Positions 1 through 63,343 of a stretch of 63,343 bases of DNA are shown piece after piece. Position 1 is the first letter of the stretch. Each line of letters begins with the position of its first letter. The DNA lies in assembly GCA_017307865.1 (NCBI GenBank), contig JAFKGE010000037.1, positions 1 to 63,343 of the forward strand. Reading direction: 5' to 3'. The translations under genes and the position numbers were made by a program. Source of the stretch: Burkholderiales bacterium. GTDB lineage: Bacteria; Pseudomonadota; Gammaproteobacteria; Burkholderiales; Burkholderiaceae_C. The notes under the pieces are model-generated. The model searched no databases and was not told the origin of the DNA. It saw only the letters and a program-made list of their open reading frames with translations.

Positions 1-1
1 C

Positions 2-922
2 GTGCTGCTCCAGGTGCAGGACGGCCAGGACGTGGGCCCCGGCGAGGTGCTGGCGCGCATTCCGGTCGAAGGCCAGAAGACGCGCGACATCACCGGCGGC
101 TTGCCGCGCGTGGCCGAGCTGTTCGAGGCCCGCTCGCCCAAGGACAAGGGCGTGCTGGCCGAGCAGACCGGCACCATCTCGTTCGGCAAGGAGACCAAGG
201 GCAAGATTCGCCTGCAGATCACCGACCCGGACGGCAAGATCTGGGAAGAGCTGATCCCCAAGGAGAAGAACCTGCTGGTGCACGAGGGCCAGGTGGTCAA
301 CAAGGGCGAGTCCATCGTCGACGGCCCGGCCGACCCGCAGGACATCCTGCGCCTGCTGGGCATGGAAGAGCTGGCGCGCTACATCGTCGACGAGGTGCAG
401 GACGTCTATCGCCTGCAGGGTGTGAAGATCAACGACAAGCACATCGAGGTCATCGTGCGCCAGATGCTGCGCCGCGTCGTGGTCGAGAACCCGGGCGAGT
501 CCAGCTACATCGCCGGTGAGCAGGTCGAGCGCTCGGAGATCCTCAACACCAACGAGGCGCTGCAGCGCGACGGCAAGATCGCCGCCACCTACTCCAACAT
601 CCTGCTGGGCATCACCAAGGCGTCGCTGTCCACCGACAGCTTCATCTCGGCGGCGTCGTTCCAGGAGACCACGCGCGTGCTCACCGAGGCGGCCATCATG
701 GGCAAGCGCGATGAGCTGCGTGGCCTGAAGGAGAACGTCATCGTCGGCCGCCTGATCCCCGCGGGCACCGGCCTGGCCTACCACCAGGCGCGCAAGGCCA
801 AGGACCAGATGGACGAGGCCGAGCGCCGTGCCATCGCCGAGGCGGAAGCGGCCGAACTGGCCGAAGCCACCGAGGCGGCGGCGGCCTCCGCGTCGCCCGA
901 CGAAGGCGCTTCGGCGGCCTGA
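2..922 (+). CDS. rpoC: DNA-directed RNA polymerase subunit beta' (C-terminal 306 residues, 5' truncated by window edge)
   Basis: This is the C-terminal part of the RNA polymerase beta' subunit; the gene enters from the left, so the GTG at its first visible codon is an internal valine. The fragment carries the typical beta' tail, with the segment ending in [14 protein letters not shown] and the downstream [14 protein letters not shown] block that forms part of the conserved C-terminal jaw/clamp region. The tail ends in an Ala/Glu-rich stretch, common in beta-proteobacterial RpoC. A strong hairpin terminator follows the stop by about 20 bases, so this is the end of the rplKAJL-rpoBC transcription unit. 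I am very sure of the identity; only the 5' part is missing. Confidence 0.98.
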
Positions 923-940
923 TTGCTTTTGAAAGCATAG

Positions 941-980
941 CGCCCTGCGCACGCTCCATGGGCGTGCCAGGGCGTTTTTT
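941..980 (+). terminator. Rho-independent terminator after rpoC
   Basis: CGCCCTG pairs with CAGGGCG and, after one unpaired base, GCACG pairs with CGTGC; the stem is followed directly by six T. It lies between the rpoC stop and the next gene and should end the rpoBC transcript. Confidence 0.85.
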
Positions 981-1003
981 CATATAAAGTCAGAATCGAT
1001 CCC

Positions 1004-1600
1004 ATGTCCGACGGTCTGGTGATTGCCATCGCCCTGGTCGCCCTGGCGCTGTTCTGGGCGGTGGGCGCCTACAACCGCCTGGTGCGCCTGCGCGCCGCCA
1101 TCGGCACCGCCTTTGCGCCGCTGGATGCACGCTTCGTCGAGCGGCTGGCGTGGATGGGCGAGGCGCTGAAGCCAGGTGGAGGGTCGACCAGCGCCGAGGC
1201 CACCGATGGCCCGGATGCCGCGCTCACGTCCGAGCCGCCCTCGTGGGCGCGCCTGGGCGCAGCCAGCGAGCAATGGGCGCTGGCGCTGGCGCCGGTGCGC
1301 GCGCGGCCGGCCGACGCCGACGCCGTGGGGCGCTTGGTGCTGGCCCATGCGGCGCTGGACGCGGCCTGGGCCAGCATTCCGGTGCAGGACTGGGCCGCTC
1401 ACGTGGCCATCGACGCTACGCCGGTGCTGGCGCAGTGGGAGCGCCTGCGCCAGCAGGAGCAGCCGCTGGTGGCGGCGTTCAACGCCGCGGTGCAGCGCTA
1501 CAACGCCGCCATCGGGCAGTTTCCGGCCGCCCTGATGGCGCGCCTGTGCGGCTTTCGGGCGGCGCAGGGTCTGCCGCTGCTCGAGGACGCCCCAGCGTGA
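1004..1600 (+). CDS. LemA-like membrane-anchored protein of unknown function
   Basis: A 198-residue protein with one N-terminal membrane segment (about residues 4-22) followed by YNRLVRLRAAIG, which resembles the start of LemA family proteins (YNxLVxLR after a single helix). The rest is Ala-rich and predicted mostly helical. The next gene, rsmB, starts inside its stop codon (GTGA overlap), so the two are probably translationally coupled. The LemA assignment rests on the N-terminal motif and topology only; the middle part is divergent. The function of LemA proteins in this setting is not known. Confidence 0.6.
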   Translation: MSDGLVIAIALVALALFWAVGAYNRLVRLRAAIGTAFAPLDARFVERLAWMGEALKPGGGSTSAEATDGPDAALTSEPPSWARLGAASEQWALALAPVRARPADADAVGRLVLAHAALDAAWASIPVQDWAAHVAIDATPVLAQWERLRQQEQPLVAAFNAAVQRYNAAIGQFPAALMARLCGFRAAQGLPLLEDAPA

Positions 1601-2946
1601 GTCCGCCGGCGGCCCGTGACGGCACCACAGCGCGGGAGGCGCCGCCGCTGTGGCGGCAGTTGCAGTTGCTGGCGCGCCTGATCGAGGGCGTGGGTGCGGG
1701 CCAGTCGCTGACGCGTCTGTTGGACGACGTGCCGCCCGGCCTGCGCGCCGGCGCCCAGGCGCTCAGCTTCGAGGTGCTGCGCCACTGGGGCACGGCGCAG
1801 GCGCTGCGCGGCCGCCTCGCGCCGCGCCGGCCGGCGCCGCTGGCCGATGCGCTGCTGTGCAGCGCGCTCGTTCTGCTGCTGCCGGACTGCGCGCAGGCCT
1901 ACCCGGCCTTCACCGTGGTCGATCAGGCCGTGGAAGCGGCCAAGCGCGAGCCGACGCTGCGCCGCCAGGCGGCCTTCATCAACGCCTGCCTGCGCCAGTA
2001 CCGGCGCGACCCCGACGGGTTGCTGGCCGCGCTGGCGGACGATCCGGTGGCGCGGTGGAACCACCCGGCGTGGTGGATCGAGCGCCTGCAGGCCGACGAC
2101 CCCGAACACTGGGCCGCCCTGCTGGCGGTCAACCAGCTGCCGGCGTCGATGGACCTGCGGGTCAACGTGCGGCGCAGCGATGTGACGGCCTATGGCGAGC
2201 AACTGGCGCAGCGCGGCATCGCGGGCATGCCCTTGGGTGGCGCGGCTTTGCGGCTGAGGTCCCCGCACCCGGTGCACGAGCTGCCGGGCTTTGCCGAAGG
2301 CCTGGTGTCGGTGCAGTCGGCGACGGCGCAACGTGCCGCCCCCTTGCTGCTGGACGGCCTGGGCGCGCAGCCCCTGCGCGTGCTCGACGCCTGTGCTGCC
2401 CCCGGCGGCAAGACCGCCCACCTGCTGGAGCTGGCGCCGCATGCGCAAGTGACGGCGCTGGAGCTGAACGCCGAGCGCAGCCAGCGCATCGACCAGAACC
2501 TGCAGCGCCTGGGTCTGCAGGCGCAGGTGCGGGTGGCCGACGCGGGCGATCCTGGGGCCTGGTGGGACGGCGTGCCCTTCGACGCCATCCTGCTGGACGC
2601 GCCGTGCAGCGCCTCGGGCATCGTGCGCCGCCACCCGGACGTGCGCTGGCTGCGCCGCGCCAGCGACATCGCCCAGCTGGCTGCCGCGCAGGACCGCCTG
2701 CTGCAGGCCTTGTGGCCGCTGCTGGCGCCGGGTGGCCGCCTGCTGTACTGCACCTGCTCGGTGTTTCGCGCGGAGGGCGCCGAGCGCATCGCGGCGTTTG
2801 CCGCACGCAACACCGACGCGCGCCAGCGGCCCGCGCCGGGCCATTTGTTGCCATTGCTGCCGGGAACGGGCGCCGAGCTTGGCGACAATGGCAGGCACGA
2901 TGAAGATGGATTCTTCTATGCCCTGCTGCACAAGCCTGCCGCCTGA
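1597..2946 (+). CDS. rsmB: 16S rRNA (cytosine(967)-C5)-methyltransferase RsmB
   Basis: RsmB methylates C967 of 16S rRNA using S-adenosylmethionine. The 449-residue protein has an N-terminal NusB-like RNA-binding domain (about residues 20-150) and a C-terminal Rossmann methyltransferase. The SAM-binding motif DACAAPGGKT, the catalytic-loop motif DAPCSASGIVRRHPD and the YCTCSVF motif with the second catalytic cysteine are all present, as in m5C RNA methyltransferases. I chose the GTG at 1597 because it overlaps the preceding stop (GTGA) and gives the usual length; the open frame extends further upstream only as a shadow. Its stop codon lies in the left arm of a fold-back repeat (2943-3109). Confidence 0.95.
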   Translation: MSPPAARDGTTAREAPPLWRQLQLLARLIEGVGAGQSLTRLLDDVPPGLRAGAQALSFEVLRHWGTAQALRGRLAPRRPAPLADALLCSALVLLLPDCAQAYPAFTVVDQAVEAAKREPTLRRQAAFINACLRQYRRDPDGLLAALADDPVARWNHPAWWIERLQADDPEHWAALLAVNQLPASMDLRVNVRRSDVTAYGEQLAQRGIAGMPLGGAALRLRSPHPVHELPGFAEGLVSVQSATAQRAAPLLLDGLGAQPLRVLDACAAPGGKTAHLLELAPHAQVTALELNAERSQRIDQNLQRLGLQAQVRVADAGDPGAWWDGVPFDAILLDAPCSASGIVRRHPDVRWLRRASDIAQLAAAQDRLLQALWPLLAPGGRLLYCTCSVFRAEGAERIAAFAARNTDARQRPAPGHLLPLLPGTGAELGDNGRHDEDGFFYALLHKPAA

Positions 2947-3109
2947 GAGCCTGAGAGTCTTTTGCTCACGCCCGCCGTTCGCGCCAAATCGGCCGCGCTC
3001 GTGGTTGCAGATGCTCGCCATAGCCCGCGCTATGGCTGCGCTTTGCGCCTAGATCGCAGCCGATTTGGCACGCCCCTCGACCATGTTCAAAAAACTCTCA
3101 AGCTCTGAG
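2943..3109. repeat. Fold-back repeat, family 1, copy 1
   Basis: Imperfect palindrome of about 167 bp. The outer arms 2943-2963 and 3089-3109 are complementary at 18 of 21 positions. An inner arm GCCAAATCGGCCGCG pairs with CGCAGCCGATTTGGC, and the tip is CCATAGC/GCTATGG. The left arm contains the rsmB stop codon. The right arm encodes the first residues of the next protein. Other copies: 17286-17450, 35442-35601 and 60245-60407. Confidence 0.75.
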
Positions 3110-3709
3110 GCGCGGGCCCGCCGGCGCGCGCTGGCCGCGCTGCTGTGCGCCGGGCTGGGCGGCATGGGCGGCGCGGTCTGGGCGGCGGCGCCGGGCGTGC
3201 AGTCGCTGCGCGTCGAGCGCAGCGACGACGAGGTGCTGCTGTACGCCGAGCTCAGCTTCGAGCTCGCCGCTTCGGTGCAGGACGCCCTGCTCAAGGGCAT
3301 TCCGGTGCACTTCGTGGCCGAGGCCCGGGTCTTGCGCGAGCGCTGGTACTGGTTCGACCAGGAACTGGCGCAGGCCGCACGCTACACGCGCGTGGCCTAC
3401 CAGCCGCTCACGCGCCACTGGCGCCTCAACACCTCCAGCGAGCCCATCAACGACGCCGAGCTGGGCCTGGGCCTGTCGCAGCAGTATGACTCGCTGGCCG
3501 AGGTGATGGCCGCCGTGCAACGCATCGCGGGCTGGAAGATCGCCAGCGCCGAGCAGCTGGCGGGCGGTGGCGCGCAGCTGCTGCAGTTTCAGTTTCGGCT
3601 GGACGCCAGCCAGTTGCCGCGCACCTTCCAACTGGGCGGGCTGCGCCAGTCGGACTGGCACCTCGCGCTCGAGCGGCGTCAGCCGCTGGAGCTGGAGCGC
3701 AGCCCATGA
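3083..3709 (+). CDS. DUF4390 domain-containing exported protein
   Basis: A 208-residue protein with an N-terminal signal sequence (Lys/Arg-rich start, hydrophobic core about residues 18-34, Ala-rich cleavage region). The mature part is all-beta and matches the DUF4390 pattern seen beside rsmB and ntrY in Burkholderiales. Its role is not known; the conserved linkage suggests envelope sensing together with NtrY, but that is inference. I prefer ATG 3083; a TTG at 3065 would add six residues. The first codons after the ATG lie in the right arm of fold-back repeat copy 1, so the extreme N-terminus appears repeat-derived. The stop overlaps the ntrY start (ATGA). Confidence 0.75.
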   Translation: MFKKLSSSEARARRRALAALLCAGLGGMGGAVWAAAPGVQSLRVERSDDEVLLYAELSFELAASVQDALLKGIPVHFVAEARVLRERWYWFDQELAQAARYTRVAYQPLTRHWRLNTSSEPINDAELGLGLSQQYDSLAEVMAAVQRIAGWKIASAEQLAGGGAQLLQFQFRLDASQLPRTFQLGGLRQSDWHLALERRQPLELERSP

Positions 3710-6036
3710 CGGCGCCCAAGAGCGAGTTCGACCTGGAGCTGCCGGGGCAGGGCAGGGTCACGCGCTGGACGCTGCGCCTGGCCGCCGTCACCATGCTGGT
3801 GGGCGGGCTGGTGCTGGTCTTTTTGCTGGTGCAGGCCACCAACAACCGCCTGCTGTACGAGCGCTACTTCACCCGCCTGCTGTGGGTCAACATCGCGGCG
3901 GCGGCGGTGCTGGCGCTGGTCATCCTGTGGGGCGTCTATCGCCTGCTGTCGCGGCTGCGGCGCGGCAAGTTCGGCAGCCGCCTGCTGATCAAGCTGGCGG
4001 CCATCTTCGGCCTGGTGGGCGTGCTGCCGGGGCTGCTGATCTACGGCGTGTCCTACCAGTTCGTGTCGCGCTCGATCGAGACCTGGTTCGACGTCAAGGT
4101 CGAGGGCGCGCTTGAATCGGGCCTGACCCTGGCACGCAGTTCGCTGGAGACGCAGGCGCGCGAGTTCGGCAACCAGCTGCGCGGCGCCGCGACGCTGCTG
4201 GCCGACACGCCCGACGCCGCGGCGGCGCTGCCGCTGGAGCGGCTGCGCGCGCAGATCGGCGCCACCGACGCCAACCTGTGGAGCAGCTCGGGGCGGCTGA
4301 TCGCCAGTGCCGGGCTGTCGCGCTTCGATTTGTCGCCCACCAAGCCTTCGGCGCAACTGCTGCGCAACGTGCGCGCCCAAGGCGTGGCCACGCAGATCGA
4401 AGGCCTGGACGAGGCCGCCGTGCCGCGCGCGGCCGGCAGCGCGCCACCTGAGGCGCGCATTCGCGCCCTGGTGGTGGTGGGCGGCCGCTCGCTGGGCCTG
4501 ACCGACGAGGCGCGCCTGGTCGAGGCGGTGCAGCCGCTGCCCAGCGTGCTGGTTGAAAACGCCCTCGCCGTGCAGGAGGCCAACCGCGAATACCAGGAGC
4601 GTGCGCTGGGCCGCCAGGGCTTGCGCCGCATGTACATCGGCACCCTGACGCTGGCGCTGTTCCTGGCCGTGTTCGGCGCCGTGCTGCTGGCGGTGTTGCT
4701 GGGGCAGCAGCTGGCCACGCCCCTGCTGATGCTGGCCGACGGTGTGCGCCAGGTGGCCGCGGGCGATTTGCGGCCCAAGGTCATCCTGGCCGGGCGCGAC
4801 GAGCTGGTGGGCCTGACGCGCTCCTTCGCCGACATGACGCGCCAGTTGGCCGACGCCCGCACGGCGGTGGACACCAGCATGCGCGAGGTGGAGACCGCGC
4901 GCGCCAACCTGCAGACCATCTTGGACAACCTGACGGCGGGCGTCATCGTGCTCGACGCGGCCGGCATCGTGCAGTCGGCCAACCCCGGTGCCACGCGCAT
5001 CCTGCGGGCACCCCTGGCGGCCGGCGTCGGCCACCCGCTGGCCGCGCTGCCCAAGCTGGAGGCCTTTGGCCGCGACGTGCAAACTCAGTTCGACCAGTTC
5101 GAGGCCGCGCGCATCGAGCACGGGCCCGATCACTGGCAGCACGCCTTCGAGCTGCACGGCGCCACCGAAGGGGCCAATGCCGAGGCCGTGTCGCTGGTGG
5201 CGCGCGGCGCGGCCCTGCCGGGCGGCCTGCGCCTGCTGGTGTTCGACGACATCTCCGAGATCGTGTCGGCCCAGCGCACCCAGGCCTGGGGCGAGGTGGC
5301 GCGGCGCCTGGCGCACGAGATCAAGAACCCGCTCACGCCCATCCAGCTGTCGGCCGAGCGGCTGGAGCGGCGGCTGGCCGACAAGCTGCCCGACACCGAT
5401 CGCGCGCTGCTGCTCAAGTCGGTGCACACCATCGTCGATCAGGTCGACGCCATGAAGCGCCTGGTCAACGAGTTTCGCGACTACGCCCGCCTGCCCACGG
5501 CCCAGCTCAAGCCCCTGGATCTGAACGAACTGGTGGCCGAGGTGCTGCACCTGTATGGCGCGCACCTGGACGGCCCTGGCCATGGCGCCGTGGTGCCGGT
5601 GCGCTTCGAGCGCGACGATACCTGCCCGCCCATCCTGGGTGACGCGCAGCAGCTGCGCCAGGTCATCCACAACCTGGTGCAAAACGCGCTCGACGCCTCG
5701 CCCGCGCCCGACGCGGCGCAGGCCGCGGCGACAGGCGCGGGCGTCGTCATTCGCACCCGGTGGTCGGACAGCGCGCAGCGCGTGCGCCTGTCGGTCATCG
5801 ATCATGGCCACGGTTTTCCCGACGCCATCCTCAAGCGCGCCTTCGAGCCCTATGTGACCACCAAGGCCAAGGGCACTGGCCTGGGCCTGGCGGTGGTCAA
5901 GAAGATCGCCGAGGAACACGGCGCGCGCGTGGATGTGTCCAATCGCATCGTCGATGGGCACGTCGCCGGTGCCCAAGTATCATTGACGTTCGAGCCCGCC
6001 CCCGAATCCTCGGAGACAAGCCACGCGGCAGGCTGA
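3706..6036 (+). CDS. ntrY: Sensor histidine kinase, NtrY-like
   Basis: A 776-residue inner-membrane histidine kinase. Three hydrophobic segments lie near residues 18-42, 58-82 and 92-118; after a periplasmic region a fourth (about 310-335) leads into a HAMP domain (about 335-385), a PAS domain, and a HisKA/HATPase pair. The phosphoacceptor is His537 in the H-box LAHEIKNPLTPIQLSAERL. The N-box is NLVQNALDAS, and the G-boxes are DHGHGFP and GTGLGLAVVKK. The start overlaps the DUF4390 stop, and the response regulator follows after 27 bases, so this is a two-component operon. NtrY proteins are linked to nitrogen and redox/envelope responses in other bacteria; the signal here is unknown. Confidence 0.9.
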   Translation: MTAPKSEFDLELPGQGRVTRWTLRLAAVTMLVGGLVLVFLLVQATNNRLLYERYFTRLLWVNIAAAAVLALVILWGVYRLLSRLRRGKFGSRLLIKLAAIFGLVGVLPGLLIYGVSYQFVSRSIETWFDVKVEGALESGLTLARSSLETQAREFGNQLRGAATLLADTPDAAAALPLERLRAQIGATDANLWSSSGRLIASAGLSRFDLSPTKPSAQLLRNVRAQGVATQIEGLDEAAVPRAAGSAPPEARIRALVVVGGRSLGLTDEARLVEAVQPLPSVLVENALAVQEANREYQERALGRQGLRRMYIGTLTLALFLAVFGAVLLAVLLGQQLATPLLMLADGVRQVAAGDLRPKVILAGRDELVGLTRSFADMTRQLADARTAVDTSMREVETARANLQTILDNLTAGVIVLDAAGIVQSANPGATRILRAPLAAGVGHPLAALPKLEAFGRDVQTQFDQFEAARIEHGPDHWQHAFELHGATEGANAEAVSLVARGAALPGGLRLLVFDDISEIVSAQRTQAWGEVARRLAHEIKNPLTPIQLSAERLERRLADKLPDTDRALLLKSVHTIVDQVDAMKRLVNEFRDYARLPTAQLKPLDLNELVAEVLHLYGAHLDGPGHGAVVPVRFERDDTCPPILGDAQQLRQVIHNLVQNALDASPAPDAAQAAATGAGVVIRTRWSDSAQRVRLSVIDHGHGFPDAILKRAFEPYVTTKAKGTGLGLAVVKKIAEEHGARVDVSNRIVDGHVAGAQVSLTFEPAPESSETSHAAG

Positions 6037-6063
6037 ATTCACACAAAGGACAAGCGCTTTCTC

Positions 6064-6783
6064 ATGGCCAACATTCTGGTGGTTGACGACGAACTGGGCA
6101 TTCGGGATCTCCTGTCGGAGATCCTCAATGACGAGGGTCACACCGTCGAGTTGGCCGAGAACGCCGCCCAGGCGCGGGCCGCGCGGCAAAACGCCTGCCC
6201 CGACCTGGTTCTGCTCGACATCTGGATGCCCGACACCGACGGCGTCACCTTGCTCAAGGAGTGGCGCGGCGCTGGCCTGCTGACCATGCCCGTCATCATG
6301 ATGAGCGGCCACGCCACCATCGAGACCGCCGTCGAGGCCACGCGCATCGGCGCGCATGCCTTTCTCGAAAAACCCATCACCCTGCAAAAGCTGCTCAAGG
6401 CCGTCGAGCAGGCGCTGGCGCGCTCGCAGCCGGCGGGCCCGGCCGCGGCCTTGCGTGATGGCGCGCGCGCACCCAGCGCGGTTGCCACCACGGAAGTGGA
6501 GCTGACCGTCGAAGCCGCCATGGCCGGCGGCCAACTGCCGCCCCCCGCCGGCCTCGACCTGACGCCGCAGGCGCAGCGCAGCTTCGAGCTCGACCAGCCG
6601 CTGCGCGAGGCGCGCGACGCGTTCGAGAAGGCGTACTTCGAATTTCACCTGGCCAAGGAAGGCGGCTCGATGACGCGCGTGGCCGAAAAGACCGGCCTGG
6701 AGCGAACCCACCTGTACCGCAAGCTCAAGCAGCTCGGGGTCGACCTCGCCCGCGGCCGCAAGAGCAGCCAGGCGGCCACGTGA
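6064..6783 (+). CDS. ntrX: Short NtrX-like response regulator (receiver + Fis-type HTH, no AAA+ domain)
   Basis: A 239-residue response regulator. Residues 1-120 are a CheY-like receiver with the acidic pair DDE, the phosphoacceptor Asp in LVLLDIWMPDTDG and the conserved Lys in LEKPITL. After a low-complexity Ala/Pro linker, the C-terminus has a Fis-type helix-turn-helix (TRVAEKTGLERTHLYRKLKQ). The central sigma-54-interacting AAA+ domain of classical NtrX/NtrC (about 450 residues) is absent, with no trace of GESGTGKE or GAFTGA, so this is not a sigma-54 activator. An AGGA ribosome-binding site precedes ATG 6064. It is encoded with its kinase NtrY. Confidence 0.88.
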   Translation: MANILVVDDELGIRDLLSEILNDEGHTVELAENAAQARAARQNACPDLVLLDIWMPDTDGVTLLKEWRGAGLLTMPVIMMSGHATIETAVEATRIGAHAFLEKPITLQKLLKAVEQALARSQPAGPAAALRDGARAPSAVATTEVELTVEAAMAGGQLPPPAGLDLTPQAQRSFELDQPLREARDAFEKAYFEFHLAKEGGSMTRVAEKTGLERTHLYRKLKQLGVDLARGRKSSQAAT

Positions 6784-6799
6784 GCGCAAAATTCTTCGC

Positions 6800-6805
6800 T
6801 ATAAT
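6800..6805 (+). promoter_or_regulatory. -10 element of the tRNA-Phe promoter
   Basis: A perfect TATAAT ends 12 bases before the mature tRNA 5' end. I do not see a good -35 hexamer at the expected distance, which falls in the end of ntrX. Confidence 0.6.
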
Positions 6806-6817
6806 CTCGCGCTTCAC

Positions 6818-6893
<76 letters not shown>

Positions 6894-6915
6894 AACAAGC
6901 CCGCATGGGCACTAG

Positions 6916-6949
6916 AAACCTCGCTACATAAAACCTAGCGAGGTTTTTT
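6916..6949 (+). terminator. Rho-independent terminator after tRNA-Phe
   Basis: AACCTCGCTA and TAGCGAGGTT form a perfect 10-bp stem around a 9-nt A-rich loop, followed by a T-run. Confidence 0.9.
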
Positions 6950-6977
6950 CTTGCCTGACGGGATTTGGGCGGCTTGC

Positions 6978-6983
6978 TAGAAT
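6978..6983 (+). promoter_or_regulatory. -10 element upstream of the riboswitch
   Basis: TAGAAT lies just before the first conserved riboswitch block; transcription from it would begin near 6990. The -35 is weak: TTGCCT at 6951 is 21 bases upstream. Confidence 0.45.
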
Positions 6984-6994
6984 CGCTGGGTCAT

Positions 6995-7102
6995 TGGGGA
7001 GTAGCCGCTCTCGACCCCCTCGAGAGGCTGACGTCAACACACTTGACCCGCAGGTCATGGTGTCAGCGGTTTTCATGCTTGGCAAGACCTTTGACCACGA
7101 CG
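6995..7102 (+). promoter_or_regulatory. yybP-ykoY manganese riboswitch
   Basis: The leader contains the conserved blocks of the yybP-ykoY element in order: GGGGAGTAGCC, then ACGTCAACA, then GGCAAGACCTTTGACC. These form the two Mn2+-coordinating internal loops of the known structure. It stands directly before a GDT1/UPF0016 gene, a classic target of this riboswitch. Known members switch on expression when manganese binds. Whether control is by termination or by ribosome access cannot be read here; I see no strong intrinsic terminator between the aptamer and the start codon. Confidence 0.85.
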
Positions 7103-7163
7103 CTTCCGATTCGGCCGGGGATGCGTGGTGGTCAATCGTCGTTCATCCGGCCTGAAAGCGTTT

Positions 7164-7742
7164 ATGGAAGCCCTTCTCGTATCGACCGGTGTCGTCGCCC
7201 TTGCCGAAATCGGCGACAAGACCCAACTCCTCGCCTTCATCCTCGCCGCGCGTTTCAAGAAGCCGGTGCCGATCATCTTGGGCATTTTGGCGGCCACGCT
7301 GGTCAATCACGGCCTGGCGGGCGCGCTGGGGGCGTGGATCACCGCCTCGGTCAGCCCGGGCGTCCTGCGCTGGGTGCTGGGTCTGTCGTTTCTCGGCATG
7401 GCGGTCTGGACGCTGATTCCGGACAAGATCGAAGACGAAGAGTCGCAGGTGGCCCAGCACCTGGGCGTGTTCGGCGCCACGCTTGTCACCTTCTTCTTGG
7501 CCGAGATGGGCGACAAGACGCAGATCGCCACCGTCGCCCTGGCGGCGCACTACGCCACGCCGCTGCTGGTGGTTCTGGGCACGACGCTGGGCATGCTGAT
7601 CGCCGATGTGCCGGCGGTGTTCGTGGGCGACAAGCTGGCCGCCCGCATCCCGATGAAGCTGGTGCACTCGATCGCCGCCGTCATCTTCGTGCTGCTGGGC
7701 ATCGCCACCCTGCTCGGCGCCGGATCGGGCTTCGGCTTTTGA
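7164..7742 (+). CDS. GDT1/TMEM165 (UPF0016) family manganese exporter
   Basis: A 192-residue membrane protein with six hydrophobic segments in two homologous halves, each with the family signature: ALAEIGDKTQLLAF near the start and LAEMGDKTQIATV in the middle. The acidic ExGDKT motifs form the cation pathway. Bacterial members such as Vibrio MneA export Mn2+, and the manganese riboswitch upstream supports the same role here. I chose ATG 7164, which starts right at the first membrane segment as in relatives; a GTG at 7125 would add 13 polar residues. Confidence 0.88.
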   Translation: MEALLVSTGVVALAEIGDKTQLLAFILAARFKKPVPIILGILAATLVNHGLAGALGAWITASVSPGVLRWVLGLSFLGMAVWTLIPDKIEDEESQVAQHLGVFGATLVTFFLAEMGDKTQIATVALAAHYATPLLVVLGTTLGMLIADVPAVFVGDKLAARIPMKLVHSIAAVIFVLLGIATLLGAGSGFGF

Positions 7743-7802
7743 CGCCCTGGGTGAGCCGATGCTTCGATGCGCGAGCCGCTTGCGGCCTGCCGGCCGGCGG
7801 CG

Positions 7803-8732
7803 TCACGCCACGCTTTGCATCAGCGATGCCGTCAAGCGCTCGAGCGCGCCGGTGAGCTGCTTGTGCCGATGCAGCACCAGGTAGCAGGGGCGCAGCATGC
7901 GCGGCAGCGTGGTAGCCAGGCGTGTCAGGCGGCCGGACTTGATCCCGTCGGCCACCACCCATTCGGACAGGCAGGCCAGGCCCAGGCCTTCGGCGGCCGC
8001 GTGCTTGATGGCCTCGGAGTTGCCCAGCTCGATGCTGCGGCGATAGGCGCGCAGATGCGGCAGCAGCTCATGGTCGGTGGCCACGCGCGTGCCCGAGCCC
8101 GCCTCGCGCAGCAGCCAGACCTGCTGGCGCAGCACGCCGACGGGCACCGCCGGCGCGGCGCCGCCCTGGGGCTGCAGCTGGCCCGCCAGGCGGGGTGAGG
8201 CGACCACCAGCAGCTCGTCGCGCAGCCAGGGGCGGGCCTGCAGCAGCGGATCGTGGCAGGGGCCCTCGATCAGGCCCACGTCCAGGCTGAAGTCGGCCAC
8301 CGCGCGGCAGATCTCGGCCGTGTTGCCGATCATCACCTGGGCGTGCCACTCGGGCGGCTGCGCGGCGTACCACGGCGCCCAGTGCAGGCTGAGCCAGCGC
8401 GGCAGCACGTAGTTGCCGATGGTGGTGCTGGCGCCGATGCGCAGGGCGCCCGGGCTGTCTTGGTCGCCCAGCGCCGCGCGCTGCAGGCTGGCCGCGCCGT
8501 CCAGCAGCGACAGGGCGCGCGGCAGCAGCGCGCGCCCGCTGCTGTTGAGCTGCAGGCGCTTGCCCACGCGGTCGAACAGGGGCGCGCCCAGCATGCGCTC
8601 CAGCTCCTTCAGCGCCGCGCTGGTGGCCGACTGCGACAGGCCGATGGCGGCGCCGGCCGCGGCCGTGCTGCCGCCCTGCGCCACGGCGGTGAAGACTTGC
8701 AGTTGCCGAAAGGTCAGGTGCAACGGGGTCAT
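7803..8732 (-). CDS. LysR-type transcriptional regulator, divergent from YeiH-like exporter
   Basis: A 309-residue LysR regulator. The N-terminal winged helix has the usual pattern (FRQLQVFTAVAQGGSTAAAGAAIGLSQSATSAAL), followed by the dimerisation helix and an inducer-binding domain to the end. The gene is transcribed away from the YeiH-family exporter gene; LysR/YeiH pairs are common, and the regulator usually controls the exporter. The 123-bp gap between them holds a 10-bp inverted repeat (8739-8798) that is a good candidate binding site. The effector is unknown; sulfur compounds would fit the YeiH context. Confidence 0.9.
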   Translation of the reverse strand: MTPLHLTFRQLQVFTAVAQGGSTAAAGAAIGLSQSATSAALKELERMLGAPLFDRVGKRLQLNSSGRALLPRALSLLDGAASLQRAALGDQDSPGALRIGASTTIGNYVLPRWLSLHWAPWYAAQPPEWHAQVMIGNTAEICRAVADFSLDVGLIEGPCHDPLLQARPWLRDELLVVASPRLAGQLQPQGGAAPAVPVGVLRQQVWLLREAGSGTRVATDHELLPHLRAYRRSIELGNSEAIKHAAAEGLGLACLSEWVVADGIKSGRLTRLATTLPRMLRPCYLVLHRHKQLTGALERLTASLMQSVA

Positions 8733-8738
8733 CGCGTT

Positions 8739-8798
8739 CCAATCAATCGATCAATCAGCTTGATCATACAAAAACAAGTCGTTGGACGGATTGATTGG
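8739..8798. promoter_or_regulatory. Probable LysR binding region (inverted repeat)
   Basis: CCAATCAATC (8739-8748) and GATTGATTGG (8789-8798) are exact reverse complements 40 bp apart, with further ATCAAT-type half sites between them. They lie in the divergent promoter region of the LysR and YeiH-like genes. Confidence 0.5.
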
Positions 8799-8855
8799 CG
8801 ATCCCTAGAGTCCCGTCATGCGCACATTCGGGTGCGTGACTGCAACGGGGTTTCC

Positions 8856-9947
8856 ATGTCAGCTTTGTCGTCGCGATCGGTCGGAGGGGATGCGGGGGAT
8901 GCGGCCGGTCGCCTGCTGCCGGGCCTGGTGCTCAGCGCCGGCCTGGGCTGGCTGGCAATTCGCCTGGCCGAGCACGCCTGGGTGCAGGCCGCGGGGCTGA
9001 GCGGGCTCAGCCTGGCCATCGTGCTGGGCATGCTGGTGGGCAACCTGGGCTATGCGCGCATCGCCGCGCAGGCGGGTCCGGGCGTGGTGTTTTCCAAGCA
9101 GAACCTGCTGCGCCTGGGCATCGTGCTGTACGGCCTGCGCCTGACGGTGCAGGACGTGGCCCAGGTGGGTGTGGCGGGCGTGCTGATCGACGCCGTGGTG
9201 GTGGGCGGCACCTTCACGCTGGCGGTGTGGCTGGGCACGCGCTGGCTGGGGCTGGAGCGCTCGACCGCCATGCTGATCGGCGCCGGCAGCTCGATTTGTG
9301 GCGCCGCCGCCGTGCTGGCGGCCGAGCCCGTGGTCAAGGGCCGCGCCGAGCAGGTGACGGTGGCCGTCGCCACGGTGGTGGTGTTCGGCACCCTCGCCAC
9401 CTTCCTGTATCCGGCGCTGTACGCGCTCAACCAGCACGCGGGCTGGCTGGCCGGCGGCGAGCGCGCCTTCGGCATCTACATCGGCTCCACCGTACACGAG
9501 GTGGCCCAGGTGGTGGCCGCCGGCAACGCCATCGGCGCGCAGGCGGCGGACACGGCCGTGATCGCCAAGATGGTGCGCGTGATGATGCTCGCGCCCTTCC
9601 TGCTCATGCTGTCGGCCTGGCTGGTGCGCCACCCCGACCCGGCCCGGCGGGCCAGCGGGGCGACGCAGGGCGCGCCGCGTGTCACGGTGCCCTGGTTTGC
9701 CGTCGGCTTTGTCGCAGTGGTGGCGTTCAACTCGCTGCAATGGCTGCCCCGGCCCGTGACGGCGGCGGCCACCGCGTTGGACAACCACCTGCTGGCCATG
9801 GCCATGGCGGCGCTGGGCCTCACCACCCACGTCAGCGCGATCCGCAAGGCGGGCCTGCGGCCGCTGCTGCTGGCCTTGTTGCTGTTCGGCTGGCTGGTGG
9901 TGGGTGGGGCCCTGCTCAACCAGGCCGTGCAGGGCTGGTTGGGTTGA
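8856..9947 (+). CDS. YeiH family putative sulfate/sulfonate exporter
   Basis: A 363-residue polytopic inner-membrane protein of the YeiH/UPF0324 family (about ten hydrophobic segments). Family hallmarks include KQNLLRLGIVLYGLRLTVQD, the glycine-rich GAGSSICGAAAVLA and GSTVHEVAQVVAAG. Relatives are annotated as sulfate exporters and YeiH has been linked to CysB/LysR-type control, but the substrate is not firmly established. ATG 8856 follows the divergent LysR promoter region; the open frame upstream is a shadow of the LysR gene. Confidence 0.85.
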   Translation: MSALSSRSVGGDAGDAAGRLLPGLVLSAGLGWLAIRLAEHAWVQAAGLSGLSLAIVLGMLVGNLGYARIAAQAGPGVVFSKQNLLRLGIVLYGLRLTVQDVAQVGVAGVLIDAVVVGGTFTLAVWLGTRWLGLERSTAMLIGAGSSICGAAAVLAAEPVVKGRAEQVTVAVATVVVFGTLATFLYPALYALNQHAGWLAGGERAFGIYIGSTVHEVAQVVAAGNAIGAQAADTAVIAKMVRVMMLAPFLLMLSAWLVRHPDPARRASGATQGAPRVTVPWFAVGFVAVVAFNSLQWLPRPVTAAATALDNHLLAMAMAALGLTTHVSAIRKAGLRPLLLALLLFGWLVVGGALLNQAVQGWLG

Positions 9948-11108
9948 CTACCGGCCGCGCGCGTCCAGCAGGTCACGCGCGACGATCTCCTTCATGATTT
10001 CCGACGTGCCGGCGTAGATGCGCTCGATGCGGGCGTCGGCGTAGGCGCGGGCGATCGGGTATTCGGCCATGTAGCCGTAGCCGCCGAACAGTTGCAGGCA
10101 TTCGTCGGTCACGCGACCCAGCAGCTCGCTGTGCCACAGCTTGCCGGCGGCGGCGCCGACGGCGTCCAGTGCACCGGCCAGATGCTGCGCGATCAGCGCG
10201 TCGCAGTAGGCGCGGCCGGCCTGCAGGTCGGTGGCCAGCGCGGCCAGCTTGAAGCGCGTGTTCTGGAAATCGGCCAGGCGCTGGCGGAAGGCCTTGCGCT
10301 CCTGCACGTAGTCGATGGTCCATTGCAGGGCCGCCTCGGCGCGCGCCTGGCACTGCACGCTGACCAGCAGGCGCTCCTGCGCCAGCTTCTGCATCAGGTA
10401 CTTGAAGCCCTGGCCTTCGGCGCCCAGCAGGTGGCTGGCGGGCACGCGCACGTGGTCGAAGAAGAGCTCGGCCGTGTCCTGCGCGTGCTGGCCGATCTTG
10501 CGCAGGTTGCGTCCGCGCGTGAAGCCGGGCATGTCGCCTTCGACCACCAGCAGGGACACGCCGCGCGCACCTTGCTCGGGGTCGGTCTTGCAGGCGACCA
10601 CGATGACGTCGGCGTTGTGGCCGTTGGTGATGAAGGTCTTCTGCCCGCTCAGCACGTAGTGATCGCCGTCGCGCCGCGCGTGCGTGCGGATGGCCGCGAC
10701 GTCGCTGCCCGTGCCGGGCTCGGTCATGGCGATGGCACTGATTTTTTCGCCGCGCACCATGGCCGGCAGCAAGGCCTGCTGCAGCGCGGGCGTGCCGTGC
10801 GCGGCGAGATACGGCGCGACGATCACCGAATGCAGCGGAAAGCCCGGCCCGGTGGCGCCGGCGCGGCCCAGCTCTTCGCTGACGATGAAGTCGAACAGCA
10901 GGTCGCCGCCGGGGCCACCCAGGCTTTCAGGTAACCAGCAGCACAGCAGGCCGTTGGCGCCGGCCTGCTGCCACACGGCGCGCGGCACGCCGTGCGCGTC
11001 TTCCCATTCGGCGTGGTGCGGCGCGATCTCGCGCTCGCAGAAGCGGCGCACCTGCGCGCGAAAGGCCTCGTGCTCGGGGTCGAAGAGGGGGCGGGGGGTG
11101 GGTTTCAT
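9948..11108 (-). CDS. Acyl-CoA dehydrogenase
   Basis: A 386-residue flavoprotein of the acyl-CoA dehydrogenase family, which oxidises acyl-CoA to the trans-2-enoyl-CoA and passes electrons to ETF. Domains are N-terminal helical (from FDPEHEAFRAQVRRFCEREIAP), middle beta barrel (AMTEPGTGSDVAAI, KTFITNGHNADVIVV) and C-terminal helical with the FAD/active-site region QLFGGYGYMAEYPIARAYAD, followed by RIYAGTSEIMKEIVARDLL. I set the start at 11108 (MKPTPRPLFDPEHEAF), the typical family N-terminus. Chain-length specificity is not readable. It stands alone, so the pathway (fatty acid or branched-chain degradation) is open. Confidence 0.92.
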   Translation of the reverse strand: MKPTPRPLFDPEHEAFRAQVRRFCEREIAPHHAEWEDAHGVPRAVWQQAGANGLLCCWLPESLGGPGGDLLFDFIVSEELGRAGATGPGFPLHSVIVAPYLAAHGTPALQQALLPAMVRGEKISAIAMTEPGTGSDVAAIRTHARRDGDHYVLSGQKTFITNGHNADVIVVACKTDPEQGARGVSLLVVEGDMPGFTRGRNLRKIGQHAQDTAELFFDHVRVPASHLLGAEGQGFKYLMQKLAQERLLVSVQCQARAEAALQWTIDYVQERKAFRQRLADFQNTRFKLAALATDLQAGRAYCDALIAQHLAGALDAVGAAAGKLWHSELLGRVTDECLQLFGGYGYMAEYPIARAYADARIERIYAGTSEIMKEIVARDLLDARGR

Positions 11109-11139
11109 GCGCCCCACTGTAGCAACGCCCAGGCCTGCG

Positions 11140-11679
11140 TTAGCGGCTGGTGCGGAACATGCTGCTGGTGGTGCGCGCCAGGCCCACTCCGTGCAGGCGG
11201 GCCAGGGTGCCGCCCGCATGCGCGTGCGTGATGGCCAGGCCCAGCGCGTCGGCGGCGTCGGGGCCGGGCGCCTGCGGCAGGTTCAGCAGGCGCTGCACCA
11301 TGGCCTGCACCTGCGCCTTGGCGGCCTTGCCGTGGCCGGCGACGGCCTTTTTCATTTGCAGCGCGGTGTATTCGGCCACCGGCAGGCCGCAGTGCACCAG
11401 CGCCGTCACGCAGGCGCCGCGCGCCTGGCCCAGCAGCAGGGTGGCCTGGGGGTTGACGTTGACGAACACGATCTCCACCGCCGCGGCCTGCGGCTGATAG
11501 CGCGCGTGCACCTCGCGGATGCCGTCGAACAGCAGCTTCAGGCGCGCTGGCAGATCGCCCTGGGCCGCGTCGTGCGTGCGGATCACGCCGCTGGCGACGT
11601 AGGCCAGGCGCGGGCCGTCCACGTCCAGCACGCCGAAGCCGGTGCTTCGCAGGCCGGGGTCGATGCCCAGCACTCTCAT
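11140..11679 (-). CDS. ruvC: Crossover junction endodeoxyribonuclease RuvC
   Basis: RuvC resolves Holliday junctions with RuvAB. The 179-residue protein has the RNase H-like fold with the acidic active site: Asp7 in [15 protein letters not shown], Glu in [12 protein letters not shown], and the Asp pair in [14 protein letters not shown]. The start overlaps the mtgA stop by four bases, so it is the last gene of a minus-strand run (RNase II-type, tonB-like, mtgA, ruvC). ruvA and ruvB are not adjacent. Confidence 0.96.
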
Positions 11680-12401
11680 GGCAACTCCGCCGCCCGCATG
11701 CGCCCCACGATGACGCGCGCACGCTGGCTGAGGTAGCCCGAGCGCGGGCGCTGCTCGAAGTAGCGCGGGCGCGGCAGCATCACGGCCAGGCGCGCCGCTT
11801 CCCAGGCCGTCAGCTGCGCGGCGCTCTTGTTGAAATAGTGCCGCGCGGCGGCCTCGGCGCCGAACACGCCAGTGCCCCATTCGACGTGGTTCAGGTACAG
11901 CTCCAGGATGCGGCGCTTGGACAGCAGGCGCTCCAGCGCGACGGTCAGCACCAGCTCCTGCCCCTTGCGCAGCAGGGTGCGCTCGCCCGACAGCAGCAGG
12001 TTCTTGGCCAGCTGCTGGGTGATGGTGGAGCCACCGCGAATCTTGATCGGGCGCGCCGGCAGCTCCTTCGCGGCGCGCTCGGCCGCGGCCTGCTCGGCCT
12101 TGGCGTTGCGCTCCCAGGCGCGCTCCATGGCCTCCCAATCCACGCCCTCGTGGTTGGTGAAGCTGTCGTCCTCGGACGCGATGACGGCGCGCTTGAGCTG
12201 GTCCGAGATCTGGCCGTAGTCGCGCCAGTGCTGGCTCCAGCGCAGCTCGCCGGCGCGCGCCAGGCGCCAGGCCTCGGAGCGCTCGAAGGTGGTGGACTGC
12301 GGATCGAGCACGGCCATCAGCGCGATGCGGCCGATGAAGAACAGCTGCAGCAGCACGGCGCCGACCACGGTCAGCAGCAGCCAGCGCCCCAGCAGGCGCA
12401 T
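11676..12401 (-). CDS. mtgA: Monofunctional biosynthetic peptidoglycan transglycosylase
   Basis: A 241-residue inner-membrane glycosyltransferase (GT51) that polymerises lipid II into glycan strands. One membrane anchor (about residues 8-28) precedes the GT51 domain, with the catalytic Glu in [15 protein letters not shown], then [15 protein letters not shown] and [20 protein letters not shown]. No transpeptidase domain follows, as expected for MtgA. Start and stop overlap its neighbours, indicating translational coupling within the operon. Confidence 0.95.
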
Positions 12402-13318
12402 CAGTGCTTGCTCCGCACGGTGGCGCTCAGCTCGTCGGCCTGCAGCGTGGTCTCCAGCGTCTGCTCGTGCGTGAAGCGAAAGCGCGCCGTGACATCGAAC
12501 TGGTCGGTGTCCTTGCGCATGGCGGGCGTGAAGGGGCCGAAGGGCGCGGCCTTTTGCGCGATCGCCTCGGCCAGGCGGTCGAGCACGCGGTTGCCCGAGC
12601 CGCGCACCACGCGTGCGTCCAGGATGCGGCCGTCGTGGTTGATGAGCAGCGCCATCAGCAGCTCACCGTACAGCTTGCGCCCGGCGATCTGCGGGAAGTT
12701 GGCCGTGCCCTCGACCTCGATCTTGCGGCGCATGTCGTCGTAGTACGCGGCGTAGGTGGCGCCCAGCGTGGCGGGGCTGAGGTAGCGCTTGCGCGGGCGC
12801 GAGTTTTCTTCCTCGACGCGTTTTTCGATCACGGCCAGCAGCTTCTGCAACTGCTCGCGGCGCTCCTGCTCGGCGCGTGCCTGCGGGTCGTCGCGCGCGG
12901 CCTCGGGCGCCGGCCGGGGCATGGCGGCCAGCTGCTCGCGCACCTGGGCCAGCAGCAGCTCCTGCTGGTGCAGCATGCTGTCGATCTGGCGGCGGTTCTC
13001 GTCGATGGCGTCGGTGCCCTCGGCCTCGCGCGGGCTGGGCGGCAGCGGCGTGCTGACGATGCGCGCGTCCTTGGCCTCGCCGCCGCCGGCCAGGCTGTGC
13101 TGGGCGATGGCCTGCGCCTTGACCGGCTTCTCGTCCGACTTGGCGTTGACCAGCACGACGTCCAGCGTGTTGTCCTGGAACACGCGCGCAAAGCCCTCGG
13201 GGTTGACGAAGCGCACCGTCAGCAGCGCCGCGTGCACCAGCACCGACACCGCCAGCGCCCACTGCAGGGTGCTGAGCGAACGCCACGCGGGCACGCCCGG
13301 CAGGCGCGCGGCCATCAT
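12401..13318 (-). CDS. TonB-like energy transducer protein
   Basis: A 305-residue protein with a cytoplasmic start, one membrane helix (about residues 17-36), a long charged Gln/Glu/Arg-rich periplasmic linker with coiled-coil character, and a C-terminal TonB_C-like domain (about residues 200-295; [36 protein letters not shown]). No exbB/exbD is in the window, so its partners must be elsewhere, or it may be a TonB-domain envelope protein not used for transport. Its stop overlaps the mtgA start by one base, and its ATG overlaps the upstream nuclease stop. Confidence 0.75.
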
Positions 13319-15378
13319 GCGGCCGGGCCCTCGCTGCCGGGCTCGGGTTCGCTCACGTCGACCGCGATGGCGAGCGGACCGGCGGTGTCTTCCTCGTCCT
13401 CGGCGCCGTCGCTGCTGGCGAGCGTGATCTGCTCGCCCAGCACCTCGCTCACGCTGCCGTGCACGTCCAGCGCGATGGGGTCGACCGCGCCCAGCCTGAC
13501 GCGCACGCGCGCGCCGCGCACCAGCGTCTGCGAGCCCATGACGCTGAACACCAGCGGCAGGGTGTCGGCGCGCGCCAGCCAGGCGCCGCCCGGCTGTTCG
13601 CGCAGCAGGCTGGCGTCCAGCTCGCTCAGGCCGTGCTGCTGCAGGTATTGCAGCGTCCAGAAGCGCTCCATGCTGGCCTGGTGGCCGTTGTAGGCGCTGT
13701 AGGCGGCGTCGAACGCGCTGATGATGGCGAACAGCTGCGCGTCCTTGGGCTTGAAGGGCGCGGCCAGCGCGGCGGCCGTGCCGTGGCGCGCGGCGGCGAT
13801 GATCTGCCACTGGTTGACCAGGTCGACATAGCGGCGCAGCGGCGAGGTACTCCAGGCATAGCTGGGCACGCCGATGCCCGCGTGCGGCAGCGCCTTGGCG
13901 CCCATGCGCACCTTGATGCCCGGCAGCAGGCTGGCCTGGCTGCGGTAGATGGCGGGCACGTTCAAGGACTTGAGCCATTCGCCCCAGGTGCTGTTGGCCA
14001 GGATCATCAGCTCGGCCACCATCAAATCCAGCGGCGCGCCGCGCTGGCGGGCGGTGATAAGTACCTGCTCGTCGCCGCTGGGCGCCTGGCCGTCGGGCAC
14101 GCCGACCAGCTTGAAGCTGTAGTCCGGCCGGCTGAAGGTCTCGGGCTTGCCGCGCACCTGCTCGCGCCGGGCCTTCAGGTGCTGCGCCAGTCGGTATAAA
14201 AACGATAGCTGCTCGCGCTGGATGGGAGCCGACTGCGGGCCGATTTGGCTTGAATCGCCGGCGCCCGCCAGCCATTCGGGCGTGATCAGCTGGTCGAGCT
14301 GGTCGTGGCGCAGGTTGGCGGCGATGGGCACGCGCTCGATGCGCGTTTCGCTGCCCTGGATGGCCAGCGTGGCCTCATGCAGCGTGACGTACAGCGACAC
14401 CGCGGGCACCGCCTGCCCGGCGGCCAGGGTGCAGGCCTGCACCACCGCGTCGGGCAGCATGGTGATCTTGTAGCCCGGCATGTAGACGGTGGACAGGCGA
14501 TCGCGCGCCACGTCGTCCAGCGCGTCGCCCGGCTGCATGGCCAGCGCCGGCGCGGCGATGTGGATGCCCAGCACCACGGTGCCGCTGCCCAGCCCCTGCA
14601 CCGACAGCGCGTCGTCGATCTCGGTGGTTTGCGAGTCGTCGATGGAATAGGCCTGCACCGCGGCCAGCGGCAAGTCCTGCGGCAGCACGGGCGCGGCCAG
14701 GGGTGGAAAGCCGGTGCCCTTGGGAAAGTTCTCGAACAGAAAGCGCTGCCAGTGAAACTGGTAGGCCGAGGTGATGGCGCCGGCGCGCTGCAGCAGCGTG
14801 AGCGGCGCCAGCTGCGTGGCGCGCGCGGCCTCGACCACCGCCTTGTACTCGGGCGCGTTCTTGTCGGGCCGAAACAGGATCTTGTAGAGCTGCTCGCCGA
14901 TGGGCGCCGGGCAGCGGCCGGCGGCCAGCTCCTGCGCCCAGCCGGCGATCTGCGCGGCCAGCTGCTTCTTCTTCTCGATGGCGGCCAGCGCCTGCGCCAC
15001 GATGTCGGCCGGCGCCTTCTTGAAGCGGCCCTTGCCGGCGCGGCGAAAGTAGTGCGGCGCCTGCTGCAGCGCCCACAGCGCGCCGGCCTGCTGGGCGATG
15101 CCGGGCGCGGCGCCGAAGTAGTCGGCCGCCAGCTCGGCAAAGCCGAACTCGCCCTCGGGGGCGAATTCCCAGGCCAGCGCCGGGTCGATGTCGGCGGCCA
15201 GGGTTTCGGCCTGGGCCAGCAGCTCGCCGGGGGCCGGTTGCTCGAAGCGCAGCAGCTGGTTGGCGGCCTTGACCTTGACGCGTTTGCCCGAGTCGAGCTC
15301 GACCTGGGCGGAGGCTTCGGCCTCGGAAAGGATGCGGCCGGCCAGGAACTTGCCGGCGTCGTCGAAAAGCATGTGCAT
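13315..15378 (-). CDS. RNase II family exoribonuclease (RNB domain)
   Basis: A 687-residue RNB-domain 3'-5' exoribonuclease. The catalytic region has the acidic cluster AYSIDDSQTTEIDDALSV, which binds Mg2+, followed by the RNB core and the SYAWSTSPLRRYVDLVNQWQ motif. I chose the start giving MHMLFDDAGKF, the family N-terminus; ATG 15402 would add eight residues. Residues about 374-395 (DSSQIGPQSAPIQREQLSFL) are encoded by a copy of the family 2 interspersed repeat read in frame, between conserved blocks. This is the first gene of the run ending in ruvC. Confidence 0.88.
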   Translation of the reverse strand: MHMLFDDAGKFLAGRILSEAEASAQVELDSGKRVKVKAANQLLRFEQPAPGELLAQAETLAADIDPALAWEFAPEGEFGFAELAADYFGAAPGIAQQAGALWALQQAPHYFRRAGKGRFKKAPADIVAQALAAIEKKKQLAAQIAGWAQELAAGRCPAPIGEQLYKILFRPDKNAPEYKAVVEAARATQLAPLTLLQRAGAITSAYQFHWQRFLFENFPKGTGFPPLAAPVLPQDLPLAAVQAYSIDDSQTTEIDDALSVQGLGSGTVVLGIHIAAPALAMQPGDALDDVARDRLSTVYMPGYKITMLPDAVVQACTLAAGQAVPAVSLYVTLHEATLAIQGSETRIERVPIAANLRHDQLDQLITPEWLAGAGDSSQIGPQSAPIQREQLSFLYRLAQHLKARREQVRGKPETFSRPDYSFKLVGVPDGQAPSGDEQVLITARQRGAPLDLMVAELMILANSTWGEWLKSLNVPAIYRSQASLLPGIKVRMGAKALPHAGIGVPSYAWSTSPLRRYVDLVNQWQIIAAARHGTAAALAAPFKPKDAQLFAIISAFDAAYSAYNGHQASMERFWTLQYLQQHGLSELDASLLREQPGGAWLARADTLPLVFSVMGSQTLVRGARVRVRLGAVDPIALDVHGSVSEVLGEQITLASSDGAEDEEDTAGPLAIAVDVSEPEPGSEGPAA
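14194..14257 (+). repeat. Family 2 interspersed repeat inside the RNase II-type gene
   Basis: Contains the head AACGATAGCTGCTCGCGCT and the tail GCGGGCCGATTTGGCTTGAA, matching the other family 2 copies (for example 52055-52116). It is translated in the antisense direction as part of the nuclease. Confidence 0.65.
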
Positions 15379-15441
15379 GGAGGGGATGGATTGTCCCATC
15401 AACCGCGGCGCCCCGGGACGGGCGCTGGAGCACGTTTTATG

Positions 15442-15503
15442 GATGAAATCGGGTGTTTGCGCTGATGCAGCAAGCGCGGACAGCTATCAAATCAGGATTA
15501 TTG
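15442..15503 (-). repeat. Family 2 interspersed repeat between yqiA-like and RNase II-type genes
   Basis: Tail ATGAAATCGG, centre CAGCAAGCGCGGACAGCTATC and flanking AATCAGGATTATTG. The end overlaps the stop codon of the yqiA-like gene (15498-15500). Confidence 0.6.
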
Positions 15504-16091
15504 ATCGACGGCAAGTTGCAGAAATGAAAGCACCTCGTCGATCAGAAGGGGAAAGTCCGACAGCGCGTGGTCGCCGCCGTCCAGCAGGTGCAGCCGCGCG
15601 CCGGCGTAGCGCGCGCTCATCTCGCGCCAGTCCAGCAGCTCGTCGCCCTTGGCGATGATGGCCAGGGTGCGGGTCGGGTCGGCCGACGCGTCGGGCTGCA
15701 GCGCGCGCAGCTCGTCCAGGTAGTCGGCGCGAAAGAAGAAGTGCTCGGCCGGGTCGTGCCAGGCGCTCTGCTCGCCGATGTGGGCGGCCAGGTCGCGCAC
15801 GGGATCGACGGCGGGGTTTAGCACCACCGCGCGGCAGCCGCGCCGCCCGGCCAGCCAGCTGGCGTAGTAGCCGCCCAGCGAGGAGCCGACGACGGCCATG
15901 CGCGCGGCGGGCCAGTCGGCGGTGCCGGCGTCGATCAGCGCCGCCGCCGCGGCGGGCGAGGGCGGCAGCTGCGGGCACCACCAGTGCACGGCGGGGTGCT
16001 CGGCGCGCACGCGCGCGGCCATCAGCTGCGCCTTGGTGGACTGGGGCGAGGAGCGAAAGCCGTGCAGGTAGAGCAGGTGGGTGGTGGTCAT
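15498..16091 (-). CDS. YqiA/YcfP family alpha/beta hydrolase (esterase)
   Basis: A 197-residue alpha/beta hydrolase of the YqiA-like esterase family. The N-terminus TTHLLYLHGFRSSPQSTKA is characteristic. The nucleophile serine is in MAVVGSSLGGYYASWLAG, the acid is probably Asp in AIIAKGDELLDW, and the histidine is in LLDGGDHALSDF. The physiological substrate is unknown. It is divergent from rodA with a 42-bp gap. The last codons lie in a family 2 repeat. Confidence 0.85.
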   Translation of the reverse strand: MTTTHLLYLHGFRSSPQSTKAQLMAARVRAEHPAVHWWCPQLPPSPAAAAALIDAGTADWPAARMAVVGSSLGGYYASWLAGRRGCRAVVLNPAVDPVRDLAAHIGEQSAWHDPAEHFFFRADYLDELRALQPDASADPTRTLAIIAKGDELLDWREMSARYAGARLHLLDGGDHALSDFPLLIDEVLSFLQLAVDQ

Positions 16092-16119
16092 CGCCCCATG
16101 GTAGGGGATGGACGCGCGG

Positions 16120-16125
16120 GATAAT
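16120..16125 (+). promoter_or_regulatory. Possible -10 element of the rodA promoter
   Basis: GATAAT lies only eight bases before the rodA ATG, so a transcript from it would be nearly leaderless. No convincing -35 is visible. Confidence 0.3.
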
Positions 16126-16133
16126 TCGCCCCC

Positions 16134-17288
16134 ATGGCTGTTGTATTCGACCGACCCTCGCTGTGGCAGCGCGTGCGGCCCCACCTGCGCGGCTTCGACT
16201 GGCTGCTGCTGCTGGCCATGCTGATGCTGGCCGGCCTGGGCCTGCTGGCCATGTATTCGTCGGGCTACGACCACGGCACGCGCTTTGTCGACCACGGGCG
16301 CAACATGGTGATTGCCGCCGGCATCATGGTGGTGGTGGCGCAGGTGCCGCCGCGGCGGCTGATGCAGCTGGCGGTGCCGGTGTACGTGCTGGGCGTGGCG
16401 CTGCTGGTGGCGGTGGCGCTGTTCGGCATCAGCAAGAAGGGCGCGCAGCGCTGGATCAACCTGGGCGTGGTGATCCAGCCCAGCGAGCTGCTCAAGATCG
16501 CCACGCCGCTGATGCTGGCCTGGTGGTTTCACCGCCGCGAGGGGCAGACCCGGGCGTTCGACTTCGCCGTCGCCTTTGGGCTGCTGGCGCTGCCGGTGGG
16601 GCTGATCATGAAGCAGCCCGACCTGGGCACCGCCATGCTGGTGCTGGCCGCCGGGCTGGCGGTGATCTTCTTTGCCGGCCTGCCCTGGAAGCTGGTGCTG
16701 CCGCCGGTGCTGATCGCCGTCGTCGGCGTGGTGCTGATCCTGGCCTTCGAGCCGCAGCTGTGCGCCGACGGCGCGGACTGGGTGGTGCTGCACGAATACC
16801 AGCGCCAGCGCGTGTGCACCCTGCTGGACCCCACGCGCGACCCGCTGGGCAAGGGCTTTCACATCCTGCAGGGCATGATCGCCATCGGCTCGGGCGGGCT
16901 GTGGGGCAAGGGCTTCATGCAGGGCACGCAGACGCACCTGGAGTTCATCCCCGAGCGCACGACGGACTTCATCTTCGCCGCCTTTTCGGAGGAGTTCGGC
17001 CTGGTCGGCAACCTGGCCATCATTGCCGGCTTCGTCTTTCTGGTGCTGCGCAGCCTGATGATCGCCGCCGACGGCCCCACGCTGTTCGCGCGCCTGCTGG
17101 CCGCCAGCCTGGCCACCATCTTCTTCACCTACGCCTTCGTCAACATGGGCATGGTCAGCGGCATCCTGCCGGTGGTCGGCGTGCCGCTGCCCTTCATCAG
17201 CTACGGCGGCACCGCCATGGTCACGCTGGGCCTGGCGCTGGGCATGCTGATGTCGATCGCCAAGGAAAAGCGGCTGATCCAGAGCTGA
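16134..17288 (+). CDS. rodA: Rod shape-determining protein RodA (SEDS peptidoglycan polymerase)
   Basis: A 384-residue SEDS-family glycosyltransferase with about ten membrane segments that polymerises lipid II with PBP2 in the elongasome. Signatures: GFDWLLLLAMLMLAGLGLL at the start, KKGAQRWINLG, QPSELLKIATPL, KQPDLGTAML, the extracellular loop with the catalytic Asp near RTTDFIFAAFSEEFGL, and the C-terminal VGVPLPFISYGGTAMV. The usual neighbours mreBCD and mrdA are not here. The stop codon is at the edge of fold-back repeat copy 2. Confidence 0.94.
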   Translation: MAVVFDRPSLWQRVRPHLRGFDWLLLLAMLMLAGLGLLAMYSSGYDHGTRFVDHGRNMVIAAGIMVVVAQVPPRRLMQLAVPVYVLGVALLVAVALFGISKKGAQRWINLGVVIQPSELLKIATPLMLAWWFHRREGQTRAFDFAVAFGLLALPVGLIMKQPDLGTAMLVLAAGLAVIFFAGLPWKLVLPPVLIAVVGVVLILAFEPQLCADGADWVVLHEYQRQRVCTLLDPTRDPLGKGFHILQGMIAIGSGGLWGKGFMQGTQTHLEFIPERTTDFIFAAFSEEFGLVGNLAIIAGFVFLVLRSLMIAADGPTLFARLLAASLATIFFTYAFVNMGMVSGILPVVGVPLPFISYGGTAMVTLGLALGMLMSIAKEKRLIQS

Positions 17289-17450
17289 GAAGGTGTGAAC
17301 GAACCCCTCATGCCCGCCTTGACCGCCAAAACCCGCCCGCCCGGCGTTGCAAATGCTCGCCGTAGCCCGGGCTACGGCTGCGCTTTGCGCCTTGATCGGA
17401 CGCGTTTTGACGATCCTTTCGGGCACTCGCGATTCATTCACACCTTCTGA
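17286..17450. repeat. Fold-back repeat, family 1, copy 2
   Basis: Outer arms AGAAGGTGTGAACGAA (17288) and TTCATTCACACCTTCT (17433) are complementary at 15 of 16 positions. An inner arm CGCCAAAACCCGCC pairs with GGACGCGTTTTGACG. The tip is CGTAGCCCGGGCTACG. It overlaps the rodA stop. Copy 3 is its closest relative. Confidence 0.8.
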
Positions 17451-17500
17451 CCCGTGGCGGCGCGGTTTGCGCGCTGAGCGGATGCCGGCACAATGCAAAG

Positions 17501-17522
17501 GTTTTTCAACCCACCCCAGGAG
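17501..17522 (+). promoter_or_regulatory. 5' leader motif shared with the phasin gene (includes RBS)
   Basis: GTTTTTCAACCCACCCCAGG followed by AG. Nearly the same 22 bases occur at 24979-25000 before the phasin gene. The AGGAG is the ribosome-binding site; the upstream CAACC(C)ACCCC part has no obvious role in translation initiation. Confidence 0.5.
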
Positions 17523-17527
17523 AAGAC

Positions 17528-17866
17528 ATGGCTGGCAAGTTCGAGCTCAAGAAGTCCAAGAACGGCAAATTCCACTTCAACCTGCTGGCCGCCAACGGCC
17601 AGATCATCCTGACCAGCGAGATGTACGAGGCCAAGGCCAGCGCGGTCAACGGCATCGAGTCGGTCAAGAAAAACGGCGGCACGGCGGCGCGCTACGAAAA
17701 ACTGTCCGCCAAGGACGGCTCGCCCTACTTCACGCTCAAGGCCACCAACGGCCAGGTGATCGGCCAAAGCCAGATGTATTCCAGCGAGTCGGCGCGCGAC
17801 CACGGCATCGAGTCCTGCGTGACCAACGCCCCCGGCGCCAGCGTGGACGACCAGAGCGCCGCCTGA
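17528..17866 (+). CDS. YegP family protein (two DUF1508 repeats)
   Basis: A 112-residue small protein with two tandem DUF1508 repeats of about 48 residues: KFELKKSKNGKFHFNLLAANGQIILTSEMY and the second starting RYEKLSAKDGSPYFTLKATNGQVIGQSQMY. It fits the YegP family of compact alpha/beta proteins of unknown function. A good AGGAG lies six bases before the ATG, and a hairpin terminator follows, so it is monocistronic. Its leader matches the phasin leader. Confidence 0.9.
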   Translation: MAGKFELKKSKNGKFHFNLLAANGQIILTSEMYEAKASAVNGIESVKKNGGTAARYEKLSAKDGSPYFTLKATNGQVIGQSQMYSSESARDHGIESCVTNAPGASVDDQSAA

Positions 17867-17890
17867 GCGCGCGGCCCGTTCAGCACCCCG

Positions 17891-17912
17891 AGCCGCCCGC
17901 GGGCGGCTTTTT
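17891..17912 (+). terminator. Rho-independent terminator after yegP-like gene
   Basis: AGCCGCCC and GGGCGGCT form an 8-bp stem around GC, followed by T residues. Confidence 0.85.
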
Positions 17913-17932
17913 CGTGTCCGCCCGGCGCCGCA

Positions 17933-18127
17933 TCAAAGCCAGCGCGCGATCAGGCTGGCCAGCAGGCTGAGCGCCACGGTGCTGGCCAGCGGAATGAACC
18001 ACTCGCGCCCGAACAGCCGAAAGTGAAAATCGCCCGGCAGGCGCCCCAGGCCGAACTTGCGCAGAAACGGCGCCAGGCCGTTGATCAGCACCAGGGCGAG
18101 GAAGACGACGATCAGCCAGCGGATCAT
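17933..18127 (-). CDS. DUF2905 family small membrane protein
   Basis: A 64-residue protein with two membrane helices (about residues 3-20 and 45-62) and the DUF2905 signature LGRLPGDFHFRLFGREWFIPLAST between them. It is probably an inner-membrane protein of unknown role. It reads toward the yegP-like gene; the terminator between them may serve both. It is preceded by a 500-bp repeat-rich region without genes. Confidence 0.85.
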   Translation of the reverse strand: MIRWLIVVFLALVLINGLAPFLRKFGLGRLPGDFHFRLFGREWFIPLASTVALSLLASLIARWL

Positions 18128-18634
18128 GGGTGGGTCCTTGGCGCTGCAGTGGCGCTGCCCGGCTCCCTCGCCCCTTTGGGGAGAGGGCTGGGGTGAGGGG
18201 CGTTGGGCGTTGGATCGTTCGCTGTCGTTCGATGTTCGGTTGACGCTGCGAGCATCGGCTGGCCGGGATGTGCGCCCGGCGGCGCACCTACTTTCTTTTG
18301 CGTCGCCAAAAGAAAGTAGGCAAAGAAAAGGCGACCCCAAGTCTGCGACCCCTTCGCGTTGCTACGGGGCAAACCTGCGCCACGGCGCGTGCGGGGTGCG
18401 CCGCAGAACTCACTGCGCGCTGGCGCGCTCCGTTCAGACAACCGCGGCGAGTCAGTCCACGAAGCGCGTGCATCCTGCGGTGCACGCGCCACCCCGCAAG
18501 CACCGCGCCGCAGGCGCAGCCACAGGGGTTTTGATACGGGCCATCGCTGCGCTCGGCCCCGGCTTTGAACTCCCCTCTGAGTCAGCACAACATCGAACAA
18601 CCGCGAACCCTTCAAGCCCAACACGACACCCCCA
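18128..18634. repeat. Non-coding repeat-rich region (about 500 bp)
   Basis: No gene is credible here: the open frames have shadow-like composition and no start context. The region begins with a GC-rich hairpin (CCTCGCCCCTTTGGGGAGAGG type, near 18168-18188) and contains the perfect 14-bp inverted repeat at 18287-18320. The remainder is a GC-rich sequence of a type I recognise as a common intergenic repeat in Comamonadaceae, usually mis-annotated as hypothetical proteins. Function unknown. Confidence 0.55.
18287..18320. repeat. Perfect 14-bp inverted repeat
   Basis: CCTACTTTCTTTTG and CAAAAGAAAGTAGG flank a 6-base loop (CGTCGC). The T-rich left arm and A-rich right arm could form a hairpin on either strand, but no T-run follows for termination on the plus strand. 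Confidence 0.8.
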
Positions 18635-19819
18635 TCACAAGCGATGCGTCCGGTCACCCGCCGCAAAGCCGCGCGCCGCCCAGCCTTCGCCCGTGGCCAG
18701 GCCGATGACCTTGAACAGCTCGCCCATCTCGTGCTCGGCCAGCAGCTTCATGGCCGGCGCGCGGGCGCCGAGCGGCCGCTCGGCCATGCGCTCGGCCAGG
18801 CCGCTGTTGAGCAGAAAGCGCCCCTGGCTGGTGTAGCCCAGCACCGCCAGGCCCGCGTCCTGCGCGGCCAGGGCGATGCCGGTGAAGTTGACGTGCGCGG
18901 TGATGTCCTTCTCGCCCACGTCGGCGAGCGGGTCGTCGTCCATGCGGTGCGCGCGGTGGCACGCCAGCGTGCCCATGAAGCGCTGAGGGTGGTAGTACTC
19001 GGCCTCGGGAAAACCGTAGTCGATGAAAAACGCCGCGCCGCGCCCGCCGCGCGCCAGGCGCTCGGCCACGGTGCGCACGAAGGCCTCGGCCTGTGGGTGG
19101 ATCTCGGTCACGTAGTCGTGCTCGCCCGCCACCTCGACCGGCGGGCGCAGCGCGGTCGGCCGGTCGCTCCAGGCGAATGCTCCTGATTGAATAGCTGTTC
19201 GCGCTTGTCCATCGGGCGCCAGAGCCGCATTTGGCTTGAAAGTCACGCCGCGCTCGTGCCACGTGCCGTGCACGCGCGCCAGCAGCTGCACCGGCATGGC
19301 GTCGAGCACCTCGTTGCCCAGCACCACGCCGATCATGGCCTCGGGCAAGGCGTCGGCCCACTGCAGCACCGCGCCGTGCGCGGCCAGGCGCTGCTGCTGG
19401 CGCGCGCGCAGGGCGCCCGACACGTCGACGATGGTGTAGCGGCGCGGCGCCTGGCCGCGCCGCGCCAGCTCGTCCAGCAACTGCCCGGCCAGCGCGCCCG
19501 AGCCGGCGCCGAACTCCCACACCTCGTCCGTGCCGGTGTGCCGCAGGGCCTCGGCCACCGCGTCCGCCAGCGTCTGGCCGAACAGGGGCGACAACTCCGG
19601 CGCGGTGACGAAGTCGCTGCCGTCGCGCGCCAGCGGGCCGAACTTGCGTGAGCCATGGGCGTAGTAGCCCAGTCCTGGCGCGTACAGCGCCTGCTGCATG
19701 AAGCGGTCGAAGGGCAGCCAGCCGCCGGCGGCCTCGATGGCGCGGGCGATGTGCGCGGCCAGCTCGGTCAAGGGGGCGGGTGGGGCGATGGCGGAGGACA
19801 CGGGCCGATTGTCCGCCAT
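18635..19819 (-). CDS. Class I SAM-dependent methyltransferase, MidA/NDUFAF7-like
   Basis: A 394-residue DUF185/MidA-type methyltransferase; eukaryotic NDUFAF7 methylates an arginine of complex I. Visible motifs: FDRFMQQALYAPGLGYYAHG, GSDFVTAPELSPLFGQTLA, the SAM loop EFGAGSGALAGQLL and GNEVLDAMPVQLL, and later FFIDYGFPEAEYYHPQR. I chose ATG 19819 (MADNRPVSS). Residues about 193-212 (FKPNAALAPDGQARTAIQSG) come from an in-frame family 2 repeat. It is divergent from the SDR gene; the target in bacteria is unproven. Confidence 0.85.
   Translation of the reverse strand: MADNRPVSSAIAPPAPLTELAAHIARAIEAAGGWLPFDRFMQQALYAPGLGYYAHGSRKFGPLARDGSDFVTAPELSPLFGQTLADAVAEALRHTGTDEVWEFGAGSGALAGQLLDELARRGQAPRRYTIVDVSGALRARQQQRLAAHGAVLQWADALPEAMIGVVLGNEVLDAMPVQLLARVHGTWHERGVTFKPNAALAPDGQARTAIQSGAFAWSDRPTALRPPVEVAGEHDYVTEIHPQAEAFVRTVAERLARGGRGAAFFIDYGFPEAEYYHPQRFMGTLACHRAHRMDDDPLADVGEKDITAHVNFTGIALAAQDAGLAVLGYTSQGRFLLNSGLAERMAERPLGARAPAMKLLAEHEMGELFKVIGLATGEGWAARGFAAGDRTHRL
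19183..19243 (+). repeat. Family 2 interspersed repeat inside the MidA-like gene
   Basis: CTGATTGAATAGCTGTTCGC head, GGCGCCAGAGCCGCATTTGG tail. It is translated antisense as residues 193-212 of the methyltransferase. Confidence 0.65.
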
Positions 19820-19842
19820 GGGCGCGGTGCCGATTTGCCACA

Positions 19843-20673
19843 ATGCGGCTCGTGTCCAACGCTGCCCGCCCATCCGCCAACGCCCGCACCGTGCTGGTCA
19901 CCGGCGCGGCGCGCCGGCTGGGGCGCGAAATCAGCCTGGCCTTCGCACGCGCCGGCTGGGACGTGCTGGCGCACCACCGCCATTCGGCCGACGCGGCGCG
20001 CGCGCTGCAGGCCGAGGTCGAAGCCCTGGGCCGGCGCTGCCAGCTGCTGCAGGCCGACCTGCGCGCGCCCGAGGCGGCCGCGGAGCTGCTGCGTCAAGCC
20101 CGCGCGACCGGTGGTGGACTGCCGCAGTGCATCGTCAACAATGCTTCTGTTTTTGAAGCAGACAACGCCCTGTCGGCGAGCGCTTCGGGACTGATGGAGC
20201 ATCTGGCGACCAACACCGTCACGCCCCTGCTGCTGGCCAACGCGCTGGCGGCGGCGCTGGCGCAGGCGGGCCGGCCCACGGCGGGGCGCTGCAGCGTGGT
20301 GCATGTGCTGGACCAGAAGGTGCACAACCTCAACCCCGACTATTTTTCCTACACCGTCAGCAAGCTGGCACTGGCCCAGGCCGTGGCGCTGCAGGCGCAG
20401 GCGCTGGCGCCCTGGGTGCGCGTGTGCGGCCTGTCGCCCGGGCTGATGTACCTGAGCGGGCCGCAGACGCAGGCCAACTTCGAGCGCGCCAGCCGCGTCA
20501 ACCTGCTGCGCCAGCCCATCGACCCGGCGGACGTGGCGCGCTGCGCGCTGTTCATCGCGGAGAACGTGAGCCTGAACGGCGCGACGCTGCAGGCCGACAA
20601 CGGCCAGCACCTGGTGGCGCTGGATCGCGACGTGATGTTTGCCGTGGACGGCACGCAGGGAGCGGCGTCATGA
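19843..20673 (+). CDS. SDR family oxidoreductase, probable pteridine reductase (FolM-like)
   Basis: A 276-residue short-chain dehydrogenase. The NADP-binding start is TVLVTGAARRLGREISLAFA, with NNAS in IVNNASVFEAD and the catalytic YxxxK in YFSYTVSKLALAQAVALQAQ. The TGAARRxG pattern with Arg in place of Gly is typical of pteridine reductases (PTR1/FolM). The two folB genes follow directly, the first overlapping by four bases, which supports a role in dihydrobiopterin/dihydromonapterin reduction or tetrahydrofolate supply. The exact substrate is an inference. Confidence 0.8.
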   Translation: MRLVSNAARPSANARTVLVTGAARRLGREISLAFARAGWDVLAHHRHSADAARALQAEVEALGRRCQLLQADLRAPEAAAELLRQARATGGGLPQCIVNNASVFEADNALSASASGLMEHLATNTVTPLLLANALAAALAQAGRPTAGRCSVVHVLDQKVHNLNPDYFSYTVSKLALAQAVALQAQALAPWVRVCGLSPGLMYLSGPQTQANFERASRVNLLRQPIDPADVARCALFIAENVSLNGATLQADNGQHLVALDRDVMFAVDGTQGAAS

Positions 20674-21083
20674 ACTCCATGCTGCTGGCCTTCGCCACGC
20701 TGGACGCGCGCCTGGCGCTGGAGTGCCGCCTGCTCAGCCTGCGCCGGCACGAGCGCGCGGTGCGCATCGGCGTGCACGAGTTCGAGCGCCACAAGCCGCA
20801 GCGCCTGTGGTTCGACGTCGACCTGTGCGTGCGGCTGCAGCACGCCGGCGCCGCGCGCGACGACATCGCCCACACGCTGGACTACGACTTCGTGCGCGAG
20901 CTGATCGCCCAGGCCGTCGGCCGCCAGCACCACGAGCTGCAGGAGACGCTGTGCGACGCCGTGCTGGCCGCCGTGCTGCGCCGCCCCGAGGTGCAGGCCG
21001 CGCGCGTGGCCACGCGCAAGCCCGACGTGTATGCCGACAGCGCCTCGGTGGGCGTGGAGCGGGTCGCCGTCAAGCCCTGGTGA
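20670..21083 (+). CDS. folB: Dihydroneopterin aldolase family protein (FolB paralogue 1)
   Basis: A 137-residue FolB-type tunnel-fold protein; FolB cleaves 7,8-dihydroneopterin to 6-hydroxymethyl-dihydropterin and may also epimerise it. Landmarks: RIGVHEFERHKPQRLWFDVD (substrate-binding Glu region), LQETLCDAV (central Glu) and VATRKPDVYADSASVGVE with the conserved catalytic Lys. Its ATG overlaps the SDR stop. A second, divergent copy follows five bases downstream. Which of the two is the true aldolase cannot be told from sequence. Confidence 0.85.
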   Translation: MNSMLLAFATLDARLALECRLLSLRRHERAVRIGVHEFERHKPQRLWFDVDLCVRLQHAGAARDDIAHTLDYDFVRELIAQAVGRQHHELQETLCDAVLAAVLRRPEVQAARVATRKPDVYADSASVGVERVAVKPW

Positions 21084-21087
21084 TGCC

Positions 21088-21474
21088 ATGATGAGCCACG
21101 ACTTCGCGCCCGAGCTGGGCGACCAGCACCTGCGGCTGAGCGGTCTGCGCTTTGCCGCCAACCTGGGCATCCTGGAACACGAAAAGCGCGCGCCGCAGCC
21201 GATCCAGGTCGATGCCGAGCTGAACCTGGGCGCGCAGCCGCTGCGACCGCGCGACGACGACATCACCCATGTGCTGGACTACCGCAAGGTGCGCCAGATC
21301 ATCATCGACGAGTGCACCGCCGAGCACGTCAACCTGCTGGAGAGCCTGATCGGCAAGCTGTGCCAGCGCCTGCTGGGCCTGCACGGCGTGCAGGGTGTGC
21401 GCGTGACGATCACCAAGCTGGAGATCTTCGACGACTGCGCGGTCGCCATCCGCATGGAGGCGGGCCGCTGGTGA
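21088..21474 (+). CDS. folB: Dihydroneopterin aldolase family protein (FolB paralogue 2)
   Basis: A 128-residue FolB family member with LRFAANLGILEHEKRAPQPI, VNLLESLIGKLCQRLL and VRVTITKLEIFDDCAVAI, keeping the conserved Glu and Lys positions. It is clearly a paralogue rather than a duplicate of the preceding gene, since little sequence is shared beyond the motifs. FolX-type epimerases are also in this family, so one gene of the pair may be an aldolase and the other an epimerase acting with the FolM-like reductase. Two consecutive ATG codons (21088, 21091) are possible starts. Confidence 0.85.
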   Translation: MMSHDFAPELGDQHLRLSGLRFAANLGILEHEKRAPQPIQVDAELNLGAQPLRPRDDDITHVLDYRKVRQIIIDECTAEHVNLLESLIGKLCQRLLGLHGVQGVRVTITKLEIFDDCAVAIRMEAGRW

Positions 21475-21547
21475 GGCCTGGCGGCGGGCAGCCCGCAGCG
21501 CGCCCGTTACGATGCGCGCTGGCCCAACATCCGCGGAGACATCGTTC

Positions 21548-22723
21548 ATGAGCAGCCCCTTCCAGGCCCTGCATGCGGCCCTGCAGTCGCAGGTCGAGCG
21601 CCAGTTCTTGTCCGGCGCCTCCAGCGCGCTGCTGCGCGGGCGCGAGGTGGTCGACCGCTTCGTCTGCGGCCAGGCCGATGTCGAGGCCGGCGTGCCGCTG
21701 CGCGAGGACCACATCTTTCGCGTGTTCTCCAACACCAAGCTGCTCACATCGTGTGCCGTGCTGCTGCTGATGGAAGACGGCCGCCTGCGCCTGGACGACC
21801 CGGTCGAGCGCTATTTGCCGCAGCTGGCCCGGCGCCAGGTCTTGCGCGCCGGCGCCACCCGCATCGACCAGGTCGAGCCGGCGCGCCGCGCCATCACGCT
21901 GCATGACTTGATGACCCACACCTCGGGCCTGTCCTACGGCCTGTTCGACCCGGGCACCGTGCTGTACCAGGCCTACGGCGCCTCGGGCGTGCACAAGCCC
22001 ATGCTCAGCCAGGCGCAGTTCATCGACCTGCTGGCCACGCTGCCGCTGGCATTCCAGCCGGGCGAGCGCTGGGAATACTCGCTGGCCACCGACGTGCTGG
22101 CGCGCGTGGTCGAGGTGGTGTCGGGCCAGAGCCTGGGCGAGTTCTTCCAGGCGCGCATCTGCGGCCCGCTTGGCATGGGCGACACCGCCTTCTGGGTGCC
22201 CGAGCCCAAGCGCGCGCGCCTGACCGCCCTGTACGGCGGCACCGACTTCATGAACCCGCTGCAGCCCGGCCTGGTGCGCATGGACGCCGCGCCTTACCCC
22301 GGCGCCTACACCAGCCCCGCCTCGCGCCAGTCGGGCGGCGGCGGGTTGGTGTCCACGCTGGACGACACGGTGCGCCTGGTCCAGGCGCTGATGCCCGGCG
22401 AAGGCGGCCTGCTGCGGCCTGACACCCTGGCGCAGATGGCGCGCAACCAGGTGGCGCCCGGCCTGCACGTGCAGTTTCCCAACATGCCGTCCAACCCCGG
22501 GCGCGTGTTCGGCCTGGGCTCGTCGGTGCTGGCGCAACCCGGCGTGTTCGATCCGCCGCAGTCGGCCGGCGAAGTCAGCTGGGGTGGCCTGGCCGGCACC
22601 GTGTGGTGGATCAACCCGCGCCTGAACATCGCCGGCGTGCTGATGACCCAGCGCTACTACGGCTTCGGCAACCCCTACACCTTCGAGTGGCGCCACCACG
22701 CCTATCGCGCGCTGGGCCATTGA
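21548..22723 (+). CDS. Serine hydrolase, class C beta-lactamase/esterase family
   Basis: A 391-residue protein of the beta-lactamase-related (PF00144) family. The nucleophile SxxK motif is FSNTKLLTS; the second motif is in RWEYSLATDVLARVVE (Tyr as base). HDLMTHTSGLSYG is the typical family block, and SGGGGLVSTLDDTVRLVQ precedes the third motif region. No signal peptide is visible, so it is probably a cytoplasmic esterase (EstB-like) rather than a periplasmic beta-lactamase. An AGAC-type weak RBS precedes ATG 21548. Confidence 0.88.
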   Translation: MSSPFQALHAALQSQVERQFLSGASSALLRGREVVDRFVCGQADVEAGVPLREDHIFRVFSNTKLLTSCAVLLLMEDGRLRLDDPVERYLPQLARRQVLRAGATRIDQVEPARRAITLHDLMTHTSGLSYGLFDPGTVLYQAYGASGVHKPMLSQAQFIDLLATLPLAFQPGERWEYSLATDVLARVVEVVSGQSLGEFFQARICGPLGMGDTAFWVPEPKRARLTALYGGTDFMNPLQPGLVRMDAAPYPGAYTSPASRQSGGGGLVSTLDDTVRLVQALMPGEGGLLRPDTLAQMARNQVAPGLHVQFPNMPSNPGRVFGLGSSVLAQPGVFDPPQSAGEVSWGGLAGTVWWINPRLNIAGVLMTQRYYGFGNPYTFEWRHHAYRALGH

Positions 22724-22785
22724 CGGCAACGGGCGCGCTGCTACATTGCAGGCATCGCACAACGCAAGAACCGGCTCGACGCTCC

Positions 22786-23256
22786 ATGGCCGCACCGCTG
22801 TTTCCCGATCCGCTGCAACTCTGGCGCGAGGCCGTCAATCGGCTCGAAGCCGATGCCAACGCGCTGGGCACCGACAGCCTGAAGTCGCCCGAGCTGCTGC
22901 GCTCGCTGCAGCGCGCCAATGCCACCGGCGCCAGCATGCAGCAGGCCTACGCCAAGATGGCCGAAGCCTACCTGCAGCGCGCCAACCTGCCCAGCCGCAA
23001 GCAGGTGGCCGAGCTGGCGCAGGCGCTGGAGCGCATCGAGCAAAAGCTGGACCGCCTGCTGCCGCCCGACCCTACCGTGCCGCGACCGGCGCGCACGCGG
23101 CGGCCCAGTGCGGCGGCCAGCGCTGCAGCGCCGGCCGAGCCGGTGGCGGCCGCGCCGACCGAGGTCAAGCCCGAGCCCGCACCGGCCCGTCCGTCCCGTG
23201 CGCGGGCCGCCAGCGCCAAGGCCAAGGGCGACACCCGCAAGGCGGGTAGAAAGTAG
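22786..23256 (+). CDS. Small PhaE-like coiled-coil protein of the PHA cluster
   Basis: A 156-residue protein: an N-terminal helical part beginning LFPDPLQLWREAVNRLEADA, a middle coiled coil ending VAELAQALERIEQKLDRLLP, and a Pro/Ala/Lys-rich basic tail. It sits three bases before a class III-type PHA synthase gene. The helical segment QAYAKMAEAYLQRANLPSRKQVAEL resembles the C-terminal part of PhaE, the second subunit of class III synthases, but at about half the PhaE length. The basic Ala/Lys-rich tail recalls PhaM-type granule/DNA-binding proteins. The call rests on context and pattern. Confidence 0.6.
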   Translation: MAAPLFPDPLQLWREAVNRLEADANALGTDSLKSPELLRSLQRANATGASMQQAYAKMAEAYLQRANLPSRKQVAELAQALERIEQKLDRLLPPDPTVPRPARTRRPSAAASAAAPAEPVAAAPTEVKPEPAPARPSRARAASAKAKGDTRKAGRK

Positions 23257-23259
23257 GGC

Positions 23260-24351
23260 ATGGCCAGCTCCGCACGCACCTCCGGCGAGGCCGACCTGGC
23301 CCTCACCGAGCGGCTGCGCGTGGAGGTCGAGCGCGCGGTGCAGCGCGGCCTCAAGGGCATGGAACTGCTGGGCGCCGAGCCGCCCGCCGTCGGCCGCACG
23401 CCCAAGAGCGTGCTGCATCGGCGCGGCACGCTCGAGCTGGTGCACTACCACGCGCTGACCGACGAGGTCTACCGCATCCCGCTGCTGATCGTCATGGCGC
23501 CCACCAACCGGGGCTACGTCATGGATCTGGCGCCGGGGCAAAGCCTGATCGAATTTTTGCTGCGCCGCGGCTACGACGTGTACATGATGGACTGGCACGC
23601 ACCCCGGCCGGCCGAACGCGACCTGGGCCTGGCCGACTACGTGCTGGACTTCATCCCCGACTGCATCCGCCGCGTGCAGCAGGACTCGGGCGAGACCGAC
23701 GTCAACCTGGTGTCCTACTGCGCCGGCGGCATGCTGTCGCTGATCTACCTGGCGCTGCATCCCGACAGCCCGGTGCGCAACATCGCCTGCTTCACCACGC
23801 CGATCGACTTTTCGCGCATGGAGCTGTTTCGCGCCATGGCCGACGAGAAGGCGTTCGACGTCGATGCCTTTGTCCAGAAGCACGGCCTGATTCCGGCCGA
23901 GGTGGTGCTGAGCGGCTTCGACGCGCTGCGCCCCGCCGCCCGCGTGGCCGGACAGATCCGGCTGTGGGACAACCTCTGGAACGACCAGTTCGTCAGCGGC
24001 TTTCGCATGATGGAGCGCTGGGGCAATGAAACCCTGCCGCTGCCCGGCGCCTATTTCCGCGACACCGTCAAGCAGCTGCTGCGCGGCAACGAGTTGTTCA
24101 AGGGCACGCTCAAGGTGCGCGGGCGCCCGGTCGACCTCAAGCAGGTCACCATCCCGCTGCTGCACATTGCCGCGCAATACGACCACATCGTGCCGCCGGC
24201 GTGCTCCGCGCCCCTGCTGGACATGATCGGCTCGACCGACAAGGAAGAAGTGACCTTGCCCGGCGGCCACGTCAGCATTGCGGCCGGTGCCAACGCGGTC
24301 AAGCGCATGTGGCCCCGGCTCGACGCCTGGCTGGAGGGACGTTCCGTATGA
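23260..24351 (+). CDS. phaC: Class III poly(3-hydroxyalkanoate) synthase subunit PhaC
   Basis: A 363-residue PHA polymerase of class III length that links 3-hydroxyacyl-CoA monomers into polyester. The lipase-box-like motif SYCAGG carries the nucleophile Cys154; Asp308 in QYDHIVPP and His337 in LPGGHVSIAAG complete the triad. These positions are nearly the same as Cys149/Asp302/His331 of the Allochromatium enzyme. Class III PhaC needs PhaE, and the small PhaE-like gene precedes it. Beta-proteobacteria more often use class I PhaC (about 590 residues), so this is unusual. Confidence 0.88.
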   Translation: MASSARTSGEADLALTERLRVEVERAVQRGLKGMELLGAEPPAVGRTPKSVLHRRGTLELVHYHALTDEVYRIPLLIVMAPTNRGYVMDLAPGQSLIEFLLRRGYDVYMMDWHAPRPAERDLGLADYVLDFIPDCIRRVQQDSGETDVNLVSYCAGGMLSLIYLALHPDSPVRNIACFTTPIDFSRMELFRAMADEKAFDVDAFVQKHGLIPAEVVLSGFDALRPAARVAGQIRLWDNLWNDQFVSGFRMMERWGNETLPLPGAYFRDTVKQLLRGNELFKGTLKVRGRPVDLKQVTIPLLHIAAQYDHIVPPACSAPLLDMIGSTDKEEVTLPGGHVSIAAGANAVKRMWPRLDAWLEGRSV

Positions 24352-24944
24352 CCGAGACTTCGCGCACCCATCCGCGCACCGTGAACTGTGGCGGCGGCGC
24401 CGTCGAGCTGGCCCTGCTGCAGGCCGGCGACCGCGCCGACCTGGACCGCTTCATCGCCGGCCTGCCGGCCACCGACCTGCTGTTCGTGCCGCGCGACATT
24501 CGCCACCCCAAGGTGGTCGACGCCTGGATGCGGGCGCTGCAGGACGGCCGCATGCGCGGCCTGGCGGCGCGCCGCGATGGCGTATTGGTCGGCTGCACCT
24601 CGATCCACATCGACCCGCTGAGCTGGTCGCGCCACGTCGGCGAATTGCGCGTGCTGATGGCCACGTCCGAGCGCGGCCGGGGGCTGGGCCGCGTGCTGAT
24701 CCAGGAGTGCTTCATCCAGGCGCTCGAGCTGGGGCTGAAAAAGCTGGTGGCGCAGATGACCACCAACCAGACCGGCGCCATCGCCGTGTTCGAGGACCTG
24801 GGCTTTCATCCCGAGGCGCTGCTGCGCCAGCACGTGGCCGACCGCGACGGCGTCACCCACGACCTGGTGCTGCTGAGCCACGACGTGGCGGCGGTGGCGG
24901 CGCGCCACGCGGCCTTCGGCGTCGATGGCGCGGCGCAGGCCTGA
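24348..24944 (+). CDS. GNAT family N-acetyltransferase
   Basis: A 198-residue GNAT protein. Motif A, the acetyl-CoA pyrophosphate loop, is in ELRVLMATSERGRGLGRVLI, and the following strand/helix GLKKLVAQMTTNQTGAIAVFEDLGFHPEA is typical. It overlaps the phaC stop (ATGA), so it is co-transcribed with the PHA genes and could modify the synthase or a granule protein. That is inference; the substrate is unknown. Confidence 0.85.
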   Translation: MTETSRTHPRTVNCGGGAVELALLQAGDRADLDRFIAGLPATDLLFVPRDIRHPKVVDAWMRALQDGRMRGLAARRDGVLVGCTSIHIDPLSWSRHVGELRVLMATSERGRGLGRVLIQECFIQALELGLKKLVAQMTTNQTGAIAVFEDLGFHPEALLRQHVADRDGVTHDLVLLSHDVAAVAARHAAFGVDGAAQA

Positions 24945-24978
24945 AATTCCGACAGCACCCGAGCACGCAAATCCAAGC

Positions 24979-25000
24979 GTTTTTTCAACCACCCCAGGAG
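24979..25000 (+). promoter_or_regulatory. 5' leader motif shared with yegP-like gene (includes RBS)
   Basis: GTTTTTTCAACCACCCCAGG followed by AG, eight bases before the phasin ATG. It matches 17501-17522 apart from one base in each of two homopolymer runs. Confidence 0.5.
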
Positions 25001-25007
25001 CTTCGTC

Positions 25008-25457
25008 ATGGCAACTGCATCCAAGAAGTCGTCTTCCACCGCCGCCGGCGCCGGCATGCCCGACCTGGGCGATCTCACGCAAATGCTCAAGCAGATGAAG
25101 GTGCCGGCGGTCGACGTCAAGGCCTTCGTCGACTGGCAGCGCAAGGAGTTCGAGGCGCTGGGCGAGGCCAACCGCCAGGCCTACGAGGGCATGCGCGCGC
25201 TGGCCGAGCGGCGCAATGAAATCTTGCGCGAGAACATGGCCGAATGGCAGGCGCAGATGAAGCAGTCGATGGACAAGGACGCACTGGCCAAGCAGAGCGC
25301 GGCCATGCAGCGCAGCATGAACAAGGCGATGAAGGACTTTCGCGAGCTGATGGCGCTGGAGGTGAAGACCCGCGCCGACACCTGGAAGCTGGTGCAGCAG
25401 CGCATGCAGGACAACATGGCCCACCTCAAGGACATGATGAAGACCGGCGACAAGTAG
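25008..25457 (+). CDS. Phasin family protein
   Basis: A 149-residue, almost wholly helical amphipathic protein. The core VDVKAFVDWQRKEFEALGEA, ANRQAYEGMRALAERRNEIL and the repeated Met/Gln/Lys-rich heptads MQRSMNKAMKDFRELM match granule-associated phasins that coat PHA inclusions. It is the last gene of the PHA cluster, with its own leader after a 63-bp gap. An AGGAG RBS precedes it. Confidence 0.88.
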   Translation: MATASKKSSSTAAGAGMPDLGDLTQMLKQMKVPAVDVKAFVDWQRKEFEALGEANRQAYEGMRALAERRNEILRENMAEWQAQMKQSMDKDALAKQSAAMQRSMNKAMKDFRELMALEVKTRADTWKLVQQRMQDNMAHLKDMMKTGDK

Positions 25458-25471
25458 ATCGCTGCCGCGCG

Positions 25472-25495
25472 GGTCGTCGCCGGCCGGCGGCGACC
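25472..25495. other. GC-rich palindrome between convergent genes
   Basis: GGTCGTCGCCGG pairs with CCGGCGGCGACC (one T.G pair). It lies between the phasin stop and the stop of the convergent cytochrome b fusion gene. It has no T-run, so it is a possible bidirectional structure rather than a proven terminator. Confidence 0.4.
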
Positions 25496-27408
25496 TATGC
25501 CAGCGCGGCTGGTTCGGCCGGCTTGGGCGTGTTGAGGACGAAGGCGTCCGAGAAGCAGGCGCCTTCCTCCAGCCCGTGCGACAGGAACTCCGGCACGGCG
25601 GTCTCCACCATCATGGTCGAGCCGCAGGCGTAGAGCTCCTGCCCGCGCATGTCCGGAAAATCCTCCAGCACCGCCTGGTGCACCAGGCCCCGCCGGCCCT
25701 CCCAGCCATCGCCGGGCGCACCGTCGGACAGCACCGGAACAAAGCGGAAATTGGTGTGCTCGCGCTGCCAGGTCTCGGCCAGCTCGCGCATGTACAGGTC
25801 GGACACCTGGCGCACGCCCCAGTACAGGCGCATGGGCCGCGTGATGCCGCGGGTAAAGGCGTCCTCGATGATGCTCTTGACCGGTGCAAAACCCGTGGCT
25901 CCGGCCAGGAAGATGATGGGCCGCTCGCCCTCGCGCAGCGTGAAGCGCCCCAGCGGCCCTTCCAGGCGCAGCGTGTCGCCCACCTTCATGCCGTCGAACA
26001 CGTGGCCGGTGAAGCGTCCGCCCGGAATGCGGCGCACGTGCAGGTCGATCAGCGGACGCTGCATCGGCGGGTTGGCAAACGAGAAGGCGCGGCGCTCGCC
26101 GTCCTCCAGGATCACGTTCAGGTACTGGCCGGCAATGAAGTCCAGCTTGAGGTCGGCCGGCGGCTGCAGCAGCAGGCGGATCACCTCGGGCGCCAGGCGC
26201 TCCATGCCCACCACGGTGGCGTCGAACTCGTGCTTGGTCAAAGGCTCCAGCGTCTCGACGTCGATCTCCAGGTCTTCCAGTGGCACGGCGCAGCACATCA
26301 GCGCCTGGCCGCGCTCGCGCATGGCGGCGGTGAGCGTGGCCGGCTGATAGGGGCCGTGGTCGAAGGTGCCGTTCAGCACCGTGCATACGCACAGCCCGCA
26401 GCCGCCGGCGCGGCAGTCGTACTGCAGCGGCAGCTCGGCGCGCAGGCCGGCCTCCAGAATGGTTTCGCCCCGGCGCGCCGCCACGTGGCGCGCGTCGGGG
26501 TGCACGGTGATGTTCAGCGTGCGCGCGGCGGCGCCCTTGCGGCGCCACACCAGCCAGGGCTGCACGAACAGCAGGCCCGACACGGCCAGCACCAGCGCCC
26601 AGGTCCAGGCCGGCCCCCAAATGTGGACCAGCGGATACAGGCCCAGCAGCAGCCAGTCGAGCTTCAGCTCGCTGGGCACCACGGCCATGTGCGCCGGCCC
26701 GCCCTGGCTGAGCACGGGCTGCACCAGCGCGAGCACCACCAGCATCACGCCGGCAGCGATGGCAATCGGCTTGGGCGGCTGCATGGTTGCCTTGGGCACG
26801 CGCTGCACGTGCACCCACATCAGCAGCAGGGTGACCAGCGGCACGCCGATGTGGATGAACACCAGCAGCGAGAACAGCCGGTCGCTCACCGTGCTGTCGT
26901 AGATGAAGTTGCGGATCAGCGAGCCGCGGAACATCGGGATCCAGTCCAGCCACTCGAAGCTGGCCGTGGTCACGTACTGCGCCAGCTGGTCCCAGGGCAG
27001 CATGTAGCCGTTGGCGCCGGCGACGTACACCAGCCAGATCAGCGCCACGCCCGTGACCCACGACACCCAGCGAAAGCCGCGCAGGCGGTCGAACGCGAAG
27101 TAGCGCAGCATGTGGATCACCATGGTCACCACCATGGCGTCGGACGCGTAGCGGTGCACGCTGCGCACGATGCCGCCGATGAACCACTGCCGGTGCGTCA
27201 GGCCCTCTACCGACTGGAAGGCGCCCGTCACGCTGGTGTCGAAAAAGGCGAACAGGTACAGGCCCGTGCCGGCGACGATCCAGAACAGGAAGAAGGTGAG
27301 CGAGCCCAGGTGGTAATAGGGGTTCAGGCGGTCGCCGAAGGCGCGGTTGAACACCGCCTCCACCTGCATGAAGCCCCAGCGCATCAGCGCCTGCAATGCG
27401 CCGATCAT
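25495..27408 (-). CDS. Fusion protein: cytochrome b + [2Fe-2S] ferredoxin + FAD/NAD(P) reductase
   Basis: A 637-residue three-part fusion. Residues 1-about 295 are a membrane cytochrome b (b6-like) with paired heme histidines in RSVHRYASDAMVVTMVIH and FIHIGVPLVTLLLMWVHVQR. Residues about 300-390 are a plant-type [2Fe-2S] ferredoxin: Cys332-x4-Cys337-x2-Cys340 in DCRAGGCGLC and a fourth Cys in LMCCAVP. The rest is a ferredoxin-reductase module with RAFSFANPP (FAD), FLAGATGFAPVKSII (NAD ribose/phosphate) and YACGSTMMVE. It could move electrons between NAD(P)H and membrane hemes or quinone. It is the last gene of the respiratory operon and overlaps the previous one (ATGA). No PEWY quinol motif is seen. 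Confidence 0.85.
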   Translation of the reverse strand: MIGALQALMRWGFMQVEAVFNRAFGDRLNPYYHLGSLTFFLFWIVAGTGLYLFAFFDTSVTGAFQSVEGLTHRQWFIGGIVRSVHRYASDAMVVTMVIHMLRYFAFDRLRGFRWVSWVTGVALIWLVYVAGANGYMLPWDQLAQYVTTASFEWLDWIPMFRGSLIRNFIYDSTVSDRLFSLLVFIHIGVPLVTLLLMWVHVQRVPKATMQPPKPIAIAAGVMLVVLALVQPVLSQGGPAHMAVVPSELKLDWLLLGLYPLVHIWGPAWTWALVLAVSGLLFVQPWLVWRRKGAAARTLNITVHPDARHVAARRGETILEAGLRAELPLQYDCRAGGCGLCVCTVLNGTFDHGPYQPATLTAAMRERGQALMCCAVPLEDLEIDVETLEPLTKHEFDATVVGMERLAPEVIRLLLQPPADLKLDFIAGQYLNVILEDGERRAFSFANPPMQRPLIDLHVRRIPGGRFTGHVFDGMKVGDTLRLEGPLGRFTLREGERPIIFLAGATGFAPVKSIIEDAFTRGITRPMRLYWGVRQVSDLYMRELAETWQREHTNFRFVPVLSDGAPGDGWEGRRGLVHQAVLEDFPDMRGQELYACGSTMMVETAVPEFLSHGLEEGACFSDAFVLNTPKPAEPAALA

Positions 27409-28832
27409 GCCGCCACCTCCCGCGCGCCGGCGCGCATGGCGCGCAGTACCACGATCACGAACAGCAGGCCGCCGACCACGGCCAGCAGCCCGCCCAGGCC
27501 CATCAGGCCCATGCCGGCCACCTCGCCGGTGCTGCGCAGCACCTGCTCGCTGCCGGCCACCTTGCGCTGCACGCCGTAGCCGCCCGACCACACCAGGCCG
27601 GTGATGTGCATCAACTGTCCCAGCCCGTACACCCAGGGCTGCCAGCGCGCCATGCGCCCGCGCGGGCGGCCATAGCCCAGCGTGGGCAACAGGTGGTAGA
27701 CGATGCCCATCAGCGCCAGCGTCACGCCGACGATGCAGCCGTGGTAGTGCGCCGGAATCTTGACGTTGCTGCCGCTGATCAGCATGCCGATCACGCCGCC
27801 GCAGGCAAACAGCAGCATCGACGTGACCAGCGCGCCCCACAGCGGCTTTTGCTCGTCGCGCAGGCGGCGCAGCGGCGCCAGCGCCAGCACCACGGCCAGC
27901 GCGATGGGGAAGATGGCCAGGCCGCCGCCCACGCGCATGGCCCAAGTGTGCAGCTGGCGGTTTTCCACGCTGATGGCGCTGTGGGCCACGTAGGCGTAGG
28001 GCGTGACGAACACGCTGACGAGCGCCAGCATGAGCAGCAGCAGCGCGATGCGCGGGCTCAGGAACAATCGCCCGCCGCAGGCCTGTGCCAGCCACAGCCA
28101 CACCACCAGCATCAGCAGCGTCCAGGCGAACTGCAGCGCGTGGCCGCCGCCCCAGAACAGGATTTCGTAATAGGTGCGCAGATCCAGCTGCGTCGGCACG
28201 TCCCACAGCGACCAGGCGAAGGCCAGCAGGGCCACGGCCACGCAGATGACGCTGGCCGTCAGGCCGAAGCGCAGCGCGCGCTCGCCGTCAATCACGCCGC
28301 CCAGGCGCGGGGCGGCCAGCAGGCTGCGCAGCACCTGCACGCCCAGGCCCAGGCCGAAGATCGCCAGGCCGGCCAGGAACAGCGGCCCGTGCAGCACCGG
28401 AATGTAGTTGGCCATGATGGCCTCGCCCGGGCGGATGAAGGCGCCCGCCGCCATCAGCGCCGTACCGCTGCCGCACAGGCCCAGCGCGGCCCAGCTCCAA
28501 CCCAGGGCGCGCTCGGTGCCGTTCAGGCTCCACAGCATGCCGGCCATGGCGGCAAACCACACCAGAACCGACAGGTCCACGTGCACCACCAGCGCCACGC
28601 GGAAGAAGTCGGCCACCGGAAACCACTGGTTCAGCCCCGGCGTGCGCGCCAGCACCAGCAAGACCGAATAAAGCCCCGAGCCCGCCAGCGCGGCCAGGCC
28701 CAGCGCCAGCCAGGCGCGCGCCAGGGCGCGCTGCGCGGTGGTGGGTTGGGGCAGCGCGTAGGCGCTGGGGGTGAGCGCGGCGTGGCCGAACAGCGACGCC
28801 GGGCCGAGGGCGGGGTGGGAGAGCGTGTTCAT
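27405..28832 (-). CDS. Heme-copper oxidase subunit I-like protein (C-type/NorB-like), non-canonical active site
   Basis: A 475-residue polytopic protein (about 12 helices) with the heme ligand pattern of heme-copper oxidases: His84 in VVHVDLSVLVWF (helix II), His362 and His364 in KIPAHYHGCIVG (helix X), and His231 in GGGHALQFAW (helix VI, one metal-B ligand). The paired His-His that supplies two CuB ligands in helix VII is not visible; the corresponding segment reads FVTPYAYVAHSAIS (a single His284). It is therefore unlikely to be an ordinary cbb3 oxidase. It could be an NO reductase-like or other divergent family. Overlaps on both sides show coupling in the operon. Confidence 0.7.
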   Translation of the reverse strand: MNTLSHPALGPASLFGHAALTPSAYALPQPTTAQRALARAWLALGLAALAGSGLYSVLLVLARTPGLNQWFPVADFFRVALVVHVDLSVLVWFAAMAGMLWSLNGTERALGWSWAALGLCGSGTALMAAGAFIRPGEAIMANYIPVLHGPLFLAGLAIFGLGLGVQVLRSLLAAPRLGGVIDGERALRFGLTASVICVAVALLAFAWSLWDVPTQLDLRTYYEILFWGGGHALQFAWTLLMLVVWLWLAQACGGRLFLSPRIALLLLMLALVSVFVTPYAYVAHSAISVENRQLHTWAMRVGGGLAIFPIALAVVLALAPLRRLRDEQKPLWGALVTSMLLFACGGVIGMLISGSNVKIPAHYHGCIVGVTLALMGIVYHLLPTLGYGRPRGRMARWQPWVYGLGQLMHITGLVWSGGYGVQRKVAGSEQVLRSTGEVAGMGLMGLGGLLAVVGGLLFVIVVLRAMRAGAREVAA

Positions 28833-29365
28833 TGGAAAACGATGCCGCCCTTCTCGGCGTTGTAGTCGATCACCAGGACCTGCGATGGCTTGAGCGTGAT
28901 CGTGGCTTCGCGCTGCGCCGTGAAGCCGGCGGCGCGCACGTCGTCCTTCATGCGCACGGCGATCTTTTGTTCGCCCGCCGGCACCTGCAGGCGCTGGTAC
29001 ACGGCCGAGCTGCCGTCGCGCTTCAGGCCACTGGGCTCGGCGGTGCGCTGCAGCACCCGCTGGCCGTTGATGTCCACCTCGATGCTGACGGGCGAGCGCT
29101 CGCGCGGGCAGATTTGCTTGGGCCGCATCTGCGGCGGCAGCTTGGCTTTTTCTTCCTCGGTCAGCGGGCGGCAGTCGCCCACCGGCTTGCCGGTGTGGGT
29201 GAAGCTGATCTTGATCAGCGCATCGCCCGGCGGCAGCGGGTGATACACCGGCCAGTGCGAGAACACGCCGATGAAGACGGCGAACAGCGCGTACAGCACG
29301 GCCTGGCCCAGCCAGGCACCGACCGTGACGGGGCGCCGCGTCGCCGTGGCGGCAGAGGCATTCAT
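28829..29365 (-). CDS. Membrane-anchored periplasmic protein of the respiratory operon (unknown)
   Basis: A 178-residue protein with one N-terminal membrane helix (about residues 17-40) and a periplasmic, mainly beta domain: ALIKISFTHTGKPVGDCRPL, then PVSIEVDINGQRVLQRTAE and an immunoglobulin-like tail ending VIDYNAEKGGIVFQ. I do not recognise the family. Topology and size resemble a subunit II without a CuA site (no CxxxC or Met/His set). Position between the cytochrome b fusion and the subunit I-like gene, with four-base overlaps to both, suggests it is a structural partner of that subunit I. Confidence 0.7.
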   Translation of the reverse strand: MNASAATATRRPVTVGAWLGQAVLYALFAVFIGVFSHWPVYHPLPPGDALIKISFTHTGKPVGDCRPLTEEEKAKLPPQMRPKQICPRERSPVSIEVDINGQRVLQRTAEPSGLKRDGSSAVYQRLQVPAGEQKIAVRMKDDVRAAGFTAQREATITLKPSQVLVIDYNAEKGGIVFQ

Positions 29366-30933
29366 GACAGCACCTCGAGGGTGGAGGGTGAAGGGGGGGC
29401 GCCGTGCGTGGTCGCCGCACCGCGCAGGCGATCCAGCGCATCGCGCAGGTCCGCGCCGTCGACCTGCGCCCAGCGCTGGCGCGGCACCGAAGGCCGCAGG
29501 TGCGGCTCGCGCTGGCCATGCATGCGCTCGCGCAGCAGCTGCGGGCCGTCGCGGAACGCGCATTCGCCCGGCGTGCAGCCCTGGATCAGCACGCCAGCAG
29601 CGCCGTCGCGCAGCGCGTATTCGATGAACGCGGGCGGCAGCTGGCCGGCACACGCCAGCTCGATCCGCACCACGTCGTGCGCCTGCAGGGCCGGCGCGCG
29701 CGGCGCCTGGCCGCAGGCGAAGGCGACGATGGGGCGCGTGGCGCCGCTGGCCTGCAGGCCCGTGCGCAACTGCTGGCGCAGGCGGTGCACGGGCAGCTGG
29801 GGCAGGTCGATGCCGGTGACCAGCTGCGCCAGGCTGCGAAACGGCGTGGACGAGGGGCAGGCGCCGGCGCAGATGCCGCAGCTGGCGCAGCGCTCGGCAT
29901 CGACCTGGGCCAGCGCGTGCCCCGGCTTGCCCAACGCAAAATGAGGGTGCGCCACCATGGTGATGGCGGCGTAAGGGCAGTCGTCCACGCAGCGGCGGCA
30001 GCCGCTGCAGTGCGCTGGATCGACCACGGCCACCGGCGCCGTCGGCGCGCTGCGCGGCCAGGCCGGCAGCAGCAAGAGCAGCGCCAGCGCGCCCACCACC
30101 AGCACCCAGGCCCCGGTGTTCGACACGGCGCCCGCCAGGGGATGCAGAAAGAGCAGCAGCCAGTCCAGCGCCAGCGCCGCCGGCACCTGCGCCACGTCGG
30201 CCGCCGGGCCGCTGGTGATGGGCGCCAGCGCGGCCAGGCCCAGGAACACGGCGATCAGGGCCGCCGCCATGGGCCCCGGCGGCACCACGCGCGCGCGCGG
30301 CAGGCGCTGGATGTGAAACCACAGCCCGAAGGTCATCAGCAGGGCCACGCCCAGGTGCACGAACACGAACAGGGAGAACAGCCGGTCGCCTACGGCGCCG
30401 GCGCTGAGAAAGTTGCGTGCCAGCGGCGCGCCCAGCCAGGGCAGCGCGTCCAGCCATTCGGCGGTGGCCAGGGCCGAGTACTGGCCCAGCGCGTCCCAGT
30501 TGAGCCAGAAGCCGCCGATGGCGCACGTGAAGGCAAACACGATCAGCGGCACGCCGGTCAGCCAGCTGAAGCCGTGGTGGCCGGCAAAGCGCCCGTGCAG
30601 CCATTCGCGCAGCGCATGCAGGCCCATCAGCACCACCAGGGCGTCGGCGGCGTAGCGGTGCACGCTGCGCAGCCAGCCGCCGTAGAACCAGGGCCAGGCG
30701 GACAGGCGCTCGATCGACGCATGCGCGCCGCTGGCCGAGGTGTCGATGACGGCGTACAGATAGATGCCGCTGGTCGCCAGGCTCCAGAAGCACAGAAAGC
30801 CCAGGCTGCCCAGATGGTGCAGCGGGTTCAGCGCCGGGCCGGTGAGCCGGTCGATGCCGCGCTCCAGCGCCTGCCAGGCCGTGAGCAGCTGCAGGCGCGG
30901 CGCGCCGGCGAGCGGGGCCGCGACGGCCGTCAA
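29362..30933 (-). CDS. Fusion protein: cytochrome b + two [4Fe-4S] ferredoxin clusters + MvhD-like iron-sulfur domain
   Basis: A 523-residue fusion. Residues 1-about 285 form a cytochrome b like the one in the neighbouring fusion, with heme histidines in RSVHRYAADALVVLMGLH and FVHLGVALLMTFGLWFHIQR. From Cys309 there are two [4Fe-4S] motifs, HCSGCRRCVDDCPYAAI and RCASCGICAGACPSSTPF. The C-terminus (about residues 375-470) resembles the hydrogenase/heterodisulfide reductase iron-sulfur subunit MvhD/FrhD: IVAFACG, then VLIQGCTPGECAFRDG. The start is TTG 30933, chosen because it has an AGGAGG site and a TTGA overlap with the SCO stop; no ATG is available. Probably a membrane electron-transfer protein. 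Confidence 0.8.
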   Translation of the reverse strand: MTAVAAPLAGAPRLQLLTAWQALERGIDRLTGPALNPLHHLGSLGFLCFWSLATSGIYLYAVIDTSASGAHASIERLSAWPWFYGGWLRSVHRYAADALVVLMGLHALREWLHGRFAGHHGFSWLTGVPLIVFAFTCAIGGFWLNWDALGQYSALATAEWLDALPWLGAPLARNFLSAGAVGDRLFSLFVFVHLGVALLMTFGLWFHIQRLPRARVVPPGPMAAALIAVFLGLAALAPITSGPAADVAQVPAALALDWLLLFLHPLAGAVSNTGAWVLVVGALALLLLLPAWPRSAPTAPVAVVDPAHCSGCRRCVDDCPYAAITMVAHPHFALGKPGHALAQVDAERCASCGICAGACPSSTPFRSLAQLVTGIDLPQLPVHRLRQQLRTGLQASGATRPIVAFACGQAPRAPALQAHDVVRIELACAGQLPPAFIEYALRDGAAGVLIQGCTPGECAFRDGPQLLRERMHGQREPHLRPSVPRQRWAQVDGADLRDALDRLRGAATTHGAPPSPSTLEVLS

Positions 30934-31835
30934 TGCAACGCCTCCTGCGGCCGCACGGCCAGGGAGCGGGCCTGCCGGCGCGCGCGGCGCGAGCGGCGCC
31001 ACTCGGCCACGCCGTAGCCGATCATCCACAGGAAGAACACCGCGCCGCCCACCAGCTCCATCACCAGCGCGTACTTGAAGCGGTAGCTGCCGGTCTCGGG
31101 GTCGTACACGGTGCACAGGATGCGCACGCGCTCCAGCAGGCCGGACAGGGTCTCGCGCTGGGTGACGGGCGCGCGCCCAAGCAGCTGGCGCAGCGGCTCG
31201 CCCAGCTGCTGCGCCGTCAGCTTGTCGCCCCACACCTGGGTGGCGATCTTGCCGTCGGCGTCGAGCACGGTGACGCCCAGCACGTGGTCGAACCCGGCCG
31301 GCGTGGCCAGGTAGCTGAAGCCGAAGGCGCGCGTGAGCGGCTCCACGATCTTGGCGTGCGGGCTGAGAAATTCCCAGTTGGGGTACTTGATGCCGTACTG
31401 GGTGGCGAACGAGCGCAGCGCCACCGGCGAATCGGCCGGCTGGTTGAAGCCGATGCTGACGACGTTGAACTGGTTGGGGCTGAGCAGTTTGTCGAGGCCC
31501 TTGACGGCCTCGTGCAGGTTGCGTGTGGTGGCGGGGCAGATCTCGAAGCAGCCGGTGTAGATGAAGCTCACCAGCAGCGGCTTGCCGCGGTACTGCGACA
31601 GGCGCACCGGCTTGCCCTGGCGGTCGAGAAAGGTGAAATCGGATGGGGTGCTGCCGATGACCGCCTGGCCGGCGGCCAGGGCGGCCGCCTCGTCCAGGCG
31701 CGGCACGGTGCTGGTCACGGCATCCTGCGCCTGCGCCCATCCGGCGGCGCCCAGCAGGGCTGCCGCCGCCAGCGGCCCCAGCATGCGTTGCGCGCGCCGG
31801 GCCGACCGAATCACCGCTTTCAGAACCACGTTCAA
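30930..31835 (-). CDS. SCO1/SenC family protein with C-terminal membrane anchor
   Basis: A 301-residue exported thioredoxin-fold copper chaperone. The signal peptide ends near AGWAQAQDA. The copper motif CxxxC is in YTGCFEICPATTRN, and the distal His ligand in GFDHVLGVTVLD. Beyond the SCO domain there is an extra region ending in a membrane helix (GGAVFFLWMIGYGVAEWRR), longer than usual. SCO proteins load CuA of subunit II, which is encoded two genes upstream in the same operon, so the role is clear. Confidence 0.9.
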   Translation of the reverse strand: MNVVLKAVIRSARRAQRMLGPLAAAALLGAAGWAQAQDAVTSTVPRLDEAAALAAGQAVIGSTPSDFTFLDRQGKPVRLSQYRGKPLLVSFIYTGCFEICPATTRNLHEAVKGLDKLLSPNQFNVVSIGFNQPADSPVALRSFATQYGIKYPNWEFLSPHAKIVEPLTRAFGFSYLATPAGFDHVLGVTVLDADGKIATQVWGDKLTAQQLGEPLRQLLGRAPVTQRETLSGLLERVRILCTVYDPETGSYRFKYALVMELVGGAVFFLWMIGYGVAEWRRSRRARRQARSLAVRPQEALH

Positions 31836-31883
31836 ACTCCAGACCGCCGCGCCACGGACGCCGCGGCGGTCAATGGCCCGGCT

Positions 31884-33584
31884 TCAGCTCAGGCCCCACA
31901 GGGTGGACAGGTACTTCCAGTTGATGAAGTAGTACAGCACGAAGGCCACCAGGAACACCATGGCCAGCACGAAGGTGCCGGGCGCGGCAAAGCCGGCCGA
32001 GCCCGCCGTTTGCGCCACCACGGTGGGGGCGGTGCGCGGGATCGGCGTGAAGGTGGCGCGCTCGGTGCCGCGATCCAGGCGCTTGCCCCAGATCAGCGAG
32101 CCGACCGTGACGTAGATATAGATCGCGCCGCCGACAATCGCCGCCACGCCACCGATGCCGACCAGGCCCATCATCAGATAGGCCGCGCCCGGCCATTCGT
32201 AGGCCAGCGGGTTGCCGGAAAAGGCCATGTCCCAGTGGCGGCGCGACACGCCCAGGGTGCCGGCGCCCATCATCACCAGGCAGAAGAAGTACATCGAGAA
32301 GCCGAAGATGTACGGCTGCCACTTGGCCAGCGTGGGCGCGATCATCTCGCGCTTGAACAGCACCGGGATCAGGTAGTAGGTCAGCGCCATGAAGGTGAGC
32401 GTGGTGCCCACGACGACGGTGGCGTGGAAGTGCCCCGGCACGTAGATCGTGTTGTGGATGATCATGTTGAGCTGCTCGGTGCCCATCATCACGCCCGAGA
32501 TGCCGCCCAGGAAGCCGAAGCCGATGATCGAGATGAACACGCCCGAGAACGTGGGGTTGCCCCAGGGCGCCTTGCGCAGCCACTCGAACAGGCCCTTGGT
32601 GAAGCCCTTTTCGCGCTGCGCCACTTCCATCGCGCCGGGCACCGTCAGGCCGTGCAGCATCGAGGCCAGCACCGCGAAGTACATGAAGTAGCTGGTGTTG
32701 ACGATCTTCCAGGGCGTGGACAGGCCCGGGTCGGCCAGCAGGTGGTGGGCGCTGGCCAGTTGCAAAAACAGGATGTAGAGCAGGAAGGCCGTGCGGCTGA
32801 CGCGCTCGCTCATGGGCTTGGCGCCGAAGACCACGGCCGCCACCAGGTACCACACCGAGATGTGCGCCGCCACGTTGATCTGCTGGGACGAGTGGCCCAG
32901 CGCCCACCAGATGGTGCGGTAGGCCAGCGGGTCGACCTGCTTGAGCAGGCCGATCGACATCAGCCAGGTGGGCACCAGAATGATGGCGCCCGACAGCAGC
33001 GTGAACACGGCGATGATGGCCGCCGTGATGGCGCCCATGGTGACCAGCGGCACCGAGCCCTGGTAGGTGCGGTCGCGCTTGGCGACGACCAGGGTGCCGA
33101 AGAACACGCCGCAGCCGATCAGCGCGCCGACCGCGAACAGGATGATCGTCAGGTAGAACCAGGACGAGGCCATCATCGGCACGTAGCTGGTCATCATGAC
33201 GCTGGAGCTGCCCTGGAAGACGACGATGTTGTTGCCGACCGAGCCGATCACCATCAGCGCGAAGGCCAGCCAGGCGATCCTGGGCGTGGCGATGCGGCAG
33301 CGCAGCAGGGTGGAGGCGCAAAAATACAGGATGGCGATCTCGAAGAAGATCAGCCAGAAGATCAGCATGTCCAGCCCGTGGGCCGTCAGCACCATGTAGA
33401 AGGTGTCGGCCTCGAGCCAGTGCACCGCCGGCCAGCGCGTGAGCACCACGCCGATGGCCAGCAGGCCGCCGAAGGCCAGAAACAGCACGCCGGCAACGGC
33501 GTTCCAGATGATCAGCTTCTCGGCCTGCGCCTCGAATTGCAGGCCCGATCGCGGGCAGGTGCGGTAGGTGGTGGCTTGTCCCAT
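31884..33584 (-). CDS. Cytochrome c oxidase subunit I-like protein, B-family type
   Basis: A 566-residue subunit I with 12-14 membrane helices. Heme ligands: His69 (LTAHGLDM) for the low-spin heme, His385/His387 in VPGHFHATVV. CuB ligands: His231 in IWWALGHSSQQINVAA and His280/His281 in ASAHHLLADPG. The tyrosine normally cross-linked to the helix VI His in O2 reductases (GHPxVY) is replaced: the sequence is GHSSQQ. It pairs with the CuA subunit II 10 bases upstream. It may reduce O2 with a different active-site residue or NO; I cannot decide. GAGGGA RBS before ATG 33584. Confidence 0.85.
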   Translation of the reverse strand: MGQATTYRTCPRSGLQFEAQAEKLIIWNAVAGVLFLAFGGLLAIGVVLTRWPAVHWLEADTFYMVLTAHGLDMLIFWLIFFEIAILYFCASTLLRCRIATPRIAWLAFALMVIGSVGNNIVVFQGSSSVMMTSYVPMMASSWFYLTIILFAVGALIGCGVFFGTLVVAKRDRTYQGSVPLVTMGAITAAIIAVFTLLSGAIILVPTWLMSIGLLKQVDPLAYRTIWWALGHSSQQINVAAHISVWYLVAAVVFGAKPMSERVSRTAFLLYILFLQLASAHHLLADPGLSTPWKIVNTSYFMYFAVLASMLHGLTVPGAMEVAQREKGFTKGLFEWLRKAPWGNPTFSGVFISIIGFGFLGGISGVMMGTEQLNMIIHNTIYVPGHFHATVVVGTTLTFMALTYYLIPVLFKREMIAPTLAKWQPYIFGFSMYFFCLVMMGAGTLGVSRRHWDMAFSGNPLAYEWPGAAYLMMGLVGIGGVAAIVGGAIYIYVTVGSLIWGKRLDRGTERATFTPIPRTAPTVVAQTAGSAGFAAPGTFVLAMVFLVAFVLYYFINWKYLSTLWGLS

Positions 33585-33594
33585 GGTGCGTCCC

Positions 33595-34137
33595 TCAGTC
33601 TTTGATGTACATCCGGCCCACCATGGTGTGGTGGCCAATGCCACAGAACTCGTTGCACACGATCGAGATCTGGCCCGATTGGTTGGGGGTGATGGTCAGC
33701 ACGTGCTCGAAGCCGGGCACCATCTGGATGTTGATGTTCTGCGGCTGCAGCGAGAAGCCGTGGTTGTAGTCCATGGCCGTCAGGTGCAGGCGGTACTTCT
33801 CGCCCTTCTTCAGCTCCAGGATGGGCCAGAAGTTCCACAGCCGGCCCAGCATGTACACGTCGGCGCCGGGCGGCGGGGCCACCACCGGGGTCTTTTGCTC
33901 GCCCTCGGTGCGCACCGTGTACTTGTCGACCATGGCCTGCGCCGCGGTCATGAACTTCTCGGGCGTGGTGCGGTAGGTCTCGGTCGACAGGTTCTGGTTG
34001 CCCCAGACGTGCCAGCCGACCATCATGACGAACATGATCAGGCACCAGGTCAGCGACAGCACGATCCACGTGCCCTCGACCCGGTCGATGGGATGCTTGT
34101 ACCAAAGCCGTTCCGACGGCGGCAGGATGGCGCTCAT
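33595..34137 (-). CDS. Cytochrome c oxidase subunit II (CuA)
   Basis: A 180-residue subunit II with one N-terminal membrane helix (about residues 24-43) and a cupredoxin domain. The CuA motif CNEFCGIGHHTM (CxxxCxxxHxxM) and the upstream His in MDYNHGFSL are complete. The single-helix topology is that of B-family (ba3-type) oxidases rather than aa3. It receives electrons from cytochrome c or another carrier; the window encodes no cytochrome c, so the donor is unknown. Confidence 0.92.
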   Translation of the reverse strand: MSAILPPSERLWYKHPIDRVEGTWIVLSLTWCLIMFVMMVGWHVWGNQNLSTETYRTTPEKFMTAAQAMVDKYTVRTEGEQKTPVVAPPPGADVYMLGRLWNFWPILELKKGEKYRLHLTAMDYNHGFSLQPQNINIQMVPGFEHVLTITPNQSGQISIVCNEFCGIGHHTMVGRMYIKD

Positions 34138-34177
34138 GGTGTTGAACCTCTTGTTGGAAGGACGATCGCGCGCCGGC

Positions 34178-34345
34178 CTACTTGGCCAGGGGCAGCATCA
34201 TGATTTCGACCACGCCCCACAGGTTGTAGACCAGCATGGGGATCAGCACGCCCAGGAACAGCAGGATGAAAGGGCTGTCCAGCAGCTGCTGCACCCAGGG
34301 AATGGGCGCGTTGGGATCGTTCAGGTCGTCGTGGTTGGGGTCCAT
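34178..34345 (-). CDS. Small single-helix oxidase subunit (first gene of the operon)
   Basis: A 55-residue protein with an acidic Asn/Asp-rich start and one membrane helix (about residues 24-48; SPFILLFLGVLIPMLVYNLW). It has a strong GGAGG six to seven bases before ATG 34345, stands 40 bases before the CuA subunit gene and reads the same way. Small one-helix subunits are common in ba3-type oxidases (subunit IIa). Family not recognised; the call is by size, topology and position. Confidence 0.75.
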   Translation of the reverse strand: MDPNHDDLNDPNAPIPWVQQLLDSPFILLFLGVLIPMLVYNLWGVVEIMMLPLAK

Positions 34346-34496
34346 CCTTGCCTCCTGCAAGCCCGTCCGCAGCCCCGCGCGGCGGACGTTGGTCGATGGA
34401 TTCTGGAGTTCGGTGGTCGGTATGGATTTGACTTGGAACAAACATATGCAAGCCATGCTTGCCGCACGTCAAGTCCGGGCACTACGATCGCCCCCC
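34346..34496. promoter_or_regulatory. Divergent promoter region of the respiratory operon and heme A synthase-like gene
   Basis: 151 bp between divergent genes, more AT-rich than its surroundings. It contains TTGACT on the plus strand (34428) and TTGACG on the minus strand (reading from 34471). Neither has a convincing -10 at 16-18 bases. I see no TTGAT-N4-ATCAA FNR site. Confidence 0.35.
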
Positions 34497-35444
34497 ATGA
34501 CGACGGCACGCACCCGGTCTCCTGCAATACCCGGCACTGCGGCCGGCGCCGATCCGTCCCTGCGCTGGCTGCGCCGCCTGGCCTGGCTGTGCGCCGCGCT
34601 GGTACTGGCCATCACCAGCCTGAGCGCCAGCCTGCGGCTGGCCAAGGCCGGCATCGGCTGCGCGCCCTGGCCGGCCTGCCACGGCGCGGCGCAGCAGGCC
34701 CTGCTGGCGCCGCCGGCCGCCGGCGACGAGGCGGCGCAGGCGCCGGCCAGCACCACGCTCGATGCGGTGCGCTCGGCGCATCGCGTGCTGGCGGTGGCCA
34801 CCCTGTTCTTGATCCTGGTCATGGGCGCGGCGTGCCGGCACGCACGCCGCGCGCGTGCCGAGTGGTGGGCGCTGCTGGCCGTCACTCTGTTCCTGGCCGG
34901 GCTGGGGCCCTGGTCCGCGCGCTCGGCGCTGCCGGCGGTGGCGCTGGGCAATCTGCTGGGCGGCTTTGCCATGCTGGCGCTCAGCGTGCGGCTGGCCGCG
35001 CCGCGCCGCTGGGCCGTTACGCCAGCCGTGCGCGCGTGGCTGTGGGCCGCCGCCGTGGCGCTGCTGGCGCAGATCGTACTGGGCGGGCTGGCCAGCACCA
35101 CGGGCTCGATCCTGAGTTGCGACGGCCTGGCCGACTGCTGGCGCGCGGCGGCCGGCCAGGGCTGGGCGGCGCTGGACCCCTGGCGCCTGCCCGGCTCGGC
35201 GGCGGGCGCGCCGGTGCAGTGGCTGCACCGGGTGGCGACCGGCGCGGTGCTGCTGCTGGCGCTGCCGCTGGCCTGGCGCCTGCGCCGCATCGATGCCTGG
35301 GGCGCCGGCGTGCTGGGCGCAGCGCTGCTGGCGCTCGCCGTGCTGGGGCCGGTGATGGTGGGTGCCGGTTTTGCCTTTAGCCTGGCGCTGGGGCACAACC
35401 AGCTGGCGGCTATCGCGCTGGCGGCGTTGGCGCGCTGGCTATGA
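34497..35444 (+). CDS. COX15/CtaA family heme A synthase-like protein
   Basis: A 315-residue membrane protein with eight predicted helices. It follows the CtaA plan with heme-binding histidines in SAHRVLAVA, WLHRVATGAVLL and ALGHNQLAAIAL, plus a Cys pair in GIGCAPWPACHG after the first helix. CtaA converts heme O to heme A. Being divergent from the oxidase operon suggests that the subunit I proteins carry a heme A-type cofactor. No ctaB (heme O synthase) is in the window. The stop codon lies in fold-back repeat copy 3. Confidence 0.75.
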   Translation: MTTARTRSPAIPGTAAGADPSLRWLRRLAWLCAALVLAITSLSASLRLAKAGIGCAPWPACHGAAQQALLAPPAAGDEAAQAPASTTLDAVRSAHRVLAVATLFLILVMGAACRHARRARAEWWALLAVTLFLAGLGPWSARSALPAVALGNLLGGFAMLALSVRLAAPRRWAVTPAVRAWLWAAAVALLAQIVLGGLASTTGSILSCDGLADCWRAAAGQGWAALDPWRLPGSAAGAPVQWLHRVATGAVLLLALPLAWRLRRIDAWGAGVLGAALLALAVLGPVMVGAGFAFSLALGHNQLAAIALAALARWL

Positions 35445-35601
35445 AGGCATGAACGAATCCCGCCCGCCCGCCTTGACCGCCAAAACCCGCCCGCTCGGCG
35501 TTGCAAATGCTCGCCGTAGCCCGAGTTACGCCTGCGCTTTGCGCCTTGATCGGACGCGTTTTGGCGATCCTTTCGGGAGCTCTGGATTCATTCACGCCTT
35601 C
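35442..35601. repeat. Fold-back repeat, family 1, copy 3
   Basis: Outer arms GAAGGCATGAACGAATCC (35443) and GGATTCATTCACGCCTTC (35584) are complementary at 16 of 18 positions. The core is the same as copy 2 with a weaker tip. It contains the stop codons of both convergent genes, ctaA-like and mltB-like. Confidence 0.8.
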
Positions 35602-36826
35602 GCAGCGCCGCCAGCAGCTTCTGCCCCGCGCGTCCGTCGGCCTTCATGCCCAGGCGCTGCTGCTCGGCCTGGATGGCCTCGCGCGTCTTGGCGCCGATCA
35701 GGCCGTCGGCGGCGCCGATGTCGTGGCCGCGCGCCAGCAGCAGGGTTTGCAGCTCGCGGTTCTCGGCGCGCGACAGGCCGGGGTCGTCGGTGGGCCAGGG
35801 CGTGACGAAGGCGATGGGCGCCGCCGGCTCGGCGATCAGGTCGGCCAGGTGGGCGATGGCCAGGGCGTAGTTTTCGCTGGCGTTGTAGCGATACAGCGCG
35901 TCGAAGTTGCGGCCGACCAGAAAGGCCGGCCCGCCGGCGGCCGGAATCATCAGGCCGGCGCTGGGCAAGTCGTCGGGCAGCGGCTGGCCGCCCGCCAGCG
36001 TCAGGCCGGCGCGGCGCCAGGCGGCGATGGGCTGTTTGTTTTTGCGGCTGGCGCCGGAGGTGTCGAAGCCCGGCGGCAGCCGCACCTCGAAGCCCCAGGG
36101 CTGGCCGGGCCGCCAGCCGGCGTTTTGCAGGAACTTGGCGGTGGATGCCAGCGCGTCGGGCACGCTGTCCACGATGTCGCGCCGGCCGTCGCCGTCGAAG
36201 TCCACCGCGTTGGCGAAGAAGGTGCTGGGCATGAACTGCGTCTGCCCGAACGCGCCGGCCCAGGAGCCGGTCAGCTTGTCGGCCGGGATGTGGCCTTCCT
36301 GCAGGATGCGCAGCGCGGCGGCGAATTCGCCGCGAAAGTAGCCTTGCCGGCGGCCGAAGCACGACAGCGTGGCCAGCGACTGCACCAGCGGGCGCCCGCC
36401 CAGGTTCTGGCCGAAGTTGCTCTCCACACCCCACACGCCGGTGACGACGGCGGCCGGCACGTCCGTCTGCTGCTCTATTTTTTGCAGCGTGCTCCGCCAC
36501 TTGGCAAAGGCCGCGCGTCCGTCCTGCACGCGCTCGGCGTCGTCCAGCATGGCCAGGTAGTCCCACACGGGGGTGGTGAACTCGGGCTGGCGGTTGAGCA
36601 GCACCAGCACCGACGGGTCGGGCGCCAGGCCCGTGGTGGCCTGCGCGAAGGTCGCGCCGCTGACGGCGCTGAAGGCCGGCGTGCCCTTCAGGCGGGCCAG
36701 GCAGGCGCTGAATTCGGCCGGGTCGGCGCTGGGGGTGGCGTCTTGCGCCAGGGCGGGCAGGGCGGCGCTCAGGCCGGCGACCAGGGTCCAGGTCAGGCGC
36801 AGGAGGCGATGGTGGTGCGAAATCAT
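35588..36826 (-). CDS. Lytic murein transglycosylase, MltB family, with peptidoglycan-binding domain
   Basis: A 412-residue periplasmic enzyme that cleaves glycan strands to 1,6-anhydroMurNAc. A signal peptide (cleavage near PALAQDA) is followed by the SLT_2/MltB domain with the catalytic Glu in VTGVWGVESNFGQNLGG, GAFGQTQFMPSTFFANA and VDFDGDGRRDIVDSVPDAL. The C-terminal PG_binding_1 domain is about residues 340-408. The last codons RRRE-stop are formed by the right arm of fold-back repeat copy 3. Confidence 0.93.
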   Translation of the reverse strand: MISHHHRLLRLTWTLVAGLSAALPALAQDATPSADPAEFSACLARLKGTPAFSAVSGATFAQATTGLAPDPSVLVLLNRQPEFTTPVWDYLAMLDDAERVQDGRAAFAKWRSTLQKIEQQTDVPAAVVTGVWGVESNFGQNLGGRPLVQSLATLSCFGRRQGYFRGEFAAALRILQEGHIPADKLTGSWAGAFGQTQFMPSTFFANAVDFDGDGRRDIVDSVPDALASTAKFLQNAGWRPGQPWGFEVRLPPGFDTSGASRKNKQPIAAWRRAGLTLAGGQPLPDDLPSAGLMIPAAGGPAFLVGRNFDALYRYNASENYALAIAHLADLIAEPAAPIAFVTPWPTDDPGLSRAENRELQTLLLARGHDIGAADGLIGAKTREAIQAEQQRLGMKADGRAGQKLLAALRRRE

Positions 36827-36865
36827 TCAAAAATGATAGCTGATCGCGCTTGCCCCATGCCGTCC
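36826..36865 (+). repeat. Partial family 2 repeat
   Basis: TTCAAAAATGATAGCTGATC followed by GCGCTTGCCCC: the head half of a family 2 repeat immediately upstream of the mltB-like start. The tail half is degenerate. Confidence 0.45.
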
Positions 36866-36897
36866 AGCACCTGAAAAGACTTGTAAAACCTGGGCCA

Positions 36898-39582
36898 TCA
36901 AGTCGCCTGCAGCGCCAGCACCAGGCGGCGCGTGGACGGGTCTTCGGCGACCGGCATGTCGGCAAAGCCCAGCTGGCGCCCCAGCTCCAGCATGCGCCGG
37001 TTCTCGGTCAGCACGATGGCGAACAGGCGCGTGGTGCCGGCGGCGCGCTGGTAGGCGATCAGCTTGTCCATCAGCAGGTGGCCCAGGCCCGCGCCCTTCA
37101 CCTCGTGCCGCAGGATGATGCCGAACTCGGCCTCGACGTTGTCCGGGTCGGCGATCGAGCGCGCCACGCCCAAGGTGCGCGGCGCGCCGCCCTCGCCGTC
37201 GACGGTGGCGATGAAGGCCATCTCGCGCGTGTAGTCGATCTGCACCAGCCGCGCCAGCTCGCTGCGCGCCAGGGCGCGGCGGCTGTAGAACACGCGCAGG
37301 CGCACGTCCTCGGGGTCCAGGCTGTCCAGGAAGGCGCGGTGCTGCGCCTCGTCCTCGGGGCGGATCGGGCGCAGCGTCAGCCGCTGGCCGTGCCAGTCCA
37401 GCGTCTCGGCCAGCGCGGCCGGGTAGGGCGCGATGGCAAAGCGTGCCGCGCCGGCGCCGGGCGGGCGGCGCACGCGCACACGGGCGTCCAGCGCCACCGC
37501 GCCGGCGTGGTCGACCAGCAGCGGGTTGATGTCCAGCTCGGCCAGCTCGGGCAGCTCGGCCAGCAGCTGCGACACCGCCATCAGGGTGTGGACGACGGCG
37601 TCCAGGTCGGCCGGCGGCACGTCGCGCCAGCCGGCCAGCAGGCGCGCCACGCGGGTGCGGGCGATCAGCGCGCGCGCCAGCGGGTCGTTCAGCGGCGGCA
37701 GCGCCATGGCGCTGTCCTTGAGCACCTCGACCGCCGTGCCGCCCTGGCCGAACAGCACGACCGGGCCGAAGGTGGGGTCGACGCTGGCGCCGACGATCAG
37801 CTCCTGCGCCTGCGGCTTGCGCACCATGGACTGCACGCTGAAGCCGTCCAGCCGCGCCCGCGGGTGGCTCTTGCCGATGCGCGCCAGCATGGCTTGCGCG
37901 GCCGCGCGCACGTCGGCCGCGTCCTGCAGGTTCAGCACCACGCCGCCGACGTCGGACTTGTGCGTGATGTCGCGCGACAAAATCTTGAGCACCACCGGAA
38001 AGCCGATGCGCGCGGCCTCGGCCGCCGCCGCCTCGGCGTCGGCCGGCACGCTGCGGGTGACCGCCACCGGAATGCCGTAGGCCGCGCACACGGCCTTGGC
38101 CTCGGGCTCGGTCAGCAGCTCGCGCCCTTCGGCCAGCACCTGTTCGATCAGCGGGCGCACCTGCGCCAGCCGCGCTGCGCCGGGGCCAGGCGCCGGGCCG
38201 GCCGGCGCGGCCTCGCTCAGCTCGGCCTGGTTGCGGCCGTAGGCCTGCAGCATGCCGATGGCGGCCACGGCCTGCTCGGGCATCTCGTAGCTGGCGATGC
38301 CGGCCTGGGTGAACAGCGCGCGCGCCTCGGCCACGGCGGGCCCGCCCATCCAGCAGGCGACGAGCGGCAGCGCGCGGCCGCGCTCGGGCCGCACGACGGG
38401 CACCAGCGCGCGCGCGATGTCGGTGGCCGGCACGATGGCGGTGGGCGAGTGGATGAACAGCAGCGTGCCGGCCGTGTGCGGGTGGCGCGCCAGCGCGTGC
38501 AGCGTGTCGACGTAGCGCGCCACCGGCGCGTCGCCGATGATGTCCACCGGGTTGCCGTGCGACCAGTTGGGCGGCAGCACGGCGTCCAGCGCGCCGCGCA
38601 GCGCCTCGTCCAGCTCGGCCAGCGGCACGCGGCGGGCGGCGGCGGCGTCGGCCGCCAGCACGCCGGCGCCGCCGCCGTTGGTCAGGATGGTGACGCGCTC
38701 GCCGATCGGCCCCTTGAAGCGCGTCAGGATCTCGGCCGCCAGGAACAGCTGCTCCAGGCTGTCCACGCGCAGCATGCCGGCGCGCGCGATGGCGGCGTCG
38801 TACACCGCGTCGGCGCCGGCCAGCGCGCCGGTGTGCGAGGCGGCGGCCTTCTGCCCCTGCGCGCTGCGCCCGGCCTTGAGCACGATCACCGGCTTGTTGC
38901 GCGCCGCCGCGCGCGCGGCCGACATGAACTTGCGCGCGTGCTCGATCGACTCGACGTACAGCAGGATGGCGCGCGTGTGGCCATCGCTGGCCAGGTAGTC
39001 CAGCATGTCGCCGAAGTCGACGTCGGCGTGCTCGCCCAGCGACACGAAGTGCGAAAAGCCGATGTGGCGCGCCTCGGCCCAGTCGAGCATGGCGGTGACC
39101 AGCGCGCCCGACTGCGAGACGAACGCCAGGTGGCCCGGCCGCGCCGCCACGTGGGCGAAGCTGGCGTTCAGGTGCGCGTGCGGCGCCAGCAGGCCGATGC
39201 AGTTGGGCCCCAGGATGCGCATCAGCGTGGGGCGCGCGGCGTCCAGCACGGCCTGCTTCAGCTCGGGCGTGAGGCCGGCGCTGATCAGCACCACCGCCCG
39301 CGTGCCGGCCTGCGCCAGCTGGCGCACCAGATCGAGCACGGTGGCCGGCGGCGTGCAGATCACGGCCAGCTCGGGCGCCGCCGGCAGCTCGGCCACGCGG
39401 GCGTAGCAGCGCGTGCCCGACAGCTCGGTGTACTTGGGGTTGACCGGCCACACCGCGCCCTGGAAGCCGCTGCTGCGCATGTTGCGCCAGAGCGTGGCGC
39501 CGACCGAAAACGGCCGCTCGGACGCGCCGATGACGGCCACCGAGCGCGGGTCGAACAGGGAATCGAGGTTGCGGATGCTCAT
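36898..39582 (-). CDS. Pat-like protein: ADP-forming acyl-CoA synthetase-like domains + GNAT acetyltransferase
   Basis: An 894-residue protein with the YfiQ/Pat architecture: CoA-binding domain (SLFDPRSVAVIGASERPFSV), two succinyl-CoA ligase-like domains (GPNCIGL, SQSGALVTAMLDWA), an ATP-grasp domain (VVLKILSRDITHKSDVGGV) and a C-terminal GNAT domain (about residues 715-890; GLGHLLMDKLIAYQRAAGTT). Pat enzymes acetylate acetyl-CoA synthetase and other proteins; the synthetase part then acts as a sensor. A catalytic ADP-forming ligase is the alternative. The His in the CoA ligase domain (ASHTGALAG) is present, so catalysis cannot be excluded. Confidence 0.88.
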   Translation of the reverse strand: MSIRNLDSLFDPRSVAVIGASERPFSVGATLWRNMRSSGFQGAVWPVNPKYTELSGTRCYARVAELPAAPELAVICTPPATVLDLVRQLAQAGTRAVVLISAGLTPELKQAVLDAARPTLMRILGPNCIGLLAPHAHLNASFAHVAARPGHLAFVSQSGALVTAMLDWAEARHIGFSHFVSLGEHADVDFGDMLDYLASDGHTRAILLYVESIEHARKFMSAARAAARNKPVIVLKAGRSAQGQKAAASHTGALAGADAVYDAAIARAGMLRVDSLEQLFLAAEILTRFKGPIGERVTILTNGGGAGVLAADAAAARRVPLAELDEALRGALDAVLPPNWSHGNPVDIIGDAPVARYVDTLHALARHPHTAGTLLFIHSPTAIVPATDIARALVPVVRPERGRALPLVACWMGGPAVAEARALFTQAGIASYEMPEQAVAAIGMLQAYGRNQAELSEAAPAGPAPGPGAARLAQVRPLIEQVLAEGRELLTEPEAKAVCAAYGIPVAVTRSVPADAEAAAAEAARIGFPVVLKILSRDITHKSDVGGVVLNLQDAADVRAAAQAMLARIGKSHPRARLDGFSVQSMVRKPQAQELIVGASVDPTFGPVVLFGQGGTAVEVLKDSAMALPPLNDPLARALIARTRVARLLAGWRDVPPADLDAVVHTLMAVSQLLAELPELAELDINPLLVDHAGAVALDARVRVRRPPGAGAARFAIAPYPAALAETLDWHGQRLTLRPIRPEDEAQHRAFLDSLDPEDVRLRVFYSRRALARSELARLVQIDYTREMAFIATVDGEGGAPRTLGVARSIADPDNVEAEFGIILRHEVKGAGLGHLLMDKLIAYQRAAGTTRLFAIVLTENRRMLELGRQLGFADMPVAEDPSTRRLVLALQAT

Positions 39583-39711
39583 GGATGAACCTTGTTGTGA
39601 TGGCCGCCCGCACCGGCGGCGAAACTGCGCCAGGTCAAGGACGGCCGGGCGGGCCGTCGCCATACTGAAGATCGACTGCCGAGCATTGTCTTTGTTCCTG
39701 GAGGATGACCC

Positions 39712-40296
39712 ATGCGCCCACGTCTGTCCACCTTCTGCGGCCTGGCCCTGCTGGCTCTGACGCATATGGGCGCGGCCCAGGCCGAGCCGGCCAACTATGC
39801 GCTGGATGCCGACCACACCTACGCCACCTTCGCCATCGACCACAACGGCGCCTCGGTCAACCGCGCGCGCTTCGACGAGGTGGCGGGTTCGGTGCGCTTC
39901 GACCCGGTGGCCAGGGCCGGCGCCCTCGACCTGTACGTGCAGGTGGCCAGCGTCTACAGCGGCTCGCGCGGCTTCGACGAGCACCTGCTGTCGCCCGACC
40001 TGTTCGACGCCGCGAAGTTTCCGACGATGCGTTTCGTGTCCGAGCAGCTGGTGTTCGACGGCGAGCGCCTGGTCGAGGTGCCCGGCCAGCTGACGCTGCT
40101 GGGGCGCACGCAGCCGGTCACGCTCAAGGCGCGGCAGTTTCGCTGCTACCCCAACGCACGCGCCAAGACCGAGGCCTGCGGCGGCGACTTCGAGGCGGTG
40201 ATCGACCGCACCCAGTGGGGCATGAACTACCTGGTGGACAAGGGCATGCCCAAGACCGTGCGTATCACGGCCACCATCGAGGCGTTCCGGCAATAG
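39712..40296 (+). CDS. YceI family periplasmic lipid-binding protein
   Basis: A 194-residue exported protein with a signal peptide (cleavage near MGAAQAEP) and a YceI beta-barrel lipocalin-like domain: NYALDADHTYATFAIDHNG, RGFDEHLLSPDLFDAAKFPT and TVRITATIEAF. YceI proteins bind isoprenoid or fatty-acid-like molecules in a central cavity; the ligand here is unknown. RBS GGAGGA seven bases before the ATG. Two family members are often linked with cytochrome b561; none is present here. Confidence 0.93.
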   Translation: MRPRLSTFCGLALLALTHMGAAQAEPANYALDADHTYATFAIDHNGASVNRARFDEVAGSVRFDPVARAGALDLYVQVASVYSGSRGFDEHLLSPDLFDAAKFPTMRFVSEQLVFDGERLVEVPGQLTLLGRTQPVTLKARQFRCYPNARAKTEACGGDFEAVIDRTQWGMNYLVDKGMPKTVRITATIEAFRQ

Positions 40297-40307
40297 GCCG
40301 GATTGCA

Positions 40308-40362
40308 AGCCAAATCGGCCGCCCACGCGCTTGCAGTCTGCGCGGGCAGCTATCAAAAATGG
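40308..40362 (-). repeat. Family 2 interspersed repeat
   Basis: AGCCAAATCGGCCGCCCACG, CGCTTGCAGTC and GCGGGCAGCTATCAAAAATG, between the convergent yceI and maeB genes. Confidence 0.6.
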
Positions 40363-40382
40363 ACTAAAGACCGCGCCGCGAC

Positions 40383-42695
40383 TCAGCGGGTGCGCCGCCG
40401 CACCTGCGCCTCGTCGACCGCCAGCGCGGTCATGTTGACCAGGCGCCGCACGGTGGAGGAGGGTGTCAGCACGTGCGCCGGCGCGGCGGCGCCCAGCAGC
40501 ATGGGGCCGATGGTGACGCCGGCGCCGGCCACCGTCTTGAGCACGTTGAACAGGATGTTGGCCGCGTCCAGGTTGGGGCACACCAGCAGGTTGGCCTCGC
40601 CGCTCAAGGTGCTGTCGGGCATGGTGCGCGCGCGCAGGGCGGCCGACAGGGCGCTGTCGCCGTGCATCTCGCCGTCGCATTCGACCTCGGGCGCCAGCTG
40701 GCGGAACAGGTCGCGCGCGCGGCGCATCTTGAGCGCCGAGGCGTCCTTGGACGAACCGAAGTTGGAGTGCGACAAAAACGCCACCTTGGGCGGCAGGCCG
40801 AAGTTGTGCACCTCGGTGGCGGCCATCTTGGCGATGCCGGCCAGCAGCTCGGCGCTGGGGTCTTCGTGCACGTAGGTGTCGCAGATGAACAGCGTGCGCT
40901 CGTGCAGCATGATGGCGTTGAGCGCGGCCAGGTCGGGCGCGCCGGGCTCGACGCCGATGATGTCGCGGATGTTGTCCAGGTGCGCGTGGTAGCGCCCGAC
41001 GGTGCCGCACAGCATGGCGTCGGCGTCGCCCAGGTGCAGCATCAGCGCGGCGATCACGGTGTTGGAGCGGCGCACCGCGGTCTTGGCCGTGTCCACGCTG
41101 ACGCCGTTGCGCGCCATCAGGCGGTGGTAGGTCTCCCAGTACTGGCGAAAGCGCGGGTCGTCCTCGGGGTTGACGTTGTCCACGTCCGCGCCCAGGCGGA
41201 TGCGCAGGCCGGCCTTCTTGATGCGCTGCTCGATCACGGCCGGGCGGCCGATCAGGATGGGGCGCGCCAGCTTGTCGTCGACCGCCACCTGCGCGGCATG
41301 CAGCACGCGCTCGTCCTCGCCCTCGGCGTAGGCCACGCGCTTGTGCGCGGGGTCGGCCGCGCGCGCGGCGTGCAGCACCGGCTGCATCACCATGCCGGTC
41401 TGGTAGATGAAGCGCGTCAGCTGCGTGCGGTAGGCGTCCAGGTCGGCGATGGGGCGCTCGGCCACGCCCGACTTGGCGGCCGCCTCGGCCACGGCCGGGG
41501 CGATGCGCAGGATCAGGCGTGGATCGAAGGGCGTGGGGATGATGTATTCGGGGCCGAAGTGCAGCTCCTTGCCGGCGTAGGCGGTGGCCACCTCGGCGCT
41601 GGTCTCGGCCTTGGCCAGGGCGGCGATTTCGCGCACGCAGGCCAGCTTCATCTCCTCGGTGATCTTGCTGGCGCCGCAGTCCAGCGCGCCGCGGAAGATG
41701 TAGGGAAAGCACAGGACGTTGTTGACCTGGTTGGGGTAGTCGCTGCGCCCGGTGGCGACGATGCAGTCGGGCCGCGCGGCCTTGGCATCCTCGGGACGGA
41801 TCTCGGGCTCGGGGTTGGCCAGCGCCAGGATGATCGGCTGCTCGGCCATGGTCTTGACCATGTCCTGCGTCAGCACGCCGGCGGCCGAGCAGCCCAGGAA
41901 CACGTCGGCGCCCTGGACCACGTCGGCCAGCGTGCGCGCGCCGGTGTCGGGCTGGGCGTAGCGCGCCTTGGAGGCGTCGACGCTGGCGCGGCCCTTGTAG
42001 ATCAGGCCCTTGGAGTCGCAGGCGTGCACGTTGGCGGGCTTGACGCCCAGCGCCACCATCACGTCCAGGCAGGCGATGGCGGCGGCGCCGGCGCCGCTGA
42101 CGGCCACCTTCACGTTCTCGATCTTCTTGCCCACCAGCTCCAGGCCGTTCAGCAGCGCGGCCGACGAGATGATGGCGGTGCCGTGCTGGTCGTCATGAAA
42201 CACCGGGATGTTCATGCGCTCGCGCAGCTTCTTCTCGATGTAGAAGCACTCGGGCGCCTTGATGTCTTCCAGGTTGATGCCGCCCAGCGTGGGCTCCAGC
42301 GCGGCGATGATGTCGACCAGCTTGTCGGGGTCGTGCTCGTCCAGCTCGATGTCGAACACGTCGATGCCGGCGAACTTCTTGAACAGGCAGCCCTTGCCCT
42401 CCATCACCGGCTTGCCGGCCAGCGCGCCGATGTTGCCCAGGCCCAGCACGGCGGTGCCGTTGGTGATGACGCCCACCAGGTTGCCGCGCGCCGTGTAGTC
42501 GGCCGCCTTGCTGGGGTCGGCCTGGATGTCCAGGCAGGGGTAGGCCACGCCGGGCGAATAGGCCAGCGACAGGTCGAGCTGGTTGGCCAGCGGCTTGGTG
42601 GGCGTGACCGAAATCTTGCCGCGCACCGGGCTGCGGTGGTATTCACGCGCGGCATCGCGCAGCGCAGCCTCGGCGGGGCTCAGGGATTTGCTCAT
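40383..42695 (-). CDS. maeB: NADP-dependent malic enzyme (MaeB type, with phosphotransacetylase-like domain)
   Basis: A 770-residue protein that decarboxylates malate to pyruvate with NADP+. Residues 1-about 430 are the malic enzyme ([57 protein letters not shown], Rossmann [20 protein letters not shown]). The C-terminal third is a phosphotransacetylase-like domain ([38 protein letters not shown]), which regulates but normally does not catalyse. The length is the family standard. It supplies NADPH, useful for PHA synthesis, though that link is inference. Confidence 0.96.
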
Positions 42696-42778
42696 GGTGT
42701 CTCCGGCAGACGCTTGTGATTGGACGGCACAAGCCTACTCCAAATCACGCCCGCGCTGCCCTGAGACGGTCAAAAATT

Positions 42779-42840
42779 TAACTCAAATTGGCTGTTGGCG
42801 CCCGCGTATCAAGCCCCGGCAACTATCAAAATGATAGTTC
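42779..42840 (-). repeat. Family 2 interspersed repeat
   Basis: AACTCAAATTGGCTGTTGGC tail, GGCAACTATCAAAATGATAG head; ACTATCA-AAA-TGATAGT forms a small perfect hairpin. Confidence 0.6.
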
Positions 42841-42977
42841 CATGCGCGGGCGTGGGCGTGGGCCTCGCGCACTCGGTTGCCAAGCGGGCCAACGGAAAAC
42901 GTTCCACGCCTCATGCGACACTGCGCAGGCAGCGGTAAAAGTCCCCGGAGAAACAGGCGGCGCCGCAAGGGCAGTGA

Positions 42978-43121
42978 CTGGCAGAACGGGAAGCCGGTTT
43001 GTGGACGTGGGACGAAACGGGAGGCAGCGCCAGCGTCGTGGTGCGTTACGCTGCGCAACACGAAGAAATTGAGAAGCTGCTGCAGGCCGCGCCCGGCGTC
43101 ACTCTGCGCCGGCTTTGCTGA
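42978..43121 (+). pseudogene. Possible small coding remnant
   Basis: An open frame whose last 30 codons have protein-like composition, with an amphipathic helix (VRYAAQHEEIEKLLQAA), and end at TGA 43121 just before the BRO-like reading frame. There is no ATG; only CTG/TTG/GTG could start it. It could be the tail of a deleted gene. I do not recognise it. Confidence 0.3.
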
Positions 43122-43131
43122 AGGGGCTGTT

Positions 43132-43626
43132 GTAAAAATCCTGCCCACCCAATTCGACGATCAGGCCATTCGCCGCCTGTATGACGAAGCCACGGACACC
43201 TGGTGGTTCTCGGTCATCGACGTGGTTCAAGTCCTGACCGACAGCGAAAACGCGCGCGACTACTGGTTCAAGATGAAGCAGCGGGTCAAGGCCGAAGACG
43301 GGGCCGAACTGTCGACATTTTGTCGACAGTTGAAACTGCCCGCCGCCGACGGCAAACAGCGCCTGACGGACTGCGCCACGGCCGAGAGCCTGCTGCGCAT
43401 CGTGCAATCCATCCCCAGCCCCAAGGCCGAACCCATCAAGCTCTGGCTGGCCAAGGTAGGCTACGAGCGTATGCAAGAAATTGCCGACCCGGCCCAGGCG
43501 CTGGACCGCGCTCGCCAGACTTGGCAGCAGCTTGGCCGCAGCGACAAGTGGATCCAGCAGCGCATGACGGGTCAGGAAACGCGCAACAAGCTCACCGACG
43601 ACTGGAGCGAGCAGCAGCATCGATGA
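43132..43626 (+). pseudogene. Truncated BRO-N/antirepressor-like gene (phage-derived)
   Basis: About 165 residues of a BRO-N domain protein of the kind found in prophages and mobile regions: FDDQAIRRLYDEATDTWWFS, ARDYWFKMKQRVKAEDGAEL, SIPSPKAEPIKLWLAKVGYE and QRMTGQETRNKLTDDW. Full-length relatives, as I remember them, continue about 110 residues further with a conserved KGLK..NLRDHM region. Here the frame stops right after LTDDWSEQQHR. There is no normal start codon or RBS before the domain either. I read it as a relic broken at both ends. Confidence 0.7.
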
Positions 43627-43743
43627 GCTGCTGCCACACCGCTGGCAACCTGCCAACATCTGATCGTTGGCCATGACCGCCGGCGGCGGTCAACATGGGT
43701 TTGCCGCGCGCTTGCCGATCACGGGCAGCTATGCCGTTTGGGG

Positions 43744-43852
43744 GCATCGCCCGTCAGCAATGGCGGGCGCGGATTGAAACCAGGATCGTTTCGCGGCCGC
43801 GAAACGGCGGATCTCGCACCGCCCGCCAGCAATGGTCGGCGCGGATTACAAC
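43744..43852 (+). CRISPR. Vestigial CRISPR-like array (two repeats, one spacer)
   Basis: Two 37-nt repeats, 43744-43780 and 43816-43852, differ at six positions and are separated by 35 nt. The first ends GCGCGGATTGAAAC, the classical 8-nt ATTGAAAC handle; the second ends ATTACAAC, as expected of a degenerate terminal repeat. An internal stem GCCCG/CGGGC surrounds TCAGCAATGG. No cas gene and no further repeat upstream. The spacer contains a perfect 20-bp palindrome (43787-43806), odd for a spacer, so a non-CRISPR palindromic repeat is the alternative. Confidence 0.45.
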
Positions 43853-43868
43853 AGTGATGTCGGCTGCA

Positions 43869-44255
43869 TCACGCGCGGGCGTGGGTGGTGTGCATCCACC
43901 CGTCGAGGCGGCGGGCCAGCCAGCGCAGCGCACCCGCACAGACCCCCGTGGCGGGCTGCCAGTGAAAGGCCACCGGCGCCACCTGCGTGGCCGGGGCCTG
44001 CGTCAAATGGATCGGCTCGATCACCACCGTTTCGCCCGCACGCAGCGCCAGCGGTGCGTCGGCCGCCACGTAGACATCGTCCGGTGTGTGATGGAAATGC
44101 GTGCCGCGACGCGTGACCCACAGCGCGCCCTGGGTCACGCGCAGCTGGCCGGCCGAGGGCACGCGCAGGGTGCGCGCCTGCCCGGGCTGCAGCGTCACGC
44201 CGACGCCCTGGGACAAGGACAGGCTGGGTGAGGTTTGCAGCGCGAGGGCGGACAT
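43869..44255 (-). CDS. DUF2917 domain-containing protein
   Basis: A 128-residue protein with the DUF2917 pattern: VTLQPGQARTLRVPSAGQLRVTQGALWVTRRGTHFHH followed by DDVYVAADAPLALRAGETVVIEPI, a short cupin-like beta fold. No signal peptide or membrane segment. It is divergent from a GcvA-type LysR gene, an arrangement common in Burkholderiales, and is probably controlled by it. Function unknown. Confidence 0.85.
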   Translation of the reverse strand: MSALALQTSPSLSLSQGVGVTLQPGQARTLRVPSAGQLRVTQGALWVTRRGTHFHHTPDDVYVAADAPLALRAGETVVIEPIHLTQAPATQVAPVAFHWQPATGVCAGALRWLARRLDGWMHTTHARA

Positions 44256-44317
44256 GGTGGGCTCCTGTGAAAAACGATCTCGGAATCAATCCGAGGCCTG
44301 AATGATCCGCCGATCCC

Positions 44318-44371
44318 CATTGACAGTCCAATGAAATCCGGCCACGCTATTGATTCCCGATCCGCATCAAT
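44318..44371. promoter_or_regulatory. Candidate LysR operators in the divergent DUF2917/LysR promoter
   Basis: ATTGAT-N11-ATCAAT (44349-44371), a textbook LysR dyad of T-N11-A type, ends seven bases before the LysR start codon. A second dyad, CATTG-N6-CAATG, lies at 44318-44333. Confidence 0.55.
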
Positions 44372-44377
44372 GCCGCC

Positions 44378-45349
44378 GTGCTGCACTCCCAGACCCACCT
44401 GCGCTCGCGCCCCGTCCAGGCCGGCCACCTGCGCGCCTTCGAGGCGGTGGCGCGCCACCTCAACTTCCGCCTGGCGGCGGAGGAAATGGCGCTCACCCAG
44501 TCCGCCGTCAGCCGCCAGATCCAGGCGCTGGAGGAGGACGTCGGCGTGCCCCTGTTCCTGCGCCACACGCGCGCCGTCGAGCTGACCGAGGCCGGCACGC
44601 AACTGCTCACCGCCGTCGGGCAGGCGCTGCCACGCATCGACGCCGCCGTGCGCCACATCCGCCAGAACGCGGGGCGCCGCCACGTGTCGGTCACCACCTT
44701 CGCCTCGTTCGCGTCGATGTGGCTGATCCCCAAGCTGGAGGCCTTCCAACGCGAGCACCCCGACATCGACATCCGCATCGAGGCCAGCGACAGCGCGGTC
44801 GACCTGGAGGTGACCGACATCGACGTCGCCGTGCGCTACGCCCCGGCCGACCGCATGCTGCCCGGCGCCAGCCGCCTGTTCGGCGAATCCGTCACCCCCA
44901 TGGCCAGCCCCTGGCTGCTGAAAAGCGGCCCGCGCCTGAAGACCCCCGCCGACCTGCTGGCCCACACCCTGATCGAGGCAGCCGACGCCTACACGCCGCA
45001 CCTGGCGTGGCTGACCTGGCGCCGCTGGCTGGACGCCAACGGGCTGGAGCTGGCGCAGCCCAAGCGCTGGCTCAGCTTCAACTACGCCTACCAGATGGTG
45101 CAGGCGGCGCTGTCGGGCCAGGGCGTGGTGCTGGCGCGCCCGCCGCTGGTGGCCGAGAGCCTGGCGCGCGGCGAGCTGGTCGAGGTGTTCGCGCCCGACG
45201 CCTATCCCCAGGCGCGCCTGGTCTCGCCCATGGCCTACTGGGTGCTGGTGTCGCCGCACAGCGGCCAGCGCGCCGAGGTGCGCGCCTTCGCCGACTGGCT
45301 GGCCGCGCAGGCCGTGGCGACGCGGGCCGTGACGGGGGAGCGGGCGTAG
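44378..45349 (+). CDS. LysR-type regulator, GcvA-like
   Basis: A 323-residue LysR regulator of the GcvA subgroup: LRAFEAVARHLNFRLAAEEM and ALTQSAVSRQIQALEEDVGV form the HTH, followed by VTTFASFASMWLIPKLEAFQ and HPDIDIRIEASDSAVDLEVTDIDVAVRY, typical of GcvA. The start is GTG 44378; an ATG eight bases upstream is out of frame. The dyad directly upstream suggests autoregulation and control of the divergent DUF2917 gene. Confidence 0.88.
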   Translation: MLHSQTHLRSRPVQAGHLRAFEAVARHLNFRLAAEEMALTQSAVSRQIQALEEDVGVPLFLRHTRAVELTEAGTQLLTAVGQALPRIDAAVRHIRQNAGRRHVSVTTFASFASMWLIPKLEAFQREHPDIDIRIEASDSAVDLEVTDIDVAVRYAPADRMLPGASRLFGESVTPMASPWLLKSGPRLKTPADLLAHTLIEAADAYTPHLAWLTWRRWLDANGLELAQPKRWLSFNYAYQMVQAALSGQGVVLARPPLVAESLARGELVEVFAPDAYPQARLVSPMAYWVLVSPHSGQRAEVRAFADWLAAQAVATRAVTGERA

Positions 45350-45367
45350 TGCGGCGTCAAAGGCCGT

Positions 45368-45952
45368 TCACACCGGCCACACCACCCCGTTGTCGTTCAG
45401 GATGGCGTCCAGCGGCACGTCGTGCGGCTCGGGCTCCAGCTCTTCCAGAAAGCCCTGGGTAAAGCCCAGGCCCACGGTGTGCGGGCGCGGCTGCAGCGCG
45501 GCCAGGGTGCGGTCGTAAAAGCCGCCGCCGTAGCCCAGCCGGTAGCCGCCCGGCCCGTAGCCCACGCACGGCACGAACAGCAGCGTGGGCACGATCAGCT
45601 CGGTGTCCTTGGGCTTGGGGATGCCGTAGGCGTCTTCCTCCATCGGGCAGCCGGGGTACCAGGCGTGAAACGTCAGCGTGCGGTGCAGCTTGTCGACCAC
45701 CGGCAGGCCGATGCGCCGGCGCTGGGGCTCATCCATCAGCTCGCCGTCTTCCTTCCAGCGGTGCAGCGCGGGCAGGGGGTCGAACTCGCCCTTGATCGGC
45801 CAATAGGCGCCGATCACCGTGTCCGGGCGCCCGATCAGCCAGATGCGCATGATGTCCTGCAGCGCGTCGGCGCGCGCCAGCCGGTCGGGCAGGTGCAGGC
45901 GCTCTTGCACCAGACGCGCGCGCAGGGATTTTTTGTCGGGTGACGTGGTCAT
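45368..45952 (-). CDS. 5-formyltetrahydrofolate cyclo-ligase
   Basis: A 194-residue enzyme that converts 5-formyl-THF to 5,10-methenyl-THF with ATP. Landmarks: the N-terminal Lys/Arg region KKSLRARLVQERLHLP, YWPIKGEFDPLPAL and the conserved C-terminal ATP/Mg loop GYRLGYGGGFYDRTLA. It is divergent from the Slt gene with only nine bases between the start codons, so the promoters must overlap the coding regions. Confidence 0.93.
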   Translation of the reverse strand: MTTSPDKKSLRARLVQERLHLPDRLARADALQDIMRIWLIGRPDTVIGAYWPIKGEFDPLPALHRWKEDGELMDEPQRRRIGLPVVDKLHRTLTFHAWYPGCPMEEDAYGIPKPKDTELIVPTLLFVPCVGYGPGGYRLGYGGGFYDRTLAALQPRPHTVGLGFTQGFLEELEPEPHDVPLDAILNDNGVVWPV

Positions 45953-45961
45953 AATGGATTC

Positions 45962-47998
45962 ATGCGTGGGATTTGGATTCTGACACCGCTGCTGCTGGCG
46001 CTGGGCTTGGCCTTGGGCGTGCCGGCGCGCGCGCAGCAGCCGGCGGCCGACAGCGCCGCCCCAGCCGCTGCCAGCGCGGCCGACGACAGCGTCATCCTCG
46101 ACATGCGCGAGGCCTTTCGCCGCGGCGACAAGGACCGCCTGGCGGCCCTGCTGCCGCTGGCGCGCGGCAAGGTGCTCGAGCCCTGGGCCGCCTACTGGGC
46201 GCTGAAGGCGCGGCTGGAGGACGCCACCGAGCCCGAGGTGCAGGACTTTCTGAGCCGCTGGGCTGGCACCTACCAGGAAGACCGCCTGCGCAACGACTGG
46301 CTGCTGCTGGCCGGCAAGCGGCGCGACTGGGCCGCCTTTGCGCGCGAGCTGCCGCGCTTTCGCATGGGCGACGACCCCGAGGTGCGCTGCTACGCCGCCG
46401 CCATGCAGCTGCTGCAGGGTGCGCCCGCCAGCGCCGCCATGACCGACACCGTGCGCCGCGACTGGCTGGCCGAGCGCCGCGAGGGCGACGGCTGCCTGCT
46501 GGCGGCCGATTTGCTGCACCAGGCCGGGCGCATCACGGCCGAGGACGTGTGGCACAAGGCGCGGCTGGCCGTCGAGTCGGGCCGCAGCGGGCTGGCGCGC
46601 GCGGCGGTGGCGCTCGAATCGCCCGACGCCGCCGTCGCCGTGGCGCAAATCCACAACGGCGCCGCGCGCTACCTGGCCGGGCGCAACGCCAGCGCCGCCA
46701 CGCGCCAGGGGCAAGAGCTGGTGGTGCTGGCGCTGCTGCGCCTGGCCACGCAGGATGCCGACCAGGCCGCCAGCACGCTGCAGGCCAAGTGGGTCCGGCA
46801 GCTGACGCCCGCGCAGCGCAACTGGCTGTGGGCCGCGCTGGGCAAGCAGGCCACGCTCAAGCTGCAGGACGACGCCTGGTCCGACTTCGCCCAGGTCACG
46901 CGCGTGCAGGATTTGGGCGACGACCTGCTGAGCTGGCAGGCGCGCGCCGCCCTGCGTGCCGGCCAGTGGCGCGGCGTGCGCGCCGCCATCGAGGCCATGA
47001 GCGAGCCGCTGCGGCGCGAGCCGACCTGGGTGTACTGGAACGCCCGCGCCGGCCTGGCGCTGGCGCCCGAGGGCGCCGCCGGCGACGCGGCGCGCGCCGA
47101 CGCCCGCCAGCAGTTGCAGGGCATCGCCAACGGCCGCGGCTTTTATGAAAAGCTGGCGCTGGAGGCGCTGGGCGAGCCGCTGCAGCGCGCGCCCGAGCCG
47201 GCGCCGCTCACCGCCGACGAGCGCGCCGCCGCCGCCGCCAACCCCGGCCTGCAGCGCGCCCTGCGCGCCATTGCCGTCGGCCTGCGCAGCGAGGGCGTGC
47301 GCGAGTGGAACTACTGGACCAACCTGCACCAGAGCGGCGGCATGAACGACCGCCAGCTCTACGCCGCCGCCGCGCTGGCCTGCCAGGCCAAGGTGTGGGA
47401 CCGCTGCATCAACACCAGCGAGCGCATCCAGGGCTTTCAGGACTTCGAGCAGCGCTTTCCCACCCCGCACCGCGCCGAGGTGCTGCGCCAGGCGCAGGCC
47501 ATCGGGCTCGACCCGGCCTACGTCTACGGCCTGATCCGGCAGGAAAGCCGCTTCGTCATCGACGCGCGCTCGCACGTCGGCGCCTCGGGGCTGATGCAGA
47601 TCATGCCCGCCACCGCGCGCTGGACGGCGCGCAAGATCGGCCTGGACGGCTTCGTGCCCGACATGCTGGGCGAGCTGGACACCAACATCCTGATCGGCAC
47701 CAGCTACCTCAAGCTGGCGGTCGACGAGTTTCGCGGCTCGCTGCCGCTGGCCGCTGCCGCCTACAACGCCGGCCCGCGCCGCCCGCGCGCCTGGCGCAAC
47801 GGCCCGGTGCTGGACGGCGCCATCTGGGCCGAGACGGTGCCCTTTGCCGAAACGCGCGACTACGTCAAGAAGGTGCTGTCCAACACCGTGGACTACGCGC
47901 TGCTGCTGGGCGAATCGCGCACTTCGCTGCGCGCGCGGCTGGGCCGCATCGGGCCGGCGCCGGCCGAGGAGACGGCGCTGACGCAAGACTTACCCTGA
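45962..47998 (+). CDS. Soluble lytic murein transglycosylase (Slt70 family)
   Basis: A 678-residue periplasmic enzyme. A signal peptide (cleavage near PARAQQPA) is followed by a long helical superhelical U/L domain region (to about residue 500) and the C-terminal SLT domain with the catalytic Glu in YVYGLIRQESRFVIDARS, then GASGLMQIMPATARWTARKI and AAAYNAGPRRPRAWR. The length matches Slt70. It degrades peptidoglycan during turnover. Confidence 0.95.
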   Translation: MRGIWILTPLLLALGLALGVPARAQQPAADSAAPAAASAADDSVILDMREAFRRGDKDRLAALLPLARGKVLEPWAAYWALKARLEDATEPEVQDFLSRWAGTYQEDRLRNDWLLLAGKRRDWAAFARELPRFRMGDDPEVRCYAAAMQLLQGAPASAAMTDTVRRDWLAERREGDGCLLAADLLHQAGRITAEDVWHKARLAVESGRSGLARAAVALESPDAAVAVAQIHNGAARYLAGRNASAATRQGQELVVLALLRLATQDADQAASTLQAKWVRQLTPAQRNWLWAALGKQATLKLQDDAWSDFAQVTRVQDLGDDLLSWQARAALRAGQWRGVRAAIEAMSEPLRREPTWVYWNARAGLALAPEGAAGDAARADARQQLQGIANGRGFYEKLALEALGEPLQRAPEPAPLTADERAAAAANPGLQRALRAIAVGLRSEGVREWNYWTNLHQSGGMNDRQLYAAAALACQAKVWDRCINTSERIQGFQDFEQRFPTPHRAEVLRQAQAIGLDPAYVYGLIRQESRFVIDARSHVGASGLMQIMPATARWTARKIGLDGFVPDMLGELDTNILIGTSYLKLAVDEFRGSLPLAAAAYNAGPRRPRAWRNGPVLDGAIWAETVPFAETRDYVKKVLSNTVDYALLLGESRTSLRARLGRIGPAPAEETALTQDLP

Positions 47999-48004
47999 AC
48001 GGAT

Positions 48005-48062
48005 TTTAATAAAATCGGCCTCTGGCGCCTGCCAATCGTGCGCCAGCAGCTATCGAAATAGG
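48005..48062 (-). repeat. Family 2 interspersed repeat
   Basis: TTTAATAAAATCGGCCTCTG, CGTGCGCCAGCAGCTATCG and AAATAGG, filling the gap between the slt gene and the NDUFA9-like gene; the end is adjacent to that gene's AGGAGA ribosome-binding site. Confidence 0.6.
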
Positions 48063-48070
48063 AGAGATCG

Positions 48071-49039
48071 ATGGCGTTGAAGGTTCTGGTGCTGGGCGGC
48101 TCGGGCTTGGTCGGCCGCCATCTGATCGAGCGCCTGCAGCGCCTGCGCGCCGACGTCACGGTGCCCACGCGCCGCTACGCCGCCGCGCGCGAGCTGTGGC
48201 CGCTGCCCTGCGTCAACCTGGTGGTGACCGACGTCACGCAGCCCGGCGTGCTGGCGCGCCTGGTGCCGGGGCACGACGCGGTGGTCAACCTGGTGGCGCG
48301 CCTGCACGGCAGCGCGGCGCAGTTCGAGCAGCTGCACGTGGGCCTGCCGCGCGAGCTGGCCGCCGCCTGCGCGGCCAGCGGCGTGCGCCGCGTGCTGCAC
48401 GTCAGCGCGCTGGGCGCCGCGCCCGACGCGCCCTCGCGCTACCAGCGCAGCAAGGCTGCGGGGGAGGGCGTGCTGCAACAGGCGGCGGCCATGCACGGAC
48501 TCGATGTGACACTGCTGCGCCCCAGCCTGATCTTCGGCGCCGACGACCGCTTGCTGAAACTGTTTGCCCGCCTGCAGCGCAACCTGCCGCTGATGCCCAT
48601 GGGCCGCGCCGACGCGCGCTTTCAGCCGGTGTGGGTGGGCGACGTGGCCAGCGCGCTGGCACGCTGCCTGCAAGATGCGGCGACCATCGGCCAGACCTAC
48701 GAGCTCTGCGGGCCCGAGGTGATCACCTTGCGCGAGCTGGTGCAGGCGGCCGGCCAGTGGGCCGGCGTGCGCGCCGGGCGCGGCCGGCCCGTGCTGGGCC
48801 TGCCGGCGCCGCTGGCGCGGCTGCAGGCGCTGGCCATGGAATGCCTGCCCGGCACGCCGCTGCTGAGCCGCGACAACCTCGACTCGATGAAGGTCGACAA
48901 CGTCGCCAGCGGCCAGCTGCCCGGCCTGCGCGAGCTGGGCATCACCCCCGCGCCGCTGTCGGCCCTCGGCCCCATGATCCTGGGCACCGACGGGGCGGTG
49001 TCGCGCCTGGACGTGTGGCGGCGCAGCGCGGGACGCTGA
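48071..49039 (+). CDS. NDUFA9-like NAD(P)-binding protein (atypical SDR)
   Basis: A 322-residue extended/atypical short-chain dehydrogenase related to the complex I subunit NDUFA9. The nucleotide loop is VLVLGGSGLVGRHLIERL (GGxGxxG). RRVLHVSALGAAPDAPSRYQ carries the family's S-A-L-G motif, with the RSKAAGE pattern in place of a catalytic YxxxK. Catalysis is doubtful, as in other NDUFA9-like proteins. It stands alone with an AGGAGA RBS; the repeat before it may contribute the leader. Confidence 0.85.
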   Translation: MALKVLVLGGSGLVGRHLIERLQRLRADVTVPTRRYAAARELWPLPCVNLVVTDVTQPGVLARLVPGHDAVVNLVARLHGSAAQFEQLHVGLPRELAAACAASGVRRVLHVSALGAAPDAPSRYQRSKAAGEGVLQQAAAMHGLDVTLLRPSLIFGADDRLLKLFARLQRNLPLMPMGRADARFQPVWVGDVASALARCLQDAATIGQTYELCGPEVITLRELVQAAGQWAGVRAGRGRPVLGLPAPLARLQALAMECLPGTPLLSRDNLDSMKVDNVASGQLPGLRELGITPAPLSALGPMILGTDGAVSRLDVWRRSAGR

Positions 49040-49084
49040 GGCCCGAGGCGCGCTAGCATGAGCGCCGTGCAAACGGAGGCTTTC

Positions 49085-49768
49085 ATGCTCAAGCTCTACA
49101 TCGGCAACAAGAATTACTCGTCCTGGTCCATGCGGCCCTGGGTGCTGCTCCGGCAGGCCGGCATCGACTTCGAGGAGGTGCAGCTGCGCTTCGACTCGTT
49201 CTCGGGCGACTCGGACTTCAAGCGGCGGCTGGGCGGCATCGCGCCCGCCGGCAAGGTGCCGGTGCTGACCGACGGCAACTTCGCCGTGTGGGACACGCTG
49301 GCCATCGCCGAATACCTGGCCGAGAAGTTTCCCGATCGGCAGCTGTGGCCGCAGGGCGTCAAGGCGCGCGCCCGCGCCCGCAGCATCTGCGCCGAGATGC
49401 ATTCGGGCTTCGGCGCGCTGCGCGGCGCCTGCGGCATGAACATCGAGGCGCGCCTGCCCGAGGTGGGCGCCATCGTCTGGCGCGACAACGCCGGCGTGCG
49501 CGCCGACGTCGGCCGCCTGGTGGCCATGTGGCAGGAGTTGCTGGCCGAGCACGGCGGCCCCATGCTGTTCGGCGACTTCGGCATCGCCGACGCCTACTTC
49601 ACGCCGGTGATGATGCGCTTTCGCACCTACGCGCTGCCGGCGCCCGCCGCCGTCACGGCCTGGATGGACCGCGTGTGCGCGCTGCCCGGCGTCCGCGCCT
49701 GGATCGACGCCGCGCTGGCCGAGCACGACTTCATCGACTTCGAGGAGCCTTATCGGTTGACGCGCTGA
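49085..49768 (+). CDS. Glutathione S-transferase family protein
   Basis: A 227-residue GST: N-terminal thioredoxin fold (LKLYIGNKNYSSWSMRPWVL with Ser candidates for GSH activation), the cis-Pro motif GKVPVLTDG, and WDTLAIAEYLAEKFP closing the domain; the C-terminal part is helical. I prefer ATG 49085, which has a GGAGG seven bases upstream, over ATG 49058. Substrate unknown. Confidence 0.9.
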   Translation: MLKLYIGNKNYSSWSMRPWVLLRQAGIDFEEVQLRFDSFSGDSDFKRRLGGIAPAGKVPVLTDGNFAVWDTLAIAEYLAEKFPDRQLWPQGVKARARARSICAEMHSGFGALRGACGMNIEARLPEVGAIVWRDNAGVRADVGRLVAMWQELLAEHGGPMLFGDFGIADAYFTPVMMRFRTYALPAPAAVTAWMDRVCALPGVRAWIDAALAEHDFIDFEEPYRLTR

Positions 49769-49777
49769 GGGCGCGGG

Positions 49778-50911
49778 TCAATCGCCCGGCCAGTCCAGCC
49801 GCGCCACCTGCTCGGGCGTGAGCGGCGGTGCTGGTTCAGCGGCCGGTGGCGGCGCGGCCGCCGGCGCCGCGCCCTGGCGCCACCACGGCCGCACGCGCTC
49901 GGCCTGCGCCGGCTGCACCGCCTCGCCCAGGCGCGGCATCACCAGATGCACGCCCGCGTGCGGCGCCAGCTCCAGCAGGCGCTCGGCCGGCTGGTCCCAG
50001 TCGTGCAAGGCCAGCGCGAAGGTGCCCCAGTGCACCGGCAGCAGGGGCGGGTGGCCCAGCAGGGCCAGCGCCTGCAGCGCATGGTCGGGGCCCAGGTGCA
50101 TGTCGCCCCAGGCGGGGTAGTACGCGCCCACCTCCAGCAGCGCCAGGTCGAACGGGCCCAGGCGCGCGCGGATGGCGGCGTATTCGCCCGACAGGCCGGT
50201 GTCGCCGCTGAAGAACACCGCGTGGCGCGGCCCGCGCACCACCATCGACGACCACAGCGTGCTGTTGCGCGTCTTCAGCGTGCGGCCGCTGAAGTGCTGC
50301 GAGGGCGCGGCGGTGATCGTGAGGCCCGTGTTCGGCACGGTCCAGCTTTCCCACCAGTCCAGCTCGTGGATGCGCTCGGGCGCGATGCCCCAGGCCTGCA
50401 GGTGCGCGCCCACGCCCAGTGAGGTGACGAAGGGCACGTTCGAGCGCGCCAGCGCCTTGATGGTGGGGTAGTCCAGGTGGTCGTAATGGTCGTGCGAGAC
50501 GACGATGGCATCCACCGCCGGCAGCTCGCGCAGCGCCACCGGCACCGGCTGAAAGCGCTTCGGCCCGACGCCGATCAGCGGCGAGGCGCGTGGGCCCCAC
50601 ACCGGATCGGTCAGCACGCGCCAGCCATCCACTTCGAGCAGCACGGTGGAGTGGCCCAGCCAGGTCGCGCGCAGGCCGCTTTGCGGCGCGTGCAGCCAGG
50701 CGGCGCGTGGGTCGAGCGCGGGCAGCGGCGCGCGCGGCACGCGCCGCCCGCCGGGCCACAGCAGATCGCGCAGCGAGGGCATGGGCACGCTCGCGTCGCG
50801 CAGGCCGGCGGCAATGGGATATTGATTGCGAAAGCCCTCGCCCTGCCACAGCGGCGAGGCGTGCATGCGCTCCAGGCGCGCGCCGTGGGCGAGATGTCCG
50901 AAGGATTTCAT
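49778..50911 (-). CDS. MBL-fold metallohydrolase (NAPE-PLD/UlaG-like)
   Basis: A 377-residue metallo-beta-lactamase fold protein. TWLGHSTVLLEVDGWRVLTD is typical of the NAPE-PLD/RomA-like branch; the metal motif is VVSHDHYDHLDYPTI (HxHxDH), with further ligands in FFSGDTGL and LLPVHWGTFALALHDW. The C-terminus has a Pro/Ala-rich extension. Members act on phospholipids or are uncharacterised. I chose MKSFGH at 50911 as the start. Confidence 0.88.
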   Translation of the reverse strand: MKSFGHLAHGARLERMHASPLWQGEGFRNQYPIAAGLRDASVPMPSLRDLLWPGGRRVPRAPLPALDPRAAWLHAPQSGLRATWLGHSTVLLEVDGWRVLTDPVWGPRASPLIGVGPKRFQPVPVALRELPAVDAIVVSHDHYDHLDYPTIKALARSNVPFVTSLGVGAHLQAWGIAPERIHELDWWESWTVPNTGLTITAAPSQHFSGRTLKTRNSTLWSSMVVRGPRHAVFFSGDTGLSGEYAAIRARLGPFDLALLEVGAYYPAWGDMHLGPDHALQALALLGHPPLLPVHWGTFALALHDWDQPAERLLELAPHAGVHLVMPRLGEAVQPAQAERVRPWWRQGAAPAAAPPPAAEPAPPLTPEQVARLDWPGD

Positions 50912-51094
50912 GCAGCGTAATGGCGTCGGTCCGATGCGTCCATCATGAACCCATTGACGCGCGGTTGCCCGAGCCGCCGCGCCACCCGCATTCACGCGCT
51001 GCGGGTGCGGGCTTGGCCGGCGCCGTCAGCGGCCGGCGGGGCGATGCGGCCCAATGCGCATCAGGCCGTCACACATCGTTCACTGGAACTTGCC

Positions 51095-51736
51095 ATGCCC
51101 ACCGTCGAATCGAGCTTTCCCGACTTCTTTGCCGACGCGCCGCAGCTGACGCTGCGCGACCCGCTGGCCGAGTTCCTGGGCGCCGCGCGCGGTGGCCTGA
51201 TGACCTATCGCTACGTCGACGCCGTGCGCCTTGCCGGCCACTCGTGCCCCACGGTGGCCGGCGCCTGGCTGATGACGCTGCACGGTCTGCGCGCGCTGTA
51301 CGGCGACGACACGCCGGTGCGCGGCGAGATCGATGTCTTCATGCGCGACGGCCGCGAGGACGGCGCCAACGGCGTCATCGCCACCGTGGTGCAGCTCGTC
51401 ACCGGCGCGGCGCCCGAAACCGGCTTTCACGGCATCGGCGGGCGCTTCGGGCGCCATCAGCTGCTGCGCTTCGACCAGCCCGTGCAGGGCACGCTGGGCC
51501 TGCGCCGCCAGGACACAGGCCGCGCGGTGCAGGTCGAGCTGGACGCCTCCGTCGTGCCCTGGACCGACGAGATGCGCGCCCTGCTGCCGCGCGCCGCCGC
51601 CGGCCGCGCCAGCGCCGACGAGCTGGCGCGCTTCGGCACCCTGTGGCAGGGCCGCGTGCGCCAGATGCTGGTCGAGCACGCCCACGACCCGCAACTGGTT
51701 CGCGTCGCGGCCTGGGATGCGGCCGTGCCGGCCTGA
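51095..51736 (+). CDS. FmdE-like domain protein
   Basis: A 213-residue protein with the FmdE-type signature YVDAVRLAGHSCPTVAGAWLM (conserved His and Cys able to bind metal) and the block EIDVFMRDGREDGANGVIAT. FmdE is named for formylmethanofuran dehydrogenase, but bacterial members like this are uncharacterised and no methanofuran genes are nearby. I chose ATG 51095; the longer frame upstream has poor coding character. It precedes cca by 39 bases. Confidence 0.75.
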   Translation: MPTVESSFPDFFADAPQLTLRDPLAEFLGAARGGLMTYRYVDAVRLAGHSCPTVAGAWLMTLHGLRALYGDDTPVRGEIDVFMRDGREDGANGVIATVVQLVTGAAPETGFHGIGGRFGRHQLLRFDQPVQGTLGLRRQDTGRAVQVELDASVVPWTDEMRALLPRAAAGRASADELARFGTLWQGRVRQMLVEHAHDPQLVRVAAWDAAVPA

Positions 51737-51775
51737 CCGAAGCCCTGAGCCAAGCCCCGCCGATACACTGGGGCC

Positions 51776-53059
51776 ATGCAAATCTACATGGTCGGCGGTG
51801 CGGTGCGCGACCGGCTGCTGGGCCTGCCGGTGCAGGACCGCGACTGGGTGGTGGTGGGCGCCACGCCCGAGCAGATGGTGGCGCGCGGCTTCGTGCCGGT
51901 GGGGCGCGACTTTCCGGTCTTTCTGCATCCCGACACGCACGAGGAATACGCGCTGGCGCGCACCGAGCGCAAGAGCGGGCGCGGCTATCGCGGCTTCGTG
52001 GTGCACGCCAGCCCCGACGTGACGCTGCAAGAAGATTTGGCGCGGCGCGACTTGACTATCAATTCAATAGCTGCTTGCGCAGATTGGGCGGGCGCTGCGG
52101 GCCAATTTGATTTAGAAGACGGCCTGATCGACCCCTACGGCGGCCAGCGCGACCTGCGCGCGCGCGTGCTGCGCCACGTCACCGCCGCCTTTGCCGAAGA
52201 CCCGGTGCGCATCCTGCGCGTGGCACGCTTTGCCGCGCGCTTTCACGACTTCGCCATCGCACCCGAGACCCTGGCCCTGATGCACCAGATGGTGGCCGCG
52301 GGCGAGGCCGACCACCTGGTGCCCGAGCGCGTGTGGCAGGAGCTGGCGCGCGGCCTGATGGAAGCACACCCGGCGCGCATGTTCGAGGTGCTGCGCCAGT
52401 GCGGCGCGCTGGCCGTGGTGCTGCCCGAGCTGGACCGCCTGTGGGGCGTGCCGCAAACCGCCAGCCACCACCCCGAGATCGACACCGGCGTGCACGTGAT
52501 GCTGGTGCTGCAGATGGCCGTGCGCCTGCAGGCGCCGCTGCCCGTGCGCTGGGCCTGCCTGATGCACGACCTGGGCAAGGGCACGACGCCGGCCGATGTG
52601 CTGCCCCGACACCTGGGTCACGAGCAGCGCAGCGTCAAGCTGTTGAAAGCCGTCGGCCAGCGCCTGCGCGTGCCCGGCGACTGCACCGAGCTGGCCGAGG
52701 TGGTGGCGCGCGAGCACGGCAACATCCACCGCAGCGCCGGCCTCAACGCCGCCGCGCTGCTGCGCCTGCTGGAGCGCTGCGACGCGCTGCGCAAGCCCGA
52801 GCGCTTTGCCGATGTGCTGCTGGCCTGCGAATGCGACGCGCGCGGGCGCCAGGGGCTGCAGGACGTGGCCTACCCGCCGCGCCCGCGCCTGCAACGCGCG
52901 CTGGACGCCGCGCTGGCCGTGGCCACGGAGCCGGTGGCGCGTGCGGCGCAGGCACGCGGTGCGCGCGGACCGCAGATCGGCACCGCCGTGCAGCAGGCGC
53001 GTGCCGAGGCGGTGGCGCGGGCATTGGATGAGGCGCCCGACGCCGCTGCGTCAGCTTGA
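51776..53059 (+). CDS. cca: Multifunctional CCA-adding tRNA nucleotidyltransferase
   Basis: A 427-residue enzyme that builds or repairs the tRNA 3' CCA. The nucleotidyltransferase head has [12 protein letters not shown] and the metal pair in [21 protein letters not shown] and [12 protein letters not shown] follow. An HD domain ([29 protein letters not shown]) gives the phosphatase/phosphodiesterase activity of the multifunctional class. Residues about 94-114 ([19 protein letters not shown]) come from an in-frame family 2 repeat replacing the short loop normally between LTIN and LIDPYGG. The 3' end overlaps the convergent TfoX-like gene by nine bases. Confidence 0.94.
52055..52116 (+). repeat. 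Family 2 interspersed repeat inside cca
   Basis: ACTATCAATTCAATAGCTGC head, GCGCTGCGGGCCAATTTGAT tail. The most complete copy in the window; read in frame as about 20 residues of Cca. Confidence 0.75.
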
Positions 53060-53467
53060 CGTGCGACGCTTCTTGCCGGCACGGGGTTTGGCCGCCTTGG
53101 CCGCGCCGCCGGCCCGCGCGCGCAGCGCCGAGTCCAGCGCGCGCTGCGCCCAGGGCGCCATCAGCGCGGGCGATTCCATGGCGGGTGCCGGCGCACTGTA
53201 GTAGCCCATCGAGCGTGGCACGCCCTTCACCGCATAGGTGAAGCGCCGGCAGCCCTGCGCCTCGAAGTCGGCCCGCGCCTGCGCGTCGGCCTTCAGCCAC
53301 AGGGTGTCGCCCTCGCCCAGGTCGGTGACCAGGGCCACGTTCAGGCCGTCGGCCGTGCGCAGTCCCAGGCCGCCGAACATGCGCAGGGCGTGGCAGGGGC
53401 CGATGGCGGCCAGCAGCTCGCAGCAATACTGAGCGAATTCCGAGTCGGCGGTGAGCGCGGTGGGCAT
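53051..53467 (-). CDS. TfoX/Sxy N-terminal domain protein
   Basis: A 138-residue protein with the TfoX_N pattern: [33 protein letters not shown], then [23 protein letters not shown] and SMGYYSAP. The tail is Lys/Arg/Ala-rich. TfoX/Sxy regulates competence with CRP in gammaproteobacteria; the single N-terminal domain version here has no assigned role. ATG 53467 gives the family N-terminus. Confidence 0.85.
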
Positions 53468-53526
53468 GGCGCCATGGTAGGCGCGGGGGCGGTCGCCGGG
53501 CAAGCCTTGCGCATAATCGGCGATCC

Positions 53527-54132
53527 ATGGCCCGCCCGATTTCCGCCTCCCACGAAGTGCGGCGCGACGAGATTCTCGACGTCGCGGCGGCCTGCTTTGC
53601 GCGCCAGAGCTACCCGGCCACGCGCATGAACGACATCGCCGCGGCCTGCGGCGCGTCCAAGGCGCGGCTGTACCACTATTACGAGAGCAAGGAGGCGATT
53701 TTGTTCGACCTGCTCGACCGCTACACGCAAAAGCTGCTGGTCATCATCGGCCAGGTGCAGGCCACGGCGCACCGCCAGGCGCTGGACGAGCGCGCCACGC
53801 TGCACGAGCTGATCCGCGCCTTTCTGCGCGAGTACGAGACCTCGGCCACGCGCCATGCGGCCCTGCTGGGCAGCACGCAGTACCTGGGTGACGCGCAGCG
53901 CGAGGTCATCCTGAATCGCGAGCGCGACGTGGTGGCCGCCGTCACGCGCTTTCTGCGCCGCGCCTACCCGGATCGGGTAAGCGCACGCAACCAGACCGCC
54001 ATCGCCATGACCCTGTTCGGCATGATCAACTGGACCTTCACCTGGCTGCGCCCCGGCGGGCCGATGAGCTACGCCGAGTTCGCGGACGAGGTGATCGCCA
54101 TGCTCGAGCACGGGCTGACGCCCACCGCCTGA
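53527..54132 (+). CDS. TetR/AcrR family transcriptional regulator
   Basis: A 201-residue TetR regulator: RDEILDVAAACFARQSYPAT, MNDIAAACGASKARLYHYYE and SKEAILFDLLDRYTQ form the HTH domain, and the C-terminal ligand domain includes TLFGMINWTFTWLRPGGPMS, typical of regulators near acyl-CoA/phenylacetate genes. No obvious target is adjacent: the TfoX-like gene is divergent (59 bp), and the next gene is separated by a terminator. Confidence 0.9.
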   Translation: MARPISASHEVRRDEILDVAAACFARQSYPATRMNDIAAACGASKARLYHYYESKEAILFDLLDRYTQKLLVIIGQVQATAHRQALDERATLHELIRAFLREYETSATRHAALLGSTQYLGDAQREVILNRERDVVAAVTRFLRRAYPDRVSARNQTAIAMTLFGMINWTFTWLRPGGPMSYAEFADEVIAMLEHGLTPTA

Positions 54133-54153
54133 CGGCACCACAGCGTCGCGCCG

Positions 54154-54174
54154 AACCGCCCTGGCGGTTTTTTT
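54154..54174 (+). terminator. Rho-independent terminator after the TetR gene
   Basis: AACCGCC pairs with GGCGGTT around CT, followed by a run of T. It separates the TetR gene from the efflux operon. Confidence 0.8.
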
Positions 54175-54181
54175 GCCGCCA

Positions 54182-54203
54182 TTATTGGACGACTGACCAA
54201 TAA
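54182..54203 (+). promoter_or_regulatory. TetR-type operator of the CecR/YbhGFS-like operon
   Basis: TTATTGG-N8-CCAATAA, a perfect 7+7 dyad, 22 bp before the regulator start codon. Position and symmetry fit autorepression by the TetR protein encoded next. Confidence 0.7.
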
Positions 54204-54224
54204 GGCCCCATACTGCGCCCCACC

Positions 54225-54863
54225 ATGGTCCGGCCCTCGCGCAACGTCGATCGGGCGCTGCTTGCCAGCGGCGCCGCGCTGTACCCGCGGCTGGGCTGCA
54301 CGGGCCTGTCGGTGCGCGCGGTGGCGGCGCATGCGGGCACCTCGCCCGGCATGTTCCACTATCATTTCGAGAGCAAAGACGACTTTGTCCGCGAGCTGCT
54401 GCAGCGCTTCTACGACGATTTGTTCGAGCAGATCGCGCCGCCCGCGCGCGAGGCCGGCGAGCCGCTGGCGCGCCTGCGCCAGGTGCTGCTGATTCTGGGT
54501 CACGTGCTGCGCCAGCACGCGCCGGTGCTGCGCCGCGTGCTGGCCGACGCCGGCGCCGGCCATGCGGTGGCGGTGCAGTTTTTGCGCCGCAACATGCCGC
54601 GCCACCTGAAGCTGCTGCTGCAGCTGCTGGCCGAGGCCGAGGCCGCCGGCCACATCGCGCCCCGGCCGCCGCTGCTGCGCCTGACCTTTCTGCTCGGCGC
54701 CGTGCTGGCGCCGGTGCTGCTGGCCCTGCTGCTGAAGGAATCGGGCCTGCTGCCCGCGCTGGCGCGCCCGCAAGTGGGGCCGCAGGTGCTGTCGGACGCG
54801 GCCATCGCGCAGCGCGCCGATCTGGCGCTGCAGGCGCTGACCACCGGAGACTTTCATGCCTGA
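54225..54863 (+). CDS. TetR family regulator of the efflux operon (CecR-like)
   Basis: A 212-residue TetR regulator: LLASGAALYPRLGCTGLSVR, AVAAHAGTSPGMFHYHFESK and DDFVRELLQRFYDDLFEQI are the DNA-binding domain; the rest is helical and Leu-rich. It overlaps the adaptor gene by eight bases, so it is the first gene of the operon, as CecR (YbiH) is beside ybhGFSR in E. coli. The palindrome upstream is its likely operator. Confidence 0.88.
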   Translation: MVRPSRNVDRALLASGAALYPRLGCTGLSVRAVAAHAGTSPGMFHYHFESKDDFVRELLQRFYDDLFEQIAPPAREAGEPLARLRQVLLILGHVLRQHAPVLRRVLADAGAGHAVAVQFLRRNMPRHLKLLLQLLAEAEAAGHIAPRPPLLRLTFLLGAVLAPVLLALLLKESGLLPALARPQVGPQVLSDAAIAQRADLALQALTTGDFHA

Positions 54864-55839
54864 ATCGCATCGTCACGCCCGGTGGGCACTGGCACTGGGG
54901 CTGGCCTTGGCCCTGGCCGGGTGCAAGGAGGCGCCGGCGCCCGGCTGGTCGGGCTATGTCGAGGGCGACTATGTCTACGTCGCCGCGCCGGTGGCCGGCC
55001 GCCTGCAGCAGCTGGACGTGCAGGCCGGCGACCAAGTGAAGGGCGGCGCGCCGCTGTTCGCGCTCGACGGCCAGACCGAGCGCGACGCCGCCCGCACCGC
55101 CGAGGCGCAACTGGCCGCCGCCCAGGCGCAGGCCGCCAACCTGCAGACCGGTCGTCGGCCGGACGAGATCGCGCAGATCGAGGCGCAGCTGGCCCAGGCG
55201 CGCGCGCAGGCGCAGCTGGCGCAGACGGACGCCGCGCGCAAGACGGCGCTGGTGGCGCAGGCGGCGGTCTCGCGCATGGATGCGGATGCGGCGCGCACCG
55301 CAGCCGATCAGGCACGCCAGCGCGTGCGCGAGCTGGAGGCCGCGCTGCGCACGGCGCGCCAGCCCGCGCGCGTGCAGGAGCGCGCCGCCGCCCAGGCGCA
55401 GGCGCAGGCCGCATCGAGCGCGCTGGCCGCGCAGCGCTGGCGGCTGGGGCAGACCACGCAGAGCGCGCCGGCCGATGCGCAGGTGGCCGACACCTATTAC
55501 CGCCTGGGCGAATGGGTCGGCGCCGGCCAGCCGGTGCTGGCGCTGCTGCCGCCGGCGCAGATCAAGGCGCGCTTCTTCGTGCCCGAGACCGAGGTCGCCA
55601 GCCTGAAGCCGGGCGATGCGGTGCAGTTGATTTGCGACGGCTGCGGCGCGCCGATCGCCGCGCGCATCAGCCGCATCGCCACGCAGGCCGAGTACACGCC
55701 GCCGGTGATTTATTCGAACGCGCAGCGCGCCAAGCTGGTGTTCCTGGTCGAGGCGCGGCCGGGCGCCGCCGACGCCACGCGCCTGAAACCCGGCCTGCCG
55801 CTCGACGTGCGGCGCGCGCCGCTCCAGAGTGGTTCATGA
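54856..55839 (+). CDS. Efflux periplasmic adaptor lipoprotein (HlyD/YbhG-like)
   Basis: A 327-residue membrane-fusion protein. The lipobox LALAGCKE predicts a lipoprotein. Then come the barrel-sandwich/biotinyl-like half (YVAAPVAGRLQQLDVQAGDQVKGG), a long Ala/Gln-rich coiled-coil hairpin (about residues 80-195), and the second half with RLGEWVGAGQPVLALLPP and KARFFVPETEVASLKPGDAV. It links the ABC transporter encoded downstream to an outer-membrane channel. Substrates of YbhFSR include cefoperazone and cations in E. coli; here unknown. Confidence 0.9.
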   Translation: MPESHRHARWALALGLALALAGCKEAPAPGWSGYVEGDYVYVAAPVAGRLQQLDVQAGDQVKGGAPLFALDGQTERDAARTAEAQLAAAQAQAANLQTGRRPDEIAQIEAQLAQARAQAQLAQTDAARKTALVAQAAVSRMDADAARTAADQARQRVRELEAALRTARQPARVQERAAAQAQAQAASSALAAQRWRLGQTTQSAPADAQVADTYYRLGEWVGAGQPVLALLPPAQIKARFFVPETEVASLKPGDAVQLICDGCGAPIAARISRIATQAEYTPPVIYSNAQRAKLVFLVEARPGAADATRLKPGLPLDVRRAPLQSGS

Positions 55840-55886
55840 TCAAATCGGCCGCCAGCGCCCGTCCAGCAAGCGCAAGCAGCTATGAA
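55838..55886 (-). repeat. Family 2 interspersed repeat between adaptor and ABC ATPase genes
   Basis: TCATGATCAAATCGGCCGCC tail and CAAGCGCAAGCAGCTATGAA head. It overlaps the stop of the adaptor gene and contains the ATG of the ABC ATPase gene (55882). Confidence 0.65.
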
Positions 55887-56844
55887 TGACGTAGCAAGCG
55901 CCACCGAGCTGGCGATCGACGTGCGCGGCCTGACCAAGCGTTACGGTGGGCGGGCGGTGGTCGACCAGGTCGACCTGCAGGTGCGCGCCGGGCGCATCTG
56001 CGGCTTTCTCGGCCCCAACGGCAGCGGCAAGACCACCACCATCCGCATGCTGTGCGGTCTGCTGACGCCCGACGAGGGCTCGGGCACTTGCCTGGGGCTC
56101 GATCTGCGGCGTGAGGCGCTGGCCATCAAGCGCCAGGTCGGCTACATGACGCAGCGCTTCGGCTGGTACGAGGACTTGTCGATCCGCCAGAACCTGGACT
56201 TCGTGGCGCGCCTGTTCGCCGTGCCCGAGCGGCGCGCCGCCGTCGACGCGGCGCTGGCGCAACTCGGCCTGGTGGCGCGCCAGCACCAGCTGGCCGGGGC
56301 GCTGTCGGGCGGCTGGAAGCAGCGCCTGGCGCTGGCCGCCTGCCTGATCCACGCGCCGCGCCTGCTGCTGCTCGACGAGCCGACGGCCGGGGTCGACCCG
56401 GCCGCGCGGCGCGACTTCTGGGACCAGATCCACCAGCTGGCGGCGCAGGGCATCACGGTGCTGGTGTCGACGCACTACATGGACGAGGCCGAGCGCTGCC
56501 ACGAGCTGGCCTACATCGCCTACGGCCGCCTGCTGGCGCGCGGCACGCAGGGCGAGATCATCGGCGCCGCGGGCCTCGTGGTGTTCGAGGTCGCGGGCGA
56601 CGAGGTCGGCCCCTTGCTGGTGAGCGAGTTGCAGGCGCGGCCTGGCGTGCAGAGCGTGACCGCCTTCGGCAGCCGCCTGCACGTGGCCGGGCAGGACGCC
56701 GCGCTGCTGCGCCAGGCGCTGGCGCCGCTGGCCCAGCGCCCCGGCCTGCGTGTGGCACCGGCCGAAGCGAATCTGGAGGATGTTTTCATCAGCCTCATCG
56801 GCCAGGCGCAAGACAATTTCGCCGGCGCGGCGCAGCCGTCATGA
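55882..56844 (+). CDS. ABC transporter ATP-binding protein (YbhF-like)
   Basis: A 320-residue ABC ATPase: Walker A GFLGPNGSGKTTT, Q-loop YMTQRFGWYEDLS, signature ALSGGWKQRLALAACL, Walker B RLLLLDEPTAGVDP and switch His in VSTHYMDEAERC. It is of the drug-efflux (CcmA/YbhF) type; YbhF proper has two such domains, here there is one. The start codon lies in a family 2 repeat and lacks a clear Shine-Dalgarno. It overlaps the permease start by four bases. Confidence 0.92.
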   Translation: MNDVASATELAIDVRGLTKRYGGRAVVDQVDLQVRAGRICGFLGPNGSGKTTTIRMLCGLLTPDEGSGTCLGLDLRREALAIKRQVGYMTQRFGWYEDLSIRQNLDFVARLFAVPERRAAVDAALAQLGLVARQHQLAGALSGGWKQRLALAACLIHAPRLLLLDEPTAGVDPAARRDFWDQIHQLAAQGITVLVSTHYMDEAERCHELAYIAYGRLLARGTQGEIIGAAGLVVFEVAGDEVGPLLVSELQARPGVQSVTAFGSRLHVAGQDAALLRQALAPLAQRPGLRVAPAEANLEDVFISLIGQAQDNFAGAAQPS

Positions 56845-57974
56845 ACCGCTTTTCGTTCGCCCGCACCTGGGCCGTGTTCGTCAAGGAGTTCCAGCAGATC
56901 CTGCGCGACCGCCTGACCTTCGCCATGGCGGTCGGCATCCCGATCCTGCAACTGGTGCTGTTCGGCTACGCCATCAACAGCGACCCCAAACAGCTGCCGA
57001 CGGCGGTGGTGACGGCCGAGCAGGGGCCGCTGGTGCGCAGCCTGCTGACGGCGCTGCAGCACAGCGACTACTTCCGCGTCGTGCAGACCGGCGGCAGCGA
57101 GGCCCAGGCCGACGCCGCGATGGCGCGCGGCGAGCTGCAGTTCATCGTCGTCGTGCCGCCCGGCTTCGAGCGCGAGCTGCTGCGCGGCCAGCGGCCGACT
57201 CTGTTCGTGGCCGCCGACGCCACCGACCCGGCCGCCGCCGGCAACGCCCTCGCCGCGCTCGGCACCCTGGCGCCGCAGGCGCTGGCACACGACCTGAAAG
57301 GCCCGCTGCAGCCGCTGGCCGCCACGCCGCCGCCGTTCGAGCTGCGCGTGCACCGGCGCTACAACCCCGAAGGGCTGTCGCGCGTCAACATCGTGCCGGG
57401 GCTGATCGGCACCATCCTGACCATGACGATGATCATGTTCACGGGCCTGGCGATGACGCGCGAACGCGAGCGCGGCACGATGGAAAACCTGCTGGCCACG
57501 CCGGCGCGCCCGGCCGAGGTGATGCTGGGCAAGATCGCGCCCTACGTCGTCATCGGCTACCTGCAGCTGGCGGTGATCATGGGCGCGGCCTGGGTCTTGT
57601 TCGCCGTGCCCATGGTGGGCAGCCGGCCGTTGCTGGGCGCGATGATCGGCGTCTTCATCGTCGCCAACCTGGCGGTGGGCTTCACCTTCAGCACACTGGC
57701 GCGCAACCAGCTGCAGGCGGTGCAGATGACGCTGTTCTTCTTTCTGCCGTCGATGCTGCTGTCGGGCTTCATGTTCCCGTTCGCCGGCATGCCGCGCTGG
57801 GCGCAGTGGATCGGCGAGGTGCTGCCGCTGACGCATTTTTTGCGCATCGTGCGCGGCATCATGCTCAAGGGCAGCAGCCTGGGCGATCTGCTGCCCGAGC
57901 TGTGGGCGCTGCTGGCCTTCACCCTCGTCGTCAGCGCCGTGGCGCTGCTGCGCTACCGGCAGACGCTGGATTGA
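56841..57974 (+). CDS. ABC transporter permease (YbhS/YbhR-like)
   Basis: A 377-residue ABC-2 type permease with one N-terminal helix (LTFAMAVGIPILQLVLFGYA), a large extracytoplasmic domain and five C-terminal helices including MTMIMFTGLAMTRERERGTM, with the ENLLATP motif that is a hallmark of this family. It forms the membrane channel with the preceding ATPase. Only one permease is present; YbhFSR has two, so a homodimer is expected. Confidence 0.92.
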   Translation: MNRFSFARTWAVFVKEFQQILRDRLTFAMAVGIPILQLVLFGYAINSDPKQLPTAVVTAEQGPLVRSLLTALQHSDYFRVVQTGGSEAQADAAMARGELQFIVVVPPGFERELLRGQRPTLFVAADATDPAAAGNALAALGTLAPQALAHDLKGPLQPLAATPPPFELRVHRRYNPEGLSRVNIVPGLIGTILTMTMIMFTGLAMTRERERGTMENLLATPARPAEVMLGKIAPYVVIGYLQLAVIMGAAWVLFAVPMVGSRPLLGAMIGVFIVANLAVGFTFSTLARNQLQAVQMTLFFFLPSMLLSGFMFPFAGMPRWAQWIGEVLPLTHFLRIVRGIMLKGSSLGDLLPELWALLAFTLVVSAVALLRYRQTLD

Positions 57975-57985
57975 GCGGGCGCCCG

Positions 57986-57991
57986 ATAATC
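57986..57991 (+). promoter_or_regulatory. Possible -10 element of the glmU promoter
   Basis: GATAAT about 35 bases before the glmU start, within a near-palindrome (GGCGCCCGAT / ATCGGCGCC). No good -35. Confidence 0.35.
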
Positions 57992-58025
57992 GGCGCCAAC
58001 TTCAGCTGTGAACGGATTTCCACCG

Positions 58026-59459
58026 ATGAATGCCATCGACATCGTCATCATGGCCGCGGGCAAGGGCACCCGCATGAAAAGCCGCGTGCCCAAGGTGCTG
58101 CAAATGCTGGCCGGGCGGCCGCTGCTGGGCCACGTGCTGGCCACGGCGCAGGCACTGCACGCGCGCCGCGTGGTCGCCGTCACCGGCCACGGTGCTCCTG
58201 AAGTGGAAGCTTATGGCGCAGGCGTGGCGGGCGCTGCAGGCCGATTCGACCTGAAATTTGCGCGCCAGGAGCCGCAGCTGGGCACCGGCCACGCGGTGCA
58301 GCAGGCACTGCCGCTGCTGGCCGACGACGGGCTGGTGGTGGTGCTGTCGGGCGACGTGCCGCTGACCGAGGCCGCCACCCTGCAGGCGCTGGTGGATGCG
58401 GCGCAGGGCGAGCGGCTGGCGCTGCTGACGGTGCGCCTGCCCGAGCCGACGGGCTATGGCCGCATCGTGCGCGCGGCCGACGGCGGCGTGCAGCGCATCG
58501 TCGAGCAAAAGGACGCCAGCGCCGACGAGCGCGCCATCACCGAGGTCTACAGCGGCATCATGGCCGTGCCCGCCCGCCACCTGCGCCGCTGGCTGGCGCG
58601 TCTGACCAACGACAACGCCCAGGGCGAGTACTACCTGACCGACGTCGTGGCCATGGCGGTGCAGGATGGCGTGCCGGTGGTCGCGCACCGCATCGACGAC
58701 GCGCTGCAGGTGGCGGGCGTCAACAGCCCCGTGCAGCTGGCCGAGCTGGAGCGCGCGCACCAGCGGCGCCAGGCCGAGGCGCTGATGCTGCAGGGCGTGC
58801 GCCTGGCCGACCCGGCGCGCCTGGACCTGCGCGACGATGCGCGCAGCGGGGCGCCGGCCGCGCTGAGCTGCGGGCCGGACGTGGAGATCGACGTCGGCTG
58901 CATCTTCAGCGGCCGGGTGGAGCTGGGCGAGGGCGCGCAGATCGGCGCCTACTGCCACATCACGAATGCGAGCATCGCGGCCGGCGCGGTGATTCACCCC
59001 TTCACCCACATCGACGGCGAGCAGGCCGGGGTGCGCGTGGGCGAGGGCGCGCGCGTCGGCCCGTTCGCGCGGCTGCGGCCGGGCGCGCAGCTGGGGCCCG
59101 AGGTGCACATCGGCAACTTCGTCGAAGTGAAGAACAGCACGCTGGCCGCCGGCGCCAAGGCCAATCACCTGGCCTATCTGGGCGACGCCGCGGTGGGCGA
59201 GCGGGTGAACTACGGCGCCGGCAGCATCACCGCCAACTACGACGGCGCCAACAAGCACCGCACCGTGATCGAGGCCGACGTGCACGTGGGCAGCAACTGC
59301 GTGCTGGTGGCGCCGGTCACCATCGGCGCCGGCGGCACGGTGGGCGGCGGCTCGACCATCACCCGCAGCACGCCGCCGGGTGTGCTGAGCGTGGCGCGCG
59401 GCAAGCAGGTCAGCATCGCGGGCTGGCAGCGGCCGACGAAGAAGTCGCGCGGCGCTTGA
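58026..59459 (+). CDS. glmU: Bifunctional N-acetylglucosamine-1-phosphate uridyltransferase / glucosamine-1-phosphate acetyltransferase
   Basis: A 477-residue enzyme making UDP-GlcNAc for peptidoglycan and LPS. The N-terminal uridyltransferase has IVIMAAGKGTRMKSRVPKVL, RQEPQLGTGHAVQQAL and VVLSGDVPL. From about residue 260 a left-handed beta-helix with hexapeptide repeats (VEIDVGCIF, AYCHITNASIAAGAVIHPFT, NFVEVKNSTLAAGAKANHLA) forms the acetyltransferase. Residues about 57-78 (EVEAYGAGVAGAAGRFDLKF) resemble a translated family 2 repeat in a surface loop. ATG 58026 is chosen; GTG 58008 is possible. Confidence 0.96.
   Translation: MNAIDIVIMAAGKGTRMKSRVPKVLQMLAGRPLLGHVLATAQALHARRVVAVTGHGAPEVEAYGAGVAGAAGRFDLKFARQEPQLGTGHAVQQALPLLADDGLVVVLSGDVPLTEAATLQALVDAAQGERLALLTVRLPEPTGYGRIVRAADGGVQRIVEQKDASADERAITEVYSGIMAVPARHLRRWLARLTNDNAQGEYYLTDVVAMAVQDGVPVVAHRIDDALQVAGVNSPVQLAELERAHQRRQAEALMLQGVRLADPARLDLRDDARSGAPAALSCGPDVEIDVGCIFSGRVELGEGAQIGAYCHITNASIAAGAVIHPFTHIDGEQAGVRVGEGARVGPFARLRPGAQLGPEVHIGNFVEVKNSTLAAGAKANHLAYLGDAAVGERVNYGAGSITANYDGANKHRTVIEADVHVGSNCVLVAPVTIGAGGTVGGGSTITRSTPPGVLSVARGKQVSIAGWQRPTKKSRGA
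58195..58260 (+). repeat. Diverged family 2 repeat inside glmU
   Basis: GCTTATGGCGCAGGCGTGGC followed by GGGCGCTGCAGGCCGATTCG and ACCTGAAATTTG: the tail matches family 2 closely; the head is diverged by coding selection. Confidence 0.5.
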
Positions 59460-59495
59460 GCTTGAGCTTGAACGCGTGCCGGGCCGGCGTGGCCG

Positions 59496-60185
59496 TCAGC
59501 GGCGCCGCTCCGAGCCCCAGGGATCGTCGTCGGCCGTGGTGGCCGGCGCCAGGTCCATCAGATCGGTCAGGCTCATCGGCTCGGTGTTCTTGGCTGCCGG
59601 CGCGGGGGTGGGGGCGGCAGCGCTCGGCGCCGTCGGGGCTTGCCCAAGCGGCGCCTGCCCGCTGGCCGCGGCGGCGGGCGGCGTCAGGCTGGCCGTGCGC
59701 AGGCGCTGGCGGAACTCGTGCGGCGACGGCATGCCGCGCGTCGAGCGCTTGACGCGGATCAGGCGGATGCCGGCGGCTTTCAGCACGCGGTGCTTCTCGG
59801 CCGCGTCCTGCTCGGCCTGCTCGTCGTTGTCGTGCACGGCGTCGAGCTCGAACGCGTACATGGCGCGGCCGGCGCGGTCGCAGACCACGAAGTCCACCGA
59901 GTGCTCGGCCAGGCGGCGCTGCGTTTGCAGCCGGTCGCCGGCGCCGCGCGGGGTCACCAGCTGCGACAGCGGCACGCGAAACAGCACCGGCCGGCCGGCA
60001 AAGGCGTCCACCAGGTACTGCAGCAGCTCGGTCTGCGCCGGCGAGATGGCGGCGGCGGCGGCAAAGCGCTCGTGCGAGGCCTGCGCCGGTGCGGCCGCGG
60101 GCCGGCGCCGCTGCCACAGCCAGGCGGCGGCGAGCGCGATCAGCAGGACGATGCCGGCGACGATCCAGGTCGTTGACGAATCCAT
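59496..60185 (-). CDS. DUF2726 domain-containing membrane protein
   Basis: A 229-residue protein with one N-terminal membrane helix (about residues 7-25) and a DUF2726 nuclease-like domain (about 55-160): LLQYLVDAFAGRPVLFRVPL, SVDFVVCDRAGRAMYAFELD and AAGIRLIRVKRSTRG. The D-x(n)-ExD/K pattern recalls restriction-endonuclease-like folds; activity is unproven. The tail is Pro/Ala-rich. It is convergent with glmU. Confidence 0.8.
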   Translation of the reverse strand: MDSSTTWIVAGIVLLIALAAAWLWQRRRPAAAPAQASHERFAAAAAISPAQTELLQYLVDAFAGRPVLFRVPLSQLVTPRGAGDRLQTQRRLAEHSVDFVVCDRAGRAMYAFELDAVHDNDEQAEQDAAEKHRVLKAAGIRLIRVKRSTRGMPSPHEFRQRLRTASLTPPAAAASGQAPLGQAPTAPSAAAPTPAPAAKNTEPMSLTDLMDLAPATTADDDPWGSERRR

Positions 60186-60244
60186 GGGCGTTGCTCCTTC
60201 CCCTCGCGCCCGGTCGGCGCGCCTCGCAGTCTACGTTGAACCAA

Positions 60245-60407
60245 GGGCAACGCTGAACCAGTCCTCGCGCGCGTCGTATCCCTGGGCTCGGGCGGTCTGC
60301 GGCGTTGAAAATCCTCGCGATACCGCCCGGTATCGCTGCGGTTTTCGCCTTGCAGCCCATCCCGATCCAGGGTGCGCCACATCGCGCCGACGTGTTCAGC
60401 GTTGCCC
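60245..60407. repeat. Fold-back repeat, family 1, copy 4
   Basis: Outer arms GGGCAACGCTGAAC (60245) and GTTCAGCGTTGCCC (60394) are perfect 14-bp complements. The core GAAAATCCTCGCGATACC and GGTATCGCTGCGGTTTTC keeps the layout of the other copies with changed but complementary stem bases. The right arm contains the stop codon of the ABC-F gene. Confidence 0.75.
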
Positions 60408-62276
60408 GAGCTCTTCCCAGCGCTCCAGCGCCTCGGTCAGGGCCTGGTCGATGGCGGTGTCGCGCGCCTGCAGGGCGACGGCCTGCTGCAGGTCGCTCTG
60501 GTAGAGCGTGCCGTCGGCCAGGCGCGCGCGGATGTCGGCCTGCTCGGCCTCGAGCGCCTCGATGCGCGCGGGCAGGCCGTCCAGCTCGCGCTGCTCCTTG
60601 TAGCTGAGCTTTCGTTTTTGTAGCGCCTGGCGCTCGCTTGACGCGGGCTGGGGCGCAGTTTGTCTTGTGACTTCGGGTACCGCCGGGGCCGGTGCGCGCA
60701 GCGCCTGCCAGCGCGCGCTTTGCGTCAACCAGTCCTGCACGCCGCCCTCGTATTCGCGCCACTGGCCGGGGCCGTCCCAGGCCAGGGTGCTGGTCACCAC
60801 GTTGTCCAGAAACGCGCGGTCGTGGCTGACCAGGAACACCGTGCCCTCGTAGTCCTGCAGCAGTTGCTCCAGCAGCTCCAGCGTGTCGATGTCCAGGTCG
60901 TTGGTGGGCTCGTCCAGCACCAGCACGTTGGCCGGGCGCGCGAACAGGCGGGCCAGCAGCAAGCGGCCCATCTCGCCGCCCGACAGGCTCTTGACCGGCG
61001 AGGCCGCGCGCGCCGGGCTGAACAGGAAGTCGCCCAGGTAGCTCTTGACGTGCTGGCGCCGCGTGCCGATCTCGATCCACTCGCTGCCGGGGCTGATGAA
61101 GTCCGCCAGCGTGGCCTCGGGGTCGAGCGCCGCGCGCATCTGGTCGAAGTAGGCCACCTGCAGATTGGCACCGCGCCGCACGCGCCCGCGGTCGGGCTCC
61201 AGCTCGCCCAGGATCAGCTTGAGCAGCGTGGTCTTGCCCGCGCCGTTGGGGCCGATCAGGCCCAGCTTGTCGCCGCGCAGCACGGTGGCGCTGAGGTCAT
61301 CGACGATGGTCTTGGCGCCGAAGGCCAGCTGCACGTGCTCCAGCTCGGCCACCAGCTTGCCCTGGTAGCCGGCCACGCCCGCGTCCACGTCCAGCCGCAC
61401 GCGCCCGACCTGCTCGCGCCGCGCCGCGCGTGCCGCGCGCAGGGCCTGCAGGCGGTTGATGCGCCCCTGCGCGCGGGTGCGGCGCGCCTCCACGCCCTGG
61501 CGAATCCAGGCTTCCTCCTGCGCCAGCAGCTTGTCGGCGCGCGCGTGGATGGTGGCCTCCTGCGTCAGCTGCTCGGCCTTCAGCGCCTGGTACTGGGCGA
61601 AGCTGCCCGGATACGACAGCAGGCGCCCGCGGTCCAGCTCGACGATGCGCGTGGCCACGCGATCGAGAAAGGCGCGGTCGTGCGTGACGACCATCGCGGC
61701 GCCGCGAAAGTCCAGCAGCAGCTCTTCCAGCCACAGCATGGCGTCCAAGTCCAGGTGGTTGGTCGGCTCGTCCAGCAGCAGCACGTCCGGCCGCGTCACC
61801 AGCGCCTGCGCCAGCGCCACGCGCTTGCGCGTGCCGCCCGAGAGCTCGCTCACCGCGGCCTCGGGCTGCAGCCGCAGGCGCTGCAGGGCTTCGGTCACGC
61901 GCTGCTGCCAGTGCCAACCGTCCTCGGCCTCGATGCGCGCCTGCAGGGCCGCCAGGTCGCCCTGGCCGGCGCCGTAGGCGTCGATCCAGCCGCGCACCGT
62001 CGCCAGGCCCTGCGCCACCGCGTCGAACACCGTGGCCGCGCCACTCAGCGCCGGGTCCTGTGCGACGTAAGCCAGGCGCAGGCCCTGGCTCATCCGCAAA
62101 TCCCCGTCGTCCAGCCGCTCCAGCCCCGCCAGCACCTTCAGCAGCGAGGACTTGCCCGTGCCATTGCGCCCGATCAGGCCCACCCGCTCCTGCGCTTCCA
62201 GGCTCAGCTGCGCGTCGTCCAGCAGCGGGACGTGTCCGAAGGCCAAGTGGGCGTGTTGAAGCGTGATCAGGGACAT
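60396..62276 (-). CDS. uup: ABC-F family ATPase, Uup-like
   Basis: A 626-residue soluble protein with two ABC domains: GRNGTGKSSLLKVLAG / ELSGGTRKRVALAQAL / LLLDEPTNHLDLD and GPNGAGKTTLLKLILG / SLSGGEMGRLLLARLF / LVLDEPTNDLDID. A linker separates the domains, and a C-terminal coiled coil (about residues 550-620) is typical of Uup, which acts on ribosomes or branched DNA and affects precise excision. There is no membrane partner. The last residues GQR-stop are encoded by the arm of fold-back repeat copy 4. Confidence 0.92.
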   Translation of the reverse strand: MSLITLQHAHLAFGHVPLLDDAQLSLEAQERVGLIGRNGTGKSSLLKVLAGLERLDDGDLRMSQGLRLAYVAQDPALSGAATVFDAVAQGLATVRGWIDAYGAGQGDLAALQARIEAEDGWHWQQRVTEALQRLRLQPEAAVSELSGGTRKRVALAQALVTRPDVLLLDEPTNHLDLDAMLWLEELLLDFRGAAMVVTHDRAFLDRVATRIVELDRGRLLSYPGSFAQYQALKAEQLTQEATIHARADKLLAQEEAWIRQGVEARRTRAQGRINRLQALRAARAARREQVGRVRLDVDAGVAGYQGKLVAELEHVQLAFGAKTIVDDLSATVLRGDKLGLIGPNGAGKTTLLKLILGELEPDRGRVRRGANLQVAYFDQMRAALDPEATLADFISPGSEWIEIGTRRQHVKSYLGDFLFSPARAASPVKSLSGGEMGRLLLARLFARPANVLVLDEPTNDLDIDTLELLEQLLQDYEGTVFLVSHDRAFLDNVVTSTLAWDGPGQWREYEGGVQDWLTQSARWQALRAPAPAVPEVTRQTAPQPASSERQALQKRKLSYKEQRELDGLPARIEALEAEQADIRARLADGTLYQSDLQQAVALQARDTAIDQALTEALERWEELGQR

Positions 62277-62321
62277 GAGGGGGGGACGGCGGCGAGGCAG
62301 GCTGGAAAAATTTGGCGGCTC

Positions 62322-62351
62322 TTGCGATCGGCAAGAAAACGATGCTATAGT
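62322..62351 (+). promoter_or_regulatory. rRNA promoter P1
   Basis: TTGCGA, 18 bp, TATAGT, followed after four bases by GGCTTCGCTGATCGCAG. Confidence 0.6.
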
Positions 62352-62412
62352 CTAGGGCTTCGCTGATCGCAGGCCAGCCTGCTGATCGCGAAAGGGAGTC
62401 GAGGTCCTGGGT

Positions 62413-62442
62413 TTGACGACACCACACAAGAGTCGTCACAAT
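62413..62442 (+). promoter_or_regulatory. rRNA promoter P2
   Basis: TTGACG, 18 bp, CACAAT, followed by TCAAGGCTT. It lies exactly 91 bp after P1. Confidence 0.55.
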
Positions 62443-62503
62443 TCAAGGCTTGCCAAGTGCGTTGGGCAAATCTGCAAAACGCAATGGGTAGAAACCCTAA
62501 AAT

Positions 62504-62533
62504 TTGACAGGACATTAAAAATCGTGTCATAAT
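62504..62533 (+). promoter_or_regulatory. rRNA promoter P3
   Basis: Consensus TTGACA, 18 bp, CATAAT, then after four bases the same GGCTTCGCTGATCGCAG as P1. It lies exactly 91 bp after P2 and is the strongest of the three; the expected start is near 62540. Confidence 0.8.
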
Positions 62534-62539
62534 TCAAGG

Positions 62540-62724
62540 CTTCGCTGATCGCAGCGAGGTGAGCGCAAGATGGTGAATTTTGCGTGGTGGATCATTAACA
62601 AGATACAGCCGATAAGCGTGGGCGTTTGGTGGCGAATTGCCAAGTTCTTTCAGGACTAAAGACAAACGCTCATGAAGATAGAAGTGAAGTTCACTTCAAT
62701 TCCGTTTAAGTGAGTGACTCGAGA
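62540..62724 (+). other. rRNA operon leader (5' external transcribed spacer)
   Basis: The leader between promoter P3 and 16S rRNA. It includes ATCATTAACAAGATA near 62591, similar to a boxA antitermination signal, and GCGTGGGCGTTTGG paired at a distance with ACAAACGCTCATG. This is the 5' half of the 16S processing stem, whose partner lies beyond the window. GTGAAGTTCACTTC forms a small hairpin. There is no gene in 62277-62724. Confidence 0.6.

Positions 62725-63343
<619 letters not shown>

Follow-up and report, generated by a model that had tools for sequence, protein, structure and literature searches.

A probable Gln-type nitric oxide reductase operon with two cytochrome b fusions and an oxidase homologue without a normal CuB site in a Burkholderiales bacterium

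The locus and its genes

Within the window, i.e. the whole 63,343-nt stretch of Burkholderiales DNA analysed here, eight genes (g1 to g8) all lie on the minus strand in the transcription order g1 to g8, with a 4-base overlap at each of the g4/g5, g5/g6, g6/g7 and g7/g8 junctions. The eight genes, their order and the overlaps among the last five, as proposed in a first-pass annotation, are borne out by the coordinates of the ORFs; joint expression of the genes is likewise supported, in the form of one expression unit, and the protein labels agree with Pfam, g2 being a weak COX2 match and g1 and g6 matching no family. The first gene, g1 (34178..34345), encodes a 55-aa single-helix protein with a hydrophobic helix at residues 21-39. 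It is followed by g2 (33595..34137), for a subunit II of 180 aa that scores 20.4 bits for COX2 (cut-off, 22) and has the full CuA set, its ligands H126, C161, E163, C165, H169 and M172 being conserved in an alignment of 66 sequences, and by g3 (31884..33584), for a heme-copper subunit I of 566 aa that matches the COX1 Pfam family. Next is g4 (30930..31835), which encodes an SCO/SenC copper-delivery protein (PF02630, 51.4 bits) with its start at either TTG 31835 (301 aa) or ATG 31784 (284 aa). Divergent from g1 on the plus strand lies a ctaA-like heme A synthase gene (34497..35444; PF02628 (COX15/CtaA), 58.6 bits on the ORF 34236-35444), for which ATG 34497 is a provisional choice of start. A candidate FNR/Dnr-type box, TTGTTCCAAGTCAA (34428..34441, minus strand), agrees with 8 of 10 consensus positions and sits approximately 90 bases upstream of g1; boxes agreeing at 8/10 or more occur in 49 of 66 upstream regions vs 7% of shuffles. 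Both the divergent ctaA gene and this probable FNR-type box are additional to the genes named in the first reading.

The 523-aa product of g5 (29362..30933; TTG start) is a cytochrome b-2[4Fe-4S]-FlpD/MvhD-like fusion (Pfam Cytochrome_B, Fer4 and FlpD), with the diheme ligands H92, H106, H193 and H207 as well as cysteines C407, C428, C453 and C458 in its FlpD/MvhD-like domain. After the two [4Fe-4S] modules, its C-terminal half matches FlpD (44.8 bits, 54/123 positions), a likeness to MvhD/FlpD and HdrA2-type modules; in g5, however, the module shares its chain with a membrane diheme cytochrome b, and hydrogenase and HdrA are absent from the eight genes. Within the set, g5 goes with g3. The 178-aa g6 protein (28829..29365) consists of one TM helix and a beta-sandwich (AF2 pLDDT 94.6) with conserved C65 and C86; the sandwich probably faces the periplasm, and the search against PDB folds gave no match at E<=0.001. 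In one related genome (locus L271), g5 and g6 are fused into one protein. The last gene, g8 (25495..27408), encodes a 637-aa diheme cytochrome b-[2Fe-2S]-FAD-NAD(P) fusion (Pfam Cytochrome_B, Fer2, FAD_binding_6 and NAD_binding_1), with heme ligands H85, H99, H186 and H200 and the plant-type [2Fe-2S] cysteines C332, C337, C340 and C372. In locus L270, the reductase half of g8 is replaced by a flavodoxin-FAD-NAD module (diflavin reductase).

Identity of the reductase core

In g3, the six metal-ligand histidines are complete (H69, H231, H280, H281, H385 and H387), and Q235, within the window motif GHSSQQ, occupies the position of the catalytic Tyr. Gln stands at this position in all 30 g3 loci compared, the window included (GHxSQQxN), and all 66 close g3 relatives compared combine the Gln motif with the helix-VII HH and the helix-X HxH, whereas 11 other plasmid reference proteins (from Haloarcula, Natrialba, Geobacillus, Deinococcus and others) keep the helix-VI Tyr. 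According to PMC8756737, replacement of the catalytic Tyr by Gln is what defines the eNOR. Since g3, which is adjoined by a CuA subunit II (g2), bears this published active-site mark, the earlier claim that no known oxidase or NO reductase applies is not supported. In a tree, the g3 clade takes in Gln-type plasmid proteins of T. thermophilus and Thermomicrobium, with a support of 0.998. Downstream of the T. thermophilus g3 gene come an Rrf2 regulator and then a DUF542 protein, which we take to be NO/Fe-S stress genes. In neither Thermus nor Thermomicrobium does the annotation place a cytochrome b next to g3. The published eNOR set (PMC8756737) also contains a Thermus sequence. With the eNOR, g2/g3 share a B-type subunit I, complete heme/CuB histidines, Gln for Tyr and a CuA subunit II; in contrast, the eNOR is described with subunits I and II (PMC8756737) or in an operon with NirK (PMC4653789), and the excerpts of these two papers mention no companions of the g5-g8 kind.

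Other assignments fit g3 less well. The protein is a close sequence match of the ba3-type oxidase of Thermus thermophilus (E about 1e-38); however, that enzyme has the Tyr and a full CuB site, whereas g3 lacks the Tyr (and g7 lacks both the Tyr and two CuB ligands), and Gln at the helix-VI column sets g3 apart from the B-type O2 reductases. A cNOR/qNOR would have Glu at the active site and a NorB-type sequence, and g3 has Gln instead; the host qNOR is a separate gene (L005, identified by eye). The sNOR of ammonia oxidisers (norSY-senC-orf1) resembles the present cluster in grouping a subunit I, a CuA subunit II and SenC/SCO, and like it has been put forward as either an NO reductase or a high-affinity oxidase. 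Yet g3 is not an sNOR, because the active-site residue is Gln rather than the Asn given in PMC8756737, and the sNOR cluster name holds no cytochrome b fusions. A check for ammonia monooxygenase gave 0/7 genomes (six with g3 and without g7, plus the weak-g3 genome G365), with no signal from the controls either.

g7, a COX1-fold protein without a normal CuB site

Between g6 and g8 lies g7 (27405..28832), the 475-aa product of which matches PF00115 at 53.9 bits and has, as its best PDB fold match, the ba3-type oxidase of Thermus thermophilus (Foldseek E 5.8e-9). Its earlier description as an unrelated second subunit I needs correction, since g7 is distantly homologous to g3 and shares its fold (24% identity, pairwise E 3e-16; profile-profile probability 99.8, E 1.4e-29). 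The heme ligands are H84/H364 and H362; H84 is kept in 42 of 44 diverse members (one gap, one Tyr), and H362 and H364 in all 44. The helix-VII His-His is missing in 44/44, with T277-P278 or a gap at that position, so that g7 has no normal CuB site; H231 is the sole remaining CuB ligand, and Q234 lies nearby in sequence. Thus, g7 has the COX1 fold and the heme ligands of the heme-copper superfamily and lacks its three CuB histidines. The string HH occurs between two g7 motifs in 3/44 diverse and 8/80 close g7 proteins, and the three diverse instances sit near residue 291 or 236-237, outside helix VII. In the window, H284 of g7 lies near helix VII and is not conserved across the family. A tree placed g7 as a neighbour of qNOR, a placement that we discount in view of the great length of the two branches. 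A search for g7 in plasmids found none.

Recurrence and genomic distribution

Related loci were fetched via g7 only, with matches counted above 40 bits and some stretches ending at contig ends; among the 80 loci so obtained, g1 and g2 are each matched in 65, g3 in 69, g4 and g5 each in 73, g6 in 78, g7 in 80 and g8 in 77. By these counts, the gene set is not a chance arrangement. In the 65 loci selected for holding g1, g3 and g7, g2, g4 and g6 are present in 65/65, g5 in 61/65 and g8 in 64/65. Locus L101 has g8, g6, g5 and g7, with g1-g4 absent from approximately 6 kb upstream. Named carriers of the cluster include Comamonas granuli, Simplicispira and Ramlibacter. Based on one representative per cluster run through Pfam, neighbour clusters in the 80 loci include cytochrome cd1 (15), Crp/Fnr (15), U32 proteins (8), NnrS (4) and NirDL (4). 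A literature search by titles and abstract starts for an MvhD-cytochrome b with a heme-copper or NO reductase returned no description of the gene set around g3 (Murali et al. 2024 lay outside its scope), and neither did one of the same kind for CuB-less oxidase homologues; the g3 type itself is already named (eNOR), and what is new lies in g7.

Across 369 genomes of the class, a strong g3 is found in 36, and cytochrome cd1 in 32 of these 36 vs 42 of the 333 without g3, leaving four g3 genomes without cd1. Among the cd1-positive genomes, a c/qNOR match is lacking in 20/32 with g3 vs 5/42 without (p 6e-6, with genomes treated as independent and kinship ignored) and present in the other 12/32 with g3. 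The host genome carries cytochrome cd1 as well as qNOR, aa3 and cbb3 genes, and g3 is therefore not the sole NO or O2 sink of the host. The full g8 fusion is matched in only 3/369 genomes (three candidates scored per genome), being split over two contigs in G346 and far from the g3 cluster in G099; g8 therefore belongs to the closer relatives of the window and is dispensable elsewhere. Also, g3 occurs without g7 in 6/36 g3 genomes, and g7 without g3, partly beside ctaA/ctaB.

Proposed working of the operon and alternatives

With a probability of about 0.62, the cluster encodes a Gln-type (eNOR-like) nitric oxide reductase together with its own cytoplasmic electron supply. Judging from their ligands, g2, with its CuA set, and g3, with its full heme/CuB ligands and Gln for Tyr, would form a two-subunit reductase core along with the small g1, and g4 (SCO) and the divergent CtaA, joined by CtaB in relatives, are the predicted cofactor-assembly genes of that core. 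An FNR/Dnr-type regulator may switch the operon on under low O2 or NO, whereupon NO from the cytochrome cd1 of the cell would be converted to N2O at g2/g3, as the Gln, a sequence criterion, suggests. The electron donors would be NAD(P)H for g8 and a ferredoxin-like carrier for g5, with g6 as a possible partner of g5, and the b hemes of g5 and g8 would pass them to the quinone pool or straight to CuA. Of the electron route envisaged in the first-pass annotation, membrane cytochromes b with NAD(P)H-type and Fe-S/FlpD modules beside a heme-copper reductase stand, whereas its two terminal reductases are unsupported because g7 misses two of the three CuB histidines. It is rather improbable that g2/g3 are instead a high-affinity, microaerobic O2 reductase that merely resides in denitrifiers, with g5/g8 as an NAD(P)H:quinone feed. 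Such an oxidase would fit the CuA subunit II, the B-type fold, the company of ctaA, ctaB and SCO and the FNR-type control, and a N. europaea paper makes a similar case for a possible oxidase role of 'sNOR', a related B-type enzyme (PMC6967387); nevertheless, where O2 reductases have Tyr, the g3 sequences checked have Gln, and g3 is strongly associated with cd1 and with the absence of c/qNOR. We assign a similarly low standing to a reversed flow, in which g8 (with g5) would oxidise quinol and reduce NAD(P)+ or ferredoxin, the core being only co-regulated. The Accumulibacter 'novel quinol reductase', which reportedly joins a cytochrome b/b6 to flavin and NAD(P) domains, would resemble g8 in architecture; it differs in its proposed role, namely to re-oxidise quinone in support of the TCA cycle. 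An unusual cytochrome, or a protein that reoxidises quinone, is mentioned in PMC4930944, PMC9041414 and PMC2289847. The g8 copy apart from the cluster in G099 likewise points to an independent function. Set against these are the near-constant company of g8 with g1, g3 and g7 (64/65) and the second, different NAD-type flavin reductase fusion in L270, so that a donor fits better than an acceptor, without proof.

As a heme-bearing, oxidase-fold subunit without CuB, g7 is most likely an electron relay or involved in heme insertion, rather than a second terminal reductase. At the level of sequence, the missing His-His pair argues against a second working oxidase. That g7 might even so reduce O2 or NO, with electrons from CuA and either heme alone or a rebuilt metal site at its active centre, is unlikely: it retains the two heme sites together with the propionate-type Arg/Lys and adjoins a CuA subunit II in L222 (by gene overlap) and in L231, but no other invariant His substitutes for the pair lost in every diverse member, and of the 35 stretches that have g7 and lack g3/g5, only 5 show a CuA match of at least 80 bits. 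That g7 helps to assemble heme-copper enzymes or delivers heme to them is somewhat more plausible, though still tentative. Among the same 35 stretches, which are partly hand-picked and include some short contigs, 11 have ctaA within 400 bp, 4 have ctaB and 14 have at least one of the two; other g7 members have a TPR-like extension (by eye), a cytochrome-c-assembly protein adjoins in L178, and an ALAS-like gene adjoins ctaA in L221 and L225 (by eye). Against this, 21/35 of these partly hand-picked and sometimes short stretches have neither ctaA nor ctaB within 400 bp, the six g3 genomes mentioned above manage without g7, and the invariance of the ligands of both the low-spin and the high-spin heme points to electron transfer. 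A bolder proposal, which we consider doubtful as a whole, is that g7 founds a distinct and widespread CuB-less heme-copper class keeping the fold and both hemes, and that in the operon it complexes with the Gln-type core and the two diheme cytochromes b, oxidising NAD(P)H/ferredoxin directly for NO reduction and bypassing quinone and cytochrome c.

Significance

Through the two cytochrome b fusions, NAD(P)H or ferredoxin may be linked directly to a respiratory NO reductase, and a COX1-fold family without CuB would be a natural test of what the fold is able to do minus its copper. Should g3 serve as the NO reductase in many NirS bacteria that lack cNOR/qNOR, surveys based on norB only would misjudge which organisms make N2O.

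Gene organization and host genome

The eight genes of the cluster (g1–g8) all lie on the minus strand, at the positions read by the first-pass annotation, and the last five (g4–g8) are, as it had described, joined by four 4-base overlaps. Its domain readings likewise agree with Pfam, the COX2 score of the CuA subunit II (g2) being marginally below the cut-off, while it overlooked a COX15/CtaA homologue on the plus strand immediately upstream of g1, which encodes a 55-residue one-helix protein. Next past this ctaA (heme A synthase) gene is a lytic transglycosylase (SLT_2) with a peptidoglycan-binding domain (35588-36826, minus strand).

The host genome is 3.9 Mb in size, the window being its contig C51, and its further COX1-family genes are an aa3-type subunit I, a cbb3-type subunit I, a divergent ccoN-like gene and a 777-residue qNOR, the type of the last assigned by eye from sequence. 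The divergent ccoN-like gene (L003, G000:C59:17590-18828; 250 bits, 587-residue frame) is additional to the cbb3 ccoN. A cytochrome cd1 nitrite reductase gene is present (505.8 bits); no copper nitrite reductase scored above the cut-off in this genome (best 181 bits vs 296), nor did anything with the TAT-type NosZ model, the sole NosZ model applied (best 24.9 bits).

A Gln-type subunit I

Residues H69, H231, H280, H281, H385 and H387 of g3 (subunit I) are kept across a 67-sequence alignment, and the column of the ba3 tyrosine holds Gln in g3 and its relatives and Tyr in 11 other plasmid reference proteins. According to PMC8756737, the active-site residue is Tyr in O2 reductases, Glu in cNOR and qNOR, Asn in sNOR, Asp in gNOR and Gln in eNOR, so that g3, by this residue, carries the sequence mark of an eNOR, a type reported from Gallionellaceae in PMC10734462. 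Plasmids of T. thermophilus encode a g3 homologue (46% identity) followed by Rrf2 and DUF542 genes, with YwiC further along. The Gln-type subunit I of these plasmids (L150:11983-13665, L152:2983-4668) reads GHFK, with Lys rather than His as the second helix-X ligand of the low-spin heme, where other members read GHFH or AHFH.

Distribution across genomes

GTDB species genomes, scanned with an alignment of g7, yielded at least 543 matches, and the best 80 of these were taken as a set of loci, whose titles include Comamonadaceae, Burkholderiales, Rhodocyclaceae, Lysobacterales and others. Matches above 40 bits were obtained in this set for g1 (65 loci), g2 (65), g3 (69), g4 (73), g5 (73), g6 (78), g7 (80) and g8 (77); where g1, g3 and g7 occur together (65 of the best 80), g2, g4 and g6 are present in every locus, g5 in 61 and g8 in 64. 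Some loci have the alternative order g4-g8-g6-g5-g7. The gene ctaB, of the UbiA type and encoding heme O synthase, is matched in 64 of the 80 loci; it separates g3 from the SCO gene g4 in 10 of 12 loci inspected by eye, and the Defluviimonas annotation too places it there; the window has no ctaB at this point. CtaA is found near the cluster in 37/80 loci with a small HMM, and a cluster of neighbouring genes present in 44 loci also belongs, by eye, to the CtaA family. In three relatives, hemerythrin-family genes are found within the cluster or at its end (L274:9594-9989, L276:13294-13734 and, in Defluviimonas, L149:14532-14936). Among closer relatives, a search of 12 genomes of the same genus, several incomplete, did not find g7, and one further genome of the host's family (G698) has it, so that the cluster has been patchily retained or acquired.

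Association with denitrification

Several associations speak for g3 as a putative NO reductase. Within a class sample of 369 genomes, strong matches to g3 (>300 bits) occur in 36 and to g7 (>150 bits) in 46, with both in 30 and g7 without g3 in 16. Cytochrome cd1 (E<=1e-40) is encoded by 74 of the 369, comprising 32/36 genomes with g3 vs 42/333 without (Fisher p 2e-21, a value too small because the genomes share descent), and by 8 of the 16 with g7 but without g3 vs 34/317 with neither. A match to cNOR or qNOR (E<=1e-15, matches of 66-89 bits being counted without individual classification) is missing from 20 of the 32 cd1 genomes with g3 vs 5 of the 42 without (p 6e-6, likewise too small through shared descent), and from 16/28 vs 3/40 when genomes less than 90% complete are excluded. 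Around the 80 loci, with gene clusters named by Pfam from one representative each, the neighbours include cd1-type genes (15 loci), Crp/Fnr regulators (15), NnrS (4) and NirDL (4), as well as two sets of U32 proteins (8 and 6), which we take to be of the UbiU/UbiV kind, UbiX-like flavoproteins (8) and UbiD (7). A probable FNR-type box (TTGAT-N4-ATCAA) matching at 8/10 or better lies within the 160 bp upstream of g1 in 49 of 66 stretches, compared with 7% of 2640 dinucleotide shuffles and 1-3/66 for four permuted motifs; the window's own box scores 8.

Putative electron-input modules

The membrane halves of g5 and g8 are diheme cytochromes b with four conserved His each, and hydropathy gives six membrane helices for g5 and five for g8. 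Beyond them, g5 carries eight ferredoxin cysteines and then an FlpD-like region with four more cysteines, and g8 a [2Fe-2S] domain and an FAD/NAD(P) reductase. In all four genomes with g3 but without g7 that were read at length (L180-L183), g5 adjoins g3, as it also does in Defluviimonas, where it is annotated merely as 'cytochrome b N-terminal domain protein'; in L271 it is fused with g6 (g6 profile 171 bits, residues 520-680). A cluster that also contains NnrS, CtaG and PCuAC genes encodes a cytochrome b in which flavodoxin-FAD-NAD domains replace those of g8, a membrane diflavin reductase (L270:2875-5412, minus strand). The same type of membrane module thus bears two different NAD-type flavin reductases, which would speak for NAD(P)H as the electron donor. 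The complete g8 fusion was matched in just 3 of the 369 class genomes and so marks the closer relatives of the window; one genome (G099) has a g8 copy away from the cluster. The Accumulibacter 'quinol reductase' presumably has the domains of g8. This protein, or an unusual cytochrome, is mentioned in PMC4930944, PMC9041414 and PMC2289847.

A COX1 homologue without CuB

The AlphaFold2 model of g7 is confident (pLDDT 88.1), with ba3 oxidases as its top PDB matches, and the profile alignment of g7 with g3 is certain (probability 99.8). Across 44 members (the window's, 7 close and 36 others), H231, Q234, H362 and H364 never vary, while 42 members retain H84 and 43 the R423/K424 pair. The helix-VII His-His of CuB is absent from all 44, its site being T277-P278 by sequence register and a gap by profile alignment, and between residues 235 and 359 His occurs in more than 30% of members only at columns 237 (24/44) and 291 (14/44). 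One copy (L177:1592) is without the H84, R423 and K424 that others keep, and may be in decay or have been repurposed.

Some stretches hold g7 and neither g3 nor g5; in a non-random sample of 35, some from genomes with a g3 cluster elsewhere, ctaA lies within 400 bp of g7 in 11 and ctaB in 4 (14 of 35 altogether). In two genomes of 2.4 and 1.9 Mb (L221 and L225), g7 is adjoined by ctaA and, by eye, a 5-aminolevulinate-synthase-like gene, with no g3 nearby. A g7 subfamily (L214-L219) has, by eye, a long C-terminal TPR-like extension; in the related L178 and L179 the TPR gene is separate, in L178 following g7, which there adjoins a cytochrome-c-assembly (PF01578) gene. Elsewhere, g7 shares an overlap with the gene for a CuA subunit II (L222), stands in a run of CuA, g7 and CtaA on one strand (L231), or follows the g5-g6 fusion and CtaA, away from that genome's g3 (L271). 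These contexts point to heme handling as well as to electron transfer as possible roles of g7.

Conclusions

The g1-g8 set was not found described in the openly accessible literature searched on NOR types, Accumulibacter, CuB-less homologues and MvhD-type fusions, and subscription papers may contain a description; within the same scope, this applies to the putative electron-input modules and the CuB-less oxidase homologue. The core of the operon is, by its sequence mark, a known but poorly studied type of NO reductase. Taken together, the eight genes form a real, widespread and coherent operon linked to denitrification.
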